A stretch of DNA of 64,000 bases, taken from NCBI GenBank assembly GCA_021324155.1, contig JAJPJQ010000020.1, positions 1-64,000 on the forward strand. The letters run 5' to 3'. The position numbers and the translations under genes are program-made. Under the pieces are notes generated by a model that was not told the origin of the DNA, made no database searches, and saw only the letters and a list, made by a program, of their open reading frames with translations. This document shows positions 1 through 64,000 of this stretch, piece by piece. Origin of the DNA: Pseudomonadota bacterium (GTDB lineage Bacteria; Desulfobacterota; Binatia; UBA9968). Each line of letters begins with the position of its first letter. Within the stretch, counting starts at the first letter, position 1.

Positions 1-506
1 CCAACGCGATCTTTTTTCGCGGCAAGCGCAGCGGCGCTTCGGGCCGCGATTGGAGCTACGCCTTCGCCGGGCCCGGCGCCGGCGGCGGACCGACCGCGAT
101 CGCGGTCCTCGGCGACGTGCTCGATCTTGCGCGCGATAAATCGCGCGGCGGCTTCGTACCGCTGGTAAAGCCGGGCAAACTATCGATTCAAGCCGAAGAC
201 AAGATCAGCGCGGGTTTTTATCTCCGCTTCATCGTGAAGGACCGCGCCGGCATCGTCGGCGATATCTGCCAGACCCTGGGGGAAGCTGGCATCAATATCT
301 CCGAGATCTGGCAGCTCAGCCACAGCCGCGACGAGCTTCAAGCGCTCGCGTCGAGCTATCGCATCGCCGGCGCTCCCGAGACGATCCTTCCGTTCGTCAT
401 CACGCTGGAACGCTCTTCCATCGGGCAGATAAAGAATGCTATGAAAGTGATCGGTCGGCGGGACTACATGCTCGCCGAGCCGCTCTGGTTTCCAATCTGG
501 AATTAA
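1..506 (+). CDS. hom: Homoserine dehydrogenase, C-terminal part (cut by window edge)
   Basis: Homoserine dehydrogenase reduces aspartate semialdehyde to homoserine in the aspartate-family pathway. Reading from base 3, about 167 residues are visible. First comes the end of the catalytic domain, with the Gly-rich segment GPGAGGGPTA and then AVLGDVLDLAR. A C-terminal ACT domain follows, beginning near FIVKDRAGIVGDI, which in this family senses threonine. The stop is TAA at 504-506. The 5' part lies outside the window. thrC starts 22 bases downstream, so the two are probably one transcript. Family assignment is firm; feedback control by threonine is inferred from the ACT domain. Confidence 0.92.
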   Translation, partial: NAIFFRGKRSGASGRDWSYAFAGPGAGGGPTAIAVLGDVLDLARDKSRGGFVPLVKPGKLSIQAEDKISAGFYLRFIVKDRAGIVGDICQTLGEAGINISEIWQLSHSRDELQALASSYRIAGAPETILPFVITLERSSIGQIKNAMKVIGRRDYMLAEPLWFPIWN

Positions 507-528
507 AGTGAAGTCGAGAGAAGCGAAG

Positions 529-1629
529 ATGGCGAAGCCCGGCGCGGCGCCGAAATCCGGGACCGCGTGGCCGGGCGTTATCCGTTACTACCGCGAGTTT
601 CTGCCGGTCGAAGACGAAAACTCCATCATCACGCTGCTCGAAGGCAACACGCCGCTGGTCCGCTGCCACAACCTCGAGCGCGCGATCAATCCGGACATCG
701 AGCTTTACTTGAAGCTCGAAGGCATGAATCCGACCTGCTCGTTCAAAGACCGCGGCATGACGATGGCGATCACCAAAGCCGTCGAAGAGGGCAGCAGGGC
801 GGTGATCTGCGCGTCGACGGGCAACACGTCGGCGTCGGCCGCGGCGTACGCGGCGCGCGCGGGATTGAAGGCCTACGTCCTCATCCCGCAGGGAAACATC
901 TCGCTCGGCAAGCTCAGCCAGGCGATGATCCACGGCGCGAAAGTGATCGAGATCGCCGGCAACTTCGACGCCGCGCTCAAGATGGTGCGCGAGATCGCGA
1001 AGAGTTATCCGGTAACGATCGTCAACTCGGTCAACCCTTATCGCATCGACGGACAGAAGACCGCGGCCTTTGAGATCTGCGATCATCTGGGCGCAGCCCC
1101 GGATTATCACTTTCTTCCGGTCGGTAACGCCGGCAACATCACCGCCTACTGGAAAGGCTATCAGGAATACAATCGCATCGGGCGCATCTCCGTGCCGCCC
1201 AAGATGATGGGCTTTCAAGCGGCCGGCGCCGCGCCGATCGTGCTCGGGCGCGTGATCGAGAAGCCGGAGACGATCGCGACCGCGATCAAGATCGGCAATC
1301 CCGCGAGCTGGCAGTCGGCGGTCGCCGCGCGCGACGAATCCGGCGGCGTCATCGAGAGCGCGACCGACGACGAGATCATCGCCGCGTACAAGCTGCTCGC
1401 CAACTGCGAGGGCATTCTCGCCGAGCCGGCGTCGGCGATTTCCGTCGCCGGCCTGATCCAAAAACAAAAGCAGAAAATTTTCCGCAAGGGCGAAGTCGTC
1501 GTGTGCACGCTCACCGGCCACGGCCTGAAGGATCCCGATACCGCGATCGGGCAATCGGACAAGCCGATGCGCATCGCCGCCGACATGAAGCATTTGAAAG
1601 AGCTCTTCGAGCGCGAAGCCGCATCATGA
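529..1629 (+). CDS. thrC: Threonine synthase
   Basis: PLP-dependent enzyme (366 aa) that converts O-phosphohomoserine to threonine. The PLP lysine sits in CSFKDRGMTMA, and the phosphate-binding glycine-rich loop appears as VGNAGNITAYW. The motif LEGNTPLVR near the N-terminus is typical of the fold-type II family. I chose ATG 529 because of the purine stretch gagagaag just upstream; an in-frame GTG at 508 would add seven residues. The stop TGA overlaps the next ATG (ATGA at 1626-1629), so translation is coupled to the downstream mutase-like gene. Together with hom it forms the threonine branch. Confidence 0.93.
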   Translation: MAKPGAAPKSGTAWPGVIRYYREFLPVEDENSIITLLEGNTPLVRCHNLERAINPDIELYLKLEGMNPTCSFKDRGMTMAITKAVEEGSRAVICASTGNTSASAAAYAARAGLKAYVLIPQGNISLGKLSQAMIHGAKVIEIAGNFDAALKMVREIAKSYPVTIVNSVNPYRIDGQKTAAFEICDHLGAAPDYHFLPVGNAGNITAYWKGYQEYNRIGRISVPPKMMGFQAAGAAPIVLGRVIEKPETIATAIKIGNPASWQSAVAARDESGGVIESATDDEIIAAYKLLANCEGILAEPASAISVAGLIQKQKQKIFRKGEVVVCTLTGHGLKDPDTAIGQSDKPMRIAADMKHLKELFEREAAS

Positions 1630-2852
1630 AATATATCATCCTCCAGGGTGACGGTATGGCGGACTGGCCGCTGGAAAAATACGGCAACCGGACGCCGCTC
1701 GAAATCGCTTCGACGCCGAACATGGACCGGCTCGCGTCGCGCGGCGTCTTCGGCCTCGCGCACACGATTCCCGAAGGCTTTCCGCCCGGCAGCGACGTCG
1801 GCAATATGAGCATCCTGGGATACGATCCGGCGATCTATCACACCGGCCGCGCGCCGCTCGAAGCGGCGAGCGTCGGCATCGATCTTTCGCCCAAAGACAT
1901 CGCGTTCCGCTGCAACCTCGTAACGATCGGAAAAAACGGCGCGAACGAGATCATGGAAGATTTCACCGCCGGCCACATCACGAGCCAAGAGGCGGCGGAG
2001 ATCATCCGCGACCTGAACCGCGAGCTCGGCGGCGGCGGCATCGAATTCTTTCCCGGCGTCAGCTACCGCAACTTGATGGTCTGGCGCTCCGGCAAGGAAA
2101 AGATGGATACCACGCCGCCGCACGACATCACCGACAAGGAAATCGCGCCGCACATGCCTTCGGGCGACGGCGCCGAGCGTCTGACCGATCTCATGCGCCG
2201 CTCGCGCGAAATTCTCGCGGCACATCCCGTCAATAAAAAGCGCGAGAAGAAAGGCGAGCGCCGCGCGACGACGATCTGGCTCTGGGGGCAGGGCAGGGCG
2301 CCGGCGCTGCCGACGCTCAAGAAGCGCTTCGGGATCGACGGCTCGGTGATCTCGGCCGTCGACATCATCAACGGCCTGGGCGTCTATGCAGGACTGGAGC
2401 GGATAAAAGTTCCAGGCGCGACGGGGTTTTTCGACACCAATTATAAAGGAAAGGGTGAATATGGGGTCGCGGCGCTCGAAAAGAAGGATTTGATTTTCAT
2501 TCATGTCGAAGCGCCCGACGAAGCGGGCCATATGGGCGACGCCGAGAAAAAGATCGAGGCGATCGCGAACTTCGACGAGAAGGTCGTGGGGACGGTCGTC
2601 GATAAACTGAGCGGCCGCAAAGATTGGCGCCTGCTGCTCCTGCCGGACCATCCGACGCCGATCGCGCTCAAGACGCACGTCGCCGAGCCGGTGCCGTTCA
2701 TTCTCTACAGCGCCGCGGACGAGGGCGCGCCGAAGCCTTTCGGCTTCAACGAGCGCGACGCGGCAAAGAGCGGCGTCGTCGCGCCGCGAGCGTTCGAGCT
2801 GATCGAATCTCTCATAGGAGGGAAAAAGACGTGGACCGAAACCTCGCGCTAG
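1626..2852 (+). CDS. Cofactor-independent phosphoglycerate mutase-like protein (proposed homoserine kinase subgroup)
   Basis: A 408-aa member of the alkaline-phosphatase superfamily, archaeal-type (ApgM) phosphoglycerate mutase group. The N-terminal metal motif is GDGMADWP, the candidate Ser nucleophile lies in SDVGNMSILGYDP, and later metal ligands are in HVEAPDEAGHMGD and LLLPDHPTP. A subgroup of this family that sits next to hom and thrC has been proposed as a replacement homoserine kinase. Here the gene lies between thrC and glpX, and no GHMP-type thrB is visible. ATG 1626 overlaps the thrC stop by 4 nt. The function (homoserine phosphorylation rather than glycolysis) is inferred from position, not proven by the sequence. 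Confidence 0.85.
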   Translation: MKYIILQGDGMADWPLEKYGNRTPLEIASTPNMDRLASRGVFGLAHTIPEGFPPGSDVGNMSILGYDPAIYHTGRAPLEAASVGIDLSPKDIAFRCNLVTIGKNGANEIMEDFTAGHITSQEAAEIIRDLNRELGGGGIEFFPGVSYRNLMVWRSGKEKMDTTPPHDITDKEIAPHMPSGDGAERLTDLMRRSREILAAHPVNKKREKKGERRATTIWLWGQGRAPALPTLKKRFGIDGSVISAVDIINGLGVYAGLERIKVPGATGFFDTNYKGKGEYGVAALEKKDLIFIHVEAPDEAGHMGDAEKKIEAIANFDEKVVGTVVDKLSGRKDWRLLLLPDHPTPIALKTHVAEPVPFILYSAADEGAPKPFGFNERDAAKSGVVAPRAFELIESLIGGKKTWTETSR

Positions 2853-3787
2853 AAGTCGTGCGCGTGACTGAGGCGGCTGCGCTGTCCTCCGCGCGCTGGA
2901 TGGGCAGGGGCGATGAGAAGGCGGCCGACCAAGCTGCGGTCGACGCGATGCGAAAGGCCTTCAACGGCGTCGTCATCGACGGCACGATCGTGATCGGCGA
3001 AGGCGAGCGCGACGAGGCGCCGATGCTCTACATCGGCGAGAAAGTCGGCAGCGGCGATCACGCGCCGGAGGTGGACATCGCGCTCGATCCGCTCGAAGGC
3101 ACGACGATCTGCGCCAACGGAGGGCCCAACGCGCTGTCGGTCATCGCGATGGGCGACAAAGGATCGTTTCTCCATTCGCCCGACACCTATATGGACAAGA
3201 TCGCCGTCGGGCCGGTCGGCAAAGGCGTCGTCGATCTCGACAAGAGCCCGACGGAAAATTTGAAGGCGCTCGCCGAGGCGAAAGGCGCGCGCGTCGAAGA
3301 TCTCACCGTCATTATTCTATACCGCCCGCGCCACGAGGCGCTGATCAAAGAAGTACGGCAGGCGGGCGCGCGCATCCGGCTCATCGGCGACGGCGACGTC
3401 TCGGCGGCGATCGCCACCACCAAGGCCGAGACCGGCATCGATCTTCTGCTCGGCATCGGCGGCGCGCCGGAAGGCGTGCTCGCTGCGGCGGCGCTCCGCT
3501 GCGTCGACGGCGACATGCAGGGGAGGCTCAAGTTCCGCAACCCGCAGGAAGTCGAGCGCGCGCAGGCCATGGGCATCAAAGACATTCACAAAAAATTCTC
3601 GCTAGAGGAGCTCGCCGGCGGCGACGTCATGTTCGCCGCGACCGGCGTCACCGACGGCGACTACCTCGAGGGCGTGCATTTCTTTCCCGGCGGCGCGACG
3701 ACGCATTCCGTCGTGATGCGCTCGAAGACGCGCACGATCCGCTTCACGCAAACGACGCATCGGTTCGCTTTCAAGCCGCAATATTGA
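2831..3787 (+). CDS. glpX: Class II fructose-1,6-bisphosphatase
   Basis: A 318-aa GlpX-type, metal-dependent phosphatase that hydrolyses fructose-1,6-bisphosphate in gluconeogenesis; some relatives also act on sedoheptulose-1,7-bisphosphate. Diagnostic segments are the metal-site IGEGERDEAPML, DPLEGTT followed by NGGPNALSV, and GIGGAPEGVLAAAAL. The GTG start at 2831 is fixed by a ggaggg Shine-Dalgarno about 8 nt upstream and by the conserved start DRNLALEVVRVTEAAA. The gene overlaps the 3' end of the mutase-like gene by 22 nt. Location at the end of a threonine operon is unusual and may simply reflect co-transcription with carbon metabolism. Confidence 0.93.
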   Translation: MDRNLALEVVRVTEAAALSSARWMGRGDEKAADQAAVDAMRKAFNGVVIDGTIVIGEGERDEAPMLYIGEKVGSGDHAPEVDIALDPLEGTTICANGGPNALSVIAMGDKGSFLHSPDTYMDKIAVGPVGKGVVDLDKSPTENLKALAEAKGARVEDLTVIILYRPRHEALIKEVRQAGARIRLIGDGDVSAAIATTKAETGIDLLLGIGGAPEGVLAAAALRCVDGDMQGRLKFRNPQEVERAQAMGIKDIHKKFSLEELAGGDVMFAATGVTDGDYLEGVHFFPGGATTHSVVMRSKTRTIRFTQTTHRFAFKPQY

Positions 3788-3827
3788 CGGCCGCTCAGCG
3801 GCCTCAGGCATGCTATTGGAGTAAACC

Positions 3828-4850
3828 ATGAAGCGCCCCGCACTCATCGCCGCGATCTTGCTTTCCATCGGCTTTGCCCCGTCAGCCGTCGGGGCGAATC
3901 CGTATCTCGCCAAGCCCGGCGAGACGCCGGTGAGCATCCGCATCGCGACCTGCGCCGTCTCCGGCGGCTTCGTTCATCTCTATACCGCGATCGACAACGG
4001 CCTGTTCGACAAGTACGGCATCAAGGCGAATCACATTTACGTCCGCGGCAGCGGCATCTCGCTCACCGCGCTCGCTTCCGACGAAATCCAGTTTCTTTTC
4101 TGTGCCGCCGACGGGACGATTCCCGGCATGGCGACCGGCATCGACGGTAAGCTGATCGCCGCGCCGCTCGTCGGACTCCCCTATGTGCTGCTCGCGCGGA
4201 AGGACGTGAAGCGCCCCGAAGATTTGAAGGGCAAGAGCATCGGCGTTACGCGCCCCGGCGATTTGAGCTATCGATTGTCGCGCGCGCTGCTGAAAAAATT
4301 CGGCCTTACCGAAGAGGACGTGAAGCTGAGACCGATCGGCGGCAGCCAGTCGGAGCGCTACAACGCGATGGCGCAGGACGTCATCCAGGCGATCATCGTC
4401 ACGCCGCCGCTCGACGTGCGCGGAAAGCGCGACGGCTTCAATCTGGTTTACAATCTCAACGACCTCAAGCTTCCGTTCATCTACAGCTCCGTGCACACGA
4501 ATTCGAAAATGATCCAGGAGCGACCACAGCTTGCGCAGCGCGTCGTCGCCGCTTTCGCTGAAGCCGTTTACTTTGTCGAGAAGAATCCCGACAAGGCGAA
4601 GGCATCGGTCAGCAAGGCGCTTAAACTGAAAGACGCCGAGGCGCTGCAATCTTCTTACGATGCCTACGCCAAGGCGATCGTCAACCGCCGATTGCTCGTC
4701 CCTGGCGACCAGGTCGCCGACGCCGTCGAGTTGGCGAAAGCGGAGACTGCGGTTAGAAAAAAGCCTAGCGAGATCTACGATAACCGCTTCGCGGAAGACT
4801 TGGAAAAGAGTGGCTTCTTAAAAGAATTGTGGGGCGGGAAAGTGCCGTAA
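3828..4850 (+). CDS. ABC-type substrate-binding protein, NMT1/THI5-like
   Basis: A 340-aa periplasmic binding protein with an N-terminal signal peptide (cleavage probably after PSAVGA). The region LYTAIDNGLFDKYGIKANHIYV and the hinge segment LKGKSIGVTRPGD are typical of the NMT1/SsuA/TauA-like group that binds sulfonates, nitriles, pyrimidine precursors or aromatic acids. The ligand cannot be read from the sequence. The ATG has a ggag site about 9 nt upstream. It follows glpX by 40 nt and converges on the minus-strand orphan gene with only 2 nt between stops. No permease or ATPase gene is adjacent. Confidence 0.85.
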   Translation: MKRPALIAAILLSIGFAPSAVGANPYLAKPGETPVSIRIATCAVSGGFVHLYTAIDNGLFDKYGIKANHIYVRGSGISLTALASDEIQFLFCAADGTIPGMATGIDGKLIAAPLVGLPYVLLARKDVKRPEDLKGKSIGVTRPGDLSYRLSRALLKKFGLTEEDVKLRPIGGSQSERYNAMAQDVIQAIIVTPPLDVRGKRDGFNLVYNLNDLKLPFIYSSVHTNSKMIQERPQLAQRVVAAFAEAVYFVEKNPDKAKASVSKALKLKDAEALQSSYDAYAKAIVNRRLLVPGDQVADAVELAKAETAVRKKPSEIYDNRFAEDLEKSGFLKELWGGKVP

Positions 4851-4852
4851 GG

Positions 4853-5353
4853 TTAGTCTGTCTGCTTTTTGCGAACCCGCAGTTTGTCGTCCACTATATA
4901 GGTTTGGTACGCCGCTTCGGTGATCCAATCTCTTCCTGAGCGGTAGCCGCCGTTTTGTTCCGCGTACGCGGCGATTGTTTCCCAAGTTAAAAGACAGTGG
5001 TCATGATCGCCGTTGTCGGGATATTTCTCGTGCGTCCATATTCGTGAAGTGTCTTTGACCGCCTCAAGTTGATCAGGTGTCCACCAAAGACGGTGGAGAT
5101 ACAAAGAGCCGATGTCAGGAAGTTTCCCATTGTAGTTATACGTTTCGAATGTAAGGACTTTTCCGTTTGCTGCTTGTAACTTGTGAAATTCGATAACTTG
5201 CTTTCCCGGATCACCCACGACATAGAGTCCACTGGGTGCTAACGGTCCCGGGTCAATAGATGACACCTCCAAAATAATAGTTACGATGTCATTGCGGCGG
5301 CTAATGTCGATGACTTTAGCTTTCGGCTCTTCGTAAGGCTTATAAGACTTCAT
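4853..5353 (-). CDS. Hypothetical protein, AT-rich orphan
   Basis: A 166-aa soluble protein with no signal peptide or membrane segment that I do not recognise. The C-terminal third contains HDHCLLTWETIAAY and then GYRSGRDWITEAAY. This spacing recalls small proteins with a His-Cys-x-x-Cys-Trp...Gly-Tyr...Trp-x-Cys zinc-like pattern, but here most of the cysteines are replaced. Base composition is visibly lower in GC than every neighbour and codon choice differs, which suggests recent transfer. It starts 3 nt after the NUDIX stop with no good ribosome site of its own, so it is probably translated by coupling. Confidence 0.6.
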   Translation of the reverse strand: MKSYKPYEEPKAKVIDISRRNDIVTIILEVSSIDPGPLAPSGLYVVGDPGKQVIEFHKLQAANGKVLTFETYNYNGKLPDIGSLYLHRLWWTPDQLEAVKDTSRIWTHEKYPDNGDHDHCLLTWETIAAYAEQNGGYRSGRDWITEAAYQTYIVDDKLRVRKKQTD

Positions 5354-5356
5354 AGG

Positions 5357-6070
5357 TCAGCGGTGGCGGTTGGCCCCGTTGTACGCCTTTATCACCGCTT
5401 CCACCGTCTCGAAATCCGCCAGCGTTCGTAGCGACGCGTACGTGGGGAAGATCATCGGCAGCTTTCGCTCGGCGTAAAGCTGAAGCGCGCGCTCGGGCGC
5501 GATCCAGAGGCTGTCGGCGACTTCTTCGGAGCGCTCCAGCGGCGTTTGTCCGCTTGGCAGCAGCGCGACGAAGAAGCGCGTATCGAAGCGCATCGCGAAT
5601 TCTTCGGGCGTGAGCCAGTGGGAAAAATAGAGCAGGGCGCCCGCGTCGCAAGATAAATTCTGGGCCTCCAGCATAGCAGCAAACGTGGTCTCGCGCCGAA
5701 CGATGCGACGGCGCTCGCGCTCCAGCTCGGACTTTTTCGTCTCTAGCGATGCTTCTCCGGCGCACAACAGCACGCCCACCTCTTCGAAGACCTCGCGCAT
5801 CCCCGCGACCCAGTGGCCGAGAGCAATCTCGGGCTTGAGATGCGCGCCGAGAATGTCTCTGGCCACGTTTGCGGATAATCCGCGGCAGCGCTTCTGGATC
5901 TTGTCAGAGCAGTCGTCTTTCCTGACCGTTCCGCCGGGGAAGACGTACGCGCCGCCGAGGAAGTCCATCGCCTCGGGCCTGCGCGTGAGAAAGACTTCGA
6001 TGCCGTTCTTCTCGCCGGAGCGCAAGAGGATGACCGTCGACGCGCTTCTGGGCGCGGCCGCGGCGCTCAT
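5357..6070 (-). CDS. NUDIX hydrolase family protein
   Basis: A 237-aa NUDIX-fold protein of the long type related to coenzyme A pyrophosphatase/NUDT19-like proteins. It has FLGGAYVFPGG followed, after an insert, by a NUDIX-box remnant ending in REVFEEVGVLL, and the C-terminal part LERSEEVADSLWI. The expected reaction is hydrolysis of a nucleoside diphosphate-X compound. ATG 6070 is preferred over 6112 because GGAG lies 6 nt upstream and the start overlaps the NRDE stop by 4 nt (ATGA). It is the third gene of a minus-strand operon from 7370 to 4853. Confidence 0.82.
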   Translation of the reverse strand: MSAAAAPRSASTVILLRSGEKNGIEVFLTRRPEAMDFLGGAYVFPGGTVRKDDCSDKIQKRCRGLSANVARDILGAHLKPEIALGHWVAGMREVFEEVGVLLCAGEASLETKKSELERERRRIVRRETTFAAMLEAQNLSCDAGALLYFSHWLTPEEFAMRFDTRFFVALLPSGQTPLERSEEVADSLWIAPERALQLYAERKLPMIFPTYASLRTLADFETVEAVIKAYNGANRHR

Positions 6071-6837
6071 GAAATCTCCAGCGACGCCGCTGATTGAAAA
6101 TCCGTCCGGCATGGCGGACCCGGAGCGTGATAAAAATAGAATTTACGGTCGATGGTCGAAAGGAAAATGATGCTTGACGAGACCGTGCCGTAATCCGCAT
6201 CCGGCGTGTGCACGCAGAGAGCGCCCTTCGCGTCGCCGGTCTCGATCGGCGTATGGTCACCCAGAACTCCTCGTAAAATGTCGACGGCCGCATCCAGTCC
6301 CCCAGGTTGAACCAGCGAAGGCGCGAGCGCATCGCCCGCGGCTGCGAAGATCTCGCGCGCGCGATCGAGCTTCTTGCCGTCTTCGCCGGTGAATGAAGTA
6401 TTTCCGAAGACATGCAGGCCGGGCGCGAGAGGACGGCACTCGATGTCGGTCGCATTGTATGCGGCGAAAGCGCCGTCCGCGCTCGCGGCCAAAAGGAGGA
6501 ATGCTTGATAGCGGCCGGCGTCCTCGTACGGAAGCGCCGCCTGCGCGTCCGCCAGCGACGCCGCTTCCAGCATATCGAGGCAGAGCAGCCCTCGCGAGCG
6601 CGGCGTTGTGCCTGCATCCAGTTGAAGTCTTCGGTTGACGATTCCGGCGGCGATGCCGCGCGCGTTGACGCCGAGCCACGTTCCGCCGGCGACGAGATCT
6701 TTGCCGGCGACGATTTTGGGAATTTTCGGCCAGATCTGCGGCGCCGCCGTCGCGCGCGAGAAATGTTCGTCGCGGTTGGCCGCGATCACGAGCGGGTAGT
6801 TTTCGAATTGGCGGAGATATAGCGCGAGCGTGCACAT
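6067..6837 (-). CDS. NRDE family protein (TANGO2-like)
   Basis: A 256-aa member of the NRDE family, named after its conserved tetrapeptide, here IAANRDEHFSR near residue 20; the usual MCTL start is also present. Further family landmarks are GGTWLGVNARG and a C-terminal DADYGTVSSSIIFL. The eukaryotic relative TANGO2 has been linked to secretion, lipid and haem handling; the bacterial role is unclear. The N-terminal Cys2 suggests an Ntn-hydrolase-like active site. Start fixed by the conserved MCTL. It lies 29 nt after the dioxygenase gene and is translationally coupled to the NUDIX gene. Confidence 0.88.
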   Translation of the reverse strand: MCTLALYLRQFENYPLVIAANRDEHFSRATAAPQIWPKIPKIVAGKDLVAGGTWLGVNARGIAAGIVNRRLQLDAGTTPRSRGLLCLDMLEAASLADAQAALPYEDAGRYQAFLLLAASADGAFAAYNATDIECRPLAPGLHVFGNTSFTGEDGKKLDRAREIFAAAGDALAPSLVQPGGLDAAVDILRGVLGDHTPIETGDAKGALCVHTPDADYGTVSSSIIFLSTIDRKFYFYHAPGPPCRTDFQSAASLEIS

Positions 6838-6866
6838 GCGGAGGCTTGAGAGAATGGAGCGGTCCG

Positions 6867-7370
6867 TCAGGCGGCGAGCACTTCGCCGCAGCGCCCGCAG
6901 GTGCGGAGCTTCGCATCCGAGCGGATCTTCTCGGTCGCGGTCTTGACGGCGTCGCTCGGATCGTCGAAGCGCACGGTCATGTCGTAGAGCTTCTCGCCGC
7001 AGCTTTCGCAGAACCAGACGAAATGATCCCGCTCTTCCGGCCCGCGTTTGCGCTCGACGACGAAGGTCCACGAGCCGTCCCCGCGCCGCGGCGAATGCGG
7101 CACGTTTGCGGGCAGAAGGAACATCTCGCCGGGCTTCAACACGGCGATCTCATGGTTTTTGCCTTGCATGTAGTGGAGGTTCAGCTCGCCTTCGAGCTGG
7201 TGAAAGATTTCATCGCCGGGGTTGATGTGAAAGTCTTTGCGGCTGTTGGGTCCGCGGGTGACGAACGCGATGAAGTCCGAATCCTCCCAGATGACGCGGC
7301 GCTGACCCCAGCTGCCGCGGTTCTCGTCGATCCACTGCTTCAGATTGAAGTTCTTCAGATGAGGAAACAT
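6867..7370 (-). CDS. nbaC: 3-Hydroxyanthranilate 3,4-dioxygenase
   Basis: A 167-aa cupin iron enzyme that opens the ring of 3-hydroxyanthranilate, giving the precursor of quinolinate or an intermediate of tryptophan/2-nitrobenzoate breakdown. Iron ligands are His and Glu in KDFHINPGDEIF and His in LPANVPHSP. The C-terminal rubredoxin-like metal site is made of CESCGE and CGRCGE, as in bacterial enzymes. Start 7370 is supported by gggagg about 5 nt upstream; the longer frame to 7406 lacks this. No other kynurenine-pathway gene is visible here, so the substrate context is open. Confidence 0.9.
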   Translation of the reverse strand: MFPHLKNFNLKQWIDENRGSWGQRRVIWEDSDFIAFVTRGPNSRKDFHINPGDEIFHQLEGELNLHYMQGKNHEIAVLKPGEMFLLPANVPHSPRRGDGSWTFVVERKRGPEERDHFVWFCESCGEKLYDMTVRFDDPSDAVKTATEKIRSDAKLRTCGRCGEVLAA

Positions 7371-7495
7371 GTGGGCCTCCCCGCGCTCGGAGTATAGGTT
7401 CGGCACGGCGGCGAATCAAGCCGCGCCGTATGGACTTGCGCGATGGAATATTATAGCAGGCAAACTGCGCCGAGCGATGTCCGCGGGAGGATTCG

Positions 7496-8518
7496 ATGAA
7501 AAGCGCGCAGTCACATATATTCGAATACTTGCTGGCGATCCTTATCGTCTTCGCTGCGAACGCGGCTTTGGCGCAGGACTGGACGGCGAAAGCGCGCGAA
7601 GAGAAGTCGCTGGTGGTGTATCACACGACCAATGTCCCCGACACACAGAAGATTCTCGACGGCTTCCGCAAGCGCGCGCCTTATTTGACTGTCGAGCCGT
7701 TCCGCGCGACAGGCGAAAAATTAATTCAAAAAATCGCCACCGAGGTCAAAGCCGGCCGCAACCTGGCGGACGTCTATATCATCAGCGGGCTGCAGGCGTG
7801 GCAGCTTAAGGACGCCGGCTACATCGCGCCGTACGCCTCGCCGGAGCGCGAGCGCACCAATCCCGCGCTGAAGGATCGCGACGGGTATTGGTCCGGCATC
7901 TACTGGAACCTCGAAGTCCTCGGCTACAACGCGAAACAGGTGACGCCGCAGGACGTCCCCAAACGCTGGGAGGATCTCACGCGCGCGCGGTGGAAAGGGC
8001 AGATCGGGCTGGAGGAAGAGGACGTGCAATGGTACGCCTCGATCCTCCAGCTCATGGGCGAGGAGAAAGGCAAGGACTTGATGCGCCGCATCGCGCAGCA
8101 AAACCCGCAGATCCGCCGCGGCCACACGCTGCTCGGTCAATTAATGGCGGCCGGCGAGTTCGCGCTCGCGCCCACGCTGCGCGTCCACGAGGCGGAGAGC
8201 CTCAAGGGCAAAGGCGCCCCAGTCGAGTGGCACGCCATTGAGCCGCTGGCCCCCAATCCGCCGGTCTGCGTGATGCTGCCGAAGAGCGCACCGCGGCCCA
8301 ACGCCGCGAAAGTTTTTATCGATTACATCCTCTCGCGCGACGGGCAGGATATTTTCCGCCAGATGGGGCGCAACAGCTCGCGCGTCGATCTCGAGCAGCC
8401 GATCGCGCGCGTGACCAAGATCAAGCTCATGGAGATGGATTGGGAGCGCGTGCAGAAAAATTACTCGCGCTACGCGCAGGAGTTCAGGGATACCTTCGTC
8501 GCCGTCGCGGCGCGCTAG
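7496..8518 (+). CDS. ABC-type substrate-binding protein, family 1 (ferric-type)
   Basis: A 340-aa periplasmic binding protein with a signal peptide ending at NAALAQ. The segments SLVVYHTT, DVYIISGLQAW and PNAAKVFIDYILSRDGQD match the Fbp/AfuA-like extracellular solute-binding family; many environmental members bind organic acids rather than iron. A ggagg Shine-Dalgarno lies 5 nt before the ATG. It heads a plus-strand string with a polysaccharide deacetylase, UbiD and DapA-like enzymes, and no transporter membrane genes follow. The likely ligand is the substrate or a precursor for that pathway; this is inference. Confidence 0.86.
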   Translation: MKSAQSHIFEYLLAILIVFAANAALAQDWTAKAREEKSLVVYHTTNVPDTQKILDGFRKRAPYLTVEPFRATGEKLIQKIATEVKAGRNLADVYIISGLQAWQLKDAGYIAPYASPERERTNPALKDRDGYWSGIYWNLEVLGYNAKQVTPQDVPKRWEDLTRARWKGQIGLEEEDVQWYASILQLMGEEKGKDLMRRIAQQNPQIRRGHTLLGQLMAAGEFALAPTLRVHEAESLKGKGAPVEWHAIEPLAPNPPVCVMLPKSAPRPNAAKVFIDYILSRDGQDIFRQMGRNSSRVDLEQPIARVTKIKLMEMDWERVQKNYSRYAQEFRDTFVAVAAR

Positions 8519-8594
8519 TTTCGGTTGCGGGTCCGGGGCGAAAGTTGTATTGAAGCCGTTGGGGATTCCCATCTTTCCAAGGAGGGCGCCTACC

Positions 8595-9449
8595 ATGCTG
8601 ACCGAACATCATGCGCAGGGGAAAATCTTTTGGCCCGACGGCGCGCGCCTCGCGGTCGCGCTGACCTTCGATTTTCAGGGCGGCGAGGACGTGAAGCCGG
8701 ACAAGAACGGCAAGATCAATCACGAAGAATACACGCAGGGCGAATACGGCCCGAACACCGGCATTTGGCGCATTCTCCGCATCCTCGACGAGACCAAGGT
8801 CAAGGCGACCTTCATGACCTGCGGCGGCATCGCCGAGCGATTCCCGGAGGCCATGGCGGCGATCGCGCAGCGCGGCCACGAAGTGGCAGGCCACGGCTAT
8901 CACCACGAGGTCGCGCGCGATCTGACGCGCGAGGAAGAGCGCGACGTGATCCGGCGCACGCTGGAGATGCTCAAGACGCGCGCGGGACGGCGGCCGATCG
9001 GCTGGCGCTCGTGCACGCAGAGCCCGAACAGCATCGAGCTGCTCATGGAGCAGGGCTATCTCTGGAACAGCAATTCGTTCTCACACGATCTGCCCTTCAT
9101 CTGGAGCGACGGAACGCGCGAGATCGTCGAGCTGCCGCGCCAGCCGTTCGGCGATGGCCGCACCTATGGCCACCGCGATTCCGGCAACCCGAACGACGCT
9201 CTGGTCGTCTGGAAGAGCTTCTTCGACGACATTTACGAGGAAGCGGGAATTTCGCCGAACTTTTGCACGTTCCAGTTCCATCCGTATATTTCCAGCCGCT
9301 TCGGCCGCGCCGCCGCGCTGAGGCAGCTTATTCAATACATGAAGTCCCACGAAGGCGTCTGGTTCGCGACCGGCACGGAAGTCGCCGAGTGGTGGCTCAA
9401 GCAGGGCTTCTCGTCCAAGCCGCAGGCGCGGGCGGCGGCGGGCGCATAA
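8595..9449 (+). CDS. Polysaccharide deacetylase family protein (PuuE-like)
   Basis: A 284-aa NodB-homology domain protein. Visible motif 1 is TFDFQGGED and motif 2 HGYHHE (His-x3-His metal site); the segment PIGWRSCTQSPNSIELL matches the region around the third motif. The absence of a signal peptide and the PuuE-like pattern suggest cytoplasmic action on a small amide or ureide, not on cell-wall sugar. ATG 8595 is chosen because AAGGAGG lies 9 nt upstream; the longer frame from 8550 has no such site. It is followed 13 nt later by the UbiD gene, implying one operon. Confidence 0.87.
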   Translation: MLTEHHAQGKIFWPDGARLAVALTFDFQGGEDVKPDKNGKINHEEYTQGEYGPNTGIWRILRILDETKVKATFMTCGGIAERFPEAMAAIAQRGHEVAGHGYHHEVARDLTREEERDVIRRTLEMLKTRAGRRPIGWRSCTQSPNSIELLMEQGYLWNSNSFSHDLPFIWSDGTREIVELPRQPFGDGRTYGHRDSGNPNDALVVWKSFFDDIYEEAGISPNFCTFQFHPYISSRFGRAAALRQLIQYMKSHEGVWFATGTEVAEWWLKQGFSSKPQARAAAGA

Positions 9450-9462
9450 CGGGGGAGAGCGG

Positions 9463-10941
9463 ATGGCGAAGGTCGAAAAGAAAATCAATCACGCCGAAGG
9501 CGGCGTCGCCTATCGCGGGCTGCGCGATTGGATCGAGCAGGTCGAGCGCATGGGCGAGCTGGTCAAGATCAACGGCGCCCACTGGGACCGCGAGATGGGC
9601 GCGACGACGCAGCTCCTCACCCAAACCGCCAAAGGCAAAGCGCCGGCGATTCTCTTCGACGAGGTGCCCGGATATCCCAAAGGATACCGCACGCTTTACG
9701 GCCAGTTCTCCTCGCTCAAGCGCGTCGCTATGACGCTCGGCCTCCCGCTCGAATTCGAGCACAAGGCCGATGTCGTCAAGGCCTATCACGAGCGCATGCA
9801 GAACATGACGCTCTTGAAGCCCAAGTTCGTCAAGGATGGCCCAATCCTCAAAAACGTGCTCGAAGGCGATAAGGTCGATGTGCTGAAGTTTCCCGTGCCG
9901 ATCCATCACCAGCAGGACACCGCGCGCTACATCGGCACCGCGGACATGTGCATCACCAAAGACCCCGACGACGGCTGGTATAACTTCGGCGCCTATCGCT
10001 GCCAGGTGTACGACGAGAAGACGATCGGCTGCCAGATCACCGAAGGCAAGCACGGCCGCATCCACCGCGACAAATATTTCGAGCGCGGCCAGAGCTGCAA
10101 GTTCGCCATCGTCTGCGGCCAGGACCCGCTGCTCTATCTGCTCTCGTCGAGCCCGCTGCCGCGCGGCGTTTCCGAATACGATTTCGCGGGCGGCATCCGC
10201 GGCGAGCCGGTGGAAGTCGTCAAAGGCCCGTATACCGGCTTTCCGATTCCCGCCGACGCCGAGATCGTCGTCGAAGGCGAGGCGGTGCCCGGCAACGTCA
10301 AGCCCGAGGGGCCGTTCGGCGAATGGATGGGCTACTATTCCGACGACGTCGTGCCGCGGCCGTACATCGACGTGAAGACGGTCCTCTACCGCGACAATCC
10401 GATTCTTACTTGCGCGCCGCAGCACAAGCCCGTCGACGAGACCGGATTGCTCAAAGGCATCGCGGGCGCGGCGGAGATCTGGCAGGCGCTCGAGGCCGCG
10501 GGCCTGCCGGAGATTCTCGGCGTGTGGAATCACGAAGGCGGGCCGGCGACGCGCTTCACCGCGATCCAAATCCGCCAGCGCTATCCCGGCCATGCGCGCA
10601 ACGTGCTGCACGTCGCGTCTAACTGCGCCGCCGGCGCGTATAACGGCAAATGGACGGTCGTCGTCGACGACGACATCGACTGCTCCGACCTCGATCAGGT
10701 GCTGTGGGCGATGTGCACGCGCTTCGATCCGATGACCGACATCGATACGATCCAGCGCGCCTGGTCTTCGGGACGCGACCCGATGTTTTTGCCCGGCAAC
10801 TTCAACAATCGCATTCTCATCGACGCCTGTATGCCGTACGAGCGTAAGCTCAAGGGAAAATTTCCCATCGTCGTCGACGTGGCCCCGGAGATGCGGGCGC
10901 GCTTGAAAGCGAAATTTGCAAAAATCCTTCAAGGCGTTTAA
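9463..10941 (+). CDS. UbiD family decarboxylase
   Basis: A 492-aa prenylated-FMN-dependent (de)carboxylase. The conserved catalytic Glu segment appears as KPEGPFGEWMGYYS, with further family landmarks YRCQVYDEKTIGC and NCAAGAYNGKWTVVVDDDID. Relatives act on 4-hydroxybenzoate derivatives, protocatechuate, vanillate, pyrrole/furan carboxylates or phthalates. The cofactor-making UbiX flavin prenyltransferase is not in the window. The next gene starts at the base after its stop, showing tight coupling with the DapA-like enzyme. Substrate cannot be assigned; the operon suggests aromatic or heteroaromatic acid catabolism. Confidence 0.9.
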   Translation: MAKVEKKINHAEGGVAYRGLRDWIEQVERMGELVKINGAHWDREMGATTQLLTQTAKGKAPAILFDEVPGYPKGYRTLYGQFSSLKRVAMTLGLPLEFEHKADVVKAYHERMQNMTLLKPKFVKDGPILKNVLEGDKVDVLKFPVPIHHQQDTARYIGTADMCITKDPDDGWYNFGAYRCQVYDEKTIGCQITEGKHGRIHRDKYFERGQSCKFAIVCGQDPLLYLLSSSPLPRGVSEYDFAGGIRGEPVEVVKGPYTGFPIPADAEIVVEGEAVPGNVKPEGPFGEWMGYYSDDVVPRPYIDVKTVLYRDNPILTCAPQHKPVDETGLLKGIAGAAEIWQALEAAGLPEILGVWNHEGGPATRFTAIQIRQRYPGHARNVLHVASNCAAGAYNGKWTVVVDDDIDCSDLDQVLWAMCTRFDPMTDIDTIQRAWSSGRDPMFLPGNFNNRILIDACMPYERKLKGKFPIVVDVAPEMRARLKAKFAKILQGV

Positions 10942-11898
10942 ATGATGCTCAAAGACGAGCGCTTTCAGGGACTCTTCGTCCCGCATGTGACGCCCTTCCT
11001 GCCTTCGGGCGCGGTCGATATCGCTAGCCTGGAACGCCTGACGCGCCACTTCGCCGCCATCCCCGAGGTGGCGGGTCTGGTCTCGTGCGCGCGCATTGGC
11101 GAAGGCCCGGTTTTGCGGCCGGAGGAAAAGCGCGAGGTCTATAGAATCTCAGGCGATGCTGCGCGCGAGGCAGGTAAGGTGCACATAGCCGCGATCGCCC
11201 CGCAGTCGACGGACGAGGCGATCGCGATCGTCCGCGACCTCGAGCACCTGCCGGTCGACGCGGCGATGATTTTTCCGCCGCTGCTGTTTGCCTGGGGCAA
11301 GGTCGGCGGCGAGCTCAAGCGCCGTTTTTTCGAGGACGTCGCGTGCGCCTGCAAGCTGCCGGTGGTGCTCTTTCAGATTCCCGTCGCGAGCTATCTGTAC
11401 GATCCCGAGACCGTCTGCCGCATCGCTCGCCTGGAGAACGTCGTCGCGTATAAGGAAGCTTCGTTTAACATCGATCTTTTCACGGAGACGATGCAGCGCT
11501 TGGCGGCGGAGGGGAGCGGCATGGCCGTGCTCACCGGCAACGATCGCTTCGTGGCGGAAAGCTACGGCCTCGGCGCCAGCGGCGCGCTCATCGGCGTTTC
11601 CAATCTCGCGACCGCGCGCTGGGGCGCTATCGACAGCGCCGGCCGCGCCGGCGATCAGCTCGCAGCGTTGCGCGTGCAGACCGAGCTGGCGGAGCTGAAG
11701 GAGCTCGTCTTTGCCGAGCCGATCGTCGAAGCCGTCGCGCGCATCAAAATCATTCTGCGCCACGAAGGCCTGATCGCAAGCGCAACGGTGCGCCGGCCGC
11801 AAATCGGCGTCACGGCCGAGGAAGAGAAAGATCTTCTCGCGAGCTACGGCAGGGCGCTCGAAAACGCCGCGCGCGCGAGCGCATCCGGCCGCTCATAG
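10942..11898 (+). CDS. Dihydrodipicolinate synthase (DapA) family aldolase
   Basis: A 318-aa (beta/alpha)8 class I aldolase/lyase of the DapA/NAL family. The Schiff-base lysine is in NVVAYKEASFN. The usual active-site Tyr segment (Tyr-Asn-x-Pro-x-Arg-Thr type) is changed to FQIPVASYLYDPE, so a substrate other than pyruvate plus aspartate semialdehyde is likely. Its start follows the UbiD stop without a gap. As the last gene of the binding protein-deacetylase-UbiD-DapA string it probably cleaves or hydrates the decarboxylated product; this is inference. It converges on the rhodanese gene. Confidence 0.88.
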   Translation: MMLKDERFQGLFVPHVTPFLPSGAVDIASLERLTRHFAAIPEVAGLVSCARIGEGPVLRPEEKREVYRISGDAAREAGKVHIAAIAPQSTDEAIAIVRDLEHLPVDAAMIFPPLLFAWGKVGGELKRRFFEDVACACKLPVVLFQIPVASYLYDPETVCRIARLENVVAYKEASFNIDLFTETMQRLAAEGSGMAVLTGNDRFVAESYGLGASGALIGVSNLATARWGAIDSAGRAGDQLAALRVQTELAELKELVFAEPIVEAVARIKIILRHEGLIASATVRRPQIGVTAEEEKDLLASYGRALENAARASASGRS

Positions 11899-11902
11899 TC
11901 TC

Positions 11903-13480
11903 TTACTCCGCTTTTCCCGTCAGCTTTACTTCCCAATCGAGATAGCGGCGCATCGCGTCTTTATCGCCGGTCACCGACGCCGAGAGAACGACATCGTTCG
12001 CCTCGGCGAGCGCTTTTGTGAGTCCGGTCTCCACCGGTTTGCCTCGAGCGATCCAATCCTTGGTTCCTCCGGCGAGGACCCGCACGTTTCCATAACCGAT
12101 GTCGGAAATCGCCGCCGCGGCGAAAATCGACTGCCGCTCGTCGGCTGCTGTAACGACAATAGGCAGGCGCATTTCCGGATAGTGCTTGGGCAGAATTTCT
12201 TCGAGCCAGCCGCGCGACAGCCACACCGCGCCGGGGACGTGCCCGCTCGCGTATTCCGTGCTGAGACCAACGTCGACAACCAGGAGGTCTTCGCCGCCAT
12301 CGATCGACTCCGCGAGCGCGCTGCCGGAAATAAACGCGATGCGCGCGCGCGCTTCATCCAGGCCGAATACGCGCTCGCTCGGCCGACCGGTTTCGAGATG
12401 GCGGCCCGACCGCATCCAGCCTTCGGTTCCGTCCCGAAGGACGAAAACGTTGCGAAAGCCCATTTGCCGAAACCAGTACGCCGCCATGACGGCCCGCGCC
12501 GTTCGGTCGCAGGCGAAAATAATGCGCGCGTCGCCCACGGCGATGTGATCGTCGGCGCACTGGACCGCCTGGCCGCCCGGCACATTGAAGAATCCGGGGA
12601 TGTGGCCCGACAGGTATTCGTCGAGCGAGCGGACATCGATCGGATAGACTGTCGTGGTTTTGACGGCGGTCAAGACCTCTTCAACCTGAGCGACGGAAAT
12701 AAAGGCGATCTTTTCTTCTTCGGCGATACGGGACGCGAGCTGCTCGGCCGCGGCGCGGCTCGACGGTGACGGCGCACGCGGGCTTCGCTGCGGCCGCTCC
12801 AGCTCGTAATCCGCGAGCACCCAGCCCATGGTGCCGTTCCTGAGCGCGCGCACGTCTTTCACGTCTAGGCGACGGAGCGCCTCCGCGCCGACGATGCTGC
12901 GCGTGCGTCCGGCGCAGTTGACGACGATGGACGGGCGCGAGTTTTTCAGCTCCTCCGCCCAAAGAATCAAATCGCCTCCCGGCACATTGACGGCGCCGGG
13001 AATGCAGAAGCGCGCGAATTCTTCCGGCGTGCGGACATCGAGGACCAACGGCTTCGCGCCGCGGCGAACGCTCTCGGCGAGCTCCTGCGGCGTCGTTTCG
13101 GGCACGCGGCGCTCCGCGTGAACTTTCTCCCCGAACGCCTTGCTCGGAACGTTCACGCCCGAGATGGTGGAATAGCCGCACTGCGACCAGGCGGCGAAGC
13201 CGCCTCCCAAGATCGCGACATCGTCGCAGCCGGCGCGGATCAAAGCGACCGCCGCGCGGTCGTCGCGCGCGCCGCCGTCGCCGGTCACGATCACCGGCAC
13301 GCTTTGCGCCGGAAGCAGGCGCGCGAGGCGGAATTCGATGTCGCGGCGCGGGAGCGAGGTGCTGCCGGGAATGTGGCCCTGATTGTATTCGCCGCGCTCG
13401 CGGACATCGAAAAGCGCGACCGCTGCTGCCTCGTCGAGCCGCTGTTTCGCTTGCGCGGGGGAGATATGCCGGATCGCCAT
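11903..13480 (-). CDS. Four-domain rhodanese-like protein
   Basis: A 525-aa protein of four consecutive rhodanese domains, each starting with a DVR/DVG element: residues about 5-110, 125-230, 255-365 and 385-510. The active-loop Cys is present in domains 2 (NCAGRTRS) and 3 (FACDRTARA). It is replaced in domain 1 (TGDGGARDD) and domain 4 (TAADERQS). Active domains transfer sulfane sulfur to thiols or cyanide; inactive ones usually serve structure or regulation. No signal peptide is visible, so it is cytoplasmic. It converges with the DapA-like gene 4 nt away. Confidence 0.9.
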   Translation of the reverse strand: MAIRHISPAQAKQRLDEAAAVALFDVRERGEYNQGHIPGSTSLPRRDIEFRLARLLPAQSVPVIVTGDGGARDDRAAVALIRAGCDDVAILGGGFAAWSQCGYSTISGVNVPSKAFGEKVHAERRVPETTPQELAESVRRGAKPLVLDVRTPEEFARFCIPGAVNVPGGDLILWAEELKNSRPSIVVNCAGRTRSIVGAEALRRLDVKDVRALRNGTMGWVLADYELERPQRSPRAPSPSSRAAAEQLASRIAEEEKIAFISVAQVEEVLTAVKTTTVYPIDVRSLDEYLSGHIPGFFNVPGGQAVQCADDHIAVGDARIIFACDRTARAVMAAYWFRQMGFRNVFVLRDGTEGWMRSGRHLETGRPSERVFGLDEARARIAFISGSALAESIDGGEDLLVVDVGLSTEYASGHVPGAVWLSRGWLEEILPKHYPEMRLPIVVTAADERQSIFAAAAISDIGYGNVRVLAGGTKDWIARGKPVETGLTKALAEANDVVLSASVTGDKDAMRRYLDWEVKLTGKAE

Positions 13481-13568
13481 GGAGATACACGATCATAAAA
13501 TGCTGCGGCAGCGTTGCCAAGCGATCTTCGCTTGTAATATGGTTTTCGAGAGCGAATCGGAGGAGAGC

Positions 13569-14294
13569 ATGTCATATACGAGCTGGCGAGGAACCGTAGG
13601 GCTCATCAAGCCGACGCACCGCCCGGGGTCGCTGGAGGAGTTCATCCGTCTGCTGCCCGAAGGCATCGGCGTCCTGCCGACCTACGTCGGCTTTAAGCGC
13701 GGCGATGCGGACGAGTTCCGCGGCGCGCTCGCGGCCTACGAAGAACGGGTGCAAGAGCTGGCGACGCACGGCGTCGATTTGATTCATCCCGAAGGCGCGC
13801 CGCCGTTCATGGTGCACGGCTTCAAGCGCGAAGCCGAGATCACCCGCGAGTGGGAAAAGAAATACGGCCTGCCGATCGTTACCGCGAGCCAGACACAGGT
13901 CGAGGCGCTGCACGCGCTTAAAGTGAAGAAGTTCGTCGGCGTGACGTACTTCACCGGATCGATCAACGACATGTTCGCGGCATATTTCCGCGAGGCCGGC
14001 TTTACCGTCGAGGCGATGGAGGGAATTCCGGTCGCATTCGAAGACGTTGGCCGGCTGTCTTCACAGGAGGTCTACGCGCACACGAAGAAAGCCGTTCTAA
14101 AGCATCCCGGCACCGAAGCGATCTACATGCTCGGCTCGGGCTGGCGCACGCTCGATATCATCCACGTCCTCGAAGAAGACCTGCAGATTCCCGTCATCCA
14201 TCCGGTTCCCACACGCGTCTGGGCCGTGCAGAAGCGCCTCCACGTCAATCAGCCGGTCAAAGGCTTCGGCCGGCTGCTGGAGGCAATGCCGTAA
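13569..14294 (+). CDS. Asp/Glu racemase superfamily protein (maleate isomerase/arylmalonate decarboxylase-like)
   Basis: A 241-aa protein with the fold of aspartate/glutamate racemase and closest pattern to arylmalonate decarboxylase/maleate isomerase: GLIKPTHRPG at the start and TEAIYMLGSGWRTLDIIHVLEEDL near residue 185. In that family one or two cysteines are catalytic. The second Cys position (usually Ser-Cys-Gly-Gly or similar before Leu-Thr-Leu-Asp) reads LGSGWRTLD here, so it appears to be Ser or Gly, and the first site shows no Cys in EGAPPFMVHG. Start 13569 is set by ggaggag just upstream. Function is uncertain; it may be a hydrolase-like or non-catalytic relative. Confidence 0.78.
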   Translation: MSYTSWRGTVGLIKPTHRPGSLEEFIRLLPEGIGVLPTYVGFKRGDADEFRGALAAYEERVQELATHGVDLIHPEGAPPFMVHGFKREAEITREWEKKYGLPIVTASQTQVEALHALKVKKFVGVTYFTGSINDMFAAYFREAGFTVEAMEGIPVAFEDVGRLSSQEVYAHTKKAVLKHPGTEAIYMLGSGWRTLDIIHVLEEDLQIPVIHPVPTRVWAVQKRLHVNQPVKGFGRLLEAMP

Positions 14295-14498
14295 AAAGCA
14301 CGTTCAGATCGCGCTTTACTAGGGGATTTCCCCGGGTCGGCGTCAGGTAAATACCCCATTGTTAAAAAAGTCCTCGAGTCTATAGACTTAAGTTCATTTT
14401 TCCGCTTTCTATTAGAATAGACGGAACTTTTTCGCTAGTCTCGTTGAGCCGTTCGGTACAAACGACCAAACCTTGTGTCCCGTGAGGCGGACGTCAGT
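14295..14498 (+). promoter_or_regulatory. Regulatory region upstream of the kai operon
   Basis: About 200 nt of comparatively AT-rich sequence before kaiC. A candidate promoter is TTGTTA at 14359-14364 and TATAGA at 14381-14386 with a 16-nt spacer. Two small perfect palindromes lie on or downstream of it: AGTCTATAGACT (14377-14388), which overlaps the -10, and TTCTA-T-TAGAA (14407-14417). A further GGGGA-TT-TCCCC element is at 14322-14333. Their positions would suit a repressor or response-regulator site. All assignments are by eye. Confidence 0.45.
14377..14388. repeat. 12-bp perfect palindrome over the putative kai -10 box
   Basis: AGTCTATAGACT reads the same on both strands and covers the TATAGA candidate -10 element of the kai promoter. 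A dimeric regulator bound here would block RNA polymerase. It may also arise by chance in an AT-rich promoter. Confidence 0.5.
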
Positions 14499-16286
14499 AT
14501 GAAGCGAGCGTTCAAAAAACTAACCAAACGGCAGCTTGGAAACGGCGCCTCGCGTAGTCGCGCACCGCGGCATGAACAATTAGAGAAAGCGCCGACAGGC
14601 ATACAGGGGCTGGACGAGATCACTTTCGGCGGTTTGCCGAAAGGCCGGCCGACACTTATTTGCGGCAGCGCGGGATTCGGCAAGACGCTCATGGGCGTCG
14701 AGTTTCTCGTGCGGGGCGCGATGGAGTACGGCGAGCCCGGAGTTTTGATGGCTTTCGAAGAGACGGAAGCTGAGCTGGCGAAAAACGTCGCGTCGCTCGG
14801 CTACGACTTATATGATCTCATCGAGAAGAAGAAACTCATCATCGATTACGTCCACGTCGAGCGCAGCGAGATCGAAGAGGCCGGCGAGTACGACCTCGAA
14901 GGTCTTTTCATCCGGCTCGGCCTGGCGATCGATTCCATCGGCGCCAAGCGTGTCGTGCTCGATACGATCGAGGCGATTTTCTCCGGCTTCCCCAACGCAA
15001 ATATCCTGCGCGCCGAATTACGCAGGCTGTTCCGCTGGCTCAAGACGAAAGGCGTCACGGCCGTCATCACCGGCGAGCGCGGCGAGGGCGCGCTCACGCG
15101 CCATGGACTCGAAGAATATGTCTCGGACTGCGTGATCCTCCTCGACCACCGGGTTAACGATCAGATGTCGACGCGGCGCCTGCGTGTGGTCAAGTACCGC
15201 GGCTCGTTGCACGGCACCAATGAATATCCGTTTCTCATCGACGAAGAGGGCATCTCGGTTCTGCCGGTTACTTCTCTCGGTTTGGATCACAAGATCAGCT
15301 TTGAGCGCGTCTCGAGCGGCGTTCAGCGCCTCGACGCGATGCTCGGCGGCGGATATTATCGCGGCTCGACGATTCTCGTGTCCGGCACCGCCGGCACCGG
15401 CAAGTCGAGCATGGCCGGTCATTTCGCCGAGGCCGCTTGCCGCGCCGGCGAGCGCTGCCTGTACGTCGCGTCGGAGGAAAGCCCCGATCAGATCATGCGC
15501 AATATGCACTCGATCGGCATCGACCTCGCCGGTTGGGTGAAAAAAGGGCTGCTCAAGTTCGACGCCGAGAGGCCGAACATTTACGGCCTCGAAATGCATC
15601 TTCTCCGGATCCATAAGCTGATCAGTCAGTATCAGCCTCCCGCCGTCGTTCTCGACCCGATCACGAATTACCTCGCCGTCGGCGATCAGTTGGAAGTCAA
15701 GTCGATGCTGATCCGACTGATCGACTTTCTGAAAAGCAAAGGCATCACCGCCGTCTTCACTAGTCTCACCCACGGCGGAGACGCGATGGAGGGTACCGTC
15801 ATAGGCGTGTCGTCGTTGATCGATACCTGGCTGCTGCTGCGGGACATCGAATCGAACGGCGAGCGCAACCGCGGCCTCTACGTCATCAAGTCGCGCGGAA
15901 TGGCCCACTCGAACCAGATCCGAGAATTTCTGCTCACGTCCAAAGGCGCGCAGCTGCTGGACGTTTACTTGGGAGCCGAGGGCGTGCTGACCGGCTCGGC
16001 GCGCGTGGCGCAGGAGGCCAAAGAAACCGCCGCGGCGATCCTGCGACAGCAGGAAATCGAGCGGAGACAGCGCGAGCTCGACCGCAAGCGCGCCGCCCTG
16101 GACGCGCAGATCGCGGCCTTGCGCGCTTCCTACGAGGTGGAAAGCCAGGAACTGGAAATGGGTTTGGCCGAGGAGCGGCTGCGCGAAGAAAAGCTCGCGG
16201 CGGATCGGCTCGATATGGCGCGTATTCGCCGCGCCGACGACGAGAACGGCCGGTGGAAATCGAAGAACAACCGCAAACAATCGTAA
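14499..16286 (+). CDS. kaiC: KaiC-family circadian-clock ATPase/kinase
   Basis: A 595-aa double RecA-domain ATPase. CI Walker A is GSAGFGKT (about residues 56-63) and CII Walker A is GTAGTGKS (about 296-303). The catalytic Glu pairs are present in MAFEETE (CI) and ASEESPD (CII); Walker B strands are [10 protein letters not shown] and [10 protein letters not shown]. The CII autophosphorylation site aligned with cyanobacterial Ser431-Thr432 reads GVSSLIDT (Ser438-Ser439), so the Thr is Ser. After the CII domain there is a 90-residue charged coiled coil. I chose ATG 14499; an in-frame GTG at 14475 adds eight residues. It is followed 11 nt later by kaiB. No kaiA is seen, so an hourglass-type timer or stress-signalling role is more likely than a full oscillator. 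Confidence 0.93.
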
Positions 16287-16297
16287 AGGAGCTTTGC

Positions 16298-16618
16298 ATG
16301 CACGCAGCAAAAGAAAAAACGGCAAAATCGTCCGACGAGATATGGGAGCTGCGGCTCTATGTCGCCGGGCAGACGCCGAAGTCGCTCGCTGCGTTCGCCA
16401 ATCTGAAGAAGATTTGCACCGAATATCTCGACGGTAAATACCGCATCGACGTCATCGACCTGCTGGAAAATCCGCAGCTCGGGCGCGGCGATCAGATTCT
16501 CGCGATCCCGACGCTCGTGCGAAACCTGCCGGAGCCGATCAAAAAGATCATCGGCGACCTCTCGAACACGGAAAAAGTGCTCGTGGGCCTCGACATTCGC
16601 CCCCGGAGCAATCCATGA
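16298..16618 (+). CDS. kaiB: KaiB-family protein 1
   Basis: A 106-aa KaiB/thioredoxin-like protein. The core runs from [12 protein letters not shown] through [22 protein letters not shown] to [16 protein letters not shown], almost identical in layout to cyanobacterial KaiB, including the NPQL element of the fold-switch region. It should bind the KaiC CI ring. The start at 16298 has AAGGAG 6 nt upstream, partly formed by the kaiC stop. The stop overlaps the start of the second kaiB (ATGA). Confidence 0.93.
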
Positions 16619-16956
16619 GCAACTCCAAAGTCCGCGTTGAGAAGGAATACGGCGCGGACGTCGACGGCGCCGACGACACGTATGTCCTGCGCCTGTATAT
16701 CGCCGGGACGACTCCACGGTCGACGCGGGCCGTCATGAATATAAAGGAAATCTGCGAGAAAGCCCTGGCCTCCCGCTACGATCTGGAAGTTATCGACATC
16801 TATCAGCAGCCGAGTTTGGCGAAGGACTGTCAGATCATCGCCGCGCCGACGCTGATCAAAGAGCTGCCGCCGCCGCTGCGGAAATTCATCGGCGATATGT
16901 CGAATACCGAAAAGATCCTGCTTGGACTCGACTTAAAGCCCAAGGAGCATGTCTGA
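16615..16956 (+). CDS. kaiB: KaiB-family protein 2
   Basis: A second, divergent 113-aa KaiB paralogue translated by 4-nt overlap with the first. It keeps [26 protein letters not shown] and [16 protein letters not shown]. The central loop differs: [13 protein letters not shown] replaces the NPQL segment, introducing a cysteine. An acidic N-terminal extension of about 25 residues (GADVDGADD) is also distinctive. Two KaiB types next to one KaiC suggest separate binding states or partners, for example KaiC for one and the adjacent kinase for the other; this is inference. Confidence 0.92.
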
Positions 16957-16957
16957 G

Positions 16958-19174
16958 ATGGCGAAGAAGCAGGACGAGCTAGAATCGCTTCGCACCCGGC
17001 TTAGCGAAGCCGAAGAAACGCTCGAGGCGATTCGCAGCGGCGAGGTCGACGCCCTGGTCGTCGGCGGGGCCGAAGGCGACCAGATCTACACGCTGCGGGG
17101 CGCCGATCATCCTTATCGCTTGCTGCTCCAGGAGATGAACGAGGGCGCCGCTACTCTGACGCCCGAAGGCACAGTGCTCTACTGCAACAAGCGATTCGCC
17201 GACATGCTCCGGCGGTCGATGGAGAAGGTCATCGGCTACGGTCTGGATGAATTCACCGATTTCCGGTCGCAGACGCTTTTGGACGCGCTGCTGCGCTCCG
17301 GAAGACACATCCGGGTCAAAGAAGAAATCGCCTTCACCACCCCGGAAGGCCGCGTTCCCGTCTACTGCTCGATCGGCCCGCTCCATCTCGACGATCTCCA
17401 TTGCCTGATCCTGATTGCGACCGATCTCACCGAGCAGAAGCGAAGCGAGGAGATTCTCGCTTCGGGCAAGCTCGCGGGCGAGATACTGGAGCACGCGGTC
17501 GATGTCATCGTGGTCTGCGACGAAGACGGCGAGATAACGCGCGCGAGCCGCGCCGCGCACGAGCTCGCCGGCGTGAATGTCCTCCACAGGCGATTCGACG
17601 GTGTTTTCCGTCTCGTTGAAAAAAACGGCACCGGCTTGAGCTGCTCGGTCGCGACCGACGGCGCGGTGCGAAACGGCACGATTATCGCCACGTGTCTCGA
17701 GGGCCGGATCATCCAAGGCGCCGAGGTGGAATTTGTCCGTGCGGACGGACGGAAGTTCGACCTGCTGATGAGCGCCGGACCGCTACGCGGCTCGAATGAT
17801 GAGGCGCGCGGCTGCGTCTTTACCCTAACGGATATTACGCGTCTGAAGGCAGCCGAGGAAGAGCTCAAGCGCAGTCAGGCGCAGCTCTCGGCCGAGCTGT
17901 CGGACACCAAGCTCTTGCAGGGTATCAGCGCGGCACTCGTCCAAGAGGAGAACGCGCAGGGTCTCTACGAAAAGATCCTCGAAGCCGCCGTCGCTATCAT
18001 GCGGTCCGATTTCGCGAGCATGCAGATACTCCATCCGGAGGGCGGCAACGGCGGAGAGCTGCGTCTACTCGCAAACCTGGGATTCAGTTCCGAAGTCGAG
18101 AAACTGTGGAAATGCGTTACTATAGATTCGGAAAGCAGTTGCGCCGCTGCGCTCCGCGTCGGAAGTCGGGCGATTATCACAGATGTCACGAAAACCGACT
18201 GGCTGCCTGCTGCTTCCCGAGACGCTTACCTTCAGAGCGGCATCGTGGCGATGCAATCGACGCCGTTGCTCTCGCGCGCTGGCAGAATTGTCGGCATGAT
18301 CTCCACGTACTGGGCGAAGCGGCACGAGCCGTCGGAGCGCGACCTGCGCTTGTTCGATATTATCGCGCGGCAGGCGGCCGATTTGATCGAGCGCAAGCGC
18401 GCCGAGGAAGCGCTGCGCGAGAGCGAGGACAAGCTCCGCCGCCAGGCGCGGGAATTGGAGCAGCAGTTGATCGCATCCGGCCGGCTTGTGGCGCTCGGGG
18501 AACTCACCGCCTCCATGGCGCATGAGTTCAACAATCCCCTCGGCATCGTGCTCGGATTCGTCGAGGATCTGCTGATGGACAAGCCGCCTTCCGACCCGGA
18601 ATACCAGGCGCTGAAGATCATGCAGGAAGAAAGCAAGCGCTGCCAAAAACTCATTCAGGATATGATGCAATACTCTCGCCCGCGGTCGATGGAAAAACGC
18701 CGATGCGACGCCGGCGACGTCGTCGAAAAGAGCCTGCAGCTCATCGCGACTCGTCTAAGCAAACAAAAAGTGGAGTCCGTGAAGGAGATTCAGCCCAACC
18801 CGCCGCCGATCGAAGCCGACCCGCGACAGATCGAGCAGGTGCTGGTGAATCTATACTTAAACGCGATCGATGCAATGCCGCATGGCGGGAAACTGACGGT
18901 TTCCGTCGCCAGCGGCGGCGAATCAACCCTGGTAATCGCCGTAAGCGACACCGGAAACGGCATCGCTGAGGACGATCTGCCGAAAATCTTTCAGCCGTTT
19001 TACAGCGCGAAGAAAAAGAGCGGCCTCGGCCTCGGCTTGCCGATCTGCCGCCGGATCGTCGCTAATCACGGCGGCAAGATCGAGGTCGAGAGCAGCCCCG
19101 GCGCGGGAACAACGTTTCGTGTTTCGCTGCCGGTACAGGTGGACGCTGCCGTTAACAGCCAGTCGGCGGCATGA
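16958..19174 (+). CDS. PAS-PAS-GAF sensor histidine kinase of the kai operon
   Basis: A 738-aa soluble histidine kinase with no membrane segments. An N-terminal coiled coil (KKQDELESLRTRLSEAEETL) leads to a PAS domain (about residues 50-160), a second PAS (175-300), a GAF domain (315-480) and a short coiled coil. HisKA has SMAHEFNNPLG (phosphoacceptor His about 522), followed by an N box NLYLNAIDAM and the ATP lid SDTGNGI...GLGLGLPICRRI. ATG 16958 lies 10 nt after AAGGAG; an ATG at 16949 overlaps the kaiB2 stop. As output kinase of the Kai module it presumably phosphorylates the adjacent receiver protein. The ligand of PAS/GAF is unknown. Confidence 0.92.
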   Translation: MAKKQDELESLRTRLSEAEETLEAIRSGEVDALVVGGAEGDQIYTLRGADHPYRLLLQEMNEGAATLTPEGTVLYCNKRFADMLRRSMEKVIGYGLDEFTDFRSQTLLDALLRSGRHIRVKEEIAFTTPEGRVPVYCSIGPLHLDDLHCLILIATDLTEQKRSEEILASGKLAGEILEHAVDVIVVCDEDGEITRASRAAHELAGVNVLHRRFDGVFRLVEKNGTGLSCSVATDGAVRNGTIIATCLEGRIIQGAEVEFVRADGRKFDLLMSAGPLRGSNDEARGCVFTLTDITRLKAAEEELKRSQAQLSAELSDTKLLQGISAALVQEENAQGLYEKILEAAVAIMRSDFASMQILHPEGGNGGELRLLANLGFSSEVEKLWKCVTIDSESSCAAALRVGSRAIITDVTKTDWLPAASRDAYLQSGIVAMQSTPLLSRAGRIVGMISTYWAKRHEPSERDLRLFDIIARQAADLIERKRAEEALRESEDKLRRQARELEQQLIASGRLVALGELTASMAHEFNNPLGIVLGFVEDLLMDKPPSDPEYQALKIMQEESKRCQKLIQDMMQYSRPRSMEKRRCDAGDVVEKSLQLIATRLSKQKVESVKEIQPNPPPIEADPRQIEQVLVNLYLNAIDAMPHGGKLTVSVASGGESTLVIAVSDTGNGIAEDDLPKIFQPFYSAKKKSGLGLGLPICRRIVANHGGKIEVESSPGAGTTFRVSLPVQVDAAVNSQSAA

Positions 19175-19193
19175 ACGCAAGGAAGGACGACAT

Positions 19194-19559
19194 ATGGCGA
19201 TTCCAATCCTAGTCGTTGACGACGAGCCCAACTTCCTCGCGCTGATGACGTCGGCGCTCGGGAAAAGGGGCTTCGACGTCAATACCGCCGCCAATCGGGC
19301 CGACGCGCTCAAGCTGCTCGAAAGCGAGCTTTTCGATTTCGCGTTGATCGATCTCAAGCTCGGCCCGAGCGACGGGATCGAGCTGCTGTCGGAGATCAAG
19401 CGGCGCCAGCCGCGCCTTCTCGCGATCATGGTGACGGGATACCCCACCGACGAGAGCCGCGCCGAGGCGCAAGAGATCGGCGCGTCGGCGTATCTCAGCA
19501 AACCGGTTGGATTGCACGAACTATTTCAGACGTTTCAGAATGTCCTGACGCACCGCTGA
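19194..19559 (+). CDS. Single-domain response regulator (receiver only)
   Basis: A 121-aa receiver domain without output domain. The acidic pocket is VVDDEP, the phosphoacceptor is Asp53 in LIDLKLG, the switch Thr is in MVTGYPT, and the conserved Lys is in LSKPV. It starts 19 nt after the kinase stop with aaggaagga upstream. Being CheY-like, it would pass the signal to another protein or act as a phosphate sink. It closes the kaiC-kaiB-kaiB-kinase-regulator operon and converges on viaA. Confidence 0.93.
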   Translation: MAIPILVVDDEPNFLALMTSALGKRGFDVNTAANRADALKLLESELFDFALIDLKLGPSDGIELLSEIKRRQPRLLAIMVTGYPTDESRAEAQEIGASAYLSKPVGLHELFQTFQNVLTHR

Positions 19560-19576
19560 AGCAGCGGGCGCCGAGC

Positions 19577-21151
19577 CTACACCTCGACGAAAATATCCTT
19601 CACCGCATCCCCCGTCAGCTGCTTGACCGTCGTGATTCGGTCGCTGAACTCCTTCAGCGTTCCAAGCGAGCTCGGTCCGACGTCGATGAGGATCGAGTAG
19701 AGCGAAAAGCCCAATCGCTCCTTTTCTTTGCGGAAATTCTCCGCCCATTCCGGCGCGACCTGGCATTCGCCGTCGGTGATGAAGACGATGTCGCCTTTCT
19801 TGTATTGGGACTTTTTCAGGCAATCGAGCGCGGCGTCGAGCGGCTTTTGAAAATCGGTCCCGCCGCCCGGAAAGTACTCCGCGAGATCCATGACTTTCGG
19901 CATCTCCGCCTCGTAGCGGTTGCGGACGTTCAAATCGAGGACCTGGAGCGGCATGTCCTCCGACGAAAAGCAGATCGAGCGGAACAGCCGCCGCTGGCGC
20001 CGCGCGATCTCGAGCAGCGTCAGCGTCACGGCCTTGGACCAGATCTCCTTATCGCCCGCCATCGACGAGCTGCCGTCGAGACACACAATCATCGGACCCT
20101 TGCCTTTTTCCTCGACCCCGCGAAGCGAATATTGCAGCAGCTCCTGATCGAGGAACCTTCGGGCGAAGTCCTTCCGCAACAGCGGATGCGTGAGGCTCAG
20201 AAGCTCCGGCGGCAAGAGGCGATGGACGAGGTCGCCGCGCTCGACTTCGAGGACTTCCTCGCTGGCGCGCTCGAAAATCTTTTTGCGCAGCGCGAGCGCG
20301 TTGAATTTCATCCGGCCGATCATGCGGCTCAGTTTCTTGAGCTTCTCGTTCCCGGCGAGCCGCTTGCCCAGCTCCAGCTTCTGTCCCGGGGGCGAGCGAT
20401 AGCCCGACCCGAGGCCGGAGCCCCATTCCTCGGCCTGTTCGGCCGCGTCTTCCAGATTCTCGGCCGCTTTGATCGCCTCGGCCTGGAAGCGGCGCCCAAC
20501 GTCGGACTCTTTTTGCCCCAGCTCCTCCTGCAGACGCTGCGCTTTCTGGCGCAGGAGCGCCTCCGCGCCGTCCATCTCGCCCTCGAGCTTGTCCTTGGCG
20601 CGTTCGAGCAGCTTGCCGATTTCCTTGTCGGCCTGCTCGGCGGTGAGCTTCTCCGCCTCGGTGAACTCGTTCTGCTTCTCGGTGAAAATCTCTTCCTGCT
20701 TTTGGATGTCCCAAAGGTCGAGCATCTCGCGGCGCGTCAATAATTTCTCGGCCTTCAACAGCGCGATGAGACTTTCGCCCAGGAGCAGCGTGCAGAGTCC
20801 GGCCTTGGCCTCGTTCAGCGTCGTCATCTCGCGGAGAATCGCATAAAGCTCGCCCTGTCGCAGCGCGCTCAAAAATATGCGGTTGAAGCGCGCGCTCGGC
20901 GGCATCTCGCGCTCCGCTTGCACGACGACGTTGTTCTTGAAGAGCACGCAGAAGATATCCTGCAGCAGCGAATCGAAATGAGGCAGGAAGGTGGAGCCGG
21001 TCTCTTCGATCGAGCGCAGCGACGGCGCTTCCGCGCGCAGCGTGCCGAAGACGCGGCGATCGTATGCGTCGCTCTCGATCCAGCAGGTGTTTTGCGGCAG
21101 CGGCTGGAGGACGCGCGGCTTGGCGGCGGTTTTCTTTCTTTTCGGCGGCAT
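19577..21151 (-). CDS. viaA: VWA-domain protein, ViaA-like
   Basis: A 524-aa cytoplasmic protein with a C-terminal von Willebrand A domain whose MIDAS motif is CLDGSSSMAGD, followed by GGGTDFQKPL and FITDGECQV. The N-terminal half is alpha-helical with a long charged coiled coil (EKLTAEQADKEIGKLLERAK region). This layout, next to a RavA-type ATPase, matches the RavA-ViaA chaperone pair, reported in enterobacteria to act on membrane/respiratory complexes and metal-centre insertion. Start ATG 21151 lies 14 nt after the ravA stop. The open frame continues upstream, but that part is out of frame with ravA and is not coding. Confidence 0.9.
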   Translation of the reverse strand: MPPKRKKTAAKPRVLQPLPQNTCWIESDAYDRRVFGTLRAEAPSLRSIEETGSTFLPHFDSLLQDIFCVLFKNNVVVQAEREMPPSARFNRIFLSALRQGELYAILREMTTLNEAKAGLCTLLLGESLIALLKAEKLLTRREMLDLWDIQKQEEIFTEKQNEFTEAEKLTAEQADKEIGKLLERAKDKLEGEMDGAEALLRQKAQRLQEELGQKESDVGRRFQAEAIKAAENLEDAAEQAEEWGSGLGSGYRSPPGQKLELGKRLAGNEKLKKLSRMIGRMKFNALALRKKIFERASEEVLEVERGDLVHRLLPPELLSLTHPLLRKDFARRFLDQELLQYSLRGVEEKGKGPMIVCLDGSSSMAGDKEIWSKAVTLTLLEIARRQRRLFRSICFSSEDMPLQVLDLNVRNRYEAEMPKVMDLAEYFPGGGTDFQKPLDAALDCLKKSQYKKGDIVFITDGECQVAPEWAENFRKEKERLGFSLYSILIDVGPSSLGTLKEFSDRITTVKQLTGDAVKDIFVEV

Positions 21152-21165
21152 GAGACCTTTCGCCG

Positions 21166-22293
21166 TCAGTGGGGATCGGATGTGCGGAGCATTTCTTTCT
21201 GAATCTCTTCGATCTCTTCCTTGATCGCGCCGGCGCGGTCGACGGGCCGGCCCATCTCCTTCGCTTTGTCCATAATCTGGTCGACGCGCGCGAGGATGTT
21301 CTTGAGCTTGGTGTGCACTTCGATGAAGGCGCGGGCGCGCTCCTCGTTGGTCGGCCAGGGGCGCAGCGCGGAGTCGCGCACCTCGCGCGACTCGTAAAGC
21401 AGCTCCTTGATCTCTTCCTCGTAGCCGAGCAGAAGCTCGCGGATCGCCCCGCGTACCTCTAGTTGCTCCTGCGGATCGCGCCAAAGCACGTGCTCGAGGA
21501 AATAGAGGTCGCCTTCCTTGACTGCCTTTTCTCCTGACAAGTAGGCGTGGGCCTGCAACAGGTTGAGCGACTGGTGGTAGCGCCGGTCGGAGGCTTCGAG
21601 GTTTTTCCGCTTGAGCTCGCGCCGGATATCGGCGATAGCGCGATAGATATGGCTCGGGATCGGCAGGGTCCGCGTCTCGTTCTGCATCTGCCGCAGCTCT
21701 TCGAGCGTCAGCGTCGTCCGCTCGGGCGCCGCGCCGGCTTCGAGCATGCGGAGAAAGCGGTAATCTTCCGAGATATAGTTGACGACGAAGCGCAGGAGAA
21801 AGCGGTCGTAAAGCGCCAGCAGCTCGTCGTCCTCCGGCAGCTCGTTGCTCGCGCCGAAGAGCGAGAGCAGCGGCACCTTGACGATCTCCTTGCCGTTGTG
21901 AAAGAGCCGCTCGTTGATCACCGTGAGGATTGCGTTGAGAATCGACGAGTTCGCCTTGAAGATCTCGTCGAGAAACGCGATATGCGCTTCGGGCAGCTTG
22001 CGCGCGGTCACGCGTCGGTAGTCGTCCTGCTCCAGCGCGCGGAGGCTCACCGCGCCGAAAATCTCTTCGGGCGTCGTGAAGCGCGTCAGCAGCCACTGGA
22101 AGTAGCTCGCGCCTTCGATGCGGCGGCAGAGCTCGTCCGCCAGCATCGACTTCGCAGTGCCCGGCGGGCCGATGATGAGCACGTGCTGCGCGCAGAGGAG
22201 CGCGGAGAGCGCGCCGTCGATCAGCTCGCCGCGCTCGAGGAACGTCTGCTTCAGCTCCTCGCGGATTTTTTTGAGTTTCTCCTGGGCGGTCAT
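21166..22293 (-). CDS. ravA: MoxR-type AAA+ ATPase, RavA-like
   Basis: A 375-aa AAA+ ATPase. Walker A is GPPGTAKS, Walker B is IAFLDEIFKA, and the sensor/MoxR segment reads GASNELPEDDELLALYDRFLLR. The region TRFTTPEEIFG is characteristic of RavA. The C-terminal helical part is shorter than enterobacterial RavA, which carries an extra LARA domain. Expected to form a hexamer that works with the downstream ViaA protein. No Shine-Dalgarno is visible; a good sigma70-type promoter lies so close that the mRNA would have almost no leader. Confidence 0.9.
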   Translation of the reverse strand: MTAQEKLKKIREELKQTFLERGELIDGALSALLCAQHVLIIGPPGTAKSMLADELCRRIEGASYFQWLLTRFTTPEEIFGAVSLRALEQDDYRRVTARKLPEAHIAFLDEIFKANSSILNAILTVINERLFHNGKEIVKVPLLSLFGASNELPEDDELLALYDRFLLRFVVNYISEDYRFLRMLEAGAAPERTTLTLEELRQMQNETRTLPIPSHIYRAIADIRRELKRKNLEASDRRYHQSLNLLQAHAYLSGEKAVKEGDLYFLEHVLWRDPQEQLEVRGAIRELLLGYEEEIKELLYESREVRDSALRPWPTNEERARAFIEVHTKLKNILARVDQIMDKAKEMGRPVDRAGAIKEEIEEIQKEMLRTSDPH

Positions 22294-22303
22294 TCAGTAT
22301 CAT

Positions 22304-22332
22304 AAAATATCAAATGGCCGCTTAGCTGACAA
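22304..22332 (-). promoter_or_regulatory. Candidate near-leaderless promoter of ravA-viaA
   Basis: On the minus strand TTGTCA (22332-22327) and TATTTT (22309-22304) are separated by 17 nt. The ravA ATG begins 10 nt after the -10 box, so the transcript would start about 3-5 nt before the start codon. No ribosome site is present, which agrees with leaderless translation. Confidence 0.5.
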
Positions 22333-22396
22333 CGTGCGCAAAACATGCGCGGCTCTGCCGTGGTATTCGAATCGCCGTCCGTGTTAAATAGAACGC

Positions 22397-23509
22397 ATGA
22401 ATCGCGACGCCGTTGCCCGCCAACGAAGCGCGCTCGCCGACGCCGGCTTGGACGCGCTCATCTCCATCAGTCCCGAGAACGTGATCTATACGACCGGCTT
22501 CGGCGTGCCGTCGCAGCCGTTGATGCGCTGGCGCCATGCGGCGGCGATCGTGACGGCGGAGGGCCGGGCCGCGATGCTCGCCATCGACATGGAAGAGACC
22601 ACGGTGCGCAGCGATCCCGAGATCACGAACCTGCGCGTCTATAAAGAATTCGTCGACGATCCGATCGACAAATTGGCCGAGCTGTTGATCGAGCTCGGGC
22701 TGGAGCGAAAGAATATCGCCATCGAGCTCGAATATCTGCCGGCAAGGGACTTCCTGACGCTTCAGCGGCGGCTTCCCGGCGCGAAGATAACCGCCGGTGA
22801 CGCGATTTTATCCAAGCTCAGACAAATCAAGAGTGAAGCCGAAATCGGTCTTCTGCGCTTTCTCAGCCGCATTACCGACTCGGCGATCGGGGAGACACTG
22901 AAAAGCGCGCGCGCCGGCATGAGCGAGAACGACCTCGCCGGCGGTCTTCTGACGCGCTTGTTCGCCGCCGGCGCCGAGAATTTCAAGCTCATGATCATCG
23001 CCTCCGGCGAGCGCAGCCAGTATCCGAACGTCGGACCCACCGCGCGCACGCTCAAGGCCGGCGATCTCATTCGCATGGAAATCTTCGGGCAGAAAAACGG
23101 CTATCTCGCCGGGATCTGCCGCACCGCCGTCGTCGAGGGAGCCACGCCGGAGCAGCAGAAGATCTGGAAAAATTTGATCGAGTGCAAATATCTCGTCATG
23201 GACATGATTAAGCCCGGCGCATCGTGCAAAGAGGTTTATCGCAAGTTCCTGGAGCGCTTCGGCGCGCTCGGCTTCGAGCCGATCAGCTTCGTCGGCCACG
23301 GCCTCGGGCTCGCACTCCACGAAGAACCGTATCTCGGCCGCTACGGCGATGAGACGCTGCAGGAGGGCATGGTCGTAGCGATCGAGCCGTTGGTTTACAT
23401 TCCGGGACGCTTCGGCATGCAGAATAAAGACATGCTGGTGGTCGCTAAGACCGGATGCGAGCTTCTGTCGGATCAAACCAATACGGACGAGCTGCTGACC
23501 GTCGGTTGA
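22397..23509 (+). CDS. M24 (Xaa-Pro peptidase/creatinase-fold) family protein with altered metal site
   Basis: A 370-aa pita-bread-fold protein with a creatinase N-terminal domain (residues 5-135) and an M24 domain. The conserved His is in FVGHGLGLALHEEP. In metallopeptidases the two Asp ligands sit in a D-x-G...G-Y-x-x-D pattern; here it reads MEIFGQKNGYLAGICRT, giving Glu and Gly. The last Glu ligand is replaced in MQNKDMLVV. A metal-free, creatinase-like hydrolase or another C-N hydrolase is therefore more likely than an aminopeptidase. It opens a plus-strand run of catabolic genes. Confidence 0.87.
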   Translation: MNRDAVARQRSALADAGLDALISISPENVIYTTGFGVPSQPLMRWRHAAAIVTAEGRAAMLAIDMEETTVRSDPEITNLRVYKEFVDDPIDKLAELLIELGLERKNIAIELEYLPARDFLTLQRRLPGAKITAGDAILSKLRQIKSEAEIGLLRFLSRITDSAIGETLKSARAGMSENDLAGGLLTRLFAAGAENFKLMIIASGERSQYPNVGPTARTLKAGDLIRMEIFGQKNGYLAGICRTAVVEGATPEQQKIWKNLIECKYLVMDMIKPGASCKEVYRKFLERFGALGFEPISFVGHGLGLALHEEPYLGRYGDETLQEGMVVAIEPLVYIPGRFGMQNKDMLVVAKTGCELLSDQTNTDELLTVG

Positions 23510-23513
23510 CGCT

Positions 23514-24665
23514 ATGAAAATACAAAAGATTGAAACGATCCCCATCCGGCTGCCGACGCGGCGCGTGCATCAATGGTCGAGCCTCACGACGCCGATCGGC
23601 GTCTACGCGATCGTCAGGGTGTACACCGACGATGGAACGATCGGCTACGGCGAGTCGCCGGCCCTCAAGGACTGGGGCGGCGATTATATGAAATACTACG
23701 GCGAGACGCCGCAAACGACGAGTCATATCATAAACGATATTCTCGCGCCGTCCTTGATCGGCCGCGACCCCTGCGCGATCGGCGAGCTGCATGCGATCAT
23801 GGACCGCGCCGTCAAGGGCTATCCGTACGCGAAGGCGGCGCTCGACATGGCGCTCTACGACGCCGCCGGCAAGGCGCTCGGCGTGCCGGCTTACGATCTG
23901 CTCGGCGGCTGCTATCGCAGGCGCATTCCGGTCGCGCACAGCATCGGTCTCATGGAAATCGACAAGGCCGTCGAGGAAGCGCGGCAGGTGAAAGCGGAAG
24001 GCATCAAAACGATCAAGCTGAAGGGCGGGCAAAAGCCCGAGCGCGACGTCGAGCTGGTGCGGCGCATTCGCGACGCGGCGGGGCCGGACGTGGAGATCAC
24101 CGTCGACGCGAATCAGGGCTACGACTCGCCGAAAACGGCGATCAACGCGATCCGGGCGATGGAAGAGTACCGCCTGCTATTCATGGAGCAGCCGGTCGAG
24201 GGGCTCGACGCGATGGCGCAGGTCGCGACGAGCGTGAAAACGCCGATCATGGCGGACGAGAGCGCGTGGACGCCGCAGGACATTTACGACATCGCGCGCA
24301 AGAAAGCGGCGGACATTATCTCGCTCTACACGACGAAACCCGGCGGGCTTTACAAGGCGAAAACCGTCGCGGCGGTAGCCGAAGCCGTCGGCCTGCGCTG
24401 CAATGTCAACGGCTCGGTCGAGACCGGCGTCGGCAACGCGGCGAATCTCCACCTCGCCGCATCGACGGCGGTCGCCTCGCTCGGCTGTGTCGTGCCGGTG
24501 TCCACGCCCGCAGGCAAAGCGAAGGGCATCGCCGGTATTTATTACAGCGACGACTTGATCGTCGATGCGTTCGCGTACGAAGACGGTTATGTGATCGTCA
24601 GCGACAAGCCCGGTCTCGGCATCGAAGTGGACGTGGAAAAGTTGAAGCACTACCGCATTGATTGA
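23514..24665 (+). CDS. Mandelate racemase/muconate lactonizing enzyme family protein
   Basis: A 383-aa enolase-superfamily enzyme. The catalytic Lys-x-Lys is in TIKLKGG; the Mg ligands are Asp in VDANQGY, Glu in FMEQPVEG and Asp in MADESAW; the opposite-face Lys is in YTTKPGG. This set fits the muconate-lactonizing subgroup, whose members lactonize muconates, racemize dipeptides/N-acyl amino acids or act on related carboxylates. It starts 4 nt after the M24-like gene, implying coupling. The substrate is probably handled jointly by neighbouring genes. Confidence 0.92.
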   Translation: MKIQKIETIPIRLPTRRVHQWSSLTTPIGVYAIVRVYTDDGTIGYGESPALKDWGGDYMKYYGETPQTTSHIINDILAPSLIGRDPCAIGELHAIMDRAVKGYPYAKAALDMALYDAAGKALGVPAYDLLGGCYRRRIPVAHSIGLMEIDKAVEEARQVKAEGIKTIKLKGGQKPERDVELVRRIRDAAGPDVEITVDANQGYDSPKTAINAIRAMEEYRLLFMEQPVEGLDAMAQVATSVKTPIMADESAWTPQDIYDIARKKAADIISLYTTKPGGLYKAKTVAAVAEAVGLRCNVNGSVETGVGNAANLHLAASTAVASLGCVVPVSTPAGKAKGIAGIYYSDDLIVDAFAYEDGYVIVSDKPGLGIEVDVEKLKHYRID

Positions 24666-24684
24666 GCGGCAAGCGCTCGGACTC

Positions 24685-25782
24685 ATGAATATACAGACGA
24701 TCGCGATCCTCGGCGCAGGCAACGGCGGGCTTGCGGCCGCGGCCGATCTGACGCTGCGCGGATTCGAGGCGCGGCTTTACTCGCGCTCGGAAAAAACGCT
24801 CGCGCCGGTCCTCGACTGCGGCGGTATCGAGATCGTCGAGGGCGGCAAGAAAAGCTTCGCGAAAATTTCTCTCGCGACCACACGCATCGCCGAGGTCGCC
24901 GCGGGCGCCGATGTCGTCATGATCGCCGCACCCGCCCTCGCGCACGCGGGACTCGCGGCGGCAATTGCGCCTCATCTCAAGGCGGGCCAAGTGGTGTTCC
25001 TCAATCCCGGCCACACAGGCGGCTCGCTGCACTTCGCGGCGGCGCTGCGGCGTCAGGGTGTGAGCGCCACCGTGTGCGAGACCGTAACCCTGACATATAT
25101 CTGCCGGAGCCTCAGTCCCGCGTCCGTCGAGGTCTATCGCCGGACGAAGAAGCTGCGCTTCGCGGCGTTCCCGGGAAAATCGACGGCGGACTTGGCGCGC
25201 GCGTTGACCGCGCTTTATCCTGACGTCGTGGCGGCTGAAAATGTGCTCGAGACGGGGCTGTCGAATATCAACGCGATTATGCATCCGGCGGGCATGATCG
25301 CCAACGCCGGACGAATCGAAGCCGGCGCGCGCGATTATTACTTTTACCGCGACATTACCCCCGCGGTCGCGCGGGTGATCGAAGGCGTCGATCGCGAGCG
25401 GTTGCGCATTGTCGAGCGGCTCGGCTTGGAGCCGCGGCCGTTCGTCGAGCTGTTTTATCGCGCGGGGCTTACCTCCGAATCCGCCCGCGCGTCCGGCTCG
25501 GTCTATGACGCGATGCGCGAAAGCGAGCCGAACCGCACGATCAAAGCCCCGGCGACGCTCGACCATCGCTACATGCACGAGGACGTCGGCTATGGACTCG
25601 TGCCGATGGCCGACATCGCAACCGGGCTTGGCGTCGCGACGCCGGTCATCGACAGCTTGATCGCTATCGCCTCTGCGATGAACGGCATCGACTACCGCCG
25701 CGACGGGCTGACGCTGGAAAAAATGGGGCTCGCCGCCGTCCAGCCGGGGAATTTCTCGGCCTTGCTGCGCGAAGGCTTTTGA
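24685..25782 (+). CDS. NAD/NADP octopine/nopaline dehydrogenase family protein
   Basis: A 365-aa oxidoreductase with an N-terminal Rossmann fold (AILGAGNGGLAAAADL) and the opine-dehydrogenase C-terminal domain, where the catalytic His lies in INAIMHPAGMI. Enzymes of this family make or break secondary-amine dicarboxylates (opines) from an amino acid and a 2-oxo acid. ATG 24685 is preferred to the upstream TTG at 24658, which overlaps the enolase-superfamily gene. Position in the cluster suggests breakdown of an imported opine-like or N-substituted amino acid; this is inference. Confidence 0.9.
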   Translation: MNIQTIAILGAGNGGLAAAADLTLRGFEARLYSRSEKTLAPVLDCGGIEIVEGGKKSFAKISLATTRIAEVAAGADVVMIAAPALAHAGLAAAIAPHLKAGQVVFLNPGHTGGSLHFAAALRRQGVSATVCETVTLTYICRSLSPASVEVYRRTKKLRFAAFPGKSTADLARALTALYPDVVAAENVLETGLSNINAIMHPAGMIANAGRIEAGARDYYFYRDITPAVARVIEGVDRERLRIVERLGLEPRPFVELFYRAGLTSESARASGSVYDAMRESEPNRTIKAPATLDHRYMHEDVGYGLVPMADIATGLGVATPVIDSLIAIASAMNGIDYRRDGLTLEKMGLAAVQPGNFSALLREGF

Positions 25783-25794
25783 AGGGAGAGCACG

Positions 25795-26772
25795 ATGAGA
25801 GTCGGACTTTGTTTCGACGGATTTTATTCGATTACCGAGATGGTGGAGCTCGCGCAACTCGCCGATCGCATCGGCATGCATTCGATCTGGATGTCGGATC
25901 ATCTATGCTTTCGCGACTCGGTCGCGTCGTCTATGGCTTTTCTCGCGAAGACGGAAAGAATCCTCGTCGTACCTGCGCCGCTGACGCCGTATTCGCGGCT
26001 TCCGATCATCTCGGCGATGGCGCTCGCGACCATGGACGAGTTCGCTCCAGGGCGCGTCTGGGCGACGACGGGAACCGGCAATGCGGCGGCGCTCGCCGAG
26101 GCCGGGGCGCAAGTCGCCCGTCCGCTGAAGACGATGCGCGAGTACATGACAGTTTTGCGGAAATTTCTCAGCGGCGAGACGGTCGATTTCAAGGGCGAGA
26201 TTTTCAACGTCAACGGCGCGAAGATGGCCTTTACGCCATCCGCGCCGCTGCCGATTTATATGACCGCCGTAAAGGACGGCATGCTGCGCCTCTCCGGCGA
26301 GATCGGCGACGGCGCGCTGTTGTCCGCCGGTTGCGCGCCGGCGTACATCGCGCGCTGCGCCCGCGAGGTGCGTCGCGGCGCCGAACGGCGCGACTCCGCG
26401 CTCAAAGCGCCCGACATCGGCGGGTTCATCGCGACCGCCGTTTCCGCCGACGCGCGCGAGGCGATCGACGCGAGCAAGAGCTTTCTCGCTTATATCTTCC
26501 GCAACAAGCATCACGCCGAGAACATCCGCGCCGGCGGCGGCTCTGTCGATCAAGAGGGGCTCGCCGCCGCGATCGCTCGGCGCGATTGGGAAGGCGCGAA
26601 GAAGTACATCAGCGACGACGTCGTGCGCGCGCATTCGATTGCCGGCACTCCCGCGGAATGCGTGCGGCAACTGGAAGCGTTTGTCGCCGCGGGTCTGGAT
26701 CTGCCGATCCTCCTGCCGATGGGGACGCCCGAAGGCAGAAAACGTGCGGTTGAACTGGCAAAACGGCTGTAA
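25795..26772 (+). CDS. LLM-class (luciferase-like) flavin- or F420-dependent oxidoreductase
   Basis: A 325-aa bacterial luciferase-like TIM-barrel protein. Features include SIWMSDHLCFRDS near residue 35, the GRVWATTGTGNA segment and IYMTAVKDGMLRLSGEIGDGAL. Length and pattern resemble methylene-tetrahydromethanopterin reductase-like proteins. It may use FMNH2 for oxygenation or F420 for hydride transfer; the cofactor cannot be decided from sequence alone. A gaaggga site precedes the ATG and the gene follows the octopine-dehydrogenase-like gene by 12 nt. Confidence 0.87.
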   Translation: MRVGLCFDGFYSITEMVELAQLADRIGMHSIWMSDHLCFRDSVASSMAFLAKTERILVVPAPLTPYSRLPIISAMALATMDEFAPGRVWATTGTGNAAALAEAGAQVARPLKTMREYMTVLRKFLSGETVDFKGEIFNVNGAKMAFTPSAPLPIYMTAVKDGMLRLSGEIGDGALLSAGCAPAYIARCAREVRRGAERRDSALKAPDIGGFIATAVSADAREAIDASKSFLAYIFRNKHHAENIRAGGGSVDQEGLAAAIARRDWEGAKKYISDDVVRAHSIAGTPAECVRQLEAFVAAGLDLPILLPMGTPEGRKRAVELAKRL

Positions 26773-26814
26773 TAATAGAGAGCTTCGAATGGAATGGAGA
26801 AACTGGAGGGTTCA

Positions 26815-27834
26815 ATGAATCTACGCGCGAAGGGCGGATGGGTTCTTTTGCTTGCCGGCGTGTCGCTGCTTCTAATCGGCGGCCCGGCGGCGGCGCAGCC
26901 GGTCAACGTCGATGCCGCGAAAAAGGAAGGGCAGGTCGTCGTCTACGGCGCGCAGGTGCCGCAGGCGATGGAGGGCGTCAATAAAGGCTTCGAGAAGAAA
27001 TACGGCATCAAAGTCGACTACTGGCGCGGCTCGTCGACGCAGGTGGCCGAGCGTGCTCTCAGCGAATTCCGCGCCGGCAAGCCCGGCTACGACGTGGTCG
27101 AGGGGAACCGCGGCGTGCAATTGATCATGCGCGACGAGGGGTTGTTTGCGAAATTCGTTCCGCCCTCGTCGGATAAGTTTCCGGCAAAATTCAAAGAAAA
27201 AGACGGCATGATCACTCCATGGCGCGCGCTGCCGATCAGCATTCTCTACAACACGGAGATGGTGAAGGCGAACGAGGTTCCGAAGACGCTCGACGACCTG
27301 TTGAGCCCCAAGTGGACGGGAAAAATCAGCATGCCCGACCCGACGCGCCACACGACGACGGCGCAGTTCCTCTGGAACCTGAGCAAATTCAAAGGCGACA
27401 AATGGCTGGATTACGTGAAAGCGCTGGCCAAGCAGAAGCCGATCCTGGTCGAGTCGCTGGCGCCGGTAACGACGACGATCATCAAAGGCGAGGCTGCCGT
27501 CGGCATCGCGTACATCAAGTACGTAAAGCAGTACAAAGGGCCGGTGAGCTATGTATTGATGGATAAATACTTAACCGATCCGAACTACATGAGTCTCAGC
27601 GCCAAGACCACGCGTCCGAATGCGGCGAAACTCTACATCGATTATATCTGCTCGGCGGAAGGACAGAAGGCGACCGCGGAAGAGGGAGAGTTTCCGATGC
27701 TGCCCGGCATCGTGCCGCCGATCAAAGACGCCGAGAAGGTCGTGCCCGGCATGATTTTCATGGATAATCCGTCGGAGGAAGAATTCAACAAGCTCATGAG
27801 CACCACGTTCCGGCAGATCTTCTTCAACCCATAG
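26815..27834 (+). CDS. ABC-type substrate-binding protein, family 1 (ferric-type)
   Basis: A 339-aa periplasmic binding protein with a clear signal peptide (cleavage after PAAAQ). Typical segments are VVVYGAQVP, KYGIKVDYWRG and RHTTTAQFLWNL. It is a close paralogue of the protein at 58300-59316. Start 26815 is supported by ggaggg 5 nt upstream. This is the only binding protein in the window followed by a matching permease (27883), with an intrinsic terminator between them. An ATPase partner is missing locally. Confidence 0.88.
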   Translation: MNLRAKGGWVLLLAGVSLLLIGGPAAAQPVNVDAAKKEGQVVVYGAQVPQAMEGVNKGFEKKYGIKVDYWRGSSTQVAERALSEFRAGKPGYDVVEGNRGVQLIMRDEGLFAKFVPPSSDKFPAKFKEKDGMITPWRALPISILYNTEMVKANEVPKTLDDLLSPKWTGKISMPDPTRHTTTAQFLWNLSKFKGDKWLDYVKALAKQKPILVESLAPVTTTIIKGEAAVGIAYIKYVKQYKGPVSYVLMDKYLTDPNYMSLSAKTTRPNAAKLYIDYICSAEGQKATAEEGEFPMLPGIVPPIKDAEKVVPGMIFMDNPSEEEFNKLMSTTFRQIFFNP

Positions 27835-27846
27835 ACCGAACCACTG

Positions 27847-27873
27847 GCGGCGCCCGGACCGGGCGCCGCTTTA
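27847..27873 (+). terminator. Intrinsic terminator/attenuator between binding protein and permease
   Basis: An 11-bp GC-only inverted repeat (27847-27857 against 27859-27869) followed by TTTATTT. Position between the binding-protein stop and the permease start suggests partial termination, giving more binding protein than permease. A stem-loop of this kind can also stabilise the upstream mRNA. Confidence 0.7.
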
Positions 27874-27882
27874 TTTCCAATC

Positions 27883-29625
27883 ATGAACGGGACAGCGGTT
27901 TGGACCCGGGCTTTCGACCGGCCGATACGCGCCGTCACGCGCGATCCGCAGGCGGCCGTGCTTGCCGTCCTCGGCATCGTCATCGCTTACCTGAGTCTCT
28001 CTCCCACGGTGATGCTGCTTTACGGCAGTTTCTTGAGCAAGCCGCTCGGCGTCCCGGGGACCTTCACCCTGCGACATTACATCCGGGCGTATACCGACCC
28101 GCTGACGTATCAGCTGCTGCTCAACTCGTTTATCTTCGCAGCCGGCTCGTCCGCTCTCGCCACGGCACTCGCCGCGATCGTCGGCTGGATCACGGTGCGC
28201 ACGAACGCGCCGCTGAGAAAGTTATTTCAGCTCACCGCGATCGTCCCGAATATTTTTCCGCCCGTGATGCTCGCCGTCGCCTGGGGCGCGCTGCTGAGTC
28301 CGCGGACGGGCCTTCTCAACCGATTCGCGATGCAGCTCTTCGGTCTCGAGGAGGCGCCGCTCAATATTTATTCGCTGTGGGGAATGATCTTCGTCGAGGG
28401 TCTGATCACGACCCCGCTCGCGTTTCTCATCGTCTCGGCGTCGCTGTACTCGATGGATCCTTCGCTGGAGGAATCCGCGCGCGTCGCCGGTTCGACGAAT
28501 CTCCAAATAGCGCGCCGCATCACGCTGCCGATCGTGCGCCCGGCGCTGCTCGCGTCGCTGACGCTCAATTTCGTTCGCGCGATCGAAAGCTTCGATACGC
28601 CCGCGATCATCGCGCTGCCGGCGCGGATCGAGGTCTTCACGACCAAGATTTACCGCGAGGCGATCGGCGCTTTCCCGCCTAATCAGAATATCGCCGCGAC
28701 CTACGCCGTGTCGCTGCTCTTGATCTCGATGCTTTTCGTTTATCTGTACCGCCGCTTCACCTCGCACTCGGAGCGCTACGTAACGGTGACCGGGCGCGGC
28801 TATCGGCCGATGATCATCGATCTCGGCAAATGGCGCTACGCCGCGAGCGGCATCGCCGCGTTGATCCTGCTGCTGATCGTCGTGCTGCCGTTCGCCGTTC
28901 TGTTGTTCGTTTCGTTGGTCAGCTATCTGCACGTTCCCGGCGCGAAAACGTGGGAGCTGCTGACGCTCGATCATTACCGCTATAATCTGACCGACAGCCG
29001 CACGTACCGCGCGATCCAGAACAGCCTTTTCCTGGCGATCGGCGGCGCCACCATCTGCATGCTGCTCGCGTCCGTCACCGCGTACATGACGACGAAGACG
29101 AAAGTCGCCGGCCGCTCGGTCATCGAGGCGCTCACGTTCATCCCCTGGGCGTTTCCCGGCACCGCGCTCGCGATCGGCCTTTTATGGACGTATGTGTATA
29201 TTCCGCTGCCGATCTACGGCACGATCTGGATTTTGCTGATCGGCTACATCACGCGATTTTTGCCGTACGGCCTCAGAACCATGACGAGCACGGTCGTGCA
29301 GGTTCACGACGATCTGCCGGACGCGTCGATGGCGTGCGGCGCGGGGTTTTGGGCGACGTTCCGGCGCGTGCTCCTGCCGCTGCTCCGCCCCGGATTCATC
29401 GCCGGCTGGATCATTCTCGCGACGATTTTTCTGCGCGAGTTCAGCACGTCGATTTTTCTCTATTCGCCGGGATCGGAGCCCGTGGGGCCGCTGCTGTATC
29501 ATTTTTACGTCGACGGCAACCTGGGACCGATGTGCTCGCTCGGCGTGATCGTAAGCGTGATTTGTTTGATTTTGATCATCGTCGCGAAGCGTCTCGGCCG
29601 CGCCGGCGCCCAGCTCGATGTTTAA
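27883..29625 (+). CDS. ABC transporter permease, fused FbpB-type
   Basis: A 580-aa inner-membrane protein with about twelve transmembrane helices, formed by two permease domains. Each half ends in an EAA-type loop that docks the ATPase: EESARVAGSTNLQIARRITLP in the first and DASMACGAGFWATFRRVLLP in the second. This fused form is normal for ferric/putrescine/thiamine-type importers. It should work with the binding protein 26815-27834. No ATPase gene follows; the next gene is an M20-like protein. A shared ATPase elsewhere (or modC at 34836) would have to energise it. Confidence 0.92.
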   Translation: MNGTAVWTRAFDRPIRAVTRDPQAAVLAVLGIVIAYLSLSPTVMLLYGSFLSKPLGVPGTFTLRHYIRAYTDPLTYQLLLNSFIFAAGSSALATALAAIVGWITVRTNAPLRKLFQLTAIVPNIFPPVMLAVAWGALLSPRTGLLNRFAMQLFGLEEAPLNIYSLWGMIFVEGLITTPLAFLIVSASLYSMDPSLEESARVAGSTNLQIARRITLPIVRPALLASLTLNFVRAIESFDTPAIIALPARIEVFTTKIYREAIGAFPPNQNIAATYAVSLLLISMLFVYLYRRFTSHSERYVTVTGRGYRPMIIDLGKWRYAASGIAALILLLIVVLPFAVLLFVSLVSYLHVPGAKTWELLTLDHYRYNLTDSRTYRAIQNSLFLAIGGATICMLLASVTAYMTTKTKVAGRSVIEALTFIPWAFPGTALAIGLLWTYVYIPLPIYGTIWILLIGYITRFLPYGLRTMTSTVVQVHDDLPDASMACGAGFWATFRRVLLPLLRPGFIAGWIILATIFLREFSTSIFLYSPGSEPVGPLLYHFYVDGNLGPMCSLGVIVSVICLILIIVAKRLGRAGAQLDV

Positions 29626-29634
29626 AAAGGATGT

Positions 29635-30822
29635 ATGGAAGCCGGAACGGTAAAAAAACTGATCGAAAAGAATCTCCAGTATGAGGAGGTCAAGCGGCTG
29701 CTCGTGAAGCTCGTGCAGACGCCGAGCCCGCAAACCGACATGCTGGAAGCCGAGCCGCAAGTCCTCGCGCTCATCCGCAATGTGATCAAGCCCGAGTTGG
29801 AGCGCTCGGGCCTCCACCCCGTCATAGACGACAAGGGCAACCTGGTCGTGACGCTGAAAGGCCGCGGCAACGCGAGCCGTCTGATGCTCGTCGGCTACGC
29901 GATGAACGCCGCGCCGAGCACGATGAAGGAACCGTATTCGGGCAAGGTCATCGACGGCGGCGACTTCGGCCTAGCCGGCGAATGCGTCTGGGGCCGCGGC
30001 GCGTGCGAACAGAAGGGGAGTCTCGCGGCGATGATGGCGGCGGTCATGTTCATCGGTCAAAACCAGGTCGAGATACCCGCCGACCTGTCTTTCGTCGTCA
30101 GCACCGCCGGCGAGACCGGCCGGCACGATTCGCTCGCCCACGTTCTCACCCATGACAATGTCAAGGCCGACTGGGCGATCATCGACGGGCCGCCGGAAAT
30201 CCAGCTCGGCAACAAGGGCCGCGTCGACATTCTCGTGTCGGTGCGCGGCCAGCAGGCGCACAGCAGCCGGCCGTGGGACGGCATCAACGCCATCGAGGGA
30301 GCGGTCAAAGTGCTGGAGCGCATCAAACCCTTGATGCCGTATCCTGCCGAGCATACGCATCCCGAGCTGGGGAAAGTCAGCCTCACGCCGACCGCGATCG
30401 AGAGCTTCCCCAAGGCGACCCATACGATCCAGAGCGAGTGCCGGATCGTCTTCGACCGCAGACTGCTGCCGGGCGACGATCCGAATCAGGCTTTAGAGCA
30501 GCTCAAACAGAGGATCGGCACGCTCGATCCGTTCGTCGTAACCGTCGAGCGCAGAGATTTCATGTATCCAAGCGAGGTGTCAAAAGACGCCGACGCCGTC
30601 TTGGCGCTGACGCAGGCGGTTCAGGTAATGCTCGGGCGCGAGGCGAAGTACAGCTATTCCACGGCGGCGAACGACACCGGTTTTCTTAACGTGAAAGGGA
30701 TGCAGGCGATCAACTACGGCGCGCGCGATATCCGCTTCCAGCATACGGACCACGACATGGTACCGGTACAAAACGTTTTGGAGGCGGCTAAGGTCTTCGC
30801 TTTCATGGCGCTGCATCGCTGA
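29635..30822 (+). CDS. M20 family peptidase/deacylase-like protein with altered metal site
   Basis: A 395-aa protein of the ArgE/DapE/CPG2 (M20) family. The dimerisation domain is recognisable (QQAHSSRPWDGINAIEGA). The first metal motif, normally G-H-x-D-x-V-P, reads GYAMNAAP, losing both His and Asp. The bridging Asp is Glu-like in GRGACEQKGS, the Glu pair is reduced to TAGETGRHD, and the last His survives in FQHTDHDMVP. A classic di-zinc mechanism is doubtful. The gene has AAAAGG upstream and closes the transporter/catabolic run. Confidence 0.85.
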   Translation: MEAGTVKKLIEKNLQYEEVKRLLVKLVQTPSPQTDMLEAEPQVLALIRNVIKPELERSGLHPVIDDKGNLVVTLKGRGNASRLMLVGYAMNAAPSTMKEPYSGKVIDGGDFGLAGECVWGRGACEQKGSLAAMMAAVMFIGQNQVEIPADLSFVVSTAGETGRHDSLAHVLTHDNVKADWAIIDGPPEIQLGNKGRVDILVSVRGQQAHSSRPWDGINAIEGAVKVLERIKPLMPYPAEHTHPELGKVSLTPTAIESFPKATHTIQSECRIVFDRRLLPGDDPNQALEQLKQRIGTLDPFVVTVERRDFMYPSEVSKDADAVLALTQAVQVMLGREAKYSYSTAANDTGFLNVKGMQAINYGARDIRFQHTDHDMVPVQNVLEAAKVFAFMALHR

Positions 30823-30831
30823 GCCGCTCAT

Positions 30832-32388
30832 TCAACTTTTCGTCTCTTTCAGAGCTTTCTTGTAGATTTTTCCCGAACCGGTCCGCGGCAGCGCGTCGAG
30901 GAATTCGACGATGCGCGGAGATTTGTAATGCGCGAGCCGCGCGCGGCAATGCTCGATAAGCTCGGTTGCGCTCGCGTGCGCCGCGGGTTTCAAGACCACG
31001 GCGGCTTTCACGATCTCGCCCCAGCGCTCGTCGGGTATGCCGACGACTGCCGCTTCCAAAACCGCCGGATGCTCGTACAGCGCATTCTCGATCTCGGTGG
31101 TATAGACGAGCTCGCCGCCGGTGATGATCGCGTCTTTTTTACGGTCGACGATGTTGAGATACCCTTCGGCGTCGATGGTGGCGAGGTCGCCAGTGCGGAA
31201 CCAGCCTTGGGAGATCGCCTCGGCGGTCGCCTCCGGCAGCTTCCAATATCCAGGCGTGATGCGGTCGCCGCGCGCGAGGATCTCGCCGACGGCGCGGCCG
31301 TCGCGCGCCACGTCCGATCCGTTTTCGTCGACAATCCGGAGGCTTACGCCTAGGGCCGCGCGGCCGGTTTTCGCTCGATAGGCGAATTGCTCCTCGGGCG
31401 CGAGGTTGCGCATATGATCCTTCAGCAAGGAAAACGTGAGATACGGGCTCGTCTCGGTAAGGCCGTAGGTCTGAACGTACTCGCAGCCGAAGGTCTCGAT
31501 GATTTTTTCCACCAGGCGCGGCGCGATCGGCGCGCCGCCGCTCATCACGAGCCGCAGAGACTGATAGCCGTACGATCCCGCGTCGGCACTGTTGACCAGG
31601 TCGTTTAACATCGTCGGAATCAAGTTCGTGACGGTAACGTGCTCGGCGTCGATGAGCTTGAGCACGGAAGGCGGATCGAAGCGGCCGGCCATCACGTGAC
31701 GTCCGCCGGTCCACGTGATCGCCCATGTCGCCCAGGCGTCAGCCAAGTGAAACATCGGGGCGACGTGCGCCCAGACATCGCTGTCCGAAAGCCGGAGCTC
31801 GGCGATCGTCGAAAGCGCGTGGCTGTAAATGTTTCGGTGCGTCAGCACCACGCCCTTTTGATGACCGGTCGTCCCGCTGGTGTAATAGATATTCACAGGG
31901 TCGTCTTCGCGGTCGCCGGCATCGCGCAGCGGCGCCGCCGATGCGTCAGCGATCGTTGTGCCGTACGAATCGGTCGACGCGCCGCCGTCGACACGACTCC
32001 AGAGGACCCGTACGCCGGACTTGCAGCGACAGGCGGCTTCTTCCGTTAATTCCATCCATCCGGAGTCTGCGATCAGGACGCGGCTGTCCGTATCGTCCAA
32101 GATGTAGGCTAGATCGCCGGGCGCGAGTCGGTAATTGAGCGGCACCAGCACCGCGCCGGTATGAACGGCGGCAAAATACGTTTCGAGGACGCGATGGCAG
32201 TTTCGGTGCAATAGCGCGACTCGATCGCCGGGGTTGACGCCTAAGTCGGTGAGAACGGCACCAAGCCGCGAGACGGATTGGGCTACTTCCCGATAGTTCA
32301 TGCGCACAGTTCCGCAGCAGACGGCGAGCTTCTCCGGGTATTGCGCGGCCGCGCGCGGGAGGATTTCGGTCAACAGCATGGAAGGCAT
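30832..32388 (-). CDS. Acyl-CoA synthetase (AMP-forming)
   Basis: A 518-aa ANL-superfamily ligase. The AMP-binding P-loop is YTSGTTGHQKG, the A5 element is TYGLTETSPYL, the hinge motif is FRTGDLATID, and the catalytic Lys is in RTGSGKIYKK. The enzyme activates a carboxylic acid as acyl-AMP and transfers it to CoA. Start is uncertain: ATG 32388 gives the usual family length, while ATG 32466 and 32379 are alternatives, and none has a strong ribosome site. It diverges from, or slightly overlaps, the upstream binding-protein gene. The substrate is probably a medium-chain or aromatic acid. Confidence 0.9.
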   Translation of the reverse strand: MPSMLLTEILPRAAAQYPEKLAVCCGTVRMNYREVAQSVSRLGAVLTDLGVNPGDRVALLHRNCHRVLETYFAAVHTGAVLVPLNYRLAPGDLAYILDDTDSRVLIADSGWMELTEEAACRCKSGVRVLWSRVDGGASTDSYGTTIADASAAPLRDAGDREDDPVNIYYTSGTTGHQKGVVLTHRNIYSHALSTIAELRLSDSDVWAHVAPMFHLADAWATWAITWTGGRHVMAGRFDPPSVLKLIDAEHVTVTNLIPTMLNDLVNSADAGSYGYQSLRLVMSGGAPIAPRLVEKIIETFGCEYVQTYGLTETSPYLTFSLLKDHMRNLAPEEQFAYRAKTGRAALGVSLRIVDENGSDVARDGRAVGEILARGDRITPGYWKLPEATAEAISQGWFRTGDLATIDAEGYLNIVDRKKDAIITGGELVYTTEIENALYEHPAVLEAAVVGIPDERWGEIVKAAVVLKPAAHASATELIEHCRARLAHYKSPRIVEFLDALPRTGSGKIYKKALKETKS

Positions 32389-32486
32389 CGTATTGCCGGC
32401 GCATCGGTCTTGCAAGGCGAAGCGCCGGGAGTCGGAGTAATTGAAAAGACTGGGGATTTGGTTCATGGTGAGCACACGACCCGCCC

Positions 32487-33461
32487 ATGAAGAAAATCCT
32501 CGTATTCTTCTTTTGCGCCGCGATACTGCCGGCCACGAACGTTGCCGCGGCGGAGCCGGCGAAAGTCCGCCGGATAGCATTCCTGGCGGAAGATCAACCG
32601 AGCGCTGCCGGCGTTGCCCTACTCAAAAAATTTCTCGCCGACGCCGGCTATATCGACGGTAAAACGATTATGATTGAGACTGAGAATGCCGGTGGAAGGA
32701 TCGAGCAGATCGATCGAGCGGCAATGGATCTCGTCGCGAAAAATCCAGACCTCATCGTTACCGCCGGAGTCTCCGCCGGGCAGGCGGCGCGCCGTCAGGT
32801 CGCTCGCTCGGAGACCCATACGACGCCGATCGTGATTGCTTCACGGATCGAGACGATCAAGGCCACGTCGAACCTGACGGGAGTGACCAATATCTCTGCC
32901 GATCTCGGCATTCAACGGCTGAAGCTCCTGAAGGAGATCGCACCCCGGATTTCCCGCGTCGCGATCATGTGGCACGAGGTCAACGCGATTCCGGCGAATT
33001 ACCTGAGACAGATGCGCAAGGCGGCAGAGTCGCTCGGTGTCGAGCTTGACGGCCGGAAGGTGAAAAGGGCAGGTGACTTCCAGGACGCCTTCGCAACGAT
33101 GGTCGCGAATAAGGACAACGGCTTGATCCTTGAGCCACAACTTTTGTTCACGAGCCATTTAGGAGAACTCGCCTCACTGGCCGCCAAAGCACGGCTGCCC
33201 TCTATCTCAGGATTGGAAGAATTCGTCGCCGCCGGCGGGCTCATTAGCTACGGCCTGACTGCGGATGAAATGTGGCGGCACACCGCCGTTCTGATCGATC
33301 GCATCTTTAAGCAACGTAAACCCAAGGCCGGCCAGAACGCAGACCTTCCGTTCGGGCAGCCCGAGAAATTCTATCTCACGGTCAACTCCAAGACAGCCGG
33401 CGATCTCGGCCTGGCCTTGCCGCGAGAGCTGCTGAAGCGCGCTGACAAGATCGTGCAATAA
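32487..33461 (+). CDS. ABC_sub_bind-type substrate-binding protein
   Basis: A 324-aa periplasmic protein with a signal peptide (cleaved after VAAAE or nearby) of the TrpX-like ABC_sub_bind family. Landmarks are RRIAFLAEDQPS, PDLIVTAGVSAGQAAR, ISYGLTADEMWR and LPFGQPEKFYLTVN. Members elsewhere bind aromatic amino acids or remain uncharacterised. No permease follows. Upstream it faces the acyl-CoA synthetase gene, so both may share a control region. Confidence 0.85.
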   Translation: MKKILVFFFCAAILPATNVAAAEPAKVRRIAFLAEDQPSAAGVALLKKFLADAGYIDGKTIMIETENAGGRIEQIDRAAMDLVAKNPDLIVTAGVSAGQAARRQVARSETHTTPIVIASRIETIKATSNLTGVTNISADLGIQRLKLLKEIAPRISRVAIMWHEVNAIPANYLRQMRKAAESLGVELDGRKVKRAGDFQDAFATMVANKDNGLILEPQLLFTSHLGELASLAAKARLPSISGLEEFVAAGGLISYGLTADEMWRHTAVLIDRIFKQRKPKAGQNADLPFGQPEKFYLTVNSKTAGDLGLALPRELLKRADKIVQ

Positions 33462-33498
33462 GCCCGCCGCCGACCGCAATCAAACAAGGAACCGCAAA

Positions 33499-33666
33499 AT
33501 GAGCCAATTCGAATATCATATCCTCGTCACCGCCGACCTTTCCGAAACGTCGTTGAACGATCTCGGAAGGCAGGGCTGGGAGCTGGTCTGCTCGACTCAG
33601 AGCATCATGCACGGCAGCTGCCTCGTGCTCAAGCGGGAGCTTGCAACGGAGAGCAAGGAACGATAG
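33499..33666 (+). CDS. Small hypothetical protein (DUF4177-like)
   Basis: A 55-aa ORF beginning MSQFEYHILVTADLSETS and containing the small-domain pattern GRQGWELVCSTQSIM then LVLKRE. The Gly-x-x-Gly-Trp-Glu-Leu-Val core is typical of the tiny DUF4177 family of unknown function. An aagga site precedes the ATG, and its stop TAG directly abuts the MutT start, so the two are coupled. The protein is too short for confident fold assignment beyond this. Confidence 0.7.
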   Translation: MSQFEYHILVTADLSETSLNDLGRQGWELVCSTQSIMHGSCLVLKRELATESKER

Positions 33667-34065
33667 ATGGGCGCGATTACGGTCGTTGCCGCGCTCATCG
33701 TTAGCAATGGACGTGTTCTGGTGTGTCAGCGGCGAGGCGGTCCGTTCGCGTCGAAATGGGAATTTCCCGGCGGGAAGGTCGAAGCCGGCGAAGCGTTGGA
33801 AGCCGCGCTGTTCAGGGAATTAAAAGAGGAGCTCGATATCGAGGTCACCGCGGCGAAGAAAATATTCCGCCACGGTCATCAGTACATCGACGGAAGGGCG
33901 GTCGATTTGACTTTCTTTCGCGTGGATGCGTACGCGGGTGTGATGCGCAATCGAATTTTCGAAGATATCCGCTGGGCCGAGGCCAAGGAATTGCGACAGT
34001 TCGACTTTCTCGATGGCGATCTCCCGTTGATCGAGAAGATCGCGGTCGAAGGACTGCCGGAGTGA
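33667..34065 (+). CDS. mutT: 8-oxo-dGTP diphosphatase (MutT-type NUDIX)
   Basis: A 132-aa NUDIX hydrolase of MutT length. The complete NUDIX box is GGKVEAGEALEAALFRELKEEL (positions 36-57, Gly-x5-Glu-x7-Arg-Glu-x2-Glu-Glu). VCQRRGGPFASKWEFPGG upstream is typical of MutT/CTP pyrophosphohydrolase. It would remove 8-oxo-dGTP from the nucleotide pool. It starts at the base after the small upstream ORF. Confidence 0.9.
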   Translation: MGAITVVAALIVSNGRVLVCQRRGGPFASKWEFPGGKVEAGEALEAALFRELKEELDIEVTAAKKIFRHGHQYIDGRAVDLTFFRVDAYAGVMRNRIFEDIRWAEAKELRQFDFLDGDLPLIEKIAVEGLPE

Positions 34066-34162
34066 GTCCCGCGGCCGATGGTATCTTTACCTACGTGACA
34101 AAGCCGCTGAATTCGAAAATTTCGCTGTAATGTTGTAGTGCCATTGCCGAAGCGGAGACGTG

Positions 34163-34831
34163 GTGTCGGCTGAAATCTGGCAAATAACGCTGTTTTCGCT
34201 CGCCGTCGCGCTGGCGAGCACTCTTCTGATCCTGCCTATCGGGATTGCGGTCGCATGGGTGCTGGCGCGCAAAAACTGGGCTGGGAAGACCTTCGTGGAG
34301 ACGATTGTGATGCTGCCGCTGGTCATGCCGCCGGTTGCAACAGGTCTCGTTCTCTTGAAGATTTTCGGACGCCGAAGTCCAGTCGGTGCGTGGCTTTATG
34401 ACCGCGGCGTCGAAGTGGTGTTCAACCCCAAGGGCGTGCTTATCGCGATGGCCGTCATGTCGTTTCCGCTTCTCGTACGTTCGGCGCGGAGCGCGTTCGT
34501 CGAGGTCGATCCGCGTCTGGAGCAGATCGCCTCGACACTCGGCGCGGCTGGTCCGAGAATATTTTTCGCGGTGACGCTGCCGCTTGCATGGCGCGGCGTC
34601 GTCGCCGGATGTCTGCTCGCGTACTCCCGGGCGCTCGGCGAATTCGGCGCCACGATTATGGTTGCCGGCAATATTCCAGGACGGACGCAAACACTGTCGC
34701 TGGCGATTTATAGTTTTGTCCAGCTCGGCCAGGATCATGAAGCTTTGACGCTTCTCGGCGTCACAATCGTCCTGGCCTTCATCGCGGTCGCGCTCTCGGA
34801 GCGGCTCGCGCGATCGAAAATAAAGACATAA
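34163..34831 (+). CDS. modB: Molybdate ABC transporter permease
   Basis: A 222-aa inner-membrane permease with five predicted helices. Family landmarks include MLPLVMPPVATGLVLL, the EAA loop DPRLEQIASTLGAAGPRIFFAVTLP, and SRALGEFGATIMVAGNIPGRTQT, which is diagnostic for ModB. The GTG at 34163 lies 5 nt after GGAG; the adjacent GTG at 34160 is the alternative. modC follows after 4 nt. No modA is in the window, so the periplasmic partner must be elsewhere or be another binding protein. Confidence 0.92.
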   Translation: MSAEIWQITLFSLAVALASTLLILPIGIAVAWVLARKNWAGKTFVETIVMLPLVMPPVATGLVLLKIFGRRSPVGAWLYDRGVEVVFNPKGVLIAMAVMSFPLLVRSARSAFVEVDPRLEQIASTLGAAGPRIFFAVTLPLAWRGVVAGCLLAYSRALGEFGATIMVAGNIPGRTQTLSLAIYSFVQLGQDHEALTLLGVTIVLAFIAVALSERLARSKIKT

Positions 34832-34835
34832 CACT

Positions 34836-35912
34836 ATGCTGCTCCGATGCCGTATCCCGCTCTCCACATTCGCGCTCGAGGTCGATCTTGCCCTCGACTC
34901 TCGAGTAGCGGCGATTCTCGGACCCTCGGGCGCCGGCAAGACGACTTTGTTGGAAGCGGTCGCGGGCCTTCGTCACATCGAGTCGGGCGAGATTGAGATC
35001 GGGGGACGCACACTCTTCTCGTCGGCCCGCGGGATCGATGTTCCGCCGCGCGAGCGCGCCGTAGGTTACGTACCGCAGGATCCTACGCTCTTCCCGCATC
35101 TCTCGGTGCGAGGAAACATTTTATTCGGGACCCGCAATGCAGTCTCGCGCAACGGCTCGACGGAATTTTCTCTCGAGCATGTGGTGGCGCTGCTCGAGAT
35201 CGGGCAACTGCTCGACCGCTCGGTGCATCATATCTCGGGCGGCGAAGCGCAGCGGGTCGCGCTGGCTCGCGCGTTGCTTTCGCGGCCCCGACTTCTGCTG
35301 CTCGATGAGACGCTGGCTTCCCTGGACATCGGATTAAAGGAACGCATCCTGCCGTATCTGAAGCGCGTGCGCGACGAGTTGGCCGTTCCGATGATTTACG
35401 TCACTCACAATACCGTCGAAGCGCTGTCTCTCGCCGACTGGATGATCATGCTTGCTCACGGCCGTGTCACGGCCCAGGGCGTGCCCCATGCTGTTTTGAC
35501 CTCGGGCGCCGTTTTAGACGAGATCGACTCCGGGTTGGAAAATGTCTTCGAGGCAGTCTTGATCGATTCGAATGCAGACGACGGGCGAAGCCGGGTCCGG
35601 CTCGAATCCGGCACCTGCCTGTTCATTCCGTACACGCCGAAGCCGCTGAATTCTCGTTTTCAGATCGGAATAGCCGGGGACGACATACTGGTCGCCACCC
35701 AAAAAGCCGAGAACATCTCGGCGGGCAACGTTCTCGAGGGCACCATCCGAGGTCTCGATATAGCGGCGAGACAGGCGATTTTACGTGTCGATGCAAAAGA
35801 GGAATTCTATGTCCGGCTGACGCCAACGGCCGTGCGAAGACTCGCTTTGTCCGTCGGGGTTAACGTATATTTAATAATAAAAACAAGATCTTGCGTCATA
35901 TTGGGAGGTTGA
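34836..35912 (+). CDS. modC: Molybdate/tungstate ABC transporter ATP-binding protein
   Basis: A 358-aa ATPase. Walker A is GPSGAGKTT, the signature is ISGGEAQRVALARAL, Walker B is LLLLDETLASLD, and the switch His is in VTHNTVEALS. The C-terminal 110 residues form a TOBE/Mop-like oxyanion domain (QIGIAGDDILVATQKAENISAGN), as in ModC. The start lies 4 nt after modB. It should pair with ModB to import molybdate, supporting molybdenum-cofactor use; moeB sits 3 kb away. Confidence 0.92.
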   Translation: MLLRCRIPLSTFALEVDLALDSRVAAILGPSGAGKTTLLEAVAGLRHIESGEIEIGGRTLFSSARGIDVPPRERAVGYVPQDPTLFPHLSVRGNILFGTRNAVSRNGSTEFSLEHVVALLEIGQLLDRSVHHISGGEAQRVALARALLSRPRLLLLDETLASLDIGLKERILPYLKRVRDELAVPMIYVTHNTVEALSLADWMIMLAHGRVTAQGVPHAVLTSGAVLDEIDSGLENVFEAVLIDSNADDGRSRVRLESGTCLFIPYTPKPLNSRFQIGIAGDDILVATQKAENISAGNVLEGTIRGLDIAARQAILRVDAKEEFYVRLTPTAVRRLALSVGVNVYLIIKTRSCVILGG

Positions 35913-35931
35913 AAGAGACCCGGATCGGGTA

Positions 35932-35961
35932 TTGACACTAGGGATGTAAACGCGCTATTCT
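35932..35961 (+). promoter_or_regulatory. Promoter of the lytic transglycosylase gene
   Basis: Consensus -35 TTGACA (35932-35937), 18-nt spacer, -10 TATTCT (35956-35961). The predicted transcription start is within about 4 nt of the ATG at 35972, so the message would be almost leaderless; no Shine-Dalgarno is present. Confidence 0.6.
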
Positions 35962-35971
35962 AGGCGCCACT

Positions 35972-36586
35972 ATGAGGGGGTCACAGGCGCTGCTGTTGAG
36001 TGTGACCTTGGGCGTGGCGCTATTCACGGCCGAGCTGCGGGCAGAGATGTATCAATGCACCGAAGCCGACGGCGCTGTGATATTCACCAACACACCAGCC
36101 CGGGGGGGTTGCCGCCTGCTAGGTGGACGACGCGAGCGCTTTCCGGCGGCCGTGACGACTGCCGATCCGAGTCAGTTCGACAGCTTGATTCAGAACTCTT
36201 CCGAGCGCTATGGTGTAGACCCGGCGCTCGTGCGCGCCGTTGTGAAAGCCGAGTCGAATTTCAATCAGTCCGCGCGTTCGCCCAAAGGCGCGCAGGGTTT
36301 GATGCAACTCATGCCCGACACGGCGCGGCTTTATAATATCGCTAATGCGTACGATCCGACGGAGAACATCGAAGGCGGGGTTCAGCATTTGAGACTGCTT
36401 CTCGATCGGTATCGCGGCGATCTCCGGCTCGCGCTTGCGGCGTATAACGCCGGCATTCAGGCGGTCGAAAAATACGGCGGCATTCCGCCATTCGCAGAAA
36501 CACGCGAATACGTAAAGCGCGTGCTCAATTTTCACGAGCGCTACAGCCAAAACTCCCAGCTCGCCGTCGTTCAACAAAGCCACTAG
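35972..36586 (+). CDS. Lytic transglycosylase (SLT) with DUF4124 N-terminus
   Basis: A 204-aa secreted peptidoglycan lyase. A signal peptide (about residues 1-24) is followed by a DUF4124 segment (MYQCTEADGAVIFTNTP) and then an SLT domain: the catalytic Glu in VKAESNFN, GAQGLMQLMPDTA, and LALAAYNAG. It cleaves glycan strands with formation of 1,6-anhydro ends during wall turnover. An own promoter lies directly upstream. pgsA begins 10 nt after the stop and is probably co-transcribed. Confidence 0.9.
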   Translation: MRGSQALLLSVTLGVALFTAELRAEMYQCTEADGAVIFTNTPARGGCRLLGGRRERFPAAVTTADPSQFDSLIQNSSERYGVDPALVRAVVKAESNFNQSARSPKGAQGLMQLMPDTARLYNIANAYDPTENIEGGVQHLRLLLDRYRGDLRLALAAYNAGIQAVEKYGGIPPFAETREYVKRVLNFHERYSQNSQLAVVQQSH

Positions 36587-36596
36587 AGGCGGGGCC

Positions 36597-37157
36597 GTGT
36601 GGACCCTGCCGAATCTCCTCAGTCTTTTCCGTATCGCAGTTATTCCGTTTCTCGTCTATCTACTGACGTTTCCCGACCCTGAAAGCGCGCTGGCTGCGGC
36701 CGCTTTGTTTCTGTTCGCGACCCTAACCGACTTCTTCGATGGCTATCTGGCGCGCCGCCGCAGTGCCGTCTCCGACATCGGCCGGATTCTCGATCCGGTA
36801 GCCGATAAGCTGCTGATCATCTCGACGCTTATCATGCTTGCCGCGATCGATCGTGAGCCGACGGTTCCGGCTTGGCTCGTCGTCATTATCGTAGCGCGCG
36901 AAACTGCCGTGACCGTGCTCCGGTGCATCGCCTTAACTGAGGGAGTCGTCATGGAGGCCGAGGACCTCGGCAAATACAAATTTATCCTACAATGCTTCGC
37001 GATCGTCGGACTCCTGGTGCATTACGATTATTTCCATGTCGATTTTTACGCCGCCGGAATGTACTTCCTCGTGGTCTCCACCGCGATCGCGTTGTGGTCA
37101 GGCGTGCATTACCACCTGCAATTCTTCCGGCGCTTTCAGCGGCGTATGGCCGACTGA
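36597..37157 (+). CDS. pgsA: CDP-diacylglycerol-glycerol-3-phosphate 3-phosphatidyltransferase
   Basis: A 186-aa membrane enzyme making phosphatidylglycerol phosphate, the first step to phosphatidylglycerol and cardiolipin. The complete CDP-alcohol phosphotransferase motif is DGYLARRRSAVSDIGRILD followed by PVAD, with Asp pairs at the expected spacing. Four to five hydrophobic helices are visible. It starts with GTG 36597 (WTLPNLLSLFRI is the usual N-terminus), 10 nt after the transglycosylase stop. tRNA-Gly follows downstream. Confidence 0.93.
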   Translation: MWTLPNLLSLFRIAVIPFLVYLLTFPDPESALAAAALFLFATLTDFFDGYLARRRSAVSDIGRILDPVADKLLIISTLIMLAAIDREPTVPAWLVVIIVARETAVTVLRCIALTEGVVMEAEDLGKYKFILQCFAIVGLLVHYDYFHVDFYAAGMYFLVVSTAIALWSGVHYHLQFFRRFQRRMAD

Positions 37158-37198
37158 AATTGACAAAGCCGGGAGCTTGAGATAAAAATTCAAAACAT

Positions 37199-37275
37199 GC
37201 GGGTGTAGCTCAGTTGGCTAGAGCGTATGCTTGCCAAGCATAAGGTCGCCGGTTCGACCCCGGTCACCCGCTCCA
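37199..37275 (+). tRNA. tRNA-Gly (anticodon GCC)
   Basis: A 77-nt cloverleaf. The acceptor stem GCGGGTG pairs with CACCCGC, the D-arm is AGCTCAGTTGGCTAGAGC-like, and the anticodon stem TATGC/GCATA carries loop TTGCCAA (anticodon GCC). The T-arm contains GGTTCGACCC, the discriminator is T, and CCA is encoded. A clear terminator follows at 37281. Confidence 0.96.
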
Positions 37276-37280
37276 TCTCT

Positions 37281-37306
37281 AAGGCCCTGCGAAAGCAGGG
37301 CCTTTT
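37281..37306 (+). terminator. Intrinsic terminator after tRNA-Gly
   Basis: Perfect hairpin AAGGCCCTGC-GAAA-GCAGGGCCTT, with a stable GNRA tetraloop, followed by Ts. It ends the tRNA transcript. Confidence 0.88.
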
Positions 37307-37391
37307 CATTTCCGGTGTCTTAGCGCCGCAAGCATCCAAAAAATTTTTATTGCCTACTTGTGCTTTTCCAAAGACGCACTATGGACAATTC

Positions 37392-37694
37392 ATGCACCTG
37401 CGTTCGGCGATGTGGGGCGGTGCAGTGTCCAGCTGGCCGCCGACTTGGTTTTGGACCGGTGGTGTGCCGCATGGTAATCCAACGGGAGAAATCGGCGTGC
37501 TCATTGAAGTCATTCCCTCACGGCTTCGACAAGAACAAATGCATCTGCTGGTAGCGCTCGAGGGTGGCGAGTATATGGGCTCTTTGGTGTTTAAGGACGC
37601 CGCTGCGTGTCAGCAGGTATTCGAAATTCTTAAAGCGCATCGCGGCCGCACTCTCCAGGATATCGGCGGCCTCGAGCTTTCCCAACTGTTGTAG
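37392..37694 (+). CDS. Conserved hypothetical protein, paralogue of the facing gene
   Basis: A 100-aa soluble protein. It shares with the minus-strand gene 37763-38185 the segments SWPPTW, PTGE-IGVL-EV, a hydrophobic strand before the GxEYMGSLVFKDAAACQQV region, and the ending GRTLQDIGGLELS. The start at 37392 (MHLR) matches the MKLR start of its paralogue, although no ribosome site is seen; the frame remains open back into the tRNA and terminator but that part is not coding. Function unknown. The WPPTW motif suggests a small regulatory or binding domain; this is only a guess. Confidence 0.7.
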   Translation: MHLRSAMWGGAVSSWPPTWFWTGGVPHGNPTGEIGVLIEVIPSRLRQEQMHLLVALEGGEYMGSLVFKDAAACQQVFEILKAHRGRTLQDIGGLELSQLL

Positions 37695-37710
37695 AAATCC
37701 AAAATAAATA

Positions 37711-37744
37711 AAAAAGCCCCGGAGATTTTCTCCGAGGCTTTTTT
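37711..37744. terminator. Bidirectional intrinsic terminator between facing paralogues
   Basis: Inverted repeat AAAAAGCCCCGGAGA / TCTCCGAGGCTTTTT with one internal mismatch and a TTT loop. A-tract and T-tract on opposite sides allow termination from both strands; it lies between the stops of the two facing orphan genes. Confidence 0.85.
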
Positions 37745-37762
37745 GATCGATGGGCGAATTGG

Positions 37763-38185
37763 TTAGGACGCGCGGCGGAGCGCTTGGCCCGAAAACTCGA
37801 CGACGCGACGCCATAAGCCGCTTGCCGCTTTCTCCGGTTGTTGTGCGGCAGCGGTTTTGTCGAGAAATCGAAGCTCGAGCTCGCCGATCTCCGCGAGATC
37901 ATGCCCGCAGTGGCTCTTAAGAAGCTCAGCGACCGTCTTGCAGACTTCCGCGTCCTCAAACGACATTCCGCCGACGTAACGACTGTTATCGTATTCGATG
38001 AACAAGAAGATGCGATTCAAAGGAAGCCCGAAGGTTTGTCCGGTCGGATAGTAGGTTTTGACCTCTTTGAGCACACCGACCTCACCGGTAGGGCGGCTCT
38101 TATTTTCTCCACCGATGCAACTCCACGTCGGCGGCCAATTGCGTAGACCACCAAAAGACTTTAGCGGATCATTGCGCAGCTTCAT
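37763..38185 (-). CDS. Conserved hypothetical protein (WPPTW family)
   Basis: A 140-aa soluble protein paralogous to 37392-37694: NWPPTW, RPTGEVGVLKEV, then FLFIEYDNSRYVGGMSFED and HDLAEIGELELRFLD. It carries about 30 extra C-terminal residues that are polar and basic. A strong gggagggg Shine-Dalgarno lies 4 nt before the ATG at 38185. Proteins of this short form occur as single domains in several environmental phyla to my recollection, with no known role. Facing arrangement with its paralogue suggests an inverted duplication. Confidence 0.75.
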   Translation of the reverse strand: MKLRNDPLKSFGGLRNWPPTWSCIGGENKSRPTGEVGVLKEVKTYYPTGQTFGLPLNRIFLFIEYDNSRYVGGMSFEDAEVCKTVAELLKSHCGHDLAEIGELELRFLDKTAAAQQPEKAASGLWRRVVEFSGQALRRAS

Positions 38186-38359
38186 TGTACCCCTCCCAAA
38201 ACAGCGTGACAGTTATCTACCAAGGCCCTCTCGTTACACAAGTCAGGGGAAACCTGATTTTCGTTGGAAATTCCCCCGAACGACTAGCCCTCGCGCTACC
38301 GTCTTTATCGAATGAAACGTACATAATCATGACCGCACGGTTACATTCAATAAACAACG

Positions 38360-38388
38360 GGTCACAAAAATCGACTTATGATGTGACC
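38360..38388. repeat. Inverted repeat GGTCACA-N15-TGTGACC
   Basis: Two perfect 7-nt half-sites in inverted orientation, separated by 15 nt. The length suits binding of a dimeric regulator, or a weak stem-loop. It lies 175 nt upstream of the minus-strand orphan gene and just before the terminator. Confidence 0.5.
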
Positions 38389-38400
38389 TGAGTCTGGGAT

Positions 38401-38433
38401 AAAAAAGGGGCCCCGATTTCGGGGCCCCTTTTT
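38401..38433. terminator. Bidirectional intrinsic terminator
   Basis: Perfect 15-nt arms AAAAAGGGGCCCCGA / TCGGGGCCCCTTTTT. It ends the minus-strand moeB transcript (stop at 38459) and would also stop any plus-strand transcript from the left. Confidence 0.9.
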
Positions 38434-38458
38434 AGGTAATTTCCCTAGCGATCTTGCT

Positions 38459-39664
38459 TTAATGCACGAGCGACGGCTGGTCCGTGGATCCATGCACCTG
38501 CGGGTTACGGAGGCTGCAGAACTCCTCGTAATCGATCAGTTCGTGGATGCTCGGCTTCTCGCCGCACATCGGGCAGCCCGGGTCGCGCTGAAGGTTCAGC
38601 GTATTGATCTCATTCGTCAGCGTGTTGAAGCACAGAAGCTTGCCGACGAGCGTCTCGCCCTTGGCGAGGATCAGCTTGATTGCCTCCAATGCCTGGATGG
38701 TGCCGATGAGTCCGGGGAGAACTCCCAGGACCCCGGCCTCCGCGCACGACGGTGCCATGTCCGCGGGAGGAGGTTCGGGATATAAGCAGCGATAGCAGGG
38801 GCCTTTGCCGGGATAGAAGACCGTCGCCTGACCCTCGAACTGAAAGATGCTGCCGTGGACGTTGGGCTTGCCGGTGAGAACACAGGCATCGTTCACGAGA
38901 TACCGCGTCGGGAAATTGTCGCAGCCGTCGACGATGATGTCGTAATCCTTGATAATCTCCATGATGTTCTGCGACGTGAGTTTTTCCTGGTAAGGAATCA
39001 CCTTGACGTCCGGGTTCAGACCTTCGAGCGTGAGCTTCGCCGACTCGACCTTCGGCATGCCGACCCGGTTGTTGCTGTGCAGGATTTGCCGCTGGAGGTT
39101 AGAAAGATCGACGACGTCGTTGTCGATGATGCCGATTGTCCCCACGCCTGCGGCCGCGAGATAGTAAGCTGAAGGCGAGCCGAGACCGCCGGCGCCGACC
39201 ATGAGTACTTTCGCCTTCAACAATTTCGCCTGGCCGACTTCGCCGACTTCCGGAAGCAAAAAGTGCCGGCTGTAGCGCGTCGTCTGCTCCTGCGTGAACT
39301 GGTGATCTTGAACCCATTTATAGCCGGCTGTCTTCCACGCGCCGTACCCGCCGGACATTGAGACTACATTCTGATACCCCATCTCTTTAAGAGCTTTGGC
39401 GGCGAGCAGCGAGCGGGTGCCTCCGGCGCAATAAGCGATGATCGGAGTCGACTTCTCGGGAACCGTCGTCTCGACTTTGATTTCCAGAAAGCCGCGCGGC
39501 AGCGATACCGCACCTTCGAGATGACCTTCGCGGTACTCGTCTTTCTCGCGCACATCCAAGAGAATGTGGCCGTTCTTTTGGAGCAGATCCTTCGTCTCCT
39601 GGACGGAAACCTCTTTGATATCCTTACGGGCCTCGTCCATCAGCTGCTTGAAGCTTTTTGCCAT
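38459..39664 (-). CDS. moeB: Molybdopterin-synthase adenylyltransferase fused to rhodanese
   Basis: A 401-aa ThiF/MoeB-type E1-like protein with an N-terminal rhodanese domain (residues 15-120, active loop YCAGGTRS) and a C-terminal adenylyltransferase. The nucleotide loop is VGAGGLGSP, the DNDVVDLSNLQRQ segment follows, and the zinc cysteines are CYRC and CPMC. It adenylates the C-terminal Gly of a ubiquitin-like sulfur carrier and can supply sulfur itself. In the usual order rhodanese is C-terminal (MOCS3-type), so the N-terminal placement is a variation. A ggagg site precedes the ATG. It supports molybdenum-cofactor or thiamine/cysteine synthesis. Confidence 0.92.
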   Translation of the reverse strand: MAKSFKQLMDEARKDIKEVSVQETKDLLQKNGHILLDVREKDEYREGHLEGAVSLPRGFLEIKVETTVPEKSTPIIAYCAGGTRSLLAAKALKEMGYQNVVSMSGGYGAWKTAGYKWVQDHQFTQEQTTRYSRHFLLPEVGEVGQAKLLKAKVLMVGAGGLGSPSAYYLAAAGVGTIGIIDNDVVDLSNLQRQILHSNNRVGMPKVESAKLTLEGLNPDVKVIPYQEKLTSQNIMEIIKDYDIIVDGCDNFPTRYLVNDACVLTGKPNVHGSIFQFEGQATVFYPGKGPCYRCLYPEPPPADMAPSCAEAGVLGVLPGLIGTIQALEAIKLILAKGETLVGKLLCFNTLTNEINTLNLQRDPGCPMCGEKPSIHELIDYEEFCSLRNPQVHGSTDQPSLVH

Positions 39665-39774
39665 TATGCCTCCACAAACATTCCTGGACCTTGTAGGTCT
39701 AAGTTACACACCGAAAGAATGGAAGTCAACTTTTGCGACTAATCCGCTACCAAATATTAAATAATACCGGCGGG

Positions 39775-40131
39775 TTACCGCGGCACGCGTACTTCGATTT
39801 GAAGCCCGTTAGGGTCCTGGCAGAAGATGGTAGTCAGCTTCCCGGCGGCGTCCCGGTTCTCCCGCAGGATCTTCGTTCCCTTGGCTTGGAAATCCGTTGC
39901 CACCGCCTCGATATCGTCGGTGACGAAGCCGTAATGATGCACGCCGACGGCGCCGTCGGTTTCCATCAACTGGAGCGGAGCCTGACCGTCGACTTTGAGA
40001 AAGCAGAAGCCATACCCGGCTGCGCCTTTTCTGATCGGAGTCGGCTCGCCTCCGAAAAGCCTCTGATAGAAGGCGATGGATTCTTCGAGGTTCTTGCAGA
40101 GAATCGCGACGTGTTCGAGGCGATAATTCAT
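39775..40131 (-). CDS. VOC family protein (glyoxalase/dioxygenase fold)
   Basis: A 118-aa vicinal-oxygen-chelate protein. Candidate metal ligands are His in RLEHVAIL, His in GVHHYGFV and Glu in LQIEVRVP, with the DPNGLQIE ending typical of glyoxalase-like members. It could act as lactoylglutathione lyase, epimerase or small-molecule resistance protein. An aggag site lies upstream of the ATG. It sits alone between moeB and an MFS gene. Confidence 0.87.
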   Translation of the reverse strand: MNYRLEHVAILCKNLEESIAFYQRLFGGEPTPIRKGAAGYGFCFLKVDGQAPLQLMETDGAVGVHHYGFVTDDIEAVATDFQAKGTKILRENRDAAGKLTTIFCQDPNGLQIEVRVPR

Positions 40132-40212
40132 TTCAGGCTCCTTTGTGGATGATCTGAGCAGAGGTTAGAGAAAGCAGTCCCGGCGGTCAAGAGCGAGACA
40201 TAGGCCAATTGA

Positions 40213-41538
40213 TTATTTCTTCTTGTATACTTGCGTGCTGTCGAGGACGCGATGCTGAGACGATGTCAGATAAGAAGTTTCGGACGATGCGCGGTCAATA
40301 ACTTTTTCTGTCTTCACCGTCTCCGTGACGGTGAACGCGAGCAGCAAAGCCGTCGCCAGGGCGCTGAAGCCGAAAATGATAAAACCGGTGCTGTATCCCT
40401 GCCGCTCCGCGATCCAGGCGAATGCCGCCGGGCTGATCAATGCGCCGGTTTGGTTGATGAGCCGCCAAAATCCGAAAAAGCGCCCTCGGCCAGCAGCCGG
40501 CGCCATGTCGGCGCCGAGGACTTGCATGCTGCCGGCCGTGATGCTGCCGGTTGCCTGAATCCACAAGAAACCCGCGACGAAGGTCGCGATGCCCCAGCCC
40601 ATGGCGGCACTCGCGGCGAGGTAGAAGATTCCCAGCGTGATCAGAATGAAGCCCGGCACCATTGTAACCTTGCGCCCGAAGCGGTCCATGAGATAGCCGG
40701 CGGCGAACGTGATGGGGATGCCGACGATCGTACCCACAGTGGCGAGGCCGCCGAGCACCTGCGCGCCGGCGCCGTAGGCGAACGTCGCGTAGAGCAGCAG
40801 CGTGCCGCCCCAGAGCACGCCGCGCGTAATCGAGGCGAAGAACTGCGTGGTGAAAAAACTGAGATACCGCGGCGTCAGCATCGACTTCAAAAGTATCCCG
40901 GTCGCCAACTGCGGCTCGTTCTTCGGCTCACCGCCTAGATATCCCGGCGCGGATTCCCGGACGAGAAAAAAGCTCGGCACGATGGCGAGAAAGGCGAGCG
41001 CGCCGTATACCACGAACGGCAGACGAATGCTGGAAAGCGCGAAGATACCGCCGAGCGCCGGGCCGATGAGCCTGCCGGCACGCTCCGTGCCGATCATGCC
41101 ACTCATCTGCCGTCCGCGCTCGCGCGTGCGGCTCGCGTCCGCGATCATCGCGAGCCGCGCCTGGCGCCATATTTCGCTGCCCACGCCTTCGATGAAACGA
41201 TACGCCAGCAGCTCCGGAAACGAATGGGCGACCGCGATGAGAAACGACGCGGTCGCCGTGAGAATAGGTCCTGCAAACAACATCGGACGCCGGCCGAAGC
41301 GGTCGACGAAAAAGCCCGTCGGCACCGTCGCGAGCATTTCACCGAGACCGTGGATCACCAAAACCAGCGATGCGACGGCGAAGCCGGTATCAAAAGACTT
41401 GGCAAAGACGGGTACAGCCGGCGTTGCGATGCTATATCCGAGCGCAAGTATGAAGCCGGGGAAATAGAGCGTCAGGAGTTGATACGAGGAGAGAACCCCG
41501 TCGGTCGCGATTTTTCTCGCGCGAAGAAACTTGTACAT
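40213..41538 (-). CDS. MFS transporter
   Basis: A 441-aa inner-membrane transporter with about twelve helices. The conserved loop 2-3 motif is present as GFFVDRFGRRPML and its second-half copy as GYLMDRFGRKVTM, both characteristic of drug:H+ and sugar-type facilitators. Direction and substrate cannot be read. The C-terminal 35 residues are a charged cytoplasmic tail. It is monocistronic as far as visible. Confidence 0.88.
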   Translation of the reverse strand: MYKFLRARKIATDGVLSSYQLLTLYFPGFILALGYSIATPAVPVFAKSFDTGFAVASLVLVIHGLGEMLATVPTGFFVDRFGRRPMLFAGPILTATASFLIAVAHSFPELLAYRFIEGVGSEIWRQARLAMIADASRTRERGRQMSGMIGTERAGRLIGPALGGIFALSSIRLPFVVYGALAFLAIVPSFFLVRESAPGYLGGEPKNEPQLATGILLKSMLTPRYLSFFTTQFFASITRGVLWGGTLLLYATFAYGAGAQVLGGLATVGTIVGIPITFAAGYLMDRFGRKVTMVPGFILITLGIFYLAASAAMGWGIATFVAGFLWIQATGSITAGSMQVLGADMAPAAGRGRFFGFWRLINQTGALISPAAFAWIAERQGYSTGFIIFGFSALATALLLAFTVTETVKTEKVIDRASSETSYLTSSQHRVLDSTQVYKKK

Positions 41539-41684
41539 GCGGAAGCGGCGTCCGCATTTTGTAGCACCGCGATGCGAATGCGGTCAAGGAGATGGAGTAA
41601 TGGAGCGAACAAATGCGCTGCACAGCCGCAAACGTTTAACCGCGTAGACGTTTACGGCTGTACCGATTATGGAAAAAGCGCGCG

Positions 41685-41933
41685 TTACGCCTGGTTCGGT
41701 GATTCCGTCGCCTTTTTACGTAGAATATCCTGCCGCTCTTGATTCGAATACCAGTCCTTGGTCCAGTTGGCGATCTCGTCCTTTTTGTCGCCGTACCGTT
41801 TTTGAATGACGCCGAGGAACTTTTCGTAATCGCCTTCGGCCTCCAAAAGATCGTCGTCGGTGAACTGGCCCCATTTTTTCTTCAGCTCGCCTTTGAATTC
41901 CTTCCAACCGCCTTTGAATTGCGTGTTGTTCAT
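41685..41933 (-). CDS. CsbD family protein
   Basis: An 82-aa hydrophilic protein with the CsbD-like core NTQFKGGWKEFKGELKKKWG followed by FTDDDLLEAEGDYEKFLGVIQKRYG. CsbD-type proteins are induced in general stress or stationary phase; their molecular role is unknown. A gaggagg Shine-Dalgarno fixes the start. It stands alone. Confidence 0.92.
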   Translation of the reverse strand: MNNTQFKGGWKEFKGELKKKWGQFTDDDLLEAEGDYEKFLGVIQKRYGDKKDEIANWTKDWYSNQERQDILRKKATESPNQA

Positions 41934-42021
41934 GAAGCACCTCCTCGTAAATTTCTGAGGAAGGGCCAGGCGGAAGTCAATGCAGGTATTTACTTGCCGG
42001 GAGTGTTGAATGCCGGTTATT

Positions 42022-43029
42022 TCAGCGCGCGCTCAGTTCCTGATGCGCGCGGGCGAGATAGCTCAAGTCGAGATATTTGTCCGGCGTGGGATAAGGCGTC
42101 TGCTTGAACAGCGTCGGGCCCATGAGATCGATGAGTCGCTGAAAACCTTCGCGGTTGACGGAGCCGTCGCGACTAATGATGCCCTGCGAAAGATATTCAT
42201 CCACGCTGGCACGCGTGTATTTGAGTGGGATGCCGGTGCGCCGGCTGACCAGCTCGGCGGCCTCTTCCTTGTGCGCGTGCGACCACTGCATCGCGCGAAC
42301 CATCGCTTTCAAATAACGGACGGTGAGAGCGGCGTTCGCCTCGGCCCAGCGGCTGTCGACGATGAAGCTGTGGAACTGGAGGTTTGGCACATAGTCCTGC
42401 AACCGCGCGATCGTATTGTAGCCGAGTTCGCGGGCACGCGGCAGATCGCCGCCGAGTACCATCGTCGCCGACGCGACGCAGCCCTTCAAACTCGCGAGAC
42501 GCTGAGTCGTCGGACCGCCCTGGATCATCGCGTAGTCGCGATTCGCCTCGAAGCCTTCGTGCTTGAGCATCTCTTTTAGAAAGATCGTGCTGCCCGATAC
42601 GAGACTGACGACGCTCAGCGTCGTGCCCTTGAGCTCTTTGATGCTTTTATATTTGGGGCAGGCGACGAGCGTATAGGCGGCGATCGGCACCGTGCCGCCG
42701 ATGATCTTCAACCGCGCGCCGCGCTCGACCGCGTTGATCGCCGGCGTGGGATCGACGATGGCGACGTTTACCTGCCCGGCGATGAGCGCCTGGATCAGCG
42801 TGTCGGTCGAGCCGATAAGAACAACGTCGCCCTGAATCCCTTCTTGAGCGAAGAATCCTTTGTCGCTTGCCGCGTAGTTCGGAAGCTGCTCGACCGTGCG
42901 CGAAACGTTGCCGATGATCACGCGGTCGGCGGCAGACGCGCGTGCCGCCACGCACGCGAGAAGCGCGATCAGCGCGAATTGAAGAACCCGCCGCGCAATT
43001 CCATCACGGCTTGCGGTAGTAGTGCGCAT
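42022..43029 (-). CDS. ABC-type substrate-binding protein, NMT1-like
   Basis: A 335-aa periplasmic protein with a signal peptide (cleavage near ARASAAD). Typical segments are NYAASDKGFFAQEGIQGDV, LIAGQVNVAIVDPTPAINA and ELKGTTLSVVSLVSGS. It overlaps the upstream deacetylase gene by 26 nt, so the two are translated from one message. No permease or ATPase is present. The ligand may be the substrate or product of the deacetylase-like enzyme. Confidence 0.87.
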   Translation of the reverse strand: MRTTTASRDGIARRVLQFALIALLACVAARASAADRVIIGNVSRTVEQLPNYAASDKGFFAQEGIQGDVVLIGSTDTLIQALIAGQVNVAIVDPTPAINAVERGARLKIIGGTVPIAAYTLVACPKYKSIKELKGTTLSVVSLVSGSTIFLKEMLKHEGFEANRDYAMIQGGPTTQRLASLKGCVASATMVLGGDLPRARELGYNTIARLQDYVPNLQFHSFIVDSRWAEANAALTVRYLKAMVRAMQWSHAHKEEAAELVSRRTGIPLKYTRASVDEYLSQGIISRDGSVNREGFQRLIDLMGPTLFKQTPYPTPDKYLDLSYLARAHQELSAR

Positions 43030-43870
43030 AAAAATGATCGGCCACCTCCGCTCCGGTCGTTTTCCAAACGCCGTTGTGGGCGCAGATGTACGCGAGCGCG
43101 TCGTCGAGATACTTGCTGCGGAAGGGGAGTCCGACGACGAAGGGATGGAGCGGCAAGGTCATGACGCGCGCCTGTTCCGCCCCTTCTTTGTATAGAACAT
43201 CGAATTGATCGCACACCATTTGGAACCAATCTTTGGGCGCGGTGCCGGTATGATGCATGACGCGGATGTCGTTGAGGCCCTGCTGGTACGGGATGGCGAC
43301 CATACGGCCGGTCTTCACGCGCATCGCGACCGGCTGATCGTCGATGCCCCAGTCGCAGGTGTAGTCGAAGCCTTCGGCGGCGAGATGATCGAGCGTATCT
43401 AAGCTTTGGTCGCCGCCGCCTGGGCCGAGCCAGCCGCGCGGCGGCCTGCCGGTCGCGTTCGCGATCGTCTCTTTGATGCGGCGGATGACGCTGCGCTCTT
43501 CGTCTGGGGGGTATTGGTTGATGCGGACGTTGTTCGTCACGCCGTGGCCGAGCCATTCCCAGCCGCGCCGGTTGCCTTCCTCGATGATCGCGGGATGGTG
43601 CGCGCAGACGTCGGAGTTGAGCAGCACGGTAGCGCGGATGCCGTGCTTGTCCAGCACGTCCATCATTCGAAAGACGCCGACGCGCGAGCCGTAATCACGC
43701 AGCGAATAGTTAGTCACGTCCGGCAGCGGTGAGTTCACGCCGGGTATCGGTATGTCGATATGAAACGACTCGATATTCGGAGCGACGATAAGCGCGACGC
43801 GGGCACGGTTCGGCCATTCGAGCGGCGTGCGGGAGATGATTGGCGAGTAATCGTAACGATCGGTTTTCAT
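43004..43870 (-). CDS. Polysaccharide deacetylase family protein (PuuE-like)
   Basis: A 288-aa NodB-fold protein without signal peptide. Landmarks are EWPNRARVALIVAPNIESF at the N-terminus, LNSDVCAHHPAIIEEGNRRG, WLGHGVTNN (replacing the usual His-x3-His HGYHHE), and GWLGPGGGDQSLDTLDHLA. The residues suggest a cytoplasmic amidohydrolase of the allantoinase-like PuuE group, possibly with an altered metal site. It forms a two-gene unit with the downstream NMT1-like binding protein. Confidence 0.85.
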   Translation of the reverse strand: MKTDRYDYSPIISRTPLEWPNRARVALIVAPNIESFHIDIPIPGVNSPLPDVTNYSLRDYGSRVGVFRMMDVLDKHGIRATVLLNSDVCAHHPAIIEEGNRRGWEWLGHGVTNNVRINQYPPDEERSVIRRIKETIANATGRPPRGWLGPGGGDQSLDTLDHLAAEGFDYTCDWGIDDQPVAMRVKTGRMVAIPYQQGLNDIRVMHHTGTAPKDWFQMVCDQFDVLYKEGAEQARVMTLPLHPFVVGLPFRSKYLDDALAYICAHNGVWKTTGAEVADHFYAHYYRKP

Positions 43871-43946
43871 GGGCAGACGCTACGACAACGATTCCGGCGC
43901 GTCAAGGAGCTAGTTACCCGAAGCGCGCCGATAACTATAGATCGCG

Positions 43947-44273
43947 CTACGATTTCTTCACACCCGCTAGGCGCTCGATATCCTCGATCGTCGGCCCGTC
44001 GAGGCCGAAGGCCCGATGTGCGCGCCATTCGAAGATTTCCATCCGGCGCGAGCCGTTCTCGTGATGCGGATCGGATGCCGCGAGCTGCCGCGCTTCGTCC
44101 AGGCTTTTCGCGAGCATGACGTAAGCGCCGCCGCCGCCGTCCGTCGTCGGGCCGGAAAAGAGCAGGCGGCCGTCGCGATGCTGATCATCCAGCCACTGCC
44201 GATGCGCGGCGACGCTGTCTTTGAGCTCGGATTCTTTGCCTTTCACATTGCGCGTAAAAACGAGATACCACAT
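43947..44273 (-). CDS. YCII family protein
   Basis: A 108-aa YciI-like ferredoxin-fold protein. It begins MWYLVFTRNVKGKE and has the conserved His in SVAAHRQWLDD and the segment LLFSGPTTDGGGGAYVMLA. The fold relates to muconolactone isomerase/EthD domains and small dehydrochlorinases. The Asp-His pair of the presumed active site is kept (ASDPHH). It lies between the deacetylase and the divergent binding-protein gene. Confidence 0.88.
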   Translation of the reverse strand: MWYLVFTRNVKGKESELKDSVAAHRQWLDDQHRDGRLLFSGPTTDGGGGAYVMLAKSLDEARQLAASDPHHENGSRRMEIFEWRAHRAFGLDGPTIEDIERLAGVKKS

Positions 44274-44365
44274 GCCGGCTGCTTAGCATGTGGTCGGTGC
44301 GCCCGCAACTTGACAATGCGCGACGCGATAAAGTACCAAGAAACGTCGTCGAAGGGGAAGCGAAC

Positions 44366-45475
44366 GTGATTCACTGGAAGATCGTCGTGCTGGCGGCGCT
44401 ATTTCTCGCCGGCAAGCCGGCATTCGGCGCCGAGTGGCAGTCCGATTGGGACCGGACGCTGAACGCAGCGCAGCAAGAAGGCGAGATCGTCGTCTATAGC
44501 ACGAACAGCACCGAGCCGGTCTTCCGCGAAGTCTTCCAAAAGAAGTTCCCGAAGATAAAAGTCACGACCGTGACCGGCCGCGGCTTCCAACTCGGCCAGA
44601 AAGTCCTCGCCGAGCGCCGCGCGGGAAAATATATTCCCGATATCTTCGTGCAGGGCTCTACCACGCCGACGACGGCGCTTTACCCCGCCAAAGCGCTCGA
44701 TCCGCTCAAGCCGTTGTTGATCCTGCCCGACGTCGTCGATCAATCGAAGTGGTGGCAAAAAAAGCATCAGTACGTCGACAACGAAGGACAGTACATCTTG
44801 ATGTTCGAGGGCAGCCCCGGCGGCGAGGTGCTTTACAATAAAAATCTCGTCAATCCCGACGAGATGAAATCCTACTGGGACCTGCTCAACCCCAAGTGGA
44901 AAGGCAAGATCGTCGCGATCGATCCGCGCGTCGCCGGCCCGGCGAGCCAGACGATTATCTTCTATTATCACAGCCCCGATCTCGGACCGGAGTTCCTGCG
45001 GCGGCTCTTCACCGAAATGAGCGTCCGCATCATGCGGGAGGACGAGCGGCTGATCGACTGGGTCGCGCTGGAAAAATACGCGCTCGGATTGTTTCCTCGT
45101 GGCACCGAGGTCGGCGGCGCGGAAAAGGCCGGGCTGCCGATCAAGCAATTCACCTCCGGCCACTTCAAGGAGGGCGGCTTCATCAGCCCGACGGGTCTCA
45201 CGGTCAGCTTCTTGAACCGCGCGCCGCATCCGAACGCGGCCAAGATTGCGCTCAATTGGTTTTTGTCGCGCGAAGGGCAGCTTGCCTGGCTCGAGAACGT
45301 GCTAAAAAACAACGACGACCAGGATTCGTTGAGGGAAGATATTCCTGAGGACCGGCGCAATGTGAAGGCGCGCCGCCAGCCGCAGGTGAAATACTTTCTC
45401 ACCAACAAATACGATCTGCTCACCGACCCGCGGCCGGCGGAGCTGGTGAAGAAAAGCATCGAATCGGCAAAATAA
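44366..45475 (+). CDS. ABC-type substrate-binding protein, family 1 (ferric-type)
   Basis: A 369-aa periplasmic protein. GTG 44366 gives a clean signal peptide (IHWKIVVLAALFLAGKPAFGAEW) and has gaaggggaag just upstream, so I prefer it to the longer frame from 44288. Family segments include EIVVYSTNST, DIFVQGSTTP and PHPNAAKIALNWFLSREGQ. It is followed 13 nt later by a Rieske oxygenase gene, with no transporter membrane genes. The ligand is likely the aromatic substrate of that oxygenase, by inference. Confidence 0.87.
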   Translation: MIHWKIVVLAALFLAGKPAFGAEWQSDWDRTLNAAQQEGEIVVYSTNSTEPVFREVFQKKFPKIKVTTVTGRGFQLGQKVLAERRAGKYIPDIFVQGSTTPTTALYPAKALDPLKPLLILPDVVDQSKWWQKKHQYVDNEGQYILMFEGSPGGEVLYNKNLVNPDEMKSYWDLLNPKWKGKIVAIDPRVAGPASQTIIFYYHSPDLGPEFLRRLFTEMSVRIMREDERLIDWVALEKYALGLFPRGTEVGGAEKAGLPIKQFTSGHFKEGGFISPTGLTVSFLNRAPHPNAAKIALNWFLSREGQLAWLENVLKNNDDQDSLREDIPEDRRNVKARRQPQVKYFLTNKYDLLTDPRPAELVKKSIESAK

Positions 45476-45488
45476 CGCGGAGGAAGTT

Positions 45489-46793
45489 ATGTTGATGGCC
45501 GACGAAAATGAAATTTTAGTCCGCACCAACCAGGGAACGCCGGGAGGCGAATGGATGCGGCGCTACTGGCAGCCGGTCGCGTTGAGCGAGGAGCTGCCCG
45601 AGAATGGCGCGCCGCTCGCCGCGAAAATGCTAGGCGAAGATCTGGTGCTCTTTCGCAGCGAAAGCGGCGCCGTCGGCTTGCTAGGACGGCGCTGCGCGCA
45701 CCGCGGCGCCGATCTTAGCCTCGGCCGGCTCGAAGACGGCGGCCTGCGCTGTCTCTATCACGGCTGGCTTTATGGCGTGGACGGGAGATGTCTGGAGCAG
45801 CCGGCCGAGCCCGAGGGCAGCGACTTCAAGAACAAGATTCGCCATCGCTCGTATCCCTGCAAAGAGCTGGGCGGAATTATTTTCACTTACATGGGTCCGG
45901 GCGAGGCGCCGGTGTTCCCGCTCTACGAGCCGCTGATCGCGCCGGAAAATCATCGCTACGCCTACAAGGTGCTGCACGAGTGCAATTACCTGCAGGCGCA
46001 CGAAGGCGAGATCGATCCGGCGCATTTGTCCTATCTGCACCGGCGGACCAACCAGCCTGCGTGGCGCCAGCGCGCGATCAAAGGCTCCGACGGCGTCCAG
46101 CCGATGGCCATGTATCGCAAGGACGCCGCGCCGCGCATCGAGGTCGAGGAAACCGACTTCGGCGTGCGCGTCTATTCCATCCGGCGCGCAGACGACGAGA
46201 AGATTTATTTACGGCTGACGAATTCGATTTTTCCGAACGTGAGCACGATTATCGGTCCGATGGCGGGCGACGGTTACGACATCAACTGGCACGTGCCGAT
46301 CGACGACTACAATCACTGGAAATACGTCGTGATCTTCCGCCGCAGCGGCCCTCTGGAGGCGCGCGACTGGAAAAACATCCATTCGCTGCGGCCGGAGATG
46401 ACGCCGAACTATCGGCTCGTGCGCAACGCCGCGAATAATTATCTCCAGGACCGTGAGTCGATGAAAAACGGAAATTTCAGCGGGCTGGGCACGAACAACC
46501 TGCCCCAGGACGCCGCGATGGTGCAAAGCCCGGGCGCGATCCAGAATCGCGACGAAGAGCACCTCGGCACAACGGACAAGGCGATCATCGCCAACCGCCG
46601 CGCATTTCTAAAAGCGATCAAACAGGTCGAGGCGGGAGGGGAGGCGCCGCACGTCATCCGCGATCCCGCGAAGGCGCGCGTGCCGGAGATCGCCGTCATC
46701 TCGGAGATCGTCGGCGGCTCGGAAGACTGGCGCAGCTACTGGAAGAAAATCAAACGCATCGACGACGAAGGCTATTCGAGCGCGCACCACTAA
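45489..46793 (+). CDS. Rieske non-haem iron oxygenase, alpha subunit
   Basis: A 434-aa ring-hydroxylating/demethylating oxygenase of the phthalate/vanillate-oxygenase class. The Rieske [2Fe-2S] ligands are in RRCAHRGADLS and LRCLYHGWLYG. The mononuclear iron site is within EGEIDPAHLSYLHR (Asp/His/His). No reductase or beta subunit gene adjoins, so electron-transfer partners must lie elsewhere. It is coupled to the preceding ferric-type binding protein; the same pairing recurs at 57.1-59.3 kb. Its stop overlaps the stop of the convergent gene. Confidence 0.9.
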   Translation: MLMADENEILVRTNQGTPGGEWMRRYWQPVALSEELPENGAPLAAKMLGEDLVLFRSESGAVGLLGRRCAHRGADLSLGRLEDGGLRCLYHGWLYGVDGRCLEQPAEPEGSDFKNKIRHRSYPCKELGGIIFTYMGPGEAPVFPLYEPLIAPENHRYAYKVLHECNYLQAHEGEIDPAHLSYLHRRTNQPAWRQRAIKGSDGVQPMAMYRKDAAPRIEVEETDFGVRVYSIRRADDEKIYLRLTNSIFPNVSTIIGPMAGDGYDINWHVPIDDYNHWKYVVIFRRSGPLEARDWKNIHSLRPEMTPNYRLVRNAANNYLQDRESMKNGNFSGLGTNNLPQDAAMVQSPGAIQNRDEEHLGTTDKAIIANRRAFLKAIKQVEAGGEAPHVIRDPAKARVPEIAVISEIVGGSEDWRSYWKKIKRIDDEGYSSAHH

Positions 46794-47512
46794 CGCGCGA
46801 TCGCGACGCCTTTAACGCCGTTGCGCTCCAGCGCCTGCGCGACGAGCCCCGACGCCTTGGCGTCGGCGATGAACTCGCGCAAATATCTCAAACCTTCCGC
46901 GCGGCCCTTGGCGATTCCGAGCGCCTGACCGATCGCCATGAATCGGCCGTCGAGCACGCGCGAGCCCGAGAGCTTCGCGGCGTTCGCGATGAGCGTCTGC
47001 TTGACGCCGGCGAGCGCTTCAACTTTTCCGTCGACCAGCAAAGCGAACGCCTCCGGCGGCGTGGCCGTCTTTACCGTCTTCGCATGCTTCAAGCTCCGGC
47101 TCAGGAATAGCTCATATGCCGCGCCGGCTGAGAGCGCGATGCGCACGCCGTCGCGGTCGACGTCGGCGACTGATTTCAGCGGCGAGCCCGCCGGCACGAG
47201 GTACGTGCCTTCGATCTCGATGTACGGCGGCGTGAAGTCGATCTCGCCGCGGCCGGGATCGACCGCCAGGTATGCGACGTCCCACTCGTTGTTTTTAAGT
47301 CCCTCGACCATCTTGCCTGCCGCGTCGTACTGGACGAACTCGATCGCCAGGCCGGTACGGCGGCCGAGCTCGGTCGATAGATCCACTACGACGCCGCTGA
47401 GCGCGCCGCTTTGCGGATCCTTTTTCGCCAGAACGGGATTCGCGTGGTTGACGCCGACGCGGATTTTTCCGCTCGGCGCGAGGTCCGAGCGTAGAGCGGG
47501 AGAGATCGCCAT
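46790..47512 (-). CDS. SBP_bac_3-type binding protein lacking a signal peptide
   Basis: A 240-aa amino-acid-type periplasmic-binding-protein fold: KIRVGVNHANPVLAKKDP, VVVDLSTELGRRTG, WDVAYLAVDPGRGEIDFTPPYIEIEGTYLV. It starts at MAISPALRSD with a strong aaggagg site 5 nt upstream, and there is no hydrophobic leader. It is therefore either cytoplasmic or secreted by another route. Comparable leaderless members may act as intracellular ligand carriers or sensors. It converges with the Rieske gene with 4-nt overlap. Confidence 0.85.
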   Translation of the reverse strand: MAISPALRSDLAPSGKIRVGVNHANPVLAKKDPQSGALSGVVVDLSTELGRRTGLAIEFVQYDAAGKMVEGLKNNEWDVAYLAVDPGRGEIDFTPPYIEIEGTYLVPAGSPLKSVADVDRDGVRIALSAGAAYELFLSRSLKHAKTVKTATPPEAFALLVDGKVEALAGVKQTLIANAAKLSGSRVLDGRFMAIGQALGIAKGRAEGLRYLREFIADAKASGLVAQALERNGVKGVAIAR

Positions 47513-47584
47513 GCGTGCCTCCTTGGGGTAGCTGCGGATTACTTAGCGTATGGCAGCCGGCGCGTAAAGGCGACGGGTGAAAGG

Positions 47585-47797
47585 CTATGCGACCGACTGC
47601 TCATCCTCGTCGTCTTCTTCCGGACCGATCGCGAACGTATTCTTGTCGTCCTCTTCTCTCCGGCGCGCGATCTCCTCGGCGTCTTCGCCCGCGAGCACGG
47701 CCGCGAGGTCGTCCATTACGGCGGCTTTGTCGCGGTAGGCGGAATGTTCGAAAGATCGAATGCCTCGAAGCCTAGAATTCGGTTCGGCGCGTGTCAA
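47585..47797 (-). CDS. Small acidic ORF (doubtful)
   Basis: A possible 70-aa protein from TTG 47797, or 43 aa from ATG 47716, with a highly acidic tail (PEEDDEDEQ). No ribosome site precedes either start and I do not recognise the sequence. It lies in the 364-nt interval 47513-47876, which otherwise shows nothing but presumably the upstream region of the MFS gene. It may be a chance ORF. Confidence 0.3.
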   Translation of the reverse strand: MTRAEPNSRLRGIRSFEHSAYRDKAAVMDDLAAVLAGEDAEEIARRREEDDKNTFAIGPEEDDEDEQSVA

Positions 47798-47876
47798 GCC
47801 ATGATTTGACTCTCGGCGTCGGAACTGTCACCTTCGAGCCTGCACCTAGGATTTCCGCGACGAGAATTTTTCCGCG

Positions 47877-49133
47877 ATGGTTTTCCAGCATACGTTCCGC
47901 GCCTTTCGTCACCGCGATTACCGCGTTTTCTGGATCGGTCTGTTTTTGAGCCAGACCGGCACGCTGATCCAATCGACCGCGCAGGCGTGGCTCATCTACG
48001 AGCTCACCAACTCCACTTTTTATCTCGGTCTCGACGGGCTGTGCCTCGGCGTGCCGCGCGTGCTCTTTTCCGCTTTCGGCGGCGCGGTGGTGGACCGGGC
48101 CGACCGCCGGTTGCTTTTTCTCCTCGATCAAGGCGCGTTCGTGATCATGGCCTTCGTTCTCGGCGTGCTCACGACGACCGGCGCCGTGCGCGTGTGGCAT
48201 ATCCTTACCGTATCGGCGCTTACCGGCGTGTTGCTTTCTTTCGAGCAGCCGATCCGGCAAACCGTGCTCGCCGCTACGGTTACGCGCGACGACCTGCTGA
48301 ACGCGACGAGTCTCTATAATCTCGTGTTTCACGGCGCGGTGCTCTTCGGGCCGGCGCTCGGCGGATCGCTCATCCCGCTGATCGGCGCCGCCGGCTGCTT
48401 CTATTTAAATGCCGTGAGCTACGTGGCCGTGCTCGTGACGATTGTCATGATTCATATTCCTAAAACACCGGCGGGGTCGACGGAAAAGAAATCTGTCGTG
48501 CACGATACTCTCGACGTGATCGGAATCGTGTGGCGGCAGCCGGTTTTCCGATCGTTGCTGATCACGCTCACGATCATCAGTCTCTTCACGAAATCGTACA
48601 CGCAGTTCATGCCGGCATTCGCGAAGATCCTCGGCGTCGGTGCGCCGGGGCTCGGCGTGCTGCTCATGGCGCCGGGGGCCGGCGCGATCGTCGGCGGCAT
48701 CGCGCTCGCTTCGCTCCGCCGCGCTCGCGATGTCCGATCGCTCCTGCTGACGCTCACCATAGGCTTCGGCTCTTCTCTGTTGGTTTTTTCCATTTCCGGC
48801 ATGTTCGCACTTTCGGTGGCGGTTCTCGTGCTGGTGGGCGCGTTTCAGACGACGCTAGTGTCGCTGATCGCCTCATTGCTCCAGCTGAATGCGCAGGAAA
48901 AAATGCGCGGGCGCATCATGGCCTTCTTCGGTCTGCTGAATCGCGGCCTCGGACCGATGGGCGCGTTTCCCCTGGGTGCCGTTGCCGCATGGATCGGCGC
49001 CCCCATTACGATGGCGATTGCCGCCGTGCTCGCAGTCGCGGGTACCGGCTGGGTGACTTTGCGAAAGCCTTATTCGGAATCGTTCGGAGTCGTCGGCGGA
49101 ACGACCGGCGAAGCCGTAAGCCGGGGGGCTTGA
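47877..49133 (+). CDS. MFS transporter, EntS/MFS_3-like
   Basis: A 418-aa inner-membrane transporter with about twelve helices, of the enterobactin-exporter (MFS_3) type. Characteristic parts are RDYRVFWIGLFLSQTGTL and the motif GGAVVDRADRRLLF. Family members export siderophores or drugs; none of the other siderophore genes is visible. No ribosome site is evident before the ATG. Its 3' end overlaps the convergent AbrB-type gene by 64 nt, so antisense interference is possible. Confidence 0.88.
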   Translation: MVFQHTFRAFRHRDYRVFWIGLFLSQTGTLIQSTAQAWLIYELTNSTFYLGLDGLCLGVPRVLFSAFGGAVVDRADRRLLFLLDQGAFVIMAFVLGVLTTTGAVRVWHILTVSALTGVLLSFEQPIRQTVLAATVTRDDLLNATSLYNLVFHGAVLFGPALGGSLIPLIGAAGCFYLNAVSYVAVLVTIVMIHIPKTPAGSTEKKSVVHDTLDVIGIVWRQPVFRSLLITLTIISLFTKSYTQFMPAFAKILGVGAPGLGVLLMAPGAGAIVGGIALASLRRARDVRSLLLTLTIGFGSSLLVFSISGMFALSVAVLVLVGAFQTTLVSLIASLLQLNAQEKMRGRIMAFFGLLNRGLGPMGAFPLGAVAAWIGAPITMAIAAVLAVAGTGWVTLRKPYSESFGVVGGTTGEAVSRGA

Positions 49134-50233
49134 TCTTCAGCAAGCTTGCGGGATGCTTTTAGTTCTGCGATCTCACGCCGCGCGGCGACCGCGTCGCGCG
49201 CCCACACGCTGAACGTATAAATATACTGCGTTCCCATATTCACGACGACCACCCGAAACAGGTGAAATGCCACCACGAGCGGGACGCCGATCTTCAAGGC
49301 CTGCGCCGTGATCGTCATCTCCGCGAGGCCGCCGGGCGCGGTCGCGAGCAGCATGGTCGCGATCGGCAGATTGAACATCCATGCGAGCAGCAGCCCGGCG
49401 ATGACAGACGCGATCAGGATGAAAAACGAGTTCAGCAGCGCGAACGGGATGAAAAGCTTGTAACGCATGAAAAAGGCGCGCTCGTAGCGCGCGCCGAGGA
49501 CGAGTCCGAACATGAGCTGCGCGAAGTCGGTGAAGCCATGCGGCACCCCGGAAAGCTGAATGCCTGCAACCGTTAGCGCCGCGACGAAGAAAATCGGCGC
49601 GAGGAGGTACCCATTGTGAATATGCAGCCGCTCGGAGACTTCGCCGATCACGCAGCCGAAAAGAAGCGACGGAACAAGGACCACGTAATCGAGCGGGGCG
49701 TCCGGTCGATAGGCTGCGCCGACGAGCGGTATGCCGCTGTAGGTAAGGACGAAGGGTATCGATAGCACGATGAGCGACACGCGCAGGCTGTGCGCGACCG
49801 CGACGGGCGCGACCTCCGCGCCGTACTTGTCGGCCAGCACGGCCATCGCCATCGCGCCGCCGGGAATCGAAGCGAAGAAGGTCGATTTGCCATCGACGCC
49901 GGAGGCGCGGCTCAGCGTCAGCGCGCCGAAACCGCCGACGATGAAGACCGCGACAGTGGCCGCCAGGATCGCCGGAAAATTCGCCGCGAGCTCGCGCACG
50001 ACCGACGGCGTAAAGTAAAGTCCAACCGCCGAGCCGAGAATCACCTGGCCCATTTGCCGCGCGTACGGCGGCGAGGCCATGCGCACGCCCATGAGATTCA
50101 GCGCCGCGACGGCGATCATCGGCCCGATCATCCAAGGAATCGGCGTGTGCAGGAGATGAAAAATATACCCGGCCGGCACGCCGACGGCGATGGCGCGGAG
50201 AACCGGAAGAAGATGATGTAGATTTAGGTTCAT
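49070..50233 (-). CDS. AbrB/AmoA-type membrane protein (PF05145-like)
   Basis: A 387-aa membrane protein with about nine to ten helices. It has two internal repeats, each with a Gly-Gly pattern: FASIPGGAMAMAVLADKYGA in the first and ATAPGGLAEMTITAQAL in the second. This is the family named after AbrB/ammonia monooxygenase, thought to contain transporters or membrane regulators. It is unrelated to the AbrB DNA-binding protein. The C-terminal tail overlaps the convergent MFS gene. Confidence 0.87.
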   Translation of the reverse strand: MNLNLHHLLPVLRAIAVGVPAGYIFHLLHTPIPWMIGPMIAVAALNLMGVRMASPPYARQMGQVILGSAVGLYFTPSVVRELAANFPAILAATVAVFIVGGFGALTLSRASGVDGKSTFFASIPGGAMAMAVLADKYGAEVAPVAVAHSLRVSLIVLSIPFVLTYSGIPLVGAAYRPDAPLDYVVLVPSLLFGCVIGEVSERLHIHNGYLLAPIFFVAALTVAGIQLSGVPHGFTDFAQLMFGLVLGARYERAFFMRYKLFIPFALLNSFFILIASVIAGLLLAWMFNLPIATMLLATAPGGLAEMTITAQALKIGVPLVVAFHLFRVVVVNMGTQYIYTFSVWARDAVAARREIAELKASRKLAEDQAPRLTASPVVPPTTPNDSE

Positions 50234-50239
50234 AAAAAT

Positions 50240-50263
50240 AGGGGCGGTTCGCGAACCGCCCCT
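50240..50263. repeat. 24-bp perfect palindrome
   Basis: AGGGGCGGTTCG followed by its exact reverse complement CGAACCGCCCCT, starting 7 nt upstream of the AbrB-type start codon. Such short GC-rich palindromes with TA or AT edges are common as dispersed REP-like or MITE-like units. It is the longest perfect palindrome I noticed in the window. Confidence 0.8.
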
Positions 50264-50299
50264 ACGCAGTTATGCAGAAACTGATTCTCGGTAGTTCTA

Positions 50300-50380
50300 C
50301 CGCGTCACGACTCGCGCCTCAAGCTATTTTCTTTCTTGCTCACGCCCCGCCTCGAGCCTCGTGCTTTTCTCGCGCTTGAT
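50300..50380. repeat. Degenerate CTCRCGCCTC repeat cluster
   Basis: Several copies of the element CTCGCGCCTCAAGC / CTCACGCC-CCGCCTCGAGCC separated by T-rich linkers. The same element recurs at 52455-52552 and 54721-54830. It lies immediately 3' of the NHL-repeat gene. Confidence 0.6.
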
Positions 50381-50387
50381 GTCTTCT

Positions 50388-51470
50388 TTACCGTGACGCC
50401 GAAGCCTGGCCCGGATGCAAGATGAGCTTCTGCACGCGCCAGTTCAACACCTCGGCGACGTAGAGCTCGTTTTCCGAGGGGCAGGCCATTTCGTGTATCC
50501 AGCCGAATTGCTTGAGCTGCTTGCCGGATTCCCCGAGTACGCCGAGGATCTTGCCGTCGAGCGTCAGCTTATAGACGCGGCCGGGAAACGCGTCGGCGCT
50601 GTAAAGCACCTGCCGCTGACCCGGCGTGATGCAGATCGCCCACGGCGCGCCAGGAGCCTGCGTTCCTTTCACGTCCTCGGCCGGCATGTTGCCGATCGCC
50701 GGACGCGTCGCGTTACGGTCGAACGGAACCTTGATTACGATCTCGCGCAGAAACTTGCCATCGCCGTCGAAGACCTGAATGCGACCGTTGCCGCGATCGC
50801 CGACGTAGATATTTCCCTGTGCGTCGGCGGCAATCGTGTGCGGGGTATTGAATTCGCCCGGCTTATCGCCGCGCTCGCCCCACGATTTTAACCAGCGGCC
50901 GTTCTTGTCGACTTTGCCGATCCGTGAGTTGATATAGCCGTCGCTGAAGAAAGCATTGCCCGCCGGGTCCCATGCGACATCCGTCGGCTGCCGGAAGCGG
51001 CCGTCCTCGTGTCTCGGCGGCGGCGGCGGCCGCTTGTGCGGCGCCGCCTCGTCGGAGGCTTCCTGGCGCCGGCCGAATACCATCTGCACGCGTCCCTCGG
51101 GATCGAATTTGACGATCATGTCGGTGCCTTTGTCGACCGTCCAGATGTTATCGTCCTTGTCGACGCGCACGGTGTGGGCGAAACCGAACGCGTAGAGGTT
51201 TTTACCGATCTCGCGCAGGAACTTGCCGTCCGGCGCGAACTCCAGAAGCTGCGACGCTGCGGCGCCGAAGTTGGGTCCAGTGGTGTTGCCGCGCGAGAAG
51301 ACGAATATGTGCTTCTTGGAATTTACCGCGACGCCCGCCGCCTCGCCGAGATACATGTTCGCCGGCATTTTCACCGCGTTCGGCGGCGAATCGAACGCGA
51401 TCGTCGGGACGTCCTGCGCGAACGCCGGAGCGCTCAACGCCGCCAAAACTGCGATCAGCCAAAATTTCAT
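50388..51470 (-). CDS. NHL-repeat beta-propeller protein, secreted
   Basis: A 360-aa secreted six-bladed propeller with signal peptide (cleavage after APAFAQ). Blades show the NHL pattern: GKFLREIGKNLYAFGFAH, GRFRQPTDVAWDPAGNAFFSDGYINSRI, FNTPHTIAADAQGNIYVGDRGNGRI. This resembles peptidyl-hydroxyglycine amidating lyase-like and SMP-30-like proteins. Whether it is an enzyme or binding scaffold is unclear. It lies in the minus-strand block with the two haem-motif propeller lipoproteins. Confidence 0.87.
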   Translation of the reverse strand: MKFWLIAVLAALSAPAFAQDVPTIAFDSPPNAVKMPANMYLGEAAGVAVNSKKHIFVFSRGNTTGPNFGAAASQLLEFAPDGKFLREIGKNLYAFGFAHTVRVDKDDNIWTVDKGTDMIVKFDPEGRVQMVFGRRQEASDEAAPHKRPPPPPRHEDGRFRQPTDVAWDPAGNAFFSDGYINSRIGKVDKNGRWLKSWGERGDKPGEFNTPHTIAADAQGNIYVGDRGNGRIQVFDGDGKFLREIVIKVPFDRNATRPAIGNMPAEDVKGTQAPGAPWAICITPGQRQVLYSADAFPGRVYKLTLDGKILGVLGESGKQLKQFGWIHEMACPSENELYVAEVLNWRVQKLILHPGQASASR

Positions 51471-51512
51471 CGCGATCTCCTTTCCGCGTCGGATCGATGT
51501 TGCACGATCAAG

Positions 51513-52511
51513 TTATCTGGCTTTGATGCCGAGTTCTCTTTGCGCCTCTCTCAATGCAGTCAGATCTTCGACTTCGGTGAGCGGCACGTCGCGCTCGACT
51601 TTGCCCAATCGCTTTGATTCCTCGACGATGAGCCGAAGACCGTCCTCGGGAATGCTTCCGTCTTCGTGATACGCCTTCACTAGGCTGTCGTACGATGCGG
51701 CGGCGGTTTCTTTGTCGAGCTTCAGCCATTCCATGAGGAACGAAAGCGCGCCGTCGCGGTTGCGATGGATGTAGCGGTTGGCCTTGACGCCCGCCACGAT
51801 GACGCGCTTAATCTCGTCGGGTTTTTCCTTGATTTTTTTCGTCGTGGCGACGAGGCCGCTTGCCGGATAGTTGAAAAGATCGAGGGCGCGCGCGAGCAGG
51901 ACCAAACCCAGCTTGGCGGCGAAGAACTCGAACGGCGTCGAGCCCATCGCCGCGGCGGTGAGACCCTGCTGCACGGAAGCGAGCCGCGATTCGAAAAGAC
52001 CCGTGGCGAGAAATCTAACGTCTTTGTCGGGGTCGAGGCGGAAATGCTTGACGATCAAGCGCCCGCCGACCTCGAGCGGGCTGCCGTAGGTATTGATCGC
52101 GATCGCTTTGCCCTTGAGGTCGGCGACCGATTTATATTCCGGCCGCGCGACCAGCACGAACGGCGCGCCAGTGGTGAATCCGGCGACCGCCTTCACGGCG
52201 ACGCCGCGGATCGTGGCGGCGACGCCGGGGCCGATCGCGGTGTAATAGTCGATCTCTCCGGCGGTGATCGCCGCGAGAGCGACGGGCGGTGTCATGCGGA
52301 TGAATTCCGCTTGCAGTCCTTCCTCTTTGAAGAAGCCGCGCTTCTCTCCGAGCGGAAGCGGCAGGAATTGTACGGCGAGCTCGGGAAAGCCGATACGAAT
52401 GCGATCCGCCGCTTCGGCCGATGCGGCGAAAAGAAAAGCGGCGAGCGCGGCGCAAAGCGAGGCGCCGGATGCGAGGCATGAGGCGCGAGTAAGAAAAAAA
52501 GAATCCGTCAC
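51513..52511 (-). CDS. ABC-type substrate-binding protein, NMT1-like
   Basis: A 332-aa periplasmic protein with family segments RIRIGFPELAVQF, ALAAITAGEIDYYTAIGPG and DLKGKAIAINTYGSP. The start is GTG 52511. The first 12-20 residues (TRASCLASGAS) are encoded by a copy of the GC-rich CTCGCGCCTCATGCCTC repeat, so the signal peptide is a mixture of repeat-derived and hydrophobic native sequence. No permease adjoins. It lies between the NHL gene and the first haem-motif lipoprotein. Confidence 0.84.
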   Translation of the reverse strand: MTDSFFLTRASCLASGASLCAALAAFLFAASAEAADRIRIGFPELAVQFLPLPLGEKRGFFKEEGLQAEFIRMTPPVALAAITAGEIDYYTAIGPGVAATIRGVAVKAVAGFTTGAPFVLVARPEYKSVADLKGKAIAINTYGSPLEVGGRLIVKHFRLDPDKDVRFLATGLFESRLASVQQGLTAAAMGSTPFEFFAAKLGLVLLARALDLFNYPASGLVATTKKIKEKPDEIKRVIVAGVKANRYIHRNRDGALSFLMEWLKLDKETAAASYDSLVKAYHEDGSIPEDGLRLIVEESKRLGKVERDVPLTEVEDLTALREAQRELGIKAR

Positions 52512-52552
52512 TTCTTTTTCTTCCTCACGCTCGTTGCCTCACGCCTCAAGCC
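52455..52552. repeat. Imperfect inverted repeat spanning a start codon
   Basis: Two arms with the pattern CTTTTTCTTcCTCRCGCYTC...GCCTCRCGC, in opposite orientation, flank the GTG start at 52511. The left arm lies inside the coding sequence of the binding protein, the right arm in the intergenic space. It could form a long imperfect hairpin. Confidence 0.6.
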
Positions 52553-52555
52553 TTT

Positions 52556-54772
52556 CTAATGCGCGAGCGGGTCGGGACGCAACTGAAAATGCACCGCGAA
52601 GGGCTGCATGCCTTTGCCGCCTTCCTTGAGCCAGGGGGCGCGGTCGCCGCTGGTGGTCCATAGACCGCGGCCTTTCCAGCCGGCGTTCGGGTCGTCGATG
52701 CGCCCGTCGAAACCTTTGGCGTAAAAGCCGAGCGGGTAGGGGACCCGTAATACGATCATCTTGCCGTCTTTCATCGCGATCAATCCGTCGTTCTCGTTTC
52801 CCGTCGACATCGGGACGTTCTCGCCCAGGCCGAAGGTGTTGTGCTGATCGACCCAGGTGTAGTAGCTCGACTCGGCGCTGTTGTCGCCGACGCCTTCGAA
52901 TCCCGGTCCGGGATATTGGTAGATCGTCCATCCTTCCGGGCAATGATTGCCGGTCGCCTTCGGTCCGTTGAGCGGCCCTTTGCATTTGCGCCGGTCGAAG
53001 CTGCCGAGATGTCCGCTCGCGAGCGATACCCACACGACGCCGTTTCTGTCGATGTCGCCGCCGCGCACGCCGAAACCGGGCGCCGGCACGTTGTAGAGCT
53101 CCGAGAGCGCCGTCTCCGACGGATTCGGACCGGGCACGACGCGGACGACGCCCCCGGGATTGCCGCGCACAGTGCCCCAGATCGAGCCGTCGACCGGGCT
53201 CGGCATAATGGCGTAGAAGTTAGCGACGATGCGCTTGTCCTTCGCCGGATCGACCGGCTGATTCGGCTCGACGTAATCGTCGCGCTTCCCGTTGCCGTTA
53301 GTGTCGATGATAAACGGCGTCCAGCCCTGGGCCTTCGCCGAGTCGCCGGTCTCGTCGAATACTTTGGTATTCACCCAGCCGAGCACCGGCCCGCCGCCGC
53401 TCGTCCAGAGCGTCTCGTTCGCGTCGTAGCCGAACTGCAAATGGTGCGTCTGGAAGCAGGTGTCGACGAAGCTGTATTTCATCGTCTTCGGATCGAGCAT
53501 CGTCACGGCGCGGTTGGTGCGCTCGAGCGGAAACACTTTCGCCGAAGGATGGTTCGAGCCTTTCTTGCAGAAGTCCGGATTATTCGGGCCGCGCACGCTC
53601 GCGGCGAACCAGACACGGCCTTTGCCGTCGAACATGCCGTTGTGGTTATTGACCTTGGTGTCCCAGACTTTCTCGGGTCCCCAGTAAGCCGAAGGCTGCA
53701 TGGGCTGCGCGCTCGCCGCGTGCCCCGGGCCGAGGGCCTCGGGCGTGTTCGCGTCGCGCACGGACGCCTTGAAGGTCTTCGCGGTGTTCTTCACCGGATC
53801 GAGAATCGGGATGAGATCGCTGCTGTACTCGGCCGACCCGAAAAGCGGGCCATAGGCATTCACGGTAGGCTTACGGCGGTCGGACGCGATCAAGTCGTGA
53901 AGGTAGTGCTTCGCGTCCATCCAGTCCCATTGGGTGACGACGATATTCCGCTCGACGCCCTGCGGGCGTGGCGGCGTCGCGTGCGGCAGCTCGCCCTTCG
54001 CGATGCGGTCGGTCCAGTCGGCGAAATATTTTATCGGCGCTGCGCCCATCTCTTTCACCATCGTGTTGAACATCGACTCGCCCGACTGTCCGGACTGGAT
54101 GCGCCGGAACCAACCCTCTTCCGCATTCGCGAATTTATCGTACGGATACGGAACGTTGACGGGAAACGTCCGAGTCGAGAGCTGGCCGATCTGATGGCAG
54201 CCGATGCAGCCGTTGGACTTCAGCGAGTTGAGCCAGTCGTTGCGCGTGAGCTTCGCGGGAATATTGCTTTTGCCGCCGAATTCCGCGGCATCGGGTATCT
54301 TGAGCATCGAGTACCAATAGATCGCGGGATAATACTGCGCCGCGGCGGCGCGGTTCGGCGCCGCTACGGCGGTCAGGTTAACGATTTTTCCCGGCGACGC
54401 TTTTTTCTTGGGCGAATCGACGAGGCCGTAGCCGCGCACCCAGAGATCGTAATCCGCTTTCGGAAGATCGGGGACGACGTAGCGTCCCTGATCGTCGGTT
54501 ACGACGATGCGCGCGAAGCGCGTCGGCAGCTCGCGCGTCTCGGCGATGACCCATACGCCCGCTTCGGGGCCGTTCGGTCCGGTAACGACGCCTCCGATGT
54601 CGTTTTCGTCTATCTGGACGGAAGCGCTGCGCTCCGGCGCGGCACGATCTTTCATGTCGGCGGCGCACGCGACGATGACAGCAGCAACGAGGAAAAAGAC
54701 GAAAGGCGCGAGACGCAAACAGGCGTTAGCTGTTAGGTGTGAGGCCTGAGGTGAGAACGACCTTTTAGGCAT
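52556..54772 (-). CDS. Haem-motif beta-propeller lipoprotein 1
   Basis: A 738-aa exported protein with a lipobox-like AVIVAC near residue 35. A carboxypeptidase-regulatory-like (transthyretin-fold) domain follows (GGVVTGPNGPEAGVWVIAETRE to VRGYGLVDSPK). A single c-type haem site is CIGCH (about residue 186). The rest is a large propeller-like region with repeats such as HNGMFDGKGRVWFAA, DPKTMKYSFVDTCF and GVRGGDIDRNGVVWVSLASGHLGSFDRRKCKG. It is about 70% identical by eye to the next gene. The first 20 residues are encoded by a GC-rich repeat. Likely an outer-membrane or periplasmic electron-transfer/binding protein; enzyme activity is unknown. Confidence 0.8.
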   Translation of the reverse strand: MPKRSFSPQASHLTANACLRLAPFVFFLVAAVIVACAADMKDRAAPERSASVQIDENDIGGVVTGPNGPEAGVWVIAETRELPTRFARIVVTDDQGRYVVPDLPKADYDLWVRGYGLVDSPKKKASPGKIVNLTAVAAPNRAAAAQYYPAIYWYSMLKIPDAAEFGGKSNIPAKLTRNDWLNSLKSNGCIGCHQIGQLSTRTFPVNVPYPYDKFANAEEGWFRRIQSGQSGESMFNTMVKEMGAAPIKYFADWTDRIAKGELPHATPPRPQGVERNIVVTQWDWMDAKHYLHDLIASDRRKPTVNAYGPLFGSAEYSSDLIPILDPVKNTAKTFKASVRDANTPEALGPGHAASAQPMQPSAYWGPEKVWDTKVNNHNGMFDGKGRVWFAASVRGPNNPDFCKKGSNHPSAKVFPLERTNRAVTMLDPKTMKYSFVDTCFQTHHLQFGYDANETLWTSGGGPVLGWVNTKVFDETGDSAKAQGWTPFIIDTNGNGKRDDYVEPNQPVDPAKDKRIVANFYAIMPSPVDGSIWGTVRGNPGGVVRVVPGPNPSETALSELYNVPAPGFGVRGGDIDRNGVVWVSLASGHLGSFDRRKCKGPLNGPKATGNHCPEGWTIYQYPGPGFEGVGDNSAESSYYTWVDQHNTFGLGENVPMSTGNENDGLIAMKDGKMIVLRVPYPLGFYAKGFDGRIDDPNAGWKGRGLWTTSGDRAPWLKEGGKGMQPFAVHFQLRPDPLAH

Positions 54773-54830
54773 ATTTCTGTCCTCCTGCTTTTCCTGCTCA
54801 CGCCTATCGCTTTACGGCCTCACTGCTTCT
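54721..54830. repeat. CTCAC/GCCTCAC repeat pair across the start of lipoprotein 1
   Basis: Left arm (aggcgttagctgttaggtgt... onward) encodes residues 5-19 of lipoprotein 1. The right arm, CTGCTCACGCC...GGCCTCACTGC, occupies the gap to the next gene. Same family as the repeats at 50300 and 52455. Confidence 0.55.
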
Positions 54831-56962
54831 CAGTGCGCCAGCGGGTCGGGCCGCAGTTGGAAGTGCACGGCCATCGGCTTGGAGCCTTTGCCGTTTTCCA
54901 TGAGCCACGGCGCGCGGTCGCCCGTCGAGCTCCATAAGCCGCGGCCTTTCCAGCCCGCCTTGGGATCGTCGATGCGGCCGTCGAAGCCTTTAGCGTAAAA
55001 GCCCATCGGGTAGGGGACGCGCAGAACGATCATCTTGCCATCTTTCATCGCGATGAGACCCTGATTCAGGTTTCCCGTCGACATCGGCACGTCGTCGCCG
55101 AGGCCGAAGGTATTGTGCTGATCGACCCAGGTGTAATAGCTCGCCTCCGCGCTGTTGTCGCCGATGCCTTCGAAGCCGGGACCGGGATATTGGTAGAAGC
55201 TCCAGCCTTCGGGGCAATGATCGCCCGTCGCCTTGGGACCGTTCAATGGACCTTTGCACTTGCGCCGGTCGAAGCTCGCGAGATGTCCGCTCGCGAGCGA
55301 CGCCCACACGACGCCCTGCCTATCGATGTCTGCGCCGCGGATGCCGAAGCCGGGCAGTGGGATATTATAAATTTCGGCCAGCGCCGTCTCCGAGGGATTT
55401 GATCCCGGCGCGATGCGCACGACCGCGCCGGGGAATGTGCGCACCGATCCCCAGATCGAGCCGTCCGCGGGACTGGGCATCACGGCATAAAAGCCGGCGA
55501 CGATGCGCTTGTCCTTCGTCGGATCGACCGGCTGGTTGGGCTCGACGTAGGCGTCGCGTTTGCCGTTGCCGTTGGTGTCGAGAATCATCGGCGTCCAGCC
55601 CTGCGATTTCGCCGCGTCGCCGGTCTCGTCGAATTTTTTCATATCGAGCCATCCGACGACCTGTCCGCCGCCGCTCGTCCAGAGCACATCGTTCGCGCCG
55701 AACTGCAAATGATGTGTGCCGAAACAGGTGTCGACGAACGTATGCTTCATGGTCTTGGGATCGAGCATCGATAGATGCCGGTTACTGCGCTCGACCGGGA
55801 AGGCTTTCGCCGACGGATGGTCCGAGCCTTTTTTGCAGAAGGCCGGATTGTTGGAGCCGCGCACAGCCGCCGCGAACCAGACGCGGCCTTTGCGGTCGAA
55901 CATTCCGTTATGATTGTTCGCCTTGCTCGTCCATACCCGCTCGGTGCCCCAGTATGGCGACGGCTGCAAAGGACCTTCCTCCATCGCCATCGGCGTATCG
56001 GGGTCGCGCACCGGCGTCTGGAAGTTTTTGACGGAATTCGTCTTGGGATCGAGGATTGGAATGATGTCGACGCTGAGCTCGGTCGACCCGTAAACCGGGC
56101 CGTAGGCGTTGACCGTCGGGAAGCGGCGATCGGAGGCGATCAGATCGTGGAGATAATGCTTCTCGTCGAGCCAGTCCCACGTCGTGACGACGATGTTGCG
56201 CTCGAGCCCCTGCGGACGTGGCGGCTTGCTGTGCGGCAGCTCGCCCTTGGCGATGCGATCGGTCCAGTCGGCGAGATAGGGAATATTCGCCGTGCCGAGC
56301 TCCTTGGCGGCGGTCGTCAGCATCGGAACGCCGCCTTGTCCCGATTGGATGCGGCGGAACCACGCCTCTTCGGAGTTGGCGAACTTGCCGAGAGGAAACG
56401 GCACATTCTTGGGAAAAGTGCGCATCGCCTCGGTCCCCTGCGAATGGCAGTTCGCGCAGCCGTTCGACTTCATTAAATTGAGGTATTCGTTCTGCGTCAT
56501 CTTCTCCGGCAACTTCGCCTTATCCGGAATCTTCATCATCGAATACCAATAGATCGAAGGATAATAATGCGCCGCCGCCGGCTCGTTCGGAGCTTTCACG
56601 GCTGTGAGATTGACGATCTTTCCCGGCGCGGACTTGATCTTCGGCGAATCGACGAGGCCGTAGCCGCGCACCCACACATCGTAGTTCGCGCTCGGCAGAT
56701 CGGGGACGACGTAGCGTCCTTGATCGTCGGTGACGACGATACGCGCGAAGCGCGTCGGCAACTCGCGCGTCTCGGCGATCACCCAGACGCCGGCTTCCGG
56801 CCCGTTCGGTCCGGTAACGACGCCGCCGATGTCGTCGCCGTCGATTTGCAGCGACGCCGCGCGCCGCGGCGCGCCTTTATCGCTCATTTCGCCTGCGCAC
56901 GCGGCGATGATAGCGGCGACGAGTGCGGCCGCCGGCCATATCCAGGAAAGGTTTCGTTTCAT
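54830..56962 (-). CDS. Haem-motif beta-propeller lipoprotein 2
   Basis: A 710-aa paralogue of lipoprotein 1, in tandem. The lipobox is IIAACAG at about residue 22, the N-terminal regulatory-like domain carries the same GPNGPEAGVWVIAETRE segment, and the haem motif is CANCH (about residue 162). Propeller segments include HNGMFDRKGRVWFAA, DPKTMKHTFVDTCFGTHH and GIRGADIDRQGVVWASLASGH. Its N-terminus is about 14 residues shorter than that of lipoprotein 1 and has no repeat-derived part, so it shows the ancestral form. The tandem arrangement implies duplication. It probably works with the NHL protein and the Rieske oxygenase to its right. Confidence 0.8.
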   Translation of the reverse strand: MKRNLSWIWPAAALVAAIIAACAGEMSDKGAPRRAASLQIDGDDIGGVVTGPNGPEAGVWVIAETRELPTRFARIVVTDDQGRYVVPDLPSANYDVWVRGYGLVDSPKIKSAPGKIVNLTAVKAPNEPAAAHYYPSIYWYSMMKIPDKAKLPEKMTQNEYLNLMKSNGCANCHSQGTEAMRTFPKNVPFPLGKFANSEEAWFRRIQSGQGGVPMLTTAAKELGTANIPYLADWTDRIAKGELPHSKPPRPQGLERNIVVTTWDWLDEKHYLHDLIASDRRFPTVNAYGPVYGSTELSVDIIPILDPKTNSVKNFQTPVRDPDTPMAMEEGPLQPSPYWGTERVWTSKANNHNGMFDRKGRVWFAAAVRGSNNPAFCKKGSDHPSAKAFPVERSNRHLSMLDPKTMKHTFVDTCFGTHHLQFGANDVLWTSGGGQVVGWLDMKKFDETGDAAKSQGWTPMILDTNGNGKRDAYVEPNQPVDPTKDKRIVAGFYAVMPSPADGSIWGSVRTFPGAVVRIAPGSNPSETALAEIYNIPLPGFGIRGADIDRQGVVWASLASGHLASFDRRKCKGPLNGPKATGDHCPEGWSFYQYPGPGFEGIGDNSAEASYYTWVDQHNTFGLGDDVPMSTGNLNQGLIAMKDGKMIVLRVPYPMGFYAKGFDGRIDDPKAGWKGRGLWSSTGDRAPWLMENGKGSKPMAVHFQLRPDPLAH

Positions 56963-57049
56963 AACCGGCTCCTTTCGGCGCCTAGAAGTTATCCGACGAC
57001 TGCGGCGTGTGTCAATGTGATCTTAAGCGAGCGGATCCAAGCACTTAAG

Positions 57050-57078
57050 TTGACACACCCGAAGCCATCTACTAGCAT
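57050..57078 (+). promoter_or_regulatory. Promoter of the second Rieske oxygenase gene
   Basis: TTGACA (57050-57055), 17-nt spacer, TAGCAT (57073-57078). Two CTTAAG hexamers lie at about 57022 and 57045 just upstream of and next to the -35 box. The leader of about 22 nt contains aaagga before the ATG at 57108. Confidence 0.65.
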
Positions 57079-57107
57079 CCACCAGAAGCACAGAAAGGAA
57101 AGTATTC

Positions 57108-58280
57108 ATGCTGAGCCGGGAAGAGAACGAGTTGCTGACGCGGATCGGCCCGGGGACGCCGGCCGGGCGGCTGCTGCGTCGTTACTGGCACGTCGTCGGC
57201 GTCGCCGCCGAACTCGATAAGGAGAAGCCGAAAAAGCGGGTAAAGATTTTAGGCGAGGACCTCGTCCTCTATCGCGACGGCCGCGGCGGCTACGGGCTGG
57301 TCGGCGAGCATTGCTCGCATCGCGGCGCTTCGCTGTACTACGGTTTCGTCGAAGACGACGGCATCCGCTGCGCCTATCATGGATGGAAGTACGACGCGTG
57401 CGGCAATTGCATCGATCAGCCGTTCGAGAGTCCCGAGGTTCGCTACAAAGAGGAAATCAAACACCGCGCCTATCCGGTGGTAAAATCCGCCGGGCTTTTG
57501 TTCGCTTATCTCGGCCCGCAGGAGAAAAAACCGGTGCTGCCGCGCTGGGACATCCTCGCGCGCGACGACGGCGTCAAGAAGATCGAGGTTCCGCAAGTCC
57601 TCGACTGCAACTGGCTGCAGGCGATGGAGAATTCAGTTGATCCCGTCCACACGTATTATCTTCATTCGCATACGCTTAAGCTTAAAGGCGATCCCGATCA
57701 CGTCCCGTTCCACTATCAGAAGCTCAATAAGATCGACTTCGAGCTGGTCGTTTATCCGAGTTGGGCGGGAATCCAGAAGCAGCGCTTCTTCGCGGGCGAA
57801 GAAGCGAAGGTCGAGACGCCGCATCCGCTGATCTTCCCGAACATTCTGTTCGTTCCTGTGCGCGCCGGCTACGCGATGCATTTCCGCACGCCGATCGACG
57901 ACGCGCACACGCAGATTTATCAGTTCAGGTTCCGCCCGACCGACGACGGAAAACCGGCGGCCGATAACGGCGATCCGCCGGTCGCCTTCTTACGCACGAA
58001 GGACGAGCGCGGCGAATTTCACATGAACGATTTCACCAGCCAGGACCACATGGCGTGGGAGACGCAGGGACCGCTCGCCGACCGGCCCGCCGAGCACCTG
58101 GGCGAATCGGACCGCGGCATTCTCATGTTCCGCAAGCTGCTGCGCGATCAGATCCGCGCGGTCGAGAGCGGCGGCGATCCGATCGGCCTCAACATGGACG
58201 CGAAGAAAGACGAAGTGATTAAACTCATCCCCGAAGGGTACACGGCCTTTGAGGCCGCTCAGGCGGCGATGGAAACGTAA
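57108..58280 (+). CDS. Rieske non-haem iron oxygenase, alpha subunit
   Basis: A 390-aa oxygenase of the same class as the gene at 45489 but clearly divergent. Rieske ligands are in EHCSHRGASLYYG and IRCAYHGWKYD; the mononuclear iron site is NSVDPVHTYYLHSH. It begins with the familiar LSREENELLTRIGPGTP. A consensus promoter lies upstream. The ferric-type binding protein 58300-59316 follows 19 nt later, so oxygenase and binding protein form a unit, in reverse order to the copy at 44.4-46.8 kb. Reductase and substrate unknown. Confidence 0.91.
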   Translation: MLSREENELLTRIGPGTPAGRLLRRYWHVVGVAAELDKEKPKKRVKILGEDLVLYRDGRGGYGLVGEHCSHRGASLYYGFVEDDGIRCAYHGWKYDACGNCIDQPFESPEVRYKEEIKHRAYPVVKSAGLLFAYLGPQEKKPVLPRWDILARDDGVKKIEVPQVLDCNWLQAMENSVDPVHTYYLHSHTLKLKGDPDHVPFHYQKLNKIDFELVVYPSWAGIQKQRFFAGEEAKVETPHPLIFPNILFVPVRAGYAMHFRTPIDDAHTQIYQFRFRPTDDGKPAADNGDPPVAFLRTKDERGEFHMNDFTSQDHMAWETQGPLADRPAEHLGESDRGILMFRKLLRDQIRAVESGGDPIGLNMDAKKDEVIKLIPEGYTAFEAAQAAMET

Positions 58281-58299
58281 AATGTCGAAAGGGAGAGGA

Positions 58300-59316
58300 A
58301 TGAGGAAAGCAATTACACGTAATCTGATTATTATTGCAGCGATGACGCTGTTTTCGAGCAGCGGCGCTTTTGCGCAGGACGCCAAGCTCGTTGAGGCCGC
58401 CAAGGCGGAAGGCGGGAAGGTCGTCGTTTACGGCTCGCTCGAAAACGAGACCATGGATCTCGTATCCGCGGCATTCAAGAAGAAGACCGGCCTGGACGTC
58501 GAATTTTTCCGCGCGGCCAGCACCAAGGTCATGGATCGAGCGCAGAGCGAGTTCCGTACAGGAAAACCGTTGTTCGACATCGTTCTCACCAATGATGCGC
58601 CGATGGGATTCCTTCAGAAGCAGGGGCTCTTCGCCAAGTACGATTCGCCGTCGGCGAAAGCGTTTCCCGCCGACACCATCGACCCGAACCTCGGGCCGCG
58701 CTACCGCAACGTGCTGATCGGCATCGTCTACAATACCGCAATCATGAAACCGGCCGAGGCGCCCAAGTCGCTCGAGGACCTCCTCAAGCCGCAGTACCGC
58801 GGCAAGCTCGTCATGCCCGACGCGAGCCAGCATACCACGACCGCGCAGTGGCTCTTTAGCCTGCAAAAAGTTATGGGCAAGGAGAAGTCGGAGAAATTCA
58901 TTCGCGATCTCGCCGCAACCAAGCCGCTTCTGGTCGAATCCCTCACACCCGCGGGTGAGCGCATCACCACCGGTGAGAGACCGATCGGTATCAGCTTTAT
59001 CAAGAACGTCGTCTTCTATGCGGATCGAGGAGTGAAACTAGATTACGTACGATTGCCGAGTTTCATGGGCGACGGCCATTATCTCGCGTTGGGGGCGAAG
59101 GCGCCGCACCCGAATTCCGGCAAGGCCTTCATCGATTACTTCCTCGGCGAAGAATCGCTGCGCATCATGGCGAATATCGGCGAGTTCGTGAACCGCAAGG
59201 GCATCTATCCGCCGCTGCCGGACGCCGACAAGATCAAGGTCGTCGAGATGGTGCCGATGGACGAAAAAGCGTTCAAGGAAAAAATGCAGGAGTATCGGAA
59301 GATCTTTTTGCAGTAA
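58300..59316 (+). CDS. ABC-type substrate-binding protein, family 1 (ferric-type)
   Basis: A 338-aa periplasmic protein with signal peptide ending at SGAFAQ. It is paralogous to 26815-27834: VVVYGSLEN, SEFRTGKPLFDIV, FAKYDSPSAKAFP, and the shared HTTTAQWLFSL. ATG 58300 is set by gggagagga upstream; 58282 is the alternative. It is co-transcribed with the preceding Rieske oxygenase. No permease is present. Confidence 0.88.
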   Translation: MRKAITRNLIIIAAMTLFSSSGAFAQDAKLVEAAKAEGGKVVVYGSLENETMDLVSAAFKKKTGLDVEFFRAASTKVMDRAQSEFRTGKPLFDIVLTNDAPMGFLQKQGLFAKYDSPSAKAFPADTIDPNLGPRYRNVLIGIVYNTAIMKPAEAPKSLEDLLKPQYRGKLVMPDASQHTTTAQWLFSLQKVMGKEKSEKFIRDLAATKPLLVESLTPAGERITTGERPIGISFIKNVVFYADRGVKLDYVRLPSFMGDGHYLALGAKAPHPNSGKAFIDYFLGEESLRIMANIGEFVNRKGIYPPLPDADKIKVVEMVPMDEKAFKEKMQEYRKIFLQ

Positions 59317-59330
59317 CGCCGCCTGGATTG

Positions 59331-59573
59331 ATGCGTTATCGCGAATACTTCATCAACGGCGCAATCTCGGGAATCGCGACTATCTTATTGGCGTGGGCCG
59401 TGTCGACGGGGACGCTCTCGCGGGTCGATGCGGCGCTGATCGCCGCCGTTCTCTTCTGGCCTTTCGCTCTATTTTACTGCTTCCGTATGTCCGGAGTTTG
59501 GGGCATGCTGATGAAAATCTACGCGGTCGCTCCGGCGATTGCAGCGGCAGCGTGGTACTTTAACGTTATCTGA
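59331..59573 (+). CDS. Small three-helix membrane protein
   Basis: An 80-aa hydrophobic protein with about three transmembrane segments: residues 10-30 (ISGIATILLAWAVSTG), 36-55 (ALIAAVLFWPFALFYCF) and 60-80 (VAPAIAAAAWYF). I do not recognise the family. It lies 14 nt after the binding protein and 12 nt before the monooxygenase-like gene. It is too small to be the missing permease. Confidence 0.65.
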   Translation: MRYREYFINGAISGIATILLAWAVSTGTLSRVDAALIAAVLFWPFALFYCFRMSGVWGMLMKIYAVAPAIAAAAWYFNVI

Positions 59574-59585
59574 AAAGGAGAGCTC

Positions 59586-59876
59586 ATGGCGATACGGCTG
59601 ATCGTGACGATATCGGCTGCGCCGGGGAAGGGTGCCGAACTGGCGCAAGCGTATAAGGCGCGCTGCGCGGAAGTCATGCAGGAGTCGGGATGCGAGCAGT
59701 TCGAGCTCTTTCAGAGCGTCGTTAATCCCGACAAGCTCGCCATCCTCGAGCGCTGGAAGGACGCTGGATCGCTCGAGGCGCACGCGCGGGTGCAAAATGA
59801 ACGCCCGCCCGTGCGCCCCGACCTTCGCGTCGGCGGAACCGAGCGCGAAGATTATCTGTACAACCGGACGCGGTGA
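59586..59876 (+). CDS. ABM (antibiotic biosynthesis monooxygenase-like) family protein
   Basis: A 96-aa ferredoxin-like fold protein of the ABM family: IRLIVTISAAPGKGAELAQAY, the strand FELFQSVVNPDKLAILERW and DAGSLEAHARV. Members include quinol monooxygenases (YgiN-type), haem-degrading enzymes and non-enzymatic homologues. The conserved His after EAHA is kept. An aaaggagag site lies 5-6 nt upstream. Confidence 0.88.
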   Translation: MAIRLIVTISAAPGKGAELAQAYKARCAEVMQESGCEQFELFQSVVNPDKLAILERWKDAGSLEAHARVQNERPPVRPDLRVGGTEREDYLYNRTR

Positions 59877-59910
59877 TTGTGCTAAACGCGGCGCACGTCC
59901 GGTTGCAGCA

Positions 59911-60573
59911 TCAGTATTTCGTTACCGCCGAGATCAGCCGCTGCGCGCCGGCAGGCGGACGCACGCGCCCCGTCAGAATGTCGGTTGACGTGACGTTGCT
60001 GCCATAAAAATCCCGGTTCAGGTCGTCGCGCGTAGTGATGACCGTGCCCTCCAGCGAGACGCCCGCGAATAATCCCTGCGATCGGCTATAGCTGAACATC
60101 GCCGCTTGCAGCGCGACGTTGCCTTCCGCGCTCCGCCCGATGGGGCCCGCGGCGACGCTCAAATTGCCGCCGAGGGTAACGTTGCCGCCTCTTGAGAAAG
60201 CGTCGACTGCCGCTGGCGTGTTGAGGACAATAACAAACTCGGTAATCTGCACACCGGCCTGGAAGCCAACGCCCAGGCCGCCCGTGCCGATCGCCGAAGG
60301 CCCGCTCCAGCCGCCGCCCGGCAGACGCGCAATAACCACACCGCTGCCGGCGCGGCCGCTGCCGATGAATCCCGCCTTCGTGACTGTAAGAATCGCGAGG
60401 CCGCGCGCGTTTCTAAGAACCGACGACGGGATACCTTGCTCCGGAATCGCCTGAAAACGTTCGATGATCGCCGCCGCTTGGTCGACGTCCCTTTGCATCG
60501 TCTCCCGCGGGGACGATGTCGAGCAGGCGCTGAATAACAGCGCCGCGATCACGACACACAAAATAGTCCTCAT
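59911..60573 (-). CDS. SYLF-domain lipoprotein (Ysc84-like)
   Basis: A 220-aa lipoprotein with a lipobox LLFSACS and a SYLF/Ysc84 domain (RNARGLAILTVTKAGFIGSGRAGSGVVIAR; GVGFQAGVQITEFVIVLNT; GGNLSVAAGPIGR; MFSYSRSQGLFAGVSLEG). The domain binds phosphoinositides in eukaryotes; the bacterial form is probably an envelope stress or lipid-binding protein. ATG 60573 has GGAGG 9 nt upstream. Confidence 0.9.
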   Translation of the reverse strand: MRTILCVVIAALLFSACSTSSPRETMQRDVDQAAAIIERFQAIPEQGIPSSVLRNARGLAILTVTKAGFIGSGRAGSGVVIARLPGGGWSGPSAIGTGGLGVGFQAGVQITEFVIVLNTPAAVDAFSRGGNVTLGGNLSVAAGPIGRSAEGNVALQAAMFSYSRSQGLFAGVSLEGTVITTRDDLNRDFYGSNVTSTDILTGRVRPPAGAQRLISAVTKY

Positions 60574-60738
60574 ACCAAACACCCTCCTGTTTTAGGTTGA
60601 ACCGGTTTTCCGTCCTTGGAACGAGTCCAATTAAACCTAGCAGATAGCAGGGACCAGGAAAATAGGGGAAACCCTGAAAAAAGGTCGCCTTTCTCTGCTC
60701 CTGATTACATGGTACATCGACTCCGAGGTAGCCGTGCA

Positions 60739-61227
60739 ATGTATCCCGAAAGCGAAGACGCGGCTCTGGCCGCCCTTAAAGGCGACGATCCGGTGCTGGC
60801 TGCAACCGCCGAGGCGTTTCTCTGGCGCGTCTGGTGCCGCGCGCGAGATGCCGAGGGCGAGCGAATCTTTCGCGAGGGCATCGAAGCGATGCAGCGTCGA
60901 AAGCTCTCGGAGGCGGAGGCGCTCTTCAGCCGCGCAATCGAGCGCGACCCCGACTTCGCCGAAGCCTGGAACAAGCGTGCTACCGTCCGCTTCCTGCGGA
61001 ACGACTTCCAGGGCTCGATTGACGATTGCCGCCAGACACTGGCGCGCAATCGAAATCATTTCGGCGCCGCTTCGGGCCAGGGGCTTTGCCACATGTCGCT
61101 GGGCGAGTTTCGCGAGGCGGCGGTTTGCTTTCGCCGCGCGCTCGACATCCATCCGCATCTGGCCGGCGTACGCCATAACCTCGCTCTGGCTGAGGCGGAA
61201 GGCGGCGGCAGCGGCTACTTGAACTGA
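60739..61227 (+). CDS. Tetratricopeptide-repeat protein
   Basis: A 162-aa helical protein with about three TPR motifs: RKLSEAEALFSRAIERDPDF, NDFQGSIDDCRQTLARNRNH and GEFREAAVCFRRALDIHPHL. Each has the Ala/Leu and Pro positions of the motif. It would serve as a protein-binding scaffold. ATG 60739 with GAGG upstream is preferred to longer starts. The 3' end overlaps the convergent hydrolase gene by 13 nt. Confidence 0.82.
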   Translation: MYPESEDAALAALKGDDPVLAATAEAFLWRVWCRARDAEGERIFREGIEAMQRRKLSEAEALFSRAIERDPDFAEAWNKRATVRFLRNDFQGSIDDCRQTLARNRNHFGAASGQGLCHMSLGEFREAAVCFRRALDIHPHLAGVRHNLALAEAEGGGSGYLN

Positions 61228-62054
61228 AGGAAATCCGCCACGATCCGGTTGAACCGCTCCGCCTGGTCCCACTGCGCCCAATGAGCGCAGTTATCGAACA
61301 GGTGAAACTCTGCGTCGGGAATCGAGTGGAAAAGCAAAACGCCCCGCTCGACGCTCACCCCGCGATCGTTTTTCCCCCAGATGATGAGCGCGCGTGTTAA
61401 TCGCTTCAGCTCGTCGCGGATCGACTTTGGCCGCGGCGCGGCCTCTCTCATTTTTTGCGCTTCAAAATTTTTTCCGGTGCTCATCTCGTAGCGCTCCCGC
61501 ACGACTTCGTCCGTCACCAGCTCTCGATTGAACAACGTGCCGAGCGTCAGCTTGCGCATGTGCGCCATCGAAGGGGTATATTCGCGGAGTTCGGCATTGT
61601 GCCGTTTGGCAAGCGCCTGCGAATCCTCCGAGCCGGCGGGCGCCAGCGATCCGCTCGGCGTGGTAACGAACGCCATGGCGCCGCTTTCTTCAAGCGCGAG
61701 ACGCGCGGCGATGTAGCTGCCTTGGGAATTGCCGATCACATGGAAGCGGTCCAACCCGACGGCGCGCAAAAATGCCTTGGCGTGGCCGACGCGGTACTCC
61801 ATCGAGAAGTCCTTCGGGTTGTCCGTGCGACCGAACCCCGGCTGATCGTACGCGTAAATCGTGAATCCTGCAGCGGCGAGCGCGTCGATGTTGAGCTTCC
61901 AGTTAATCGCGGCGGAAGCTCCCGGGGAGCCGCCGTGCACGAGCAGCACGGCGGGACCATCGCCGGCCTTGATGTAAAAAGTTCTAATGCCGTCGATGGT
62001 GATATACGCTTCGCGGTCGTTCGCCAAAGTATTGCTCCTGTTCGGGCTTTTCAC
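61215..62054 (-). CDS. Alpha/beta hydrolase (C-C bond hydrolase-like)
   Basis: A 279-aa alpha/beta hydrolase. The oxyanion loop is HGGSPGASA, the nucleophile elbow GNSQGS, the acid Asp lies in WGKNDRGV and the His in NCAHWAQWDQ. The His-Gly-Gly-x-Pro-Gly-Ala loop and length fit meta-cleavage-product hydrolases, which hydrolyse ring-fission products of aromatic degradation. The order GNSQGS instead of GNSLGG suggests a relative. It is probably the last step for a Rieske-dioxygenase pathway; no extradiol dioxygenase is visible. Confidence 0.88.
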   Translation of the reverse strand: MKSPNRSNTLANDREAYITIDGIRTFYIKAGDGPAVLLVHGGSPGASAAINWKLNIDALAAAGFTIYAYDQPGFGRTDNPKDFSMEYRVGHAKAFLRAVGLDRFHVIGNSQGSYIAARLALEESGAMAFVTTPSGSLAPAGSEDSQALAKRHNAELREYTPSMAHMRKLTLGTLFNRELVTDEVVRERYEMSTGKNFEAQKMREAAPRPKSIRDELKRLTRALIIWGKNDRGVSVERGVLLFHSIPDAEFHLFDNCAHWAQWDQAERFNRIVADFLQFK

Positions 62055-62101
62055 CGTCGTAAATATCCAACGGGACAGAGGGAGGCAACAGAGTTACGGC
62101 C

Positions 62102-63289
62102 TTATTTTATCGTGCGGAGAACTATCCCGGCGATCAGCTCTGCGTCGCGCAGACTTACTTCCGGCTCGCAGGGAAGCTCGATGAGATCCGGCCAGACGTT
62201 TTCGGTATTGGGAAGCGATATGCGGCGCCAGCGTTCGTATGGGGGAAGCAAGTGTATTGGCACGTAACTGCCCTGGACTTCGTAACCGTCGGCGCGAAGC
62301 GCATCGATGATACGCGCCGCGGTGTCTTCGCGCGACCGCCGCGGTAGAACGCGGACAACTTGCGTCAGACACGCGGAGCCGCGACGATGAGCGATAAGTC
62401 GCAGTTGCTTCGTCTCGCCCAGCAGCTCGCGGTAAATCCGAACGCGCTCGCGGCGCGCGGCGATATTTTCATCGAGCGTGCGAATAAGCGTCAGCGCGAC
62501 AGCCGCGGAAATGTTTGCCATTCCCTCACGGCGGTATGAAAGCGGCGGCTCGTCTGGCTCCGCTTTTGGCCGAAGCAGCGAATCCAATGGAAAGGTCCAC
62601 CGGCGCCAGCGGCGGCGAATCAATGTCGACGGAAAATTGAGCGCCGACGCGCTCCGCGCCCGCGGCAGTTCTATGCCGGCAAAAAAGTGTTCGCGCCGGG
62701 ACGCGGCTATACCCCCGCCGATACCGGAGCAGACTTTCTCGGCGCCGAAGCTGATGATTCCGGCGTCGCCGAAGCTCCCGGCGGCGCGGCCCTCGACCGT
62801 CGCGCCGAGCGCCTGCGCCGCGTCGTCTACTACCGAGATGTTTTTCGCGCGCGCGATTTTTTCGATTGCCTCGATCTCCGCCGGATTGCCGAACAGGTGG
62901 GGGACGATGACGGCTTTGCTTTTATCGGTCAATACATCGGCCACGTTTGCCGCCGTCATGTTTAATTCGTCTCCGACATCCGCGAATACGGGAACTGCGC
63001 CCAGATTCACGATCGGTGCAACGATCGCGGTACAGCAGAAGCTAGGGATGACGACTTCGTCGTCGCTGCCTATACCGCACGATGTAAGGACGATTTCCAG
63101 CGCGAGGCTGCCCGAGCCGCAGAGCAGCAAATCGGCGGCGTCGATACGGGATAGAATAAATGATTTTAGCTGGGCGACCTCCGGCCCGACTACTATTCTG
63201 CCGTGGAAGACCGCCTGCAATGCCGCGCGATAGGTCTCACCGTTCCAGTACGGAACGGCGAGCGGCACACGCGACGGATACCGATTCAA
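62102..63289 (-). CDS. DegT/DnrJ/EryC1/StrS family aminotransferase
   Basis: A 395-aa PLP-dependent sugar aminotransferase fold. It has LCGSGSLALEIVL, DEVVIPSFCCTAIV, VDDAAQALGAT and a PLP Lys in SFGAEKVCSGIGGG. The family transaminates nucleotide keto-sugars for O-antigen or secondary metabolites. No other sugar genes adjoin. It starts 10 nt after the NamZ-type gene upstream on the minus strand, suggesting an operon. Confidence 0.88.
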   Translation of the reverse strand: MNRYPSRVPLAVPYWNGETYRAALQAVFHGRIVVGPEVAQLKSFILSRIDAADLLLCGSGSLALEIVLTSCGIGSDDEVVIPSFCCTAIVAPIVNLGAVPVFADVGDELNMTAANVADVLTDKSKAVIVPHLFGNPAEIEAIEKIARAKNISVVDDAAQALGATVEGRAAGSFGDAGIISFGAEKVCSGIGGGIAASRREHFFAGIELPRARSASALNFPSTLIRRRWRRWTFPLDSLLRPKAEPDEPPLSYRREGMANISAAVALTLIRTLDENIAARRERVRIYRELLGETKQLRLIAHRRGSACLTQVVRVLPRRSREDTAARIIDALRADGYEVQGSYVPIHLLPPYERWRRISLPNTENVWPDLIELPCEPEVSLRDAELIAGIVLRTIK

Positions 63290-63299
63290 GACGAATACT

Positions 63300-64000
63300 T
63301 CAGCGATACAGCAGAACGCCGGGACGCTCGCCGAGGAGCCATTCCTCTTCGTCTTTGATCGCGAGCGCGTCGAGGTCGCCGGGCGTGGCGTCGGGATCGT
63401 CCACCCATTTGCGTAGGAGATCGCTGCCGTTGATCACATCGATTGCGAGGCGATCCGTCTCGTACTCGTAGGCAAAATCGCGCCATAGCTCGTAATCCGA
63501 CTTCAATATGCGCAGCGATTTCAGCGCGAGGGCGACGAGGCGCCACGGTCGGAAATTCTCGTGATCATACTCTTTCGCTTCTACGTGAATTTGGATCCCG
63601 CTGCAGAGCTTTCCAGCGTGCTTGTGGAACGTGGGCTCGAACCAGCATTCCCGCAGACGGCAGCCGTGCATCCATTCGGGCGCGAGCGACTCCATCTTGC
63701 CGAGCAACGCGCGCGCATCGATGTCCGGCGCGCCGAAGAGTTCCAGCGGTCTCGTCGTCCCGCGTCCTTCCGATAATGTCGTCCCTTCGAGCATCACCGT
63801 TCCTGGATAGCAGCGGGCCATCCAAACGTTCGACGCGTTCGGGCTCGGATTCACCCAGGGCCGTTCGCCGACCGGCCAGCCGTAGCCCGGCGCGCTTTCG
63901 GGCTTCCACCCATCCATCGCGATCACGTCGTAATCGACTTCAAGTCGCAGTACGCTCACGAACCAGGTGCCGAGCTCGGCGAGCGTAAGGCCGTGCCGTA
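63300..64000 (-). CDS. DUF1343/NamZ-like protein, C-terminal part (cut by window edge)
   Basis: Visible part is about 233 residues and continues past the right edge in the same frame (GLTLAELGTWFVSVL precedes the visible start). Diagnostic segments are EGTTLSEGRGTTRPLELFGAPDID, WFEPTFHKHAGKLCSGIQIHV and ELWRDFAYEYETDRLAIDVINGSD. The family is the exo-beta-N-acetylmuramidase NamZ group, which releases MurNAc from the end of cell-wall fragments. An N-terminal signal is not visible here. It is followed by the DegT-type gene. Confidence 0.88.
   Translation of the reverse strand, partial: RHGLTLAELGTWFVSVLRLEVDYDVIAMDGWKPESAPGYGWPVGERPWVNPSPNASNVWMARCYPGTVMLEGTTLSEGRGTTRPLELFGAPDIDARALLGKMESLAPEWMHGCRLRECWFEPTFHKHAGKLCSGIQIHVEAKEYDHENFRPWRLVALALKSLRILKSDYELWRDFAYEYETDRLAIDVINGSDLLRKWVDDPDATPGDLDALAIKDEEEWLLGERPGVLLYR

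Follow-up and report, generated by a model that had tools for sequence, protein, structure and literature searches.

Two tandem genes, A and B, encode exported proteins that join a transthyretin-like (TTR-like) domain, a single c-type haem motif and a propeller resembling that of the streptogramin lyase Vgb in one chain. This architecture is real and conserved; its parts are known, while the combination, and a gene cassette that accompanies some of its members, are new. We propose, at about even odds (probability roughly 0.5), that A and B are periplasmic mono-haem c oxidoreductases in which the propeller oxidises a small molecule and electrons pass toward the respiratory chain. The pair lies in the window, the whole 64,000-nucleotide stretch of DNA that was analysed, and the host bacterium probably lives in soil.

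Gene A (54830..56962, minus strand, 710 aa) is the first gene of a probable operon. Gene B (52556..54772, minus strand, 738 aa) starts 57 bp past the stop of A and is followed after 44 bp by a gene for an NMT1-type periplasmic substrate-binding protein (51513..52511, minus strand) and, 42 bp past that, by a gene for an exported NHL propeller protein (50388..51470, minus strand). A terminator-like site with a 12-pair stem, a 4-base loop and a T run (50238..50265, minus strand) would close the unit; it has the longest stem among the sites listed for the region, in which 6 were found against 8.8 expected in shuffles. The order A, B, binding protein, NHL on one strand, the short gaps and the terminator-like stem indicate that these are probably a single four-gene unit. 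The NHL protein is similar to ScyF, a protein of scytonemin biosynthesis, at a level below the NCBIfam cut-off (97.9 bits, cut-off 350). Outside this unit, a LigXa_C-like Rieske oxygenase gene (57108..58280, plus strand) diverges from A at a distance of 145 bp, so that the NHL, binding-protein and Rieske neighbours named in the first-pass annotation are all in place. A second Rieske oxygenase, at 45489-46793, has a nearly full-length LigXa_C match (E 3e-41) and is followed by a family 3 binding-protein gene on the opposite strand.

That annotation had described two paralogues of 710 to 738 aa with a lipobox, a TTR-like domain, one CxxCH each and a propeller, and the open reading frames, motifs and model agree with it. 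Signal sequences and lipoboxes (IAAC in A, IVAC in B) are recognised by reading of the sequence, and both proteins are probably lipid-anchored. The TTR-like (carboxypeptidase regulatory) domain occupies residues 45-121 of A (56600..56830) and 59-121 of B (54410..54598, as matched by Pfam), on the minus strand like every feature of the two genes given below. Neither protein reaches the cut-off of any Pfam or NCBIfam model: NCBIfam gives no model at E ≤ 1, and Pfam gives sub-cut-off TTR and cytochrome models. CarboxypepD_reg scores 22.8 bits in A and 21.1 bits in B against a cut-off of 32.3, and it is found at E ≤ 0.1 in all 41 members of the alignment of LONG, as we call the family of A and B. 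A search of PDB sequences with B alone and with the LONG profile gave no match at E ≤ 1.

Structure prediction, proposed earlier as a check, returned a propeller and a TTR-like fold. The AlphaFold2 model of A, built from the 41-sequence alignment, has a pLDDT of 86.9 and a pTM of 0.88, and the N-terminal part modelled alone has a pLDDT of 87.5. The latter matches the carboxypeptidase D/N regulatory domains at Z 9.2-10.0, with carboxypeptidase D 3mn8 at Z 10.0 (rmsd 1.5, 74 aligned). Another match of the TTR domain in this N-terminal model (window 56177-56836) is 6hif_Y, which belongs to the hydrazine dehydrogenase complex as one of its small chains; its Z of 7.9 is in the range of common arrangements, and the match hints that TTR modules may accompany haem enzymes. 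The propeller of A spans residues 252-705 (54848..56209) and has seven blades in the model; that of B is placed at about residues 272-733 (52574..53959), approximate limits set by comparison with A. Residues 256-704 of A align best with Vgb 2z2n (Z 23.2, rmsd 2.6, 287 aligned); YncE is the next type of protein, at Z 19.6, with many WD40 propellers close behind.

Between these two parts stand the haem-attachment motifs CANCH of A (residues 169-173, 56444..56458) and CIGCH of B (residues 189-193, 54194..54208). A CxxCH arises by chance in 31 of 20,000 shuffled sequences of A and in 18 of 20,000 of B. Conservation, the model and a weak, sub-cut-off match to Pfam Cytochrome_CBB3 (E 0.093) point to a mono-haem c domain at residues 150-240 of A (56243..56515), with Met214 as candidate distal ligand. 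In the model, helices flank the CxxCH and Met214 in an order that fits a class I cytochrome c; the CxxCH loop is among its least confident parts (residues 170-172, pLDDT < 50). Pfam detects a cytochrome at E ≤ 0.1 in two of the 41 alignment members, and the fold-match list for the N-terminal part is occupied by matches to the TTR domain, not to the cytochrome part.

To place these features in their family, a contig scan of genomes was used, which yielded 193 related stretches, of which 80 were kept. The 141 LONG open reading frames came down to 113 unique ones when those with identical last 150 residues were merged, and the 106 longer than 650 aa were counted; the set was drawn from non-overlapping longest open reading frames and leaves out LONG genes under a longer opposite-strand frame, such as that of L178. 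CxxCH conservation in homologues had been set beforehand as one of the points on which the reading could fail, and the motif is present in all 106 proteins. It occurs exactly once in all 95 full-length matches from the first loci (some places counted twice), and among the seven shorter members outside the count it is present in six, the seventh being a broken copy without the N-terminal part. Met214 is found in 105 of the 106, the remaining one having an X. His272, His351, His417 and His418 are each present in 106 of 106, as are Cys376, 413, 569 and 583, which make two invariant Cys pairs; His560 is in 103. A loose lipobox pattern occurs in 23 of 106 proteins, and the lipobox was accordingly rejected as a family trait.

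Pairwise alignment of A and B over 700 columns gives 75.6% identity. A tree of 80 LONG proteins (FastTree) places A beside L023 and, at full support, L024 and L025, while the row nearest B is L026; as their nearest rows differ, the duplication is not recent. Relatives of A are found in 22 of 58 genomes (the window genome and 57 relatives). The LONG profile matches 27 of 247 Acidobacteriota genomes, 12 of 200 in the order of G058 (taken as Burkholderiales) and 4 of 249 in the Microvirga order, where named Microvirga strains carry LONG genes. More broadly, the bins or genomes with LONG carry the labels Binatota, Rokubacteria, Acidobacteriota and Pseudomonadota, and a plasmid survey yielded one record with LONG, from Microvirga ossetica. 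At L103:6995-9078, a second LONG copy is split across two frames and is either broken or mis-assembled.

Searching relatives with Pfam Vgb_lyase revealed a second group, SHORT, of 554-635 aa, which has a TTR domain, a haem motif and a Vgb propeller, the same three domains in the same order as LONG. A comparison of the two profiles gives a probability of 99.4 (E 3e-21) over 421 columns covering A residues 45-566, so that homology begins in the TTR domain, runs through the haem domain and takes in roughly the first five blades. The A/B pair is thus a long, divergent clade of a wider TTR, haem c and Vgb-propeller architecture; LONG proteins are longer, and SHORT has neither their two pairs of invariant Cys nor their additional invariant His. 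Nine aligned SHORT proteins have CxxCH in eight cases and CxxxCH in one; the SHORT protein at L152:5351-7030 reads CxxxCH (CAVGCH), which, if real, is an uncommon spacing for haem attachment. The window genome contains two LONG and four SHORT genes. Ten LONG-bearing genomes gave a strong SHORT match (> 190 bits) in six cases, weak matches only in three, which look like the LONG gene itself, and none in one. In G060, the Acidobacteriota genome of L085, the SHORT profile has 32 matches, which by reading of the matches are about twenty separate genes, a large paralogous expansion.

The SHORT proteins bring the architecture close to Vgb in sequence as well as fold: their profile matches Vgb 2qc5 at E 5e-56, and three of the four from the window genome are over both Pfam cut-offs, the fourth being under that of Vgb_lyase (43.9 against 50 bits). 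Together with Vgb being the best fold match of A, this would suit a Vgb-like lyase that cleaves bonds by elimination, with a structural or regulatory haem domain. We consider this unlikely for A and B, which have no match to the Pfam Vgb model PF24684 at E ≤ 1. We take the catalytic residues of Vgb to be those of blades 6 and 7, and in the predicted secondary structure the invariant His of LONG fall in other blades. His272 stands just before or at the start of the strand taken to open blade 1, as do His351 for blade 2 and His417/418 for blade 3; at the starts of blades 6 and 7 there is no invariant His, the residues being Tyr/Trp/Asp and Tyr/Lys, respectively. In Vgb, substrate and Mg are bound by polar residues of blades 6 and 7 (PMC8916777).

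The LONG relatives from several phyla are 62-86% identical to A, and among them the His, Tyr, Arg and Asp predicted to line the channel face do not vary, as would be expected of an active site. The start of the first (inner) strand of a propeller blade lies at one face of the central channel, and by this placement His272, His351 and His417/418 would cluster there. SHORT proteins are without the blade 2-3 His of LONG, so any metal site formed by these residues is not general to the architecture. A tight binding site could be conserved in the same manner, and the propeller might do no chemistry but capture a ligand or protein, with the c haem as an electron carrier or sensor. Binding without catalysis is common among propellers, the usual role of TTR-like domains is docking, and binding-protein genes adjoin some LONG genes (NMT1-type, 12 of 111 outside the window; TctC-type, 14 of 113), all of which speak for capture. 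Set against the invariance of the channel face, such a role is, in our judgement, rather unlikely.

Neighbouring genes were counted within 7 kb of LONG by BLASTP (E ≤ 1e-6, 45% coverage), a setting that more distant Rieske proteins would escape; 53 of the 113 LONG genes have less than 5 kb on at least one side. The first-pass annotation had looked to co-occurrence with Rieske oxygenases, and the divergent gene beside A and the second one at 45489-46793 would make a redox partnership of A and B with these enzymes conceivable. Outside the window, one of 111 LONG genes has a homologue of the Rieske protein at 57108 nearby and another has one of the 45489 protein, which gives 2 of 111 for both and 1 of 58 for LONG genes with at least 5 kb on both flanks. 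The Rieske oxygenases are therefore local neighbours, and the partnership was rejected on these counts. No signal peptide is seen in either Rieske sequence of the window, which would put these proteins across the membrane from A and B and makes the pairing most improbable.

The NHL homologue and the window-type NMT1 protein are each near 6 of these 111 LONG genes, and both were rejected as fixed partners. Any of three NMT1 references brings the count to that 12 of 111; the NMT1 and TctC families are large, and no enrichment is claimed for either. A CoA-transferase, an SDR and a molybdopterin enzyme are other occasional neighbours, and the recurrence of these with TctC and NMT1 proteins would fit catabolism of small organic acids.

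Clustering of the genes neighbouring LONG identified a recurring cassette, made up of TM4, a second and smaller membrane protein TM3, a small exported TTR-like protein, and either an amidohydrolase (Amidohydro_3) or a binding protein of the NMT1 type. TM4 has about 165 aa, in which His21, 34, 110 and 157 are invariant (9 sequences). Nothing in Pfam matches it below E 0.08, nothing in NCBIfam at E ≤ 1 and no PDB sequence at E ≤ 10. A hydropathy scan of three TM4 proteins flagged four segments in one and three in two, with not all four His inside flagged segments; the same check missed the start of one of two amidohydrolases tested. From its sequence, TM4 could be a four-helix, di-haem cytochrome b.

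TM4 lies within 7 kb of 14 of the 113 LONG genes, and of 7 of the 60 that have 5 kb or more on each side. Four of the 200 Burkholderiales genomes have TM4, all four are among the 12 with LONG (the same genome draw, by handle), and in each TM4 adjoins LONG. By our own arithmetic the chance of this overlap would be 8e-6 if genomes were independent, which relatives are not, and 8 of the 12 have LONG without a TM4 match. Among the 247 Acidobacteriota genomes, TM4 occurs in one, about 1.3 kb from LONG on the same strand, and 26 of 27 LONG-bearing genomes have no TM4 match. One of the 249 genomes of the Microvirga order has a partial TM4 match, 52 positions long. LONG has no match in that genome, and neither a LONG nor a SHORT gene lies in the 18 kb that were read there, which speaks against a strict TM4 link. 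TM4 is present in 5 of the 58 genomes around the window genome: in G012 and G024 it is directly beside SHORT, and in G009 and G020 it is on the LONG-bearing contig, 4-10 kb away.

TM4 was found in 20 of 24 chosen loci, most of which were already known to hold LONG or cassette genes, and all 20 have LONG (17) or SHORT (4; one locus has both). In 10 of these loci LONG is collinear with TM4 and less than 120 bp away. The two genes share a contig in opposite orientations at L102, L104 and L214 (about 3, 4.5 and 10 kb apart, respectively), are separated by a 1.2-kb gap at L032, by other genes at L053 and by an open reading frame at L218. At L178 the cassette stands between a LONG and a SHORT gene, and the LONG loci L171, L176 and L179 are without TM4. 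The association appears on several branches of the LONG tree, yet the cassette goes with a minority of LONG and SHORT genes. Bins L074, L088 and L090, titled Bordetella parapertussis or Chitinophaga pinensis, carry LONG and the cassette; in the tree they fall among Betaproteobacteria bins, and the titles are doubtful. No TM4 match was found in the neighbourhood of the window A/B pair. The window genome, the fifth of those with TM4, has a complete cassette elsewhere (G000:C47, L215:12544-19224), with a binding protein, the small TTR protein, TM3, TM4 and two tandem SHORT genes, a Kelch gene standing between TM4 and the SHORT pair.

Taken as periplasmic oxidoreductases, A and B would work as follows. 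The TTR-like domain may serve in docking or folding. A small organic molecule would be bound and oxidised by the Vgb-like propeller on that face of its central channel where LONG has the invariant His272, His351 and His417/418, a possible metal site, along with Tyr, Arg and Asp. Electrons would pass to the c haem, ligated by His173 and probably Met214, and from there into the respiratory chain; where the cassette is present, they may reach quinone through TM4 as a di-haem cytochrome b-like membrane protein. A and B in the window would need a separate acceptor, since the cassette is elsewhere in the genome, beside two SHORT relatives. Of the envelope oxidoreductase or ligand-capture system suggested earlier, the oxidoreductase fits, as the proteins are exported, have an invariant CxxCH and a candidate Met214 and, in some lineages, adjoin TM4; the tie to Rieske oxygenases is not conserved.

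A bolder proposal, which we consider less likely than not, is that TTR-cytochrome c-Vgb proteins are respiratory dehydrogenases of the periplasm and constitute a class not yet described. Here a Vgb-type propeller would have been remade as a redox catalyst, with a three-His metal site in blades 1-3 of the LONG clade, and haem c would link it to a novel di-haem b quinone reductase of four helices, the class having expanded to about twenty copies in at least one acidobacterium. If LONG proteins are respiratory dehydrogenases, they would represent a nameless route of small-molecule oxidation outside the membrane in widespread, mostly uncultured bacteria, and the named Microvirga strains make the question testable. 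The cassette would add a candidate membrane cytochrome, one for which the databases searched hold no relative. A literature search found no description of the TTR, haem c and Vgb-propeller architecture, a weak absence because subscription literature was thinly covered.

Periplasmic enzymes that join a cytochrome c domain to a catalytic propeller, as LONG would, are known from the quinohaemoprotein dehydrogenases and cytochrome cd1 nitrite reductase, whose propellers are eight-bladed and hold PQQ or haem d1. A and B could be a quinohaemoprotein dehydrogenase of the known kind, with PQQ or a similar cofactor in a diverged propeller: the division of labour between domains is the same, the proteins are exported, and the haem region of a SHORT protein weakly matches quinohaemoprotein amine dehydrogenase alpha at E 0.014, far below the cut-off. 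We regard this as quite unlikely, given that the closest fold is Vgb, that neither A nor B matches the quinohaemoprotein dehydrogenase or cytochrome cd1 families in Pfam or NCBIfam at E ≤ 1, and that no PQQ family is found there for A or B or among the 41 alignment members. Vgb itself, the virginiamycin or streptogramin B lyase (PF24684; 2z2n, 2qc5), has the propeller fold in common with A (Z 23.2) and, unlike A and B, is a single domain without haem. The passages on CylK in PMC8916777 describe an enzyme that differs from LONG in its calcium-binding second domain and in forming carbon-carbon bonds, with no haem mentioned in them. CylK resembles LONG, as proposed here, in that a Vgb-like propeller is fused to another domain and carries out new chemistry.
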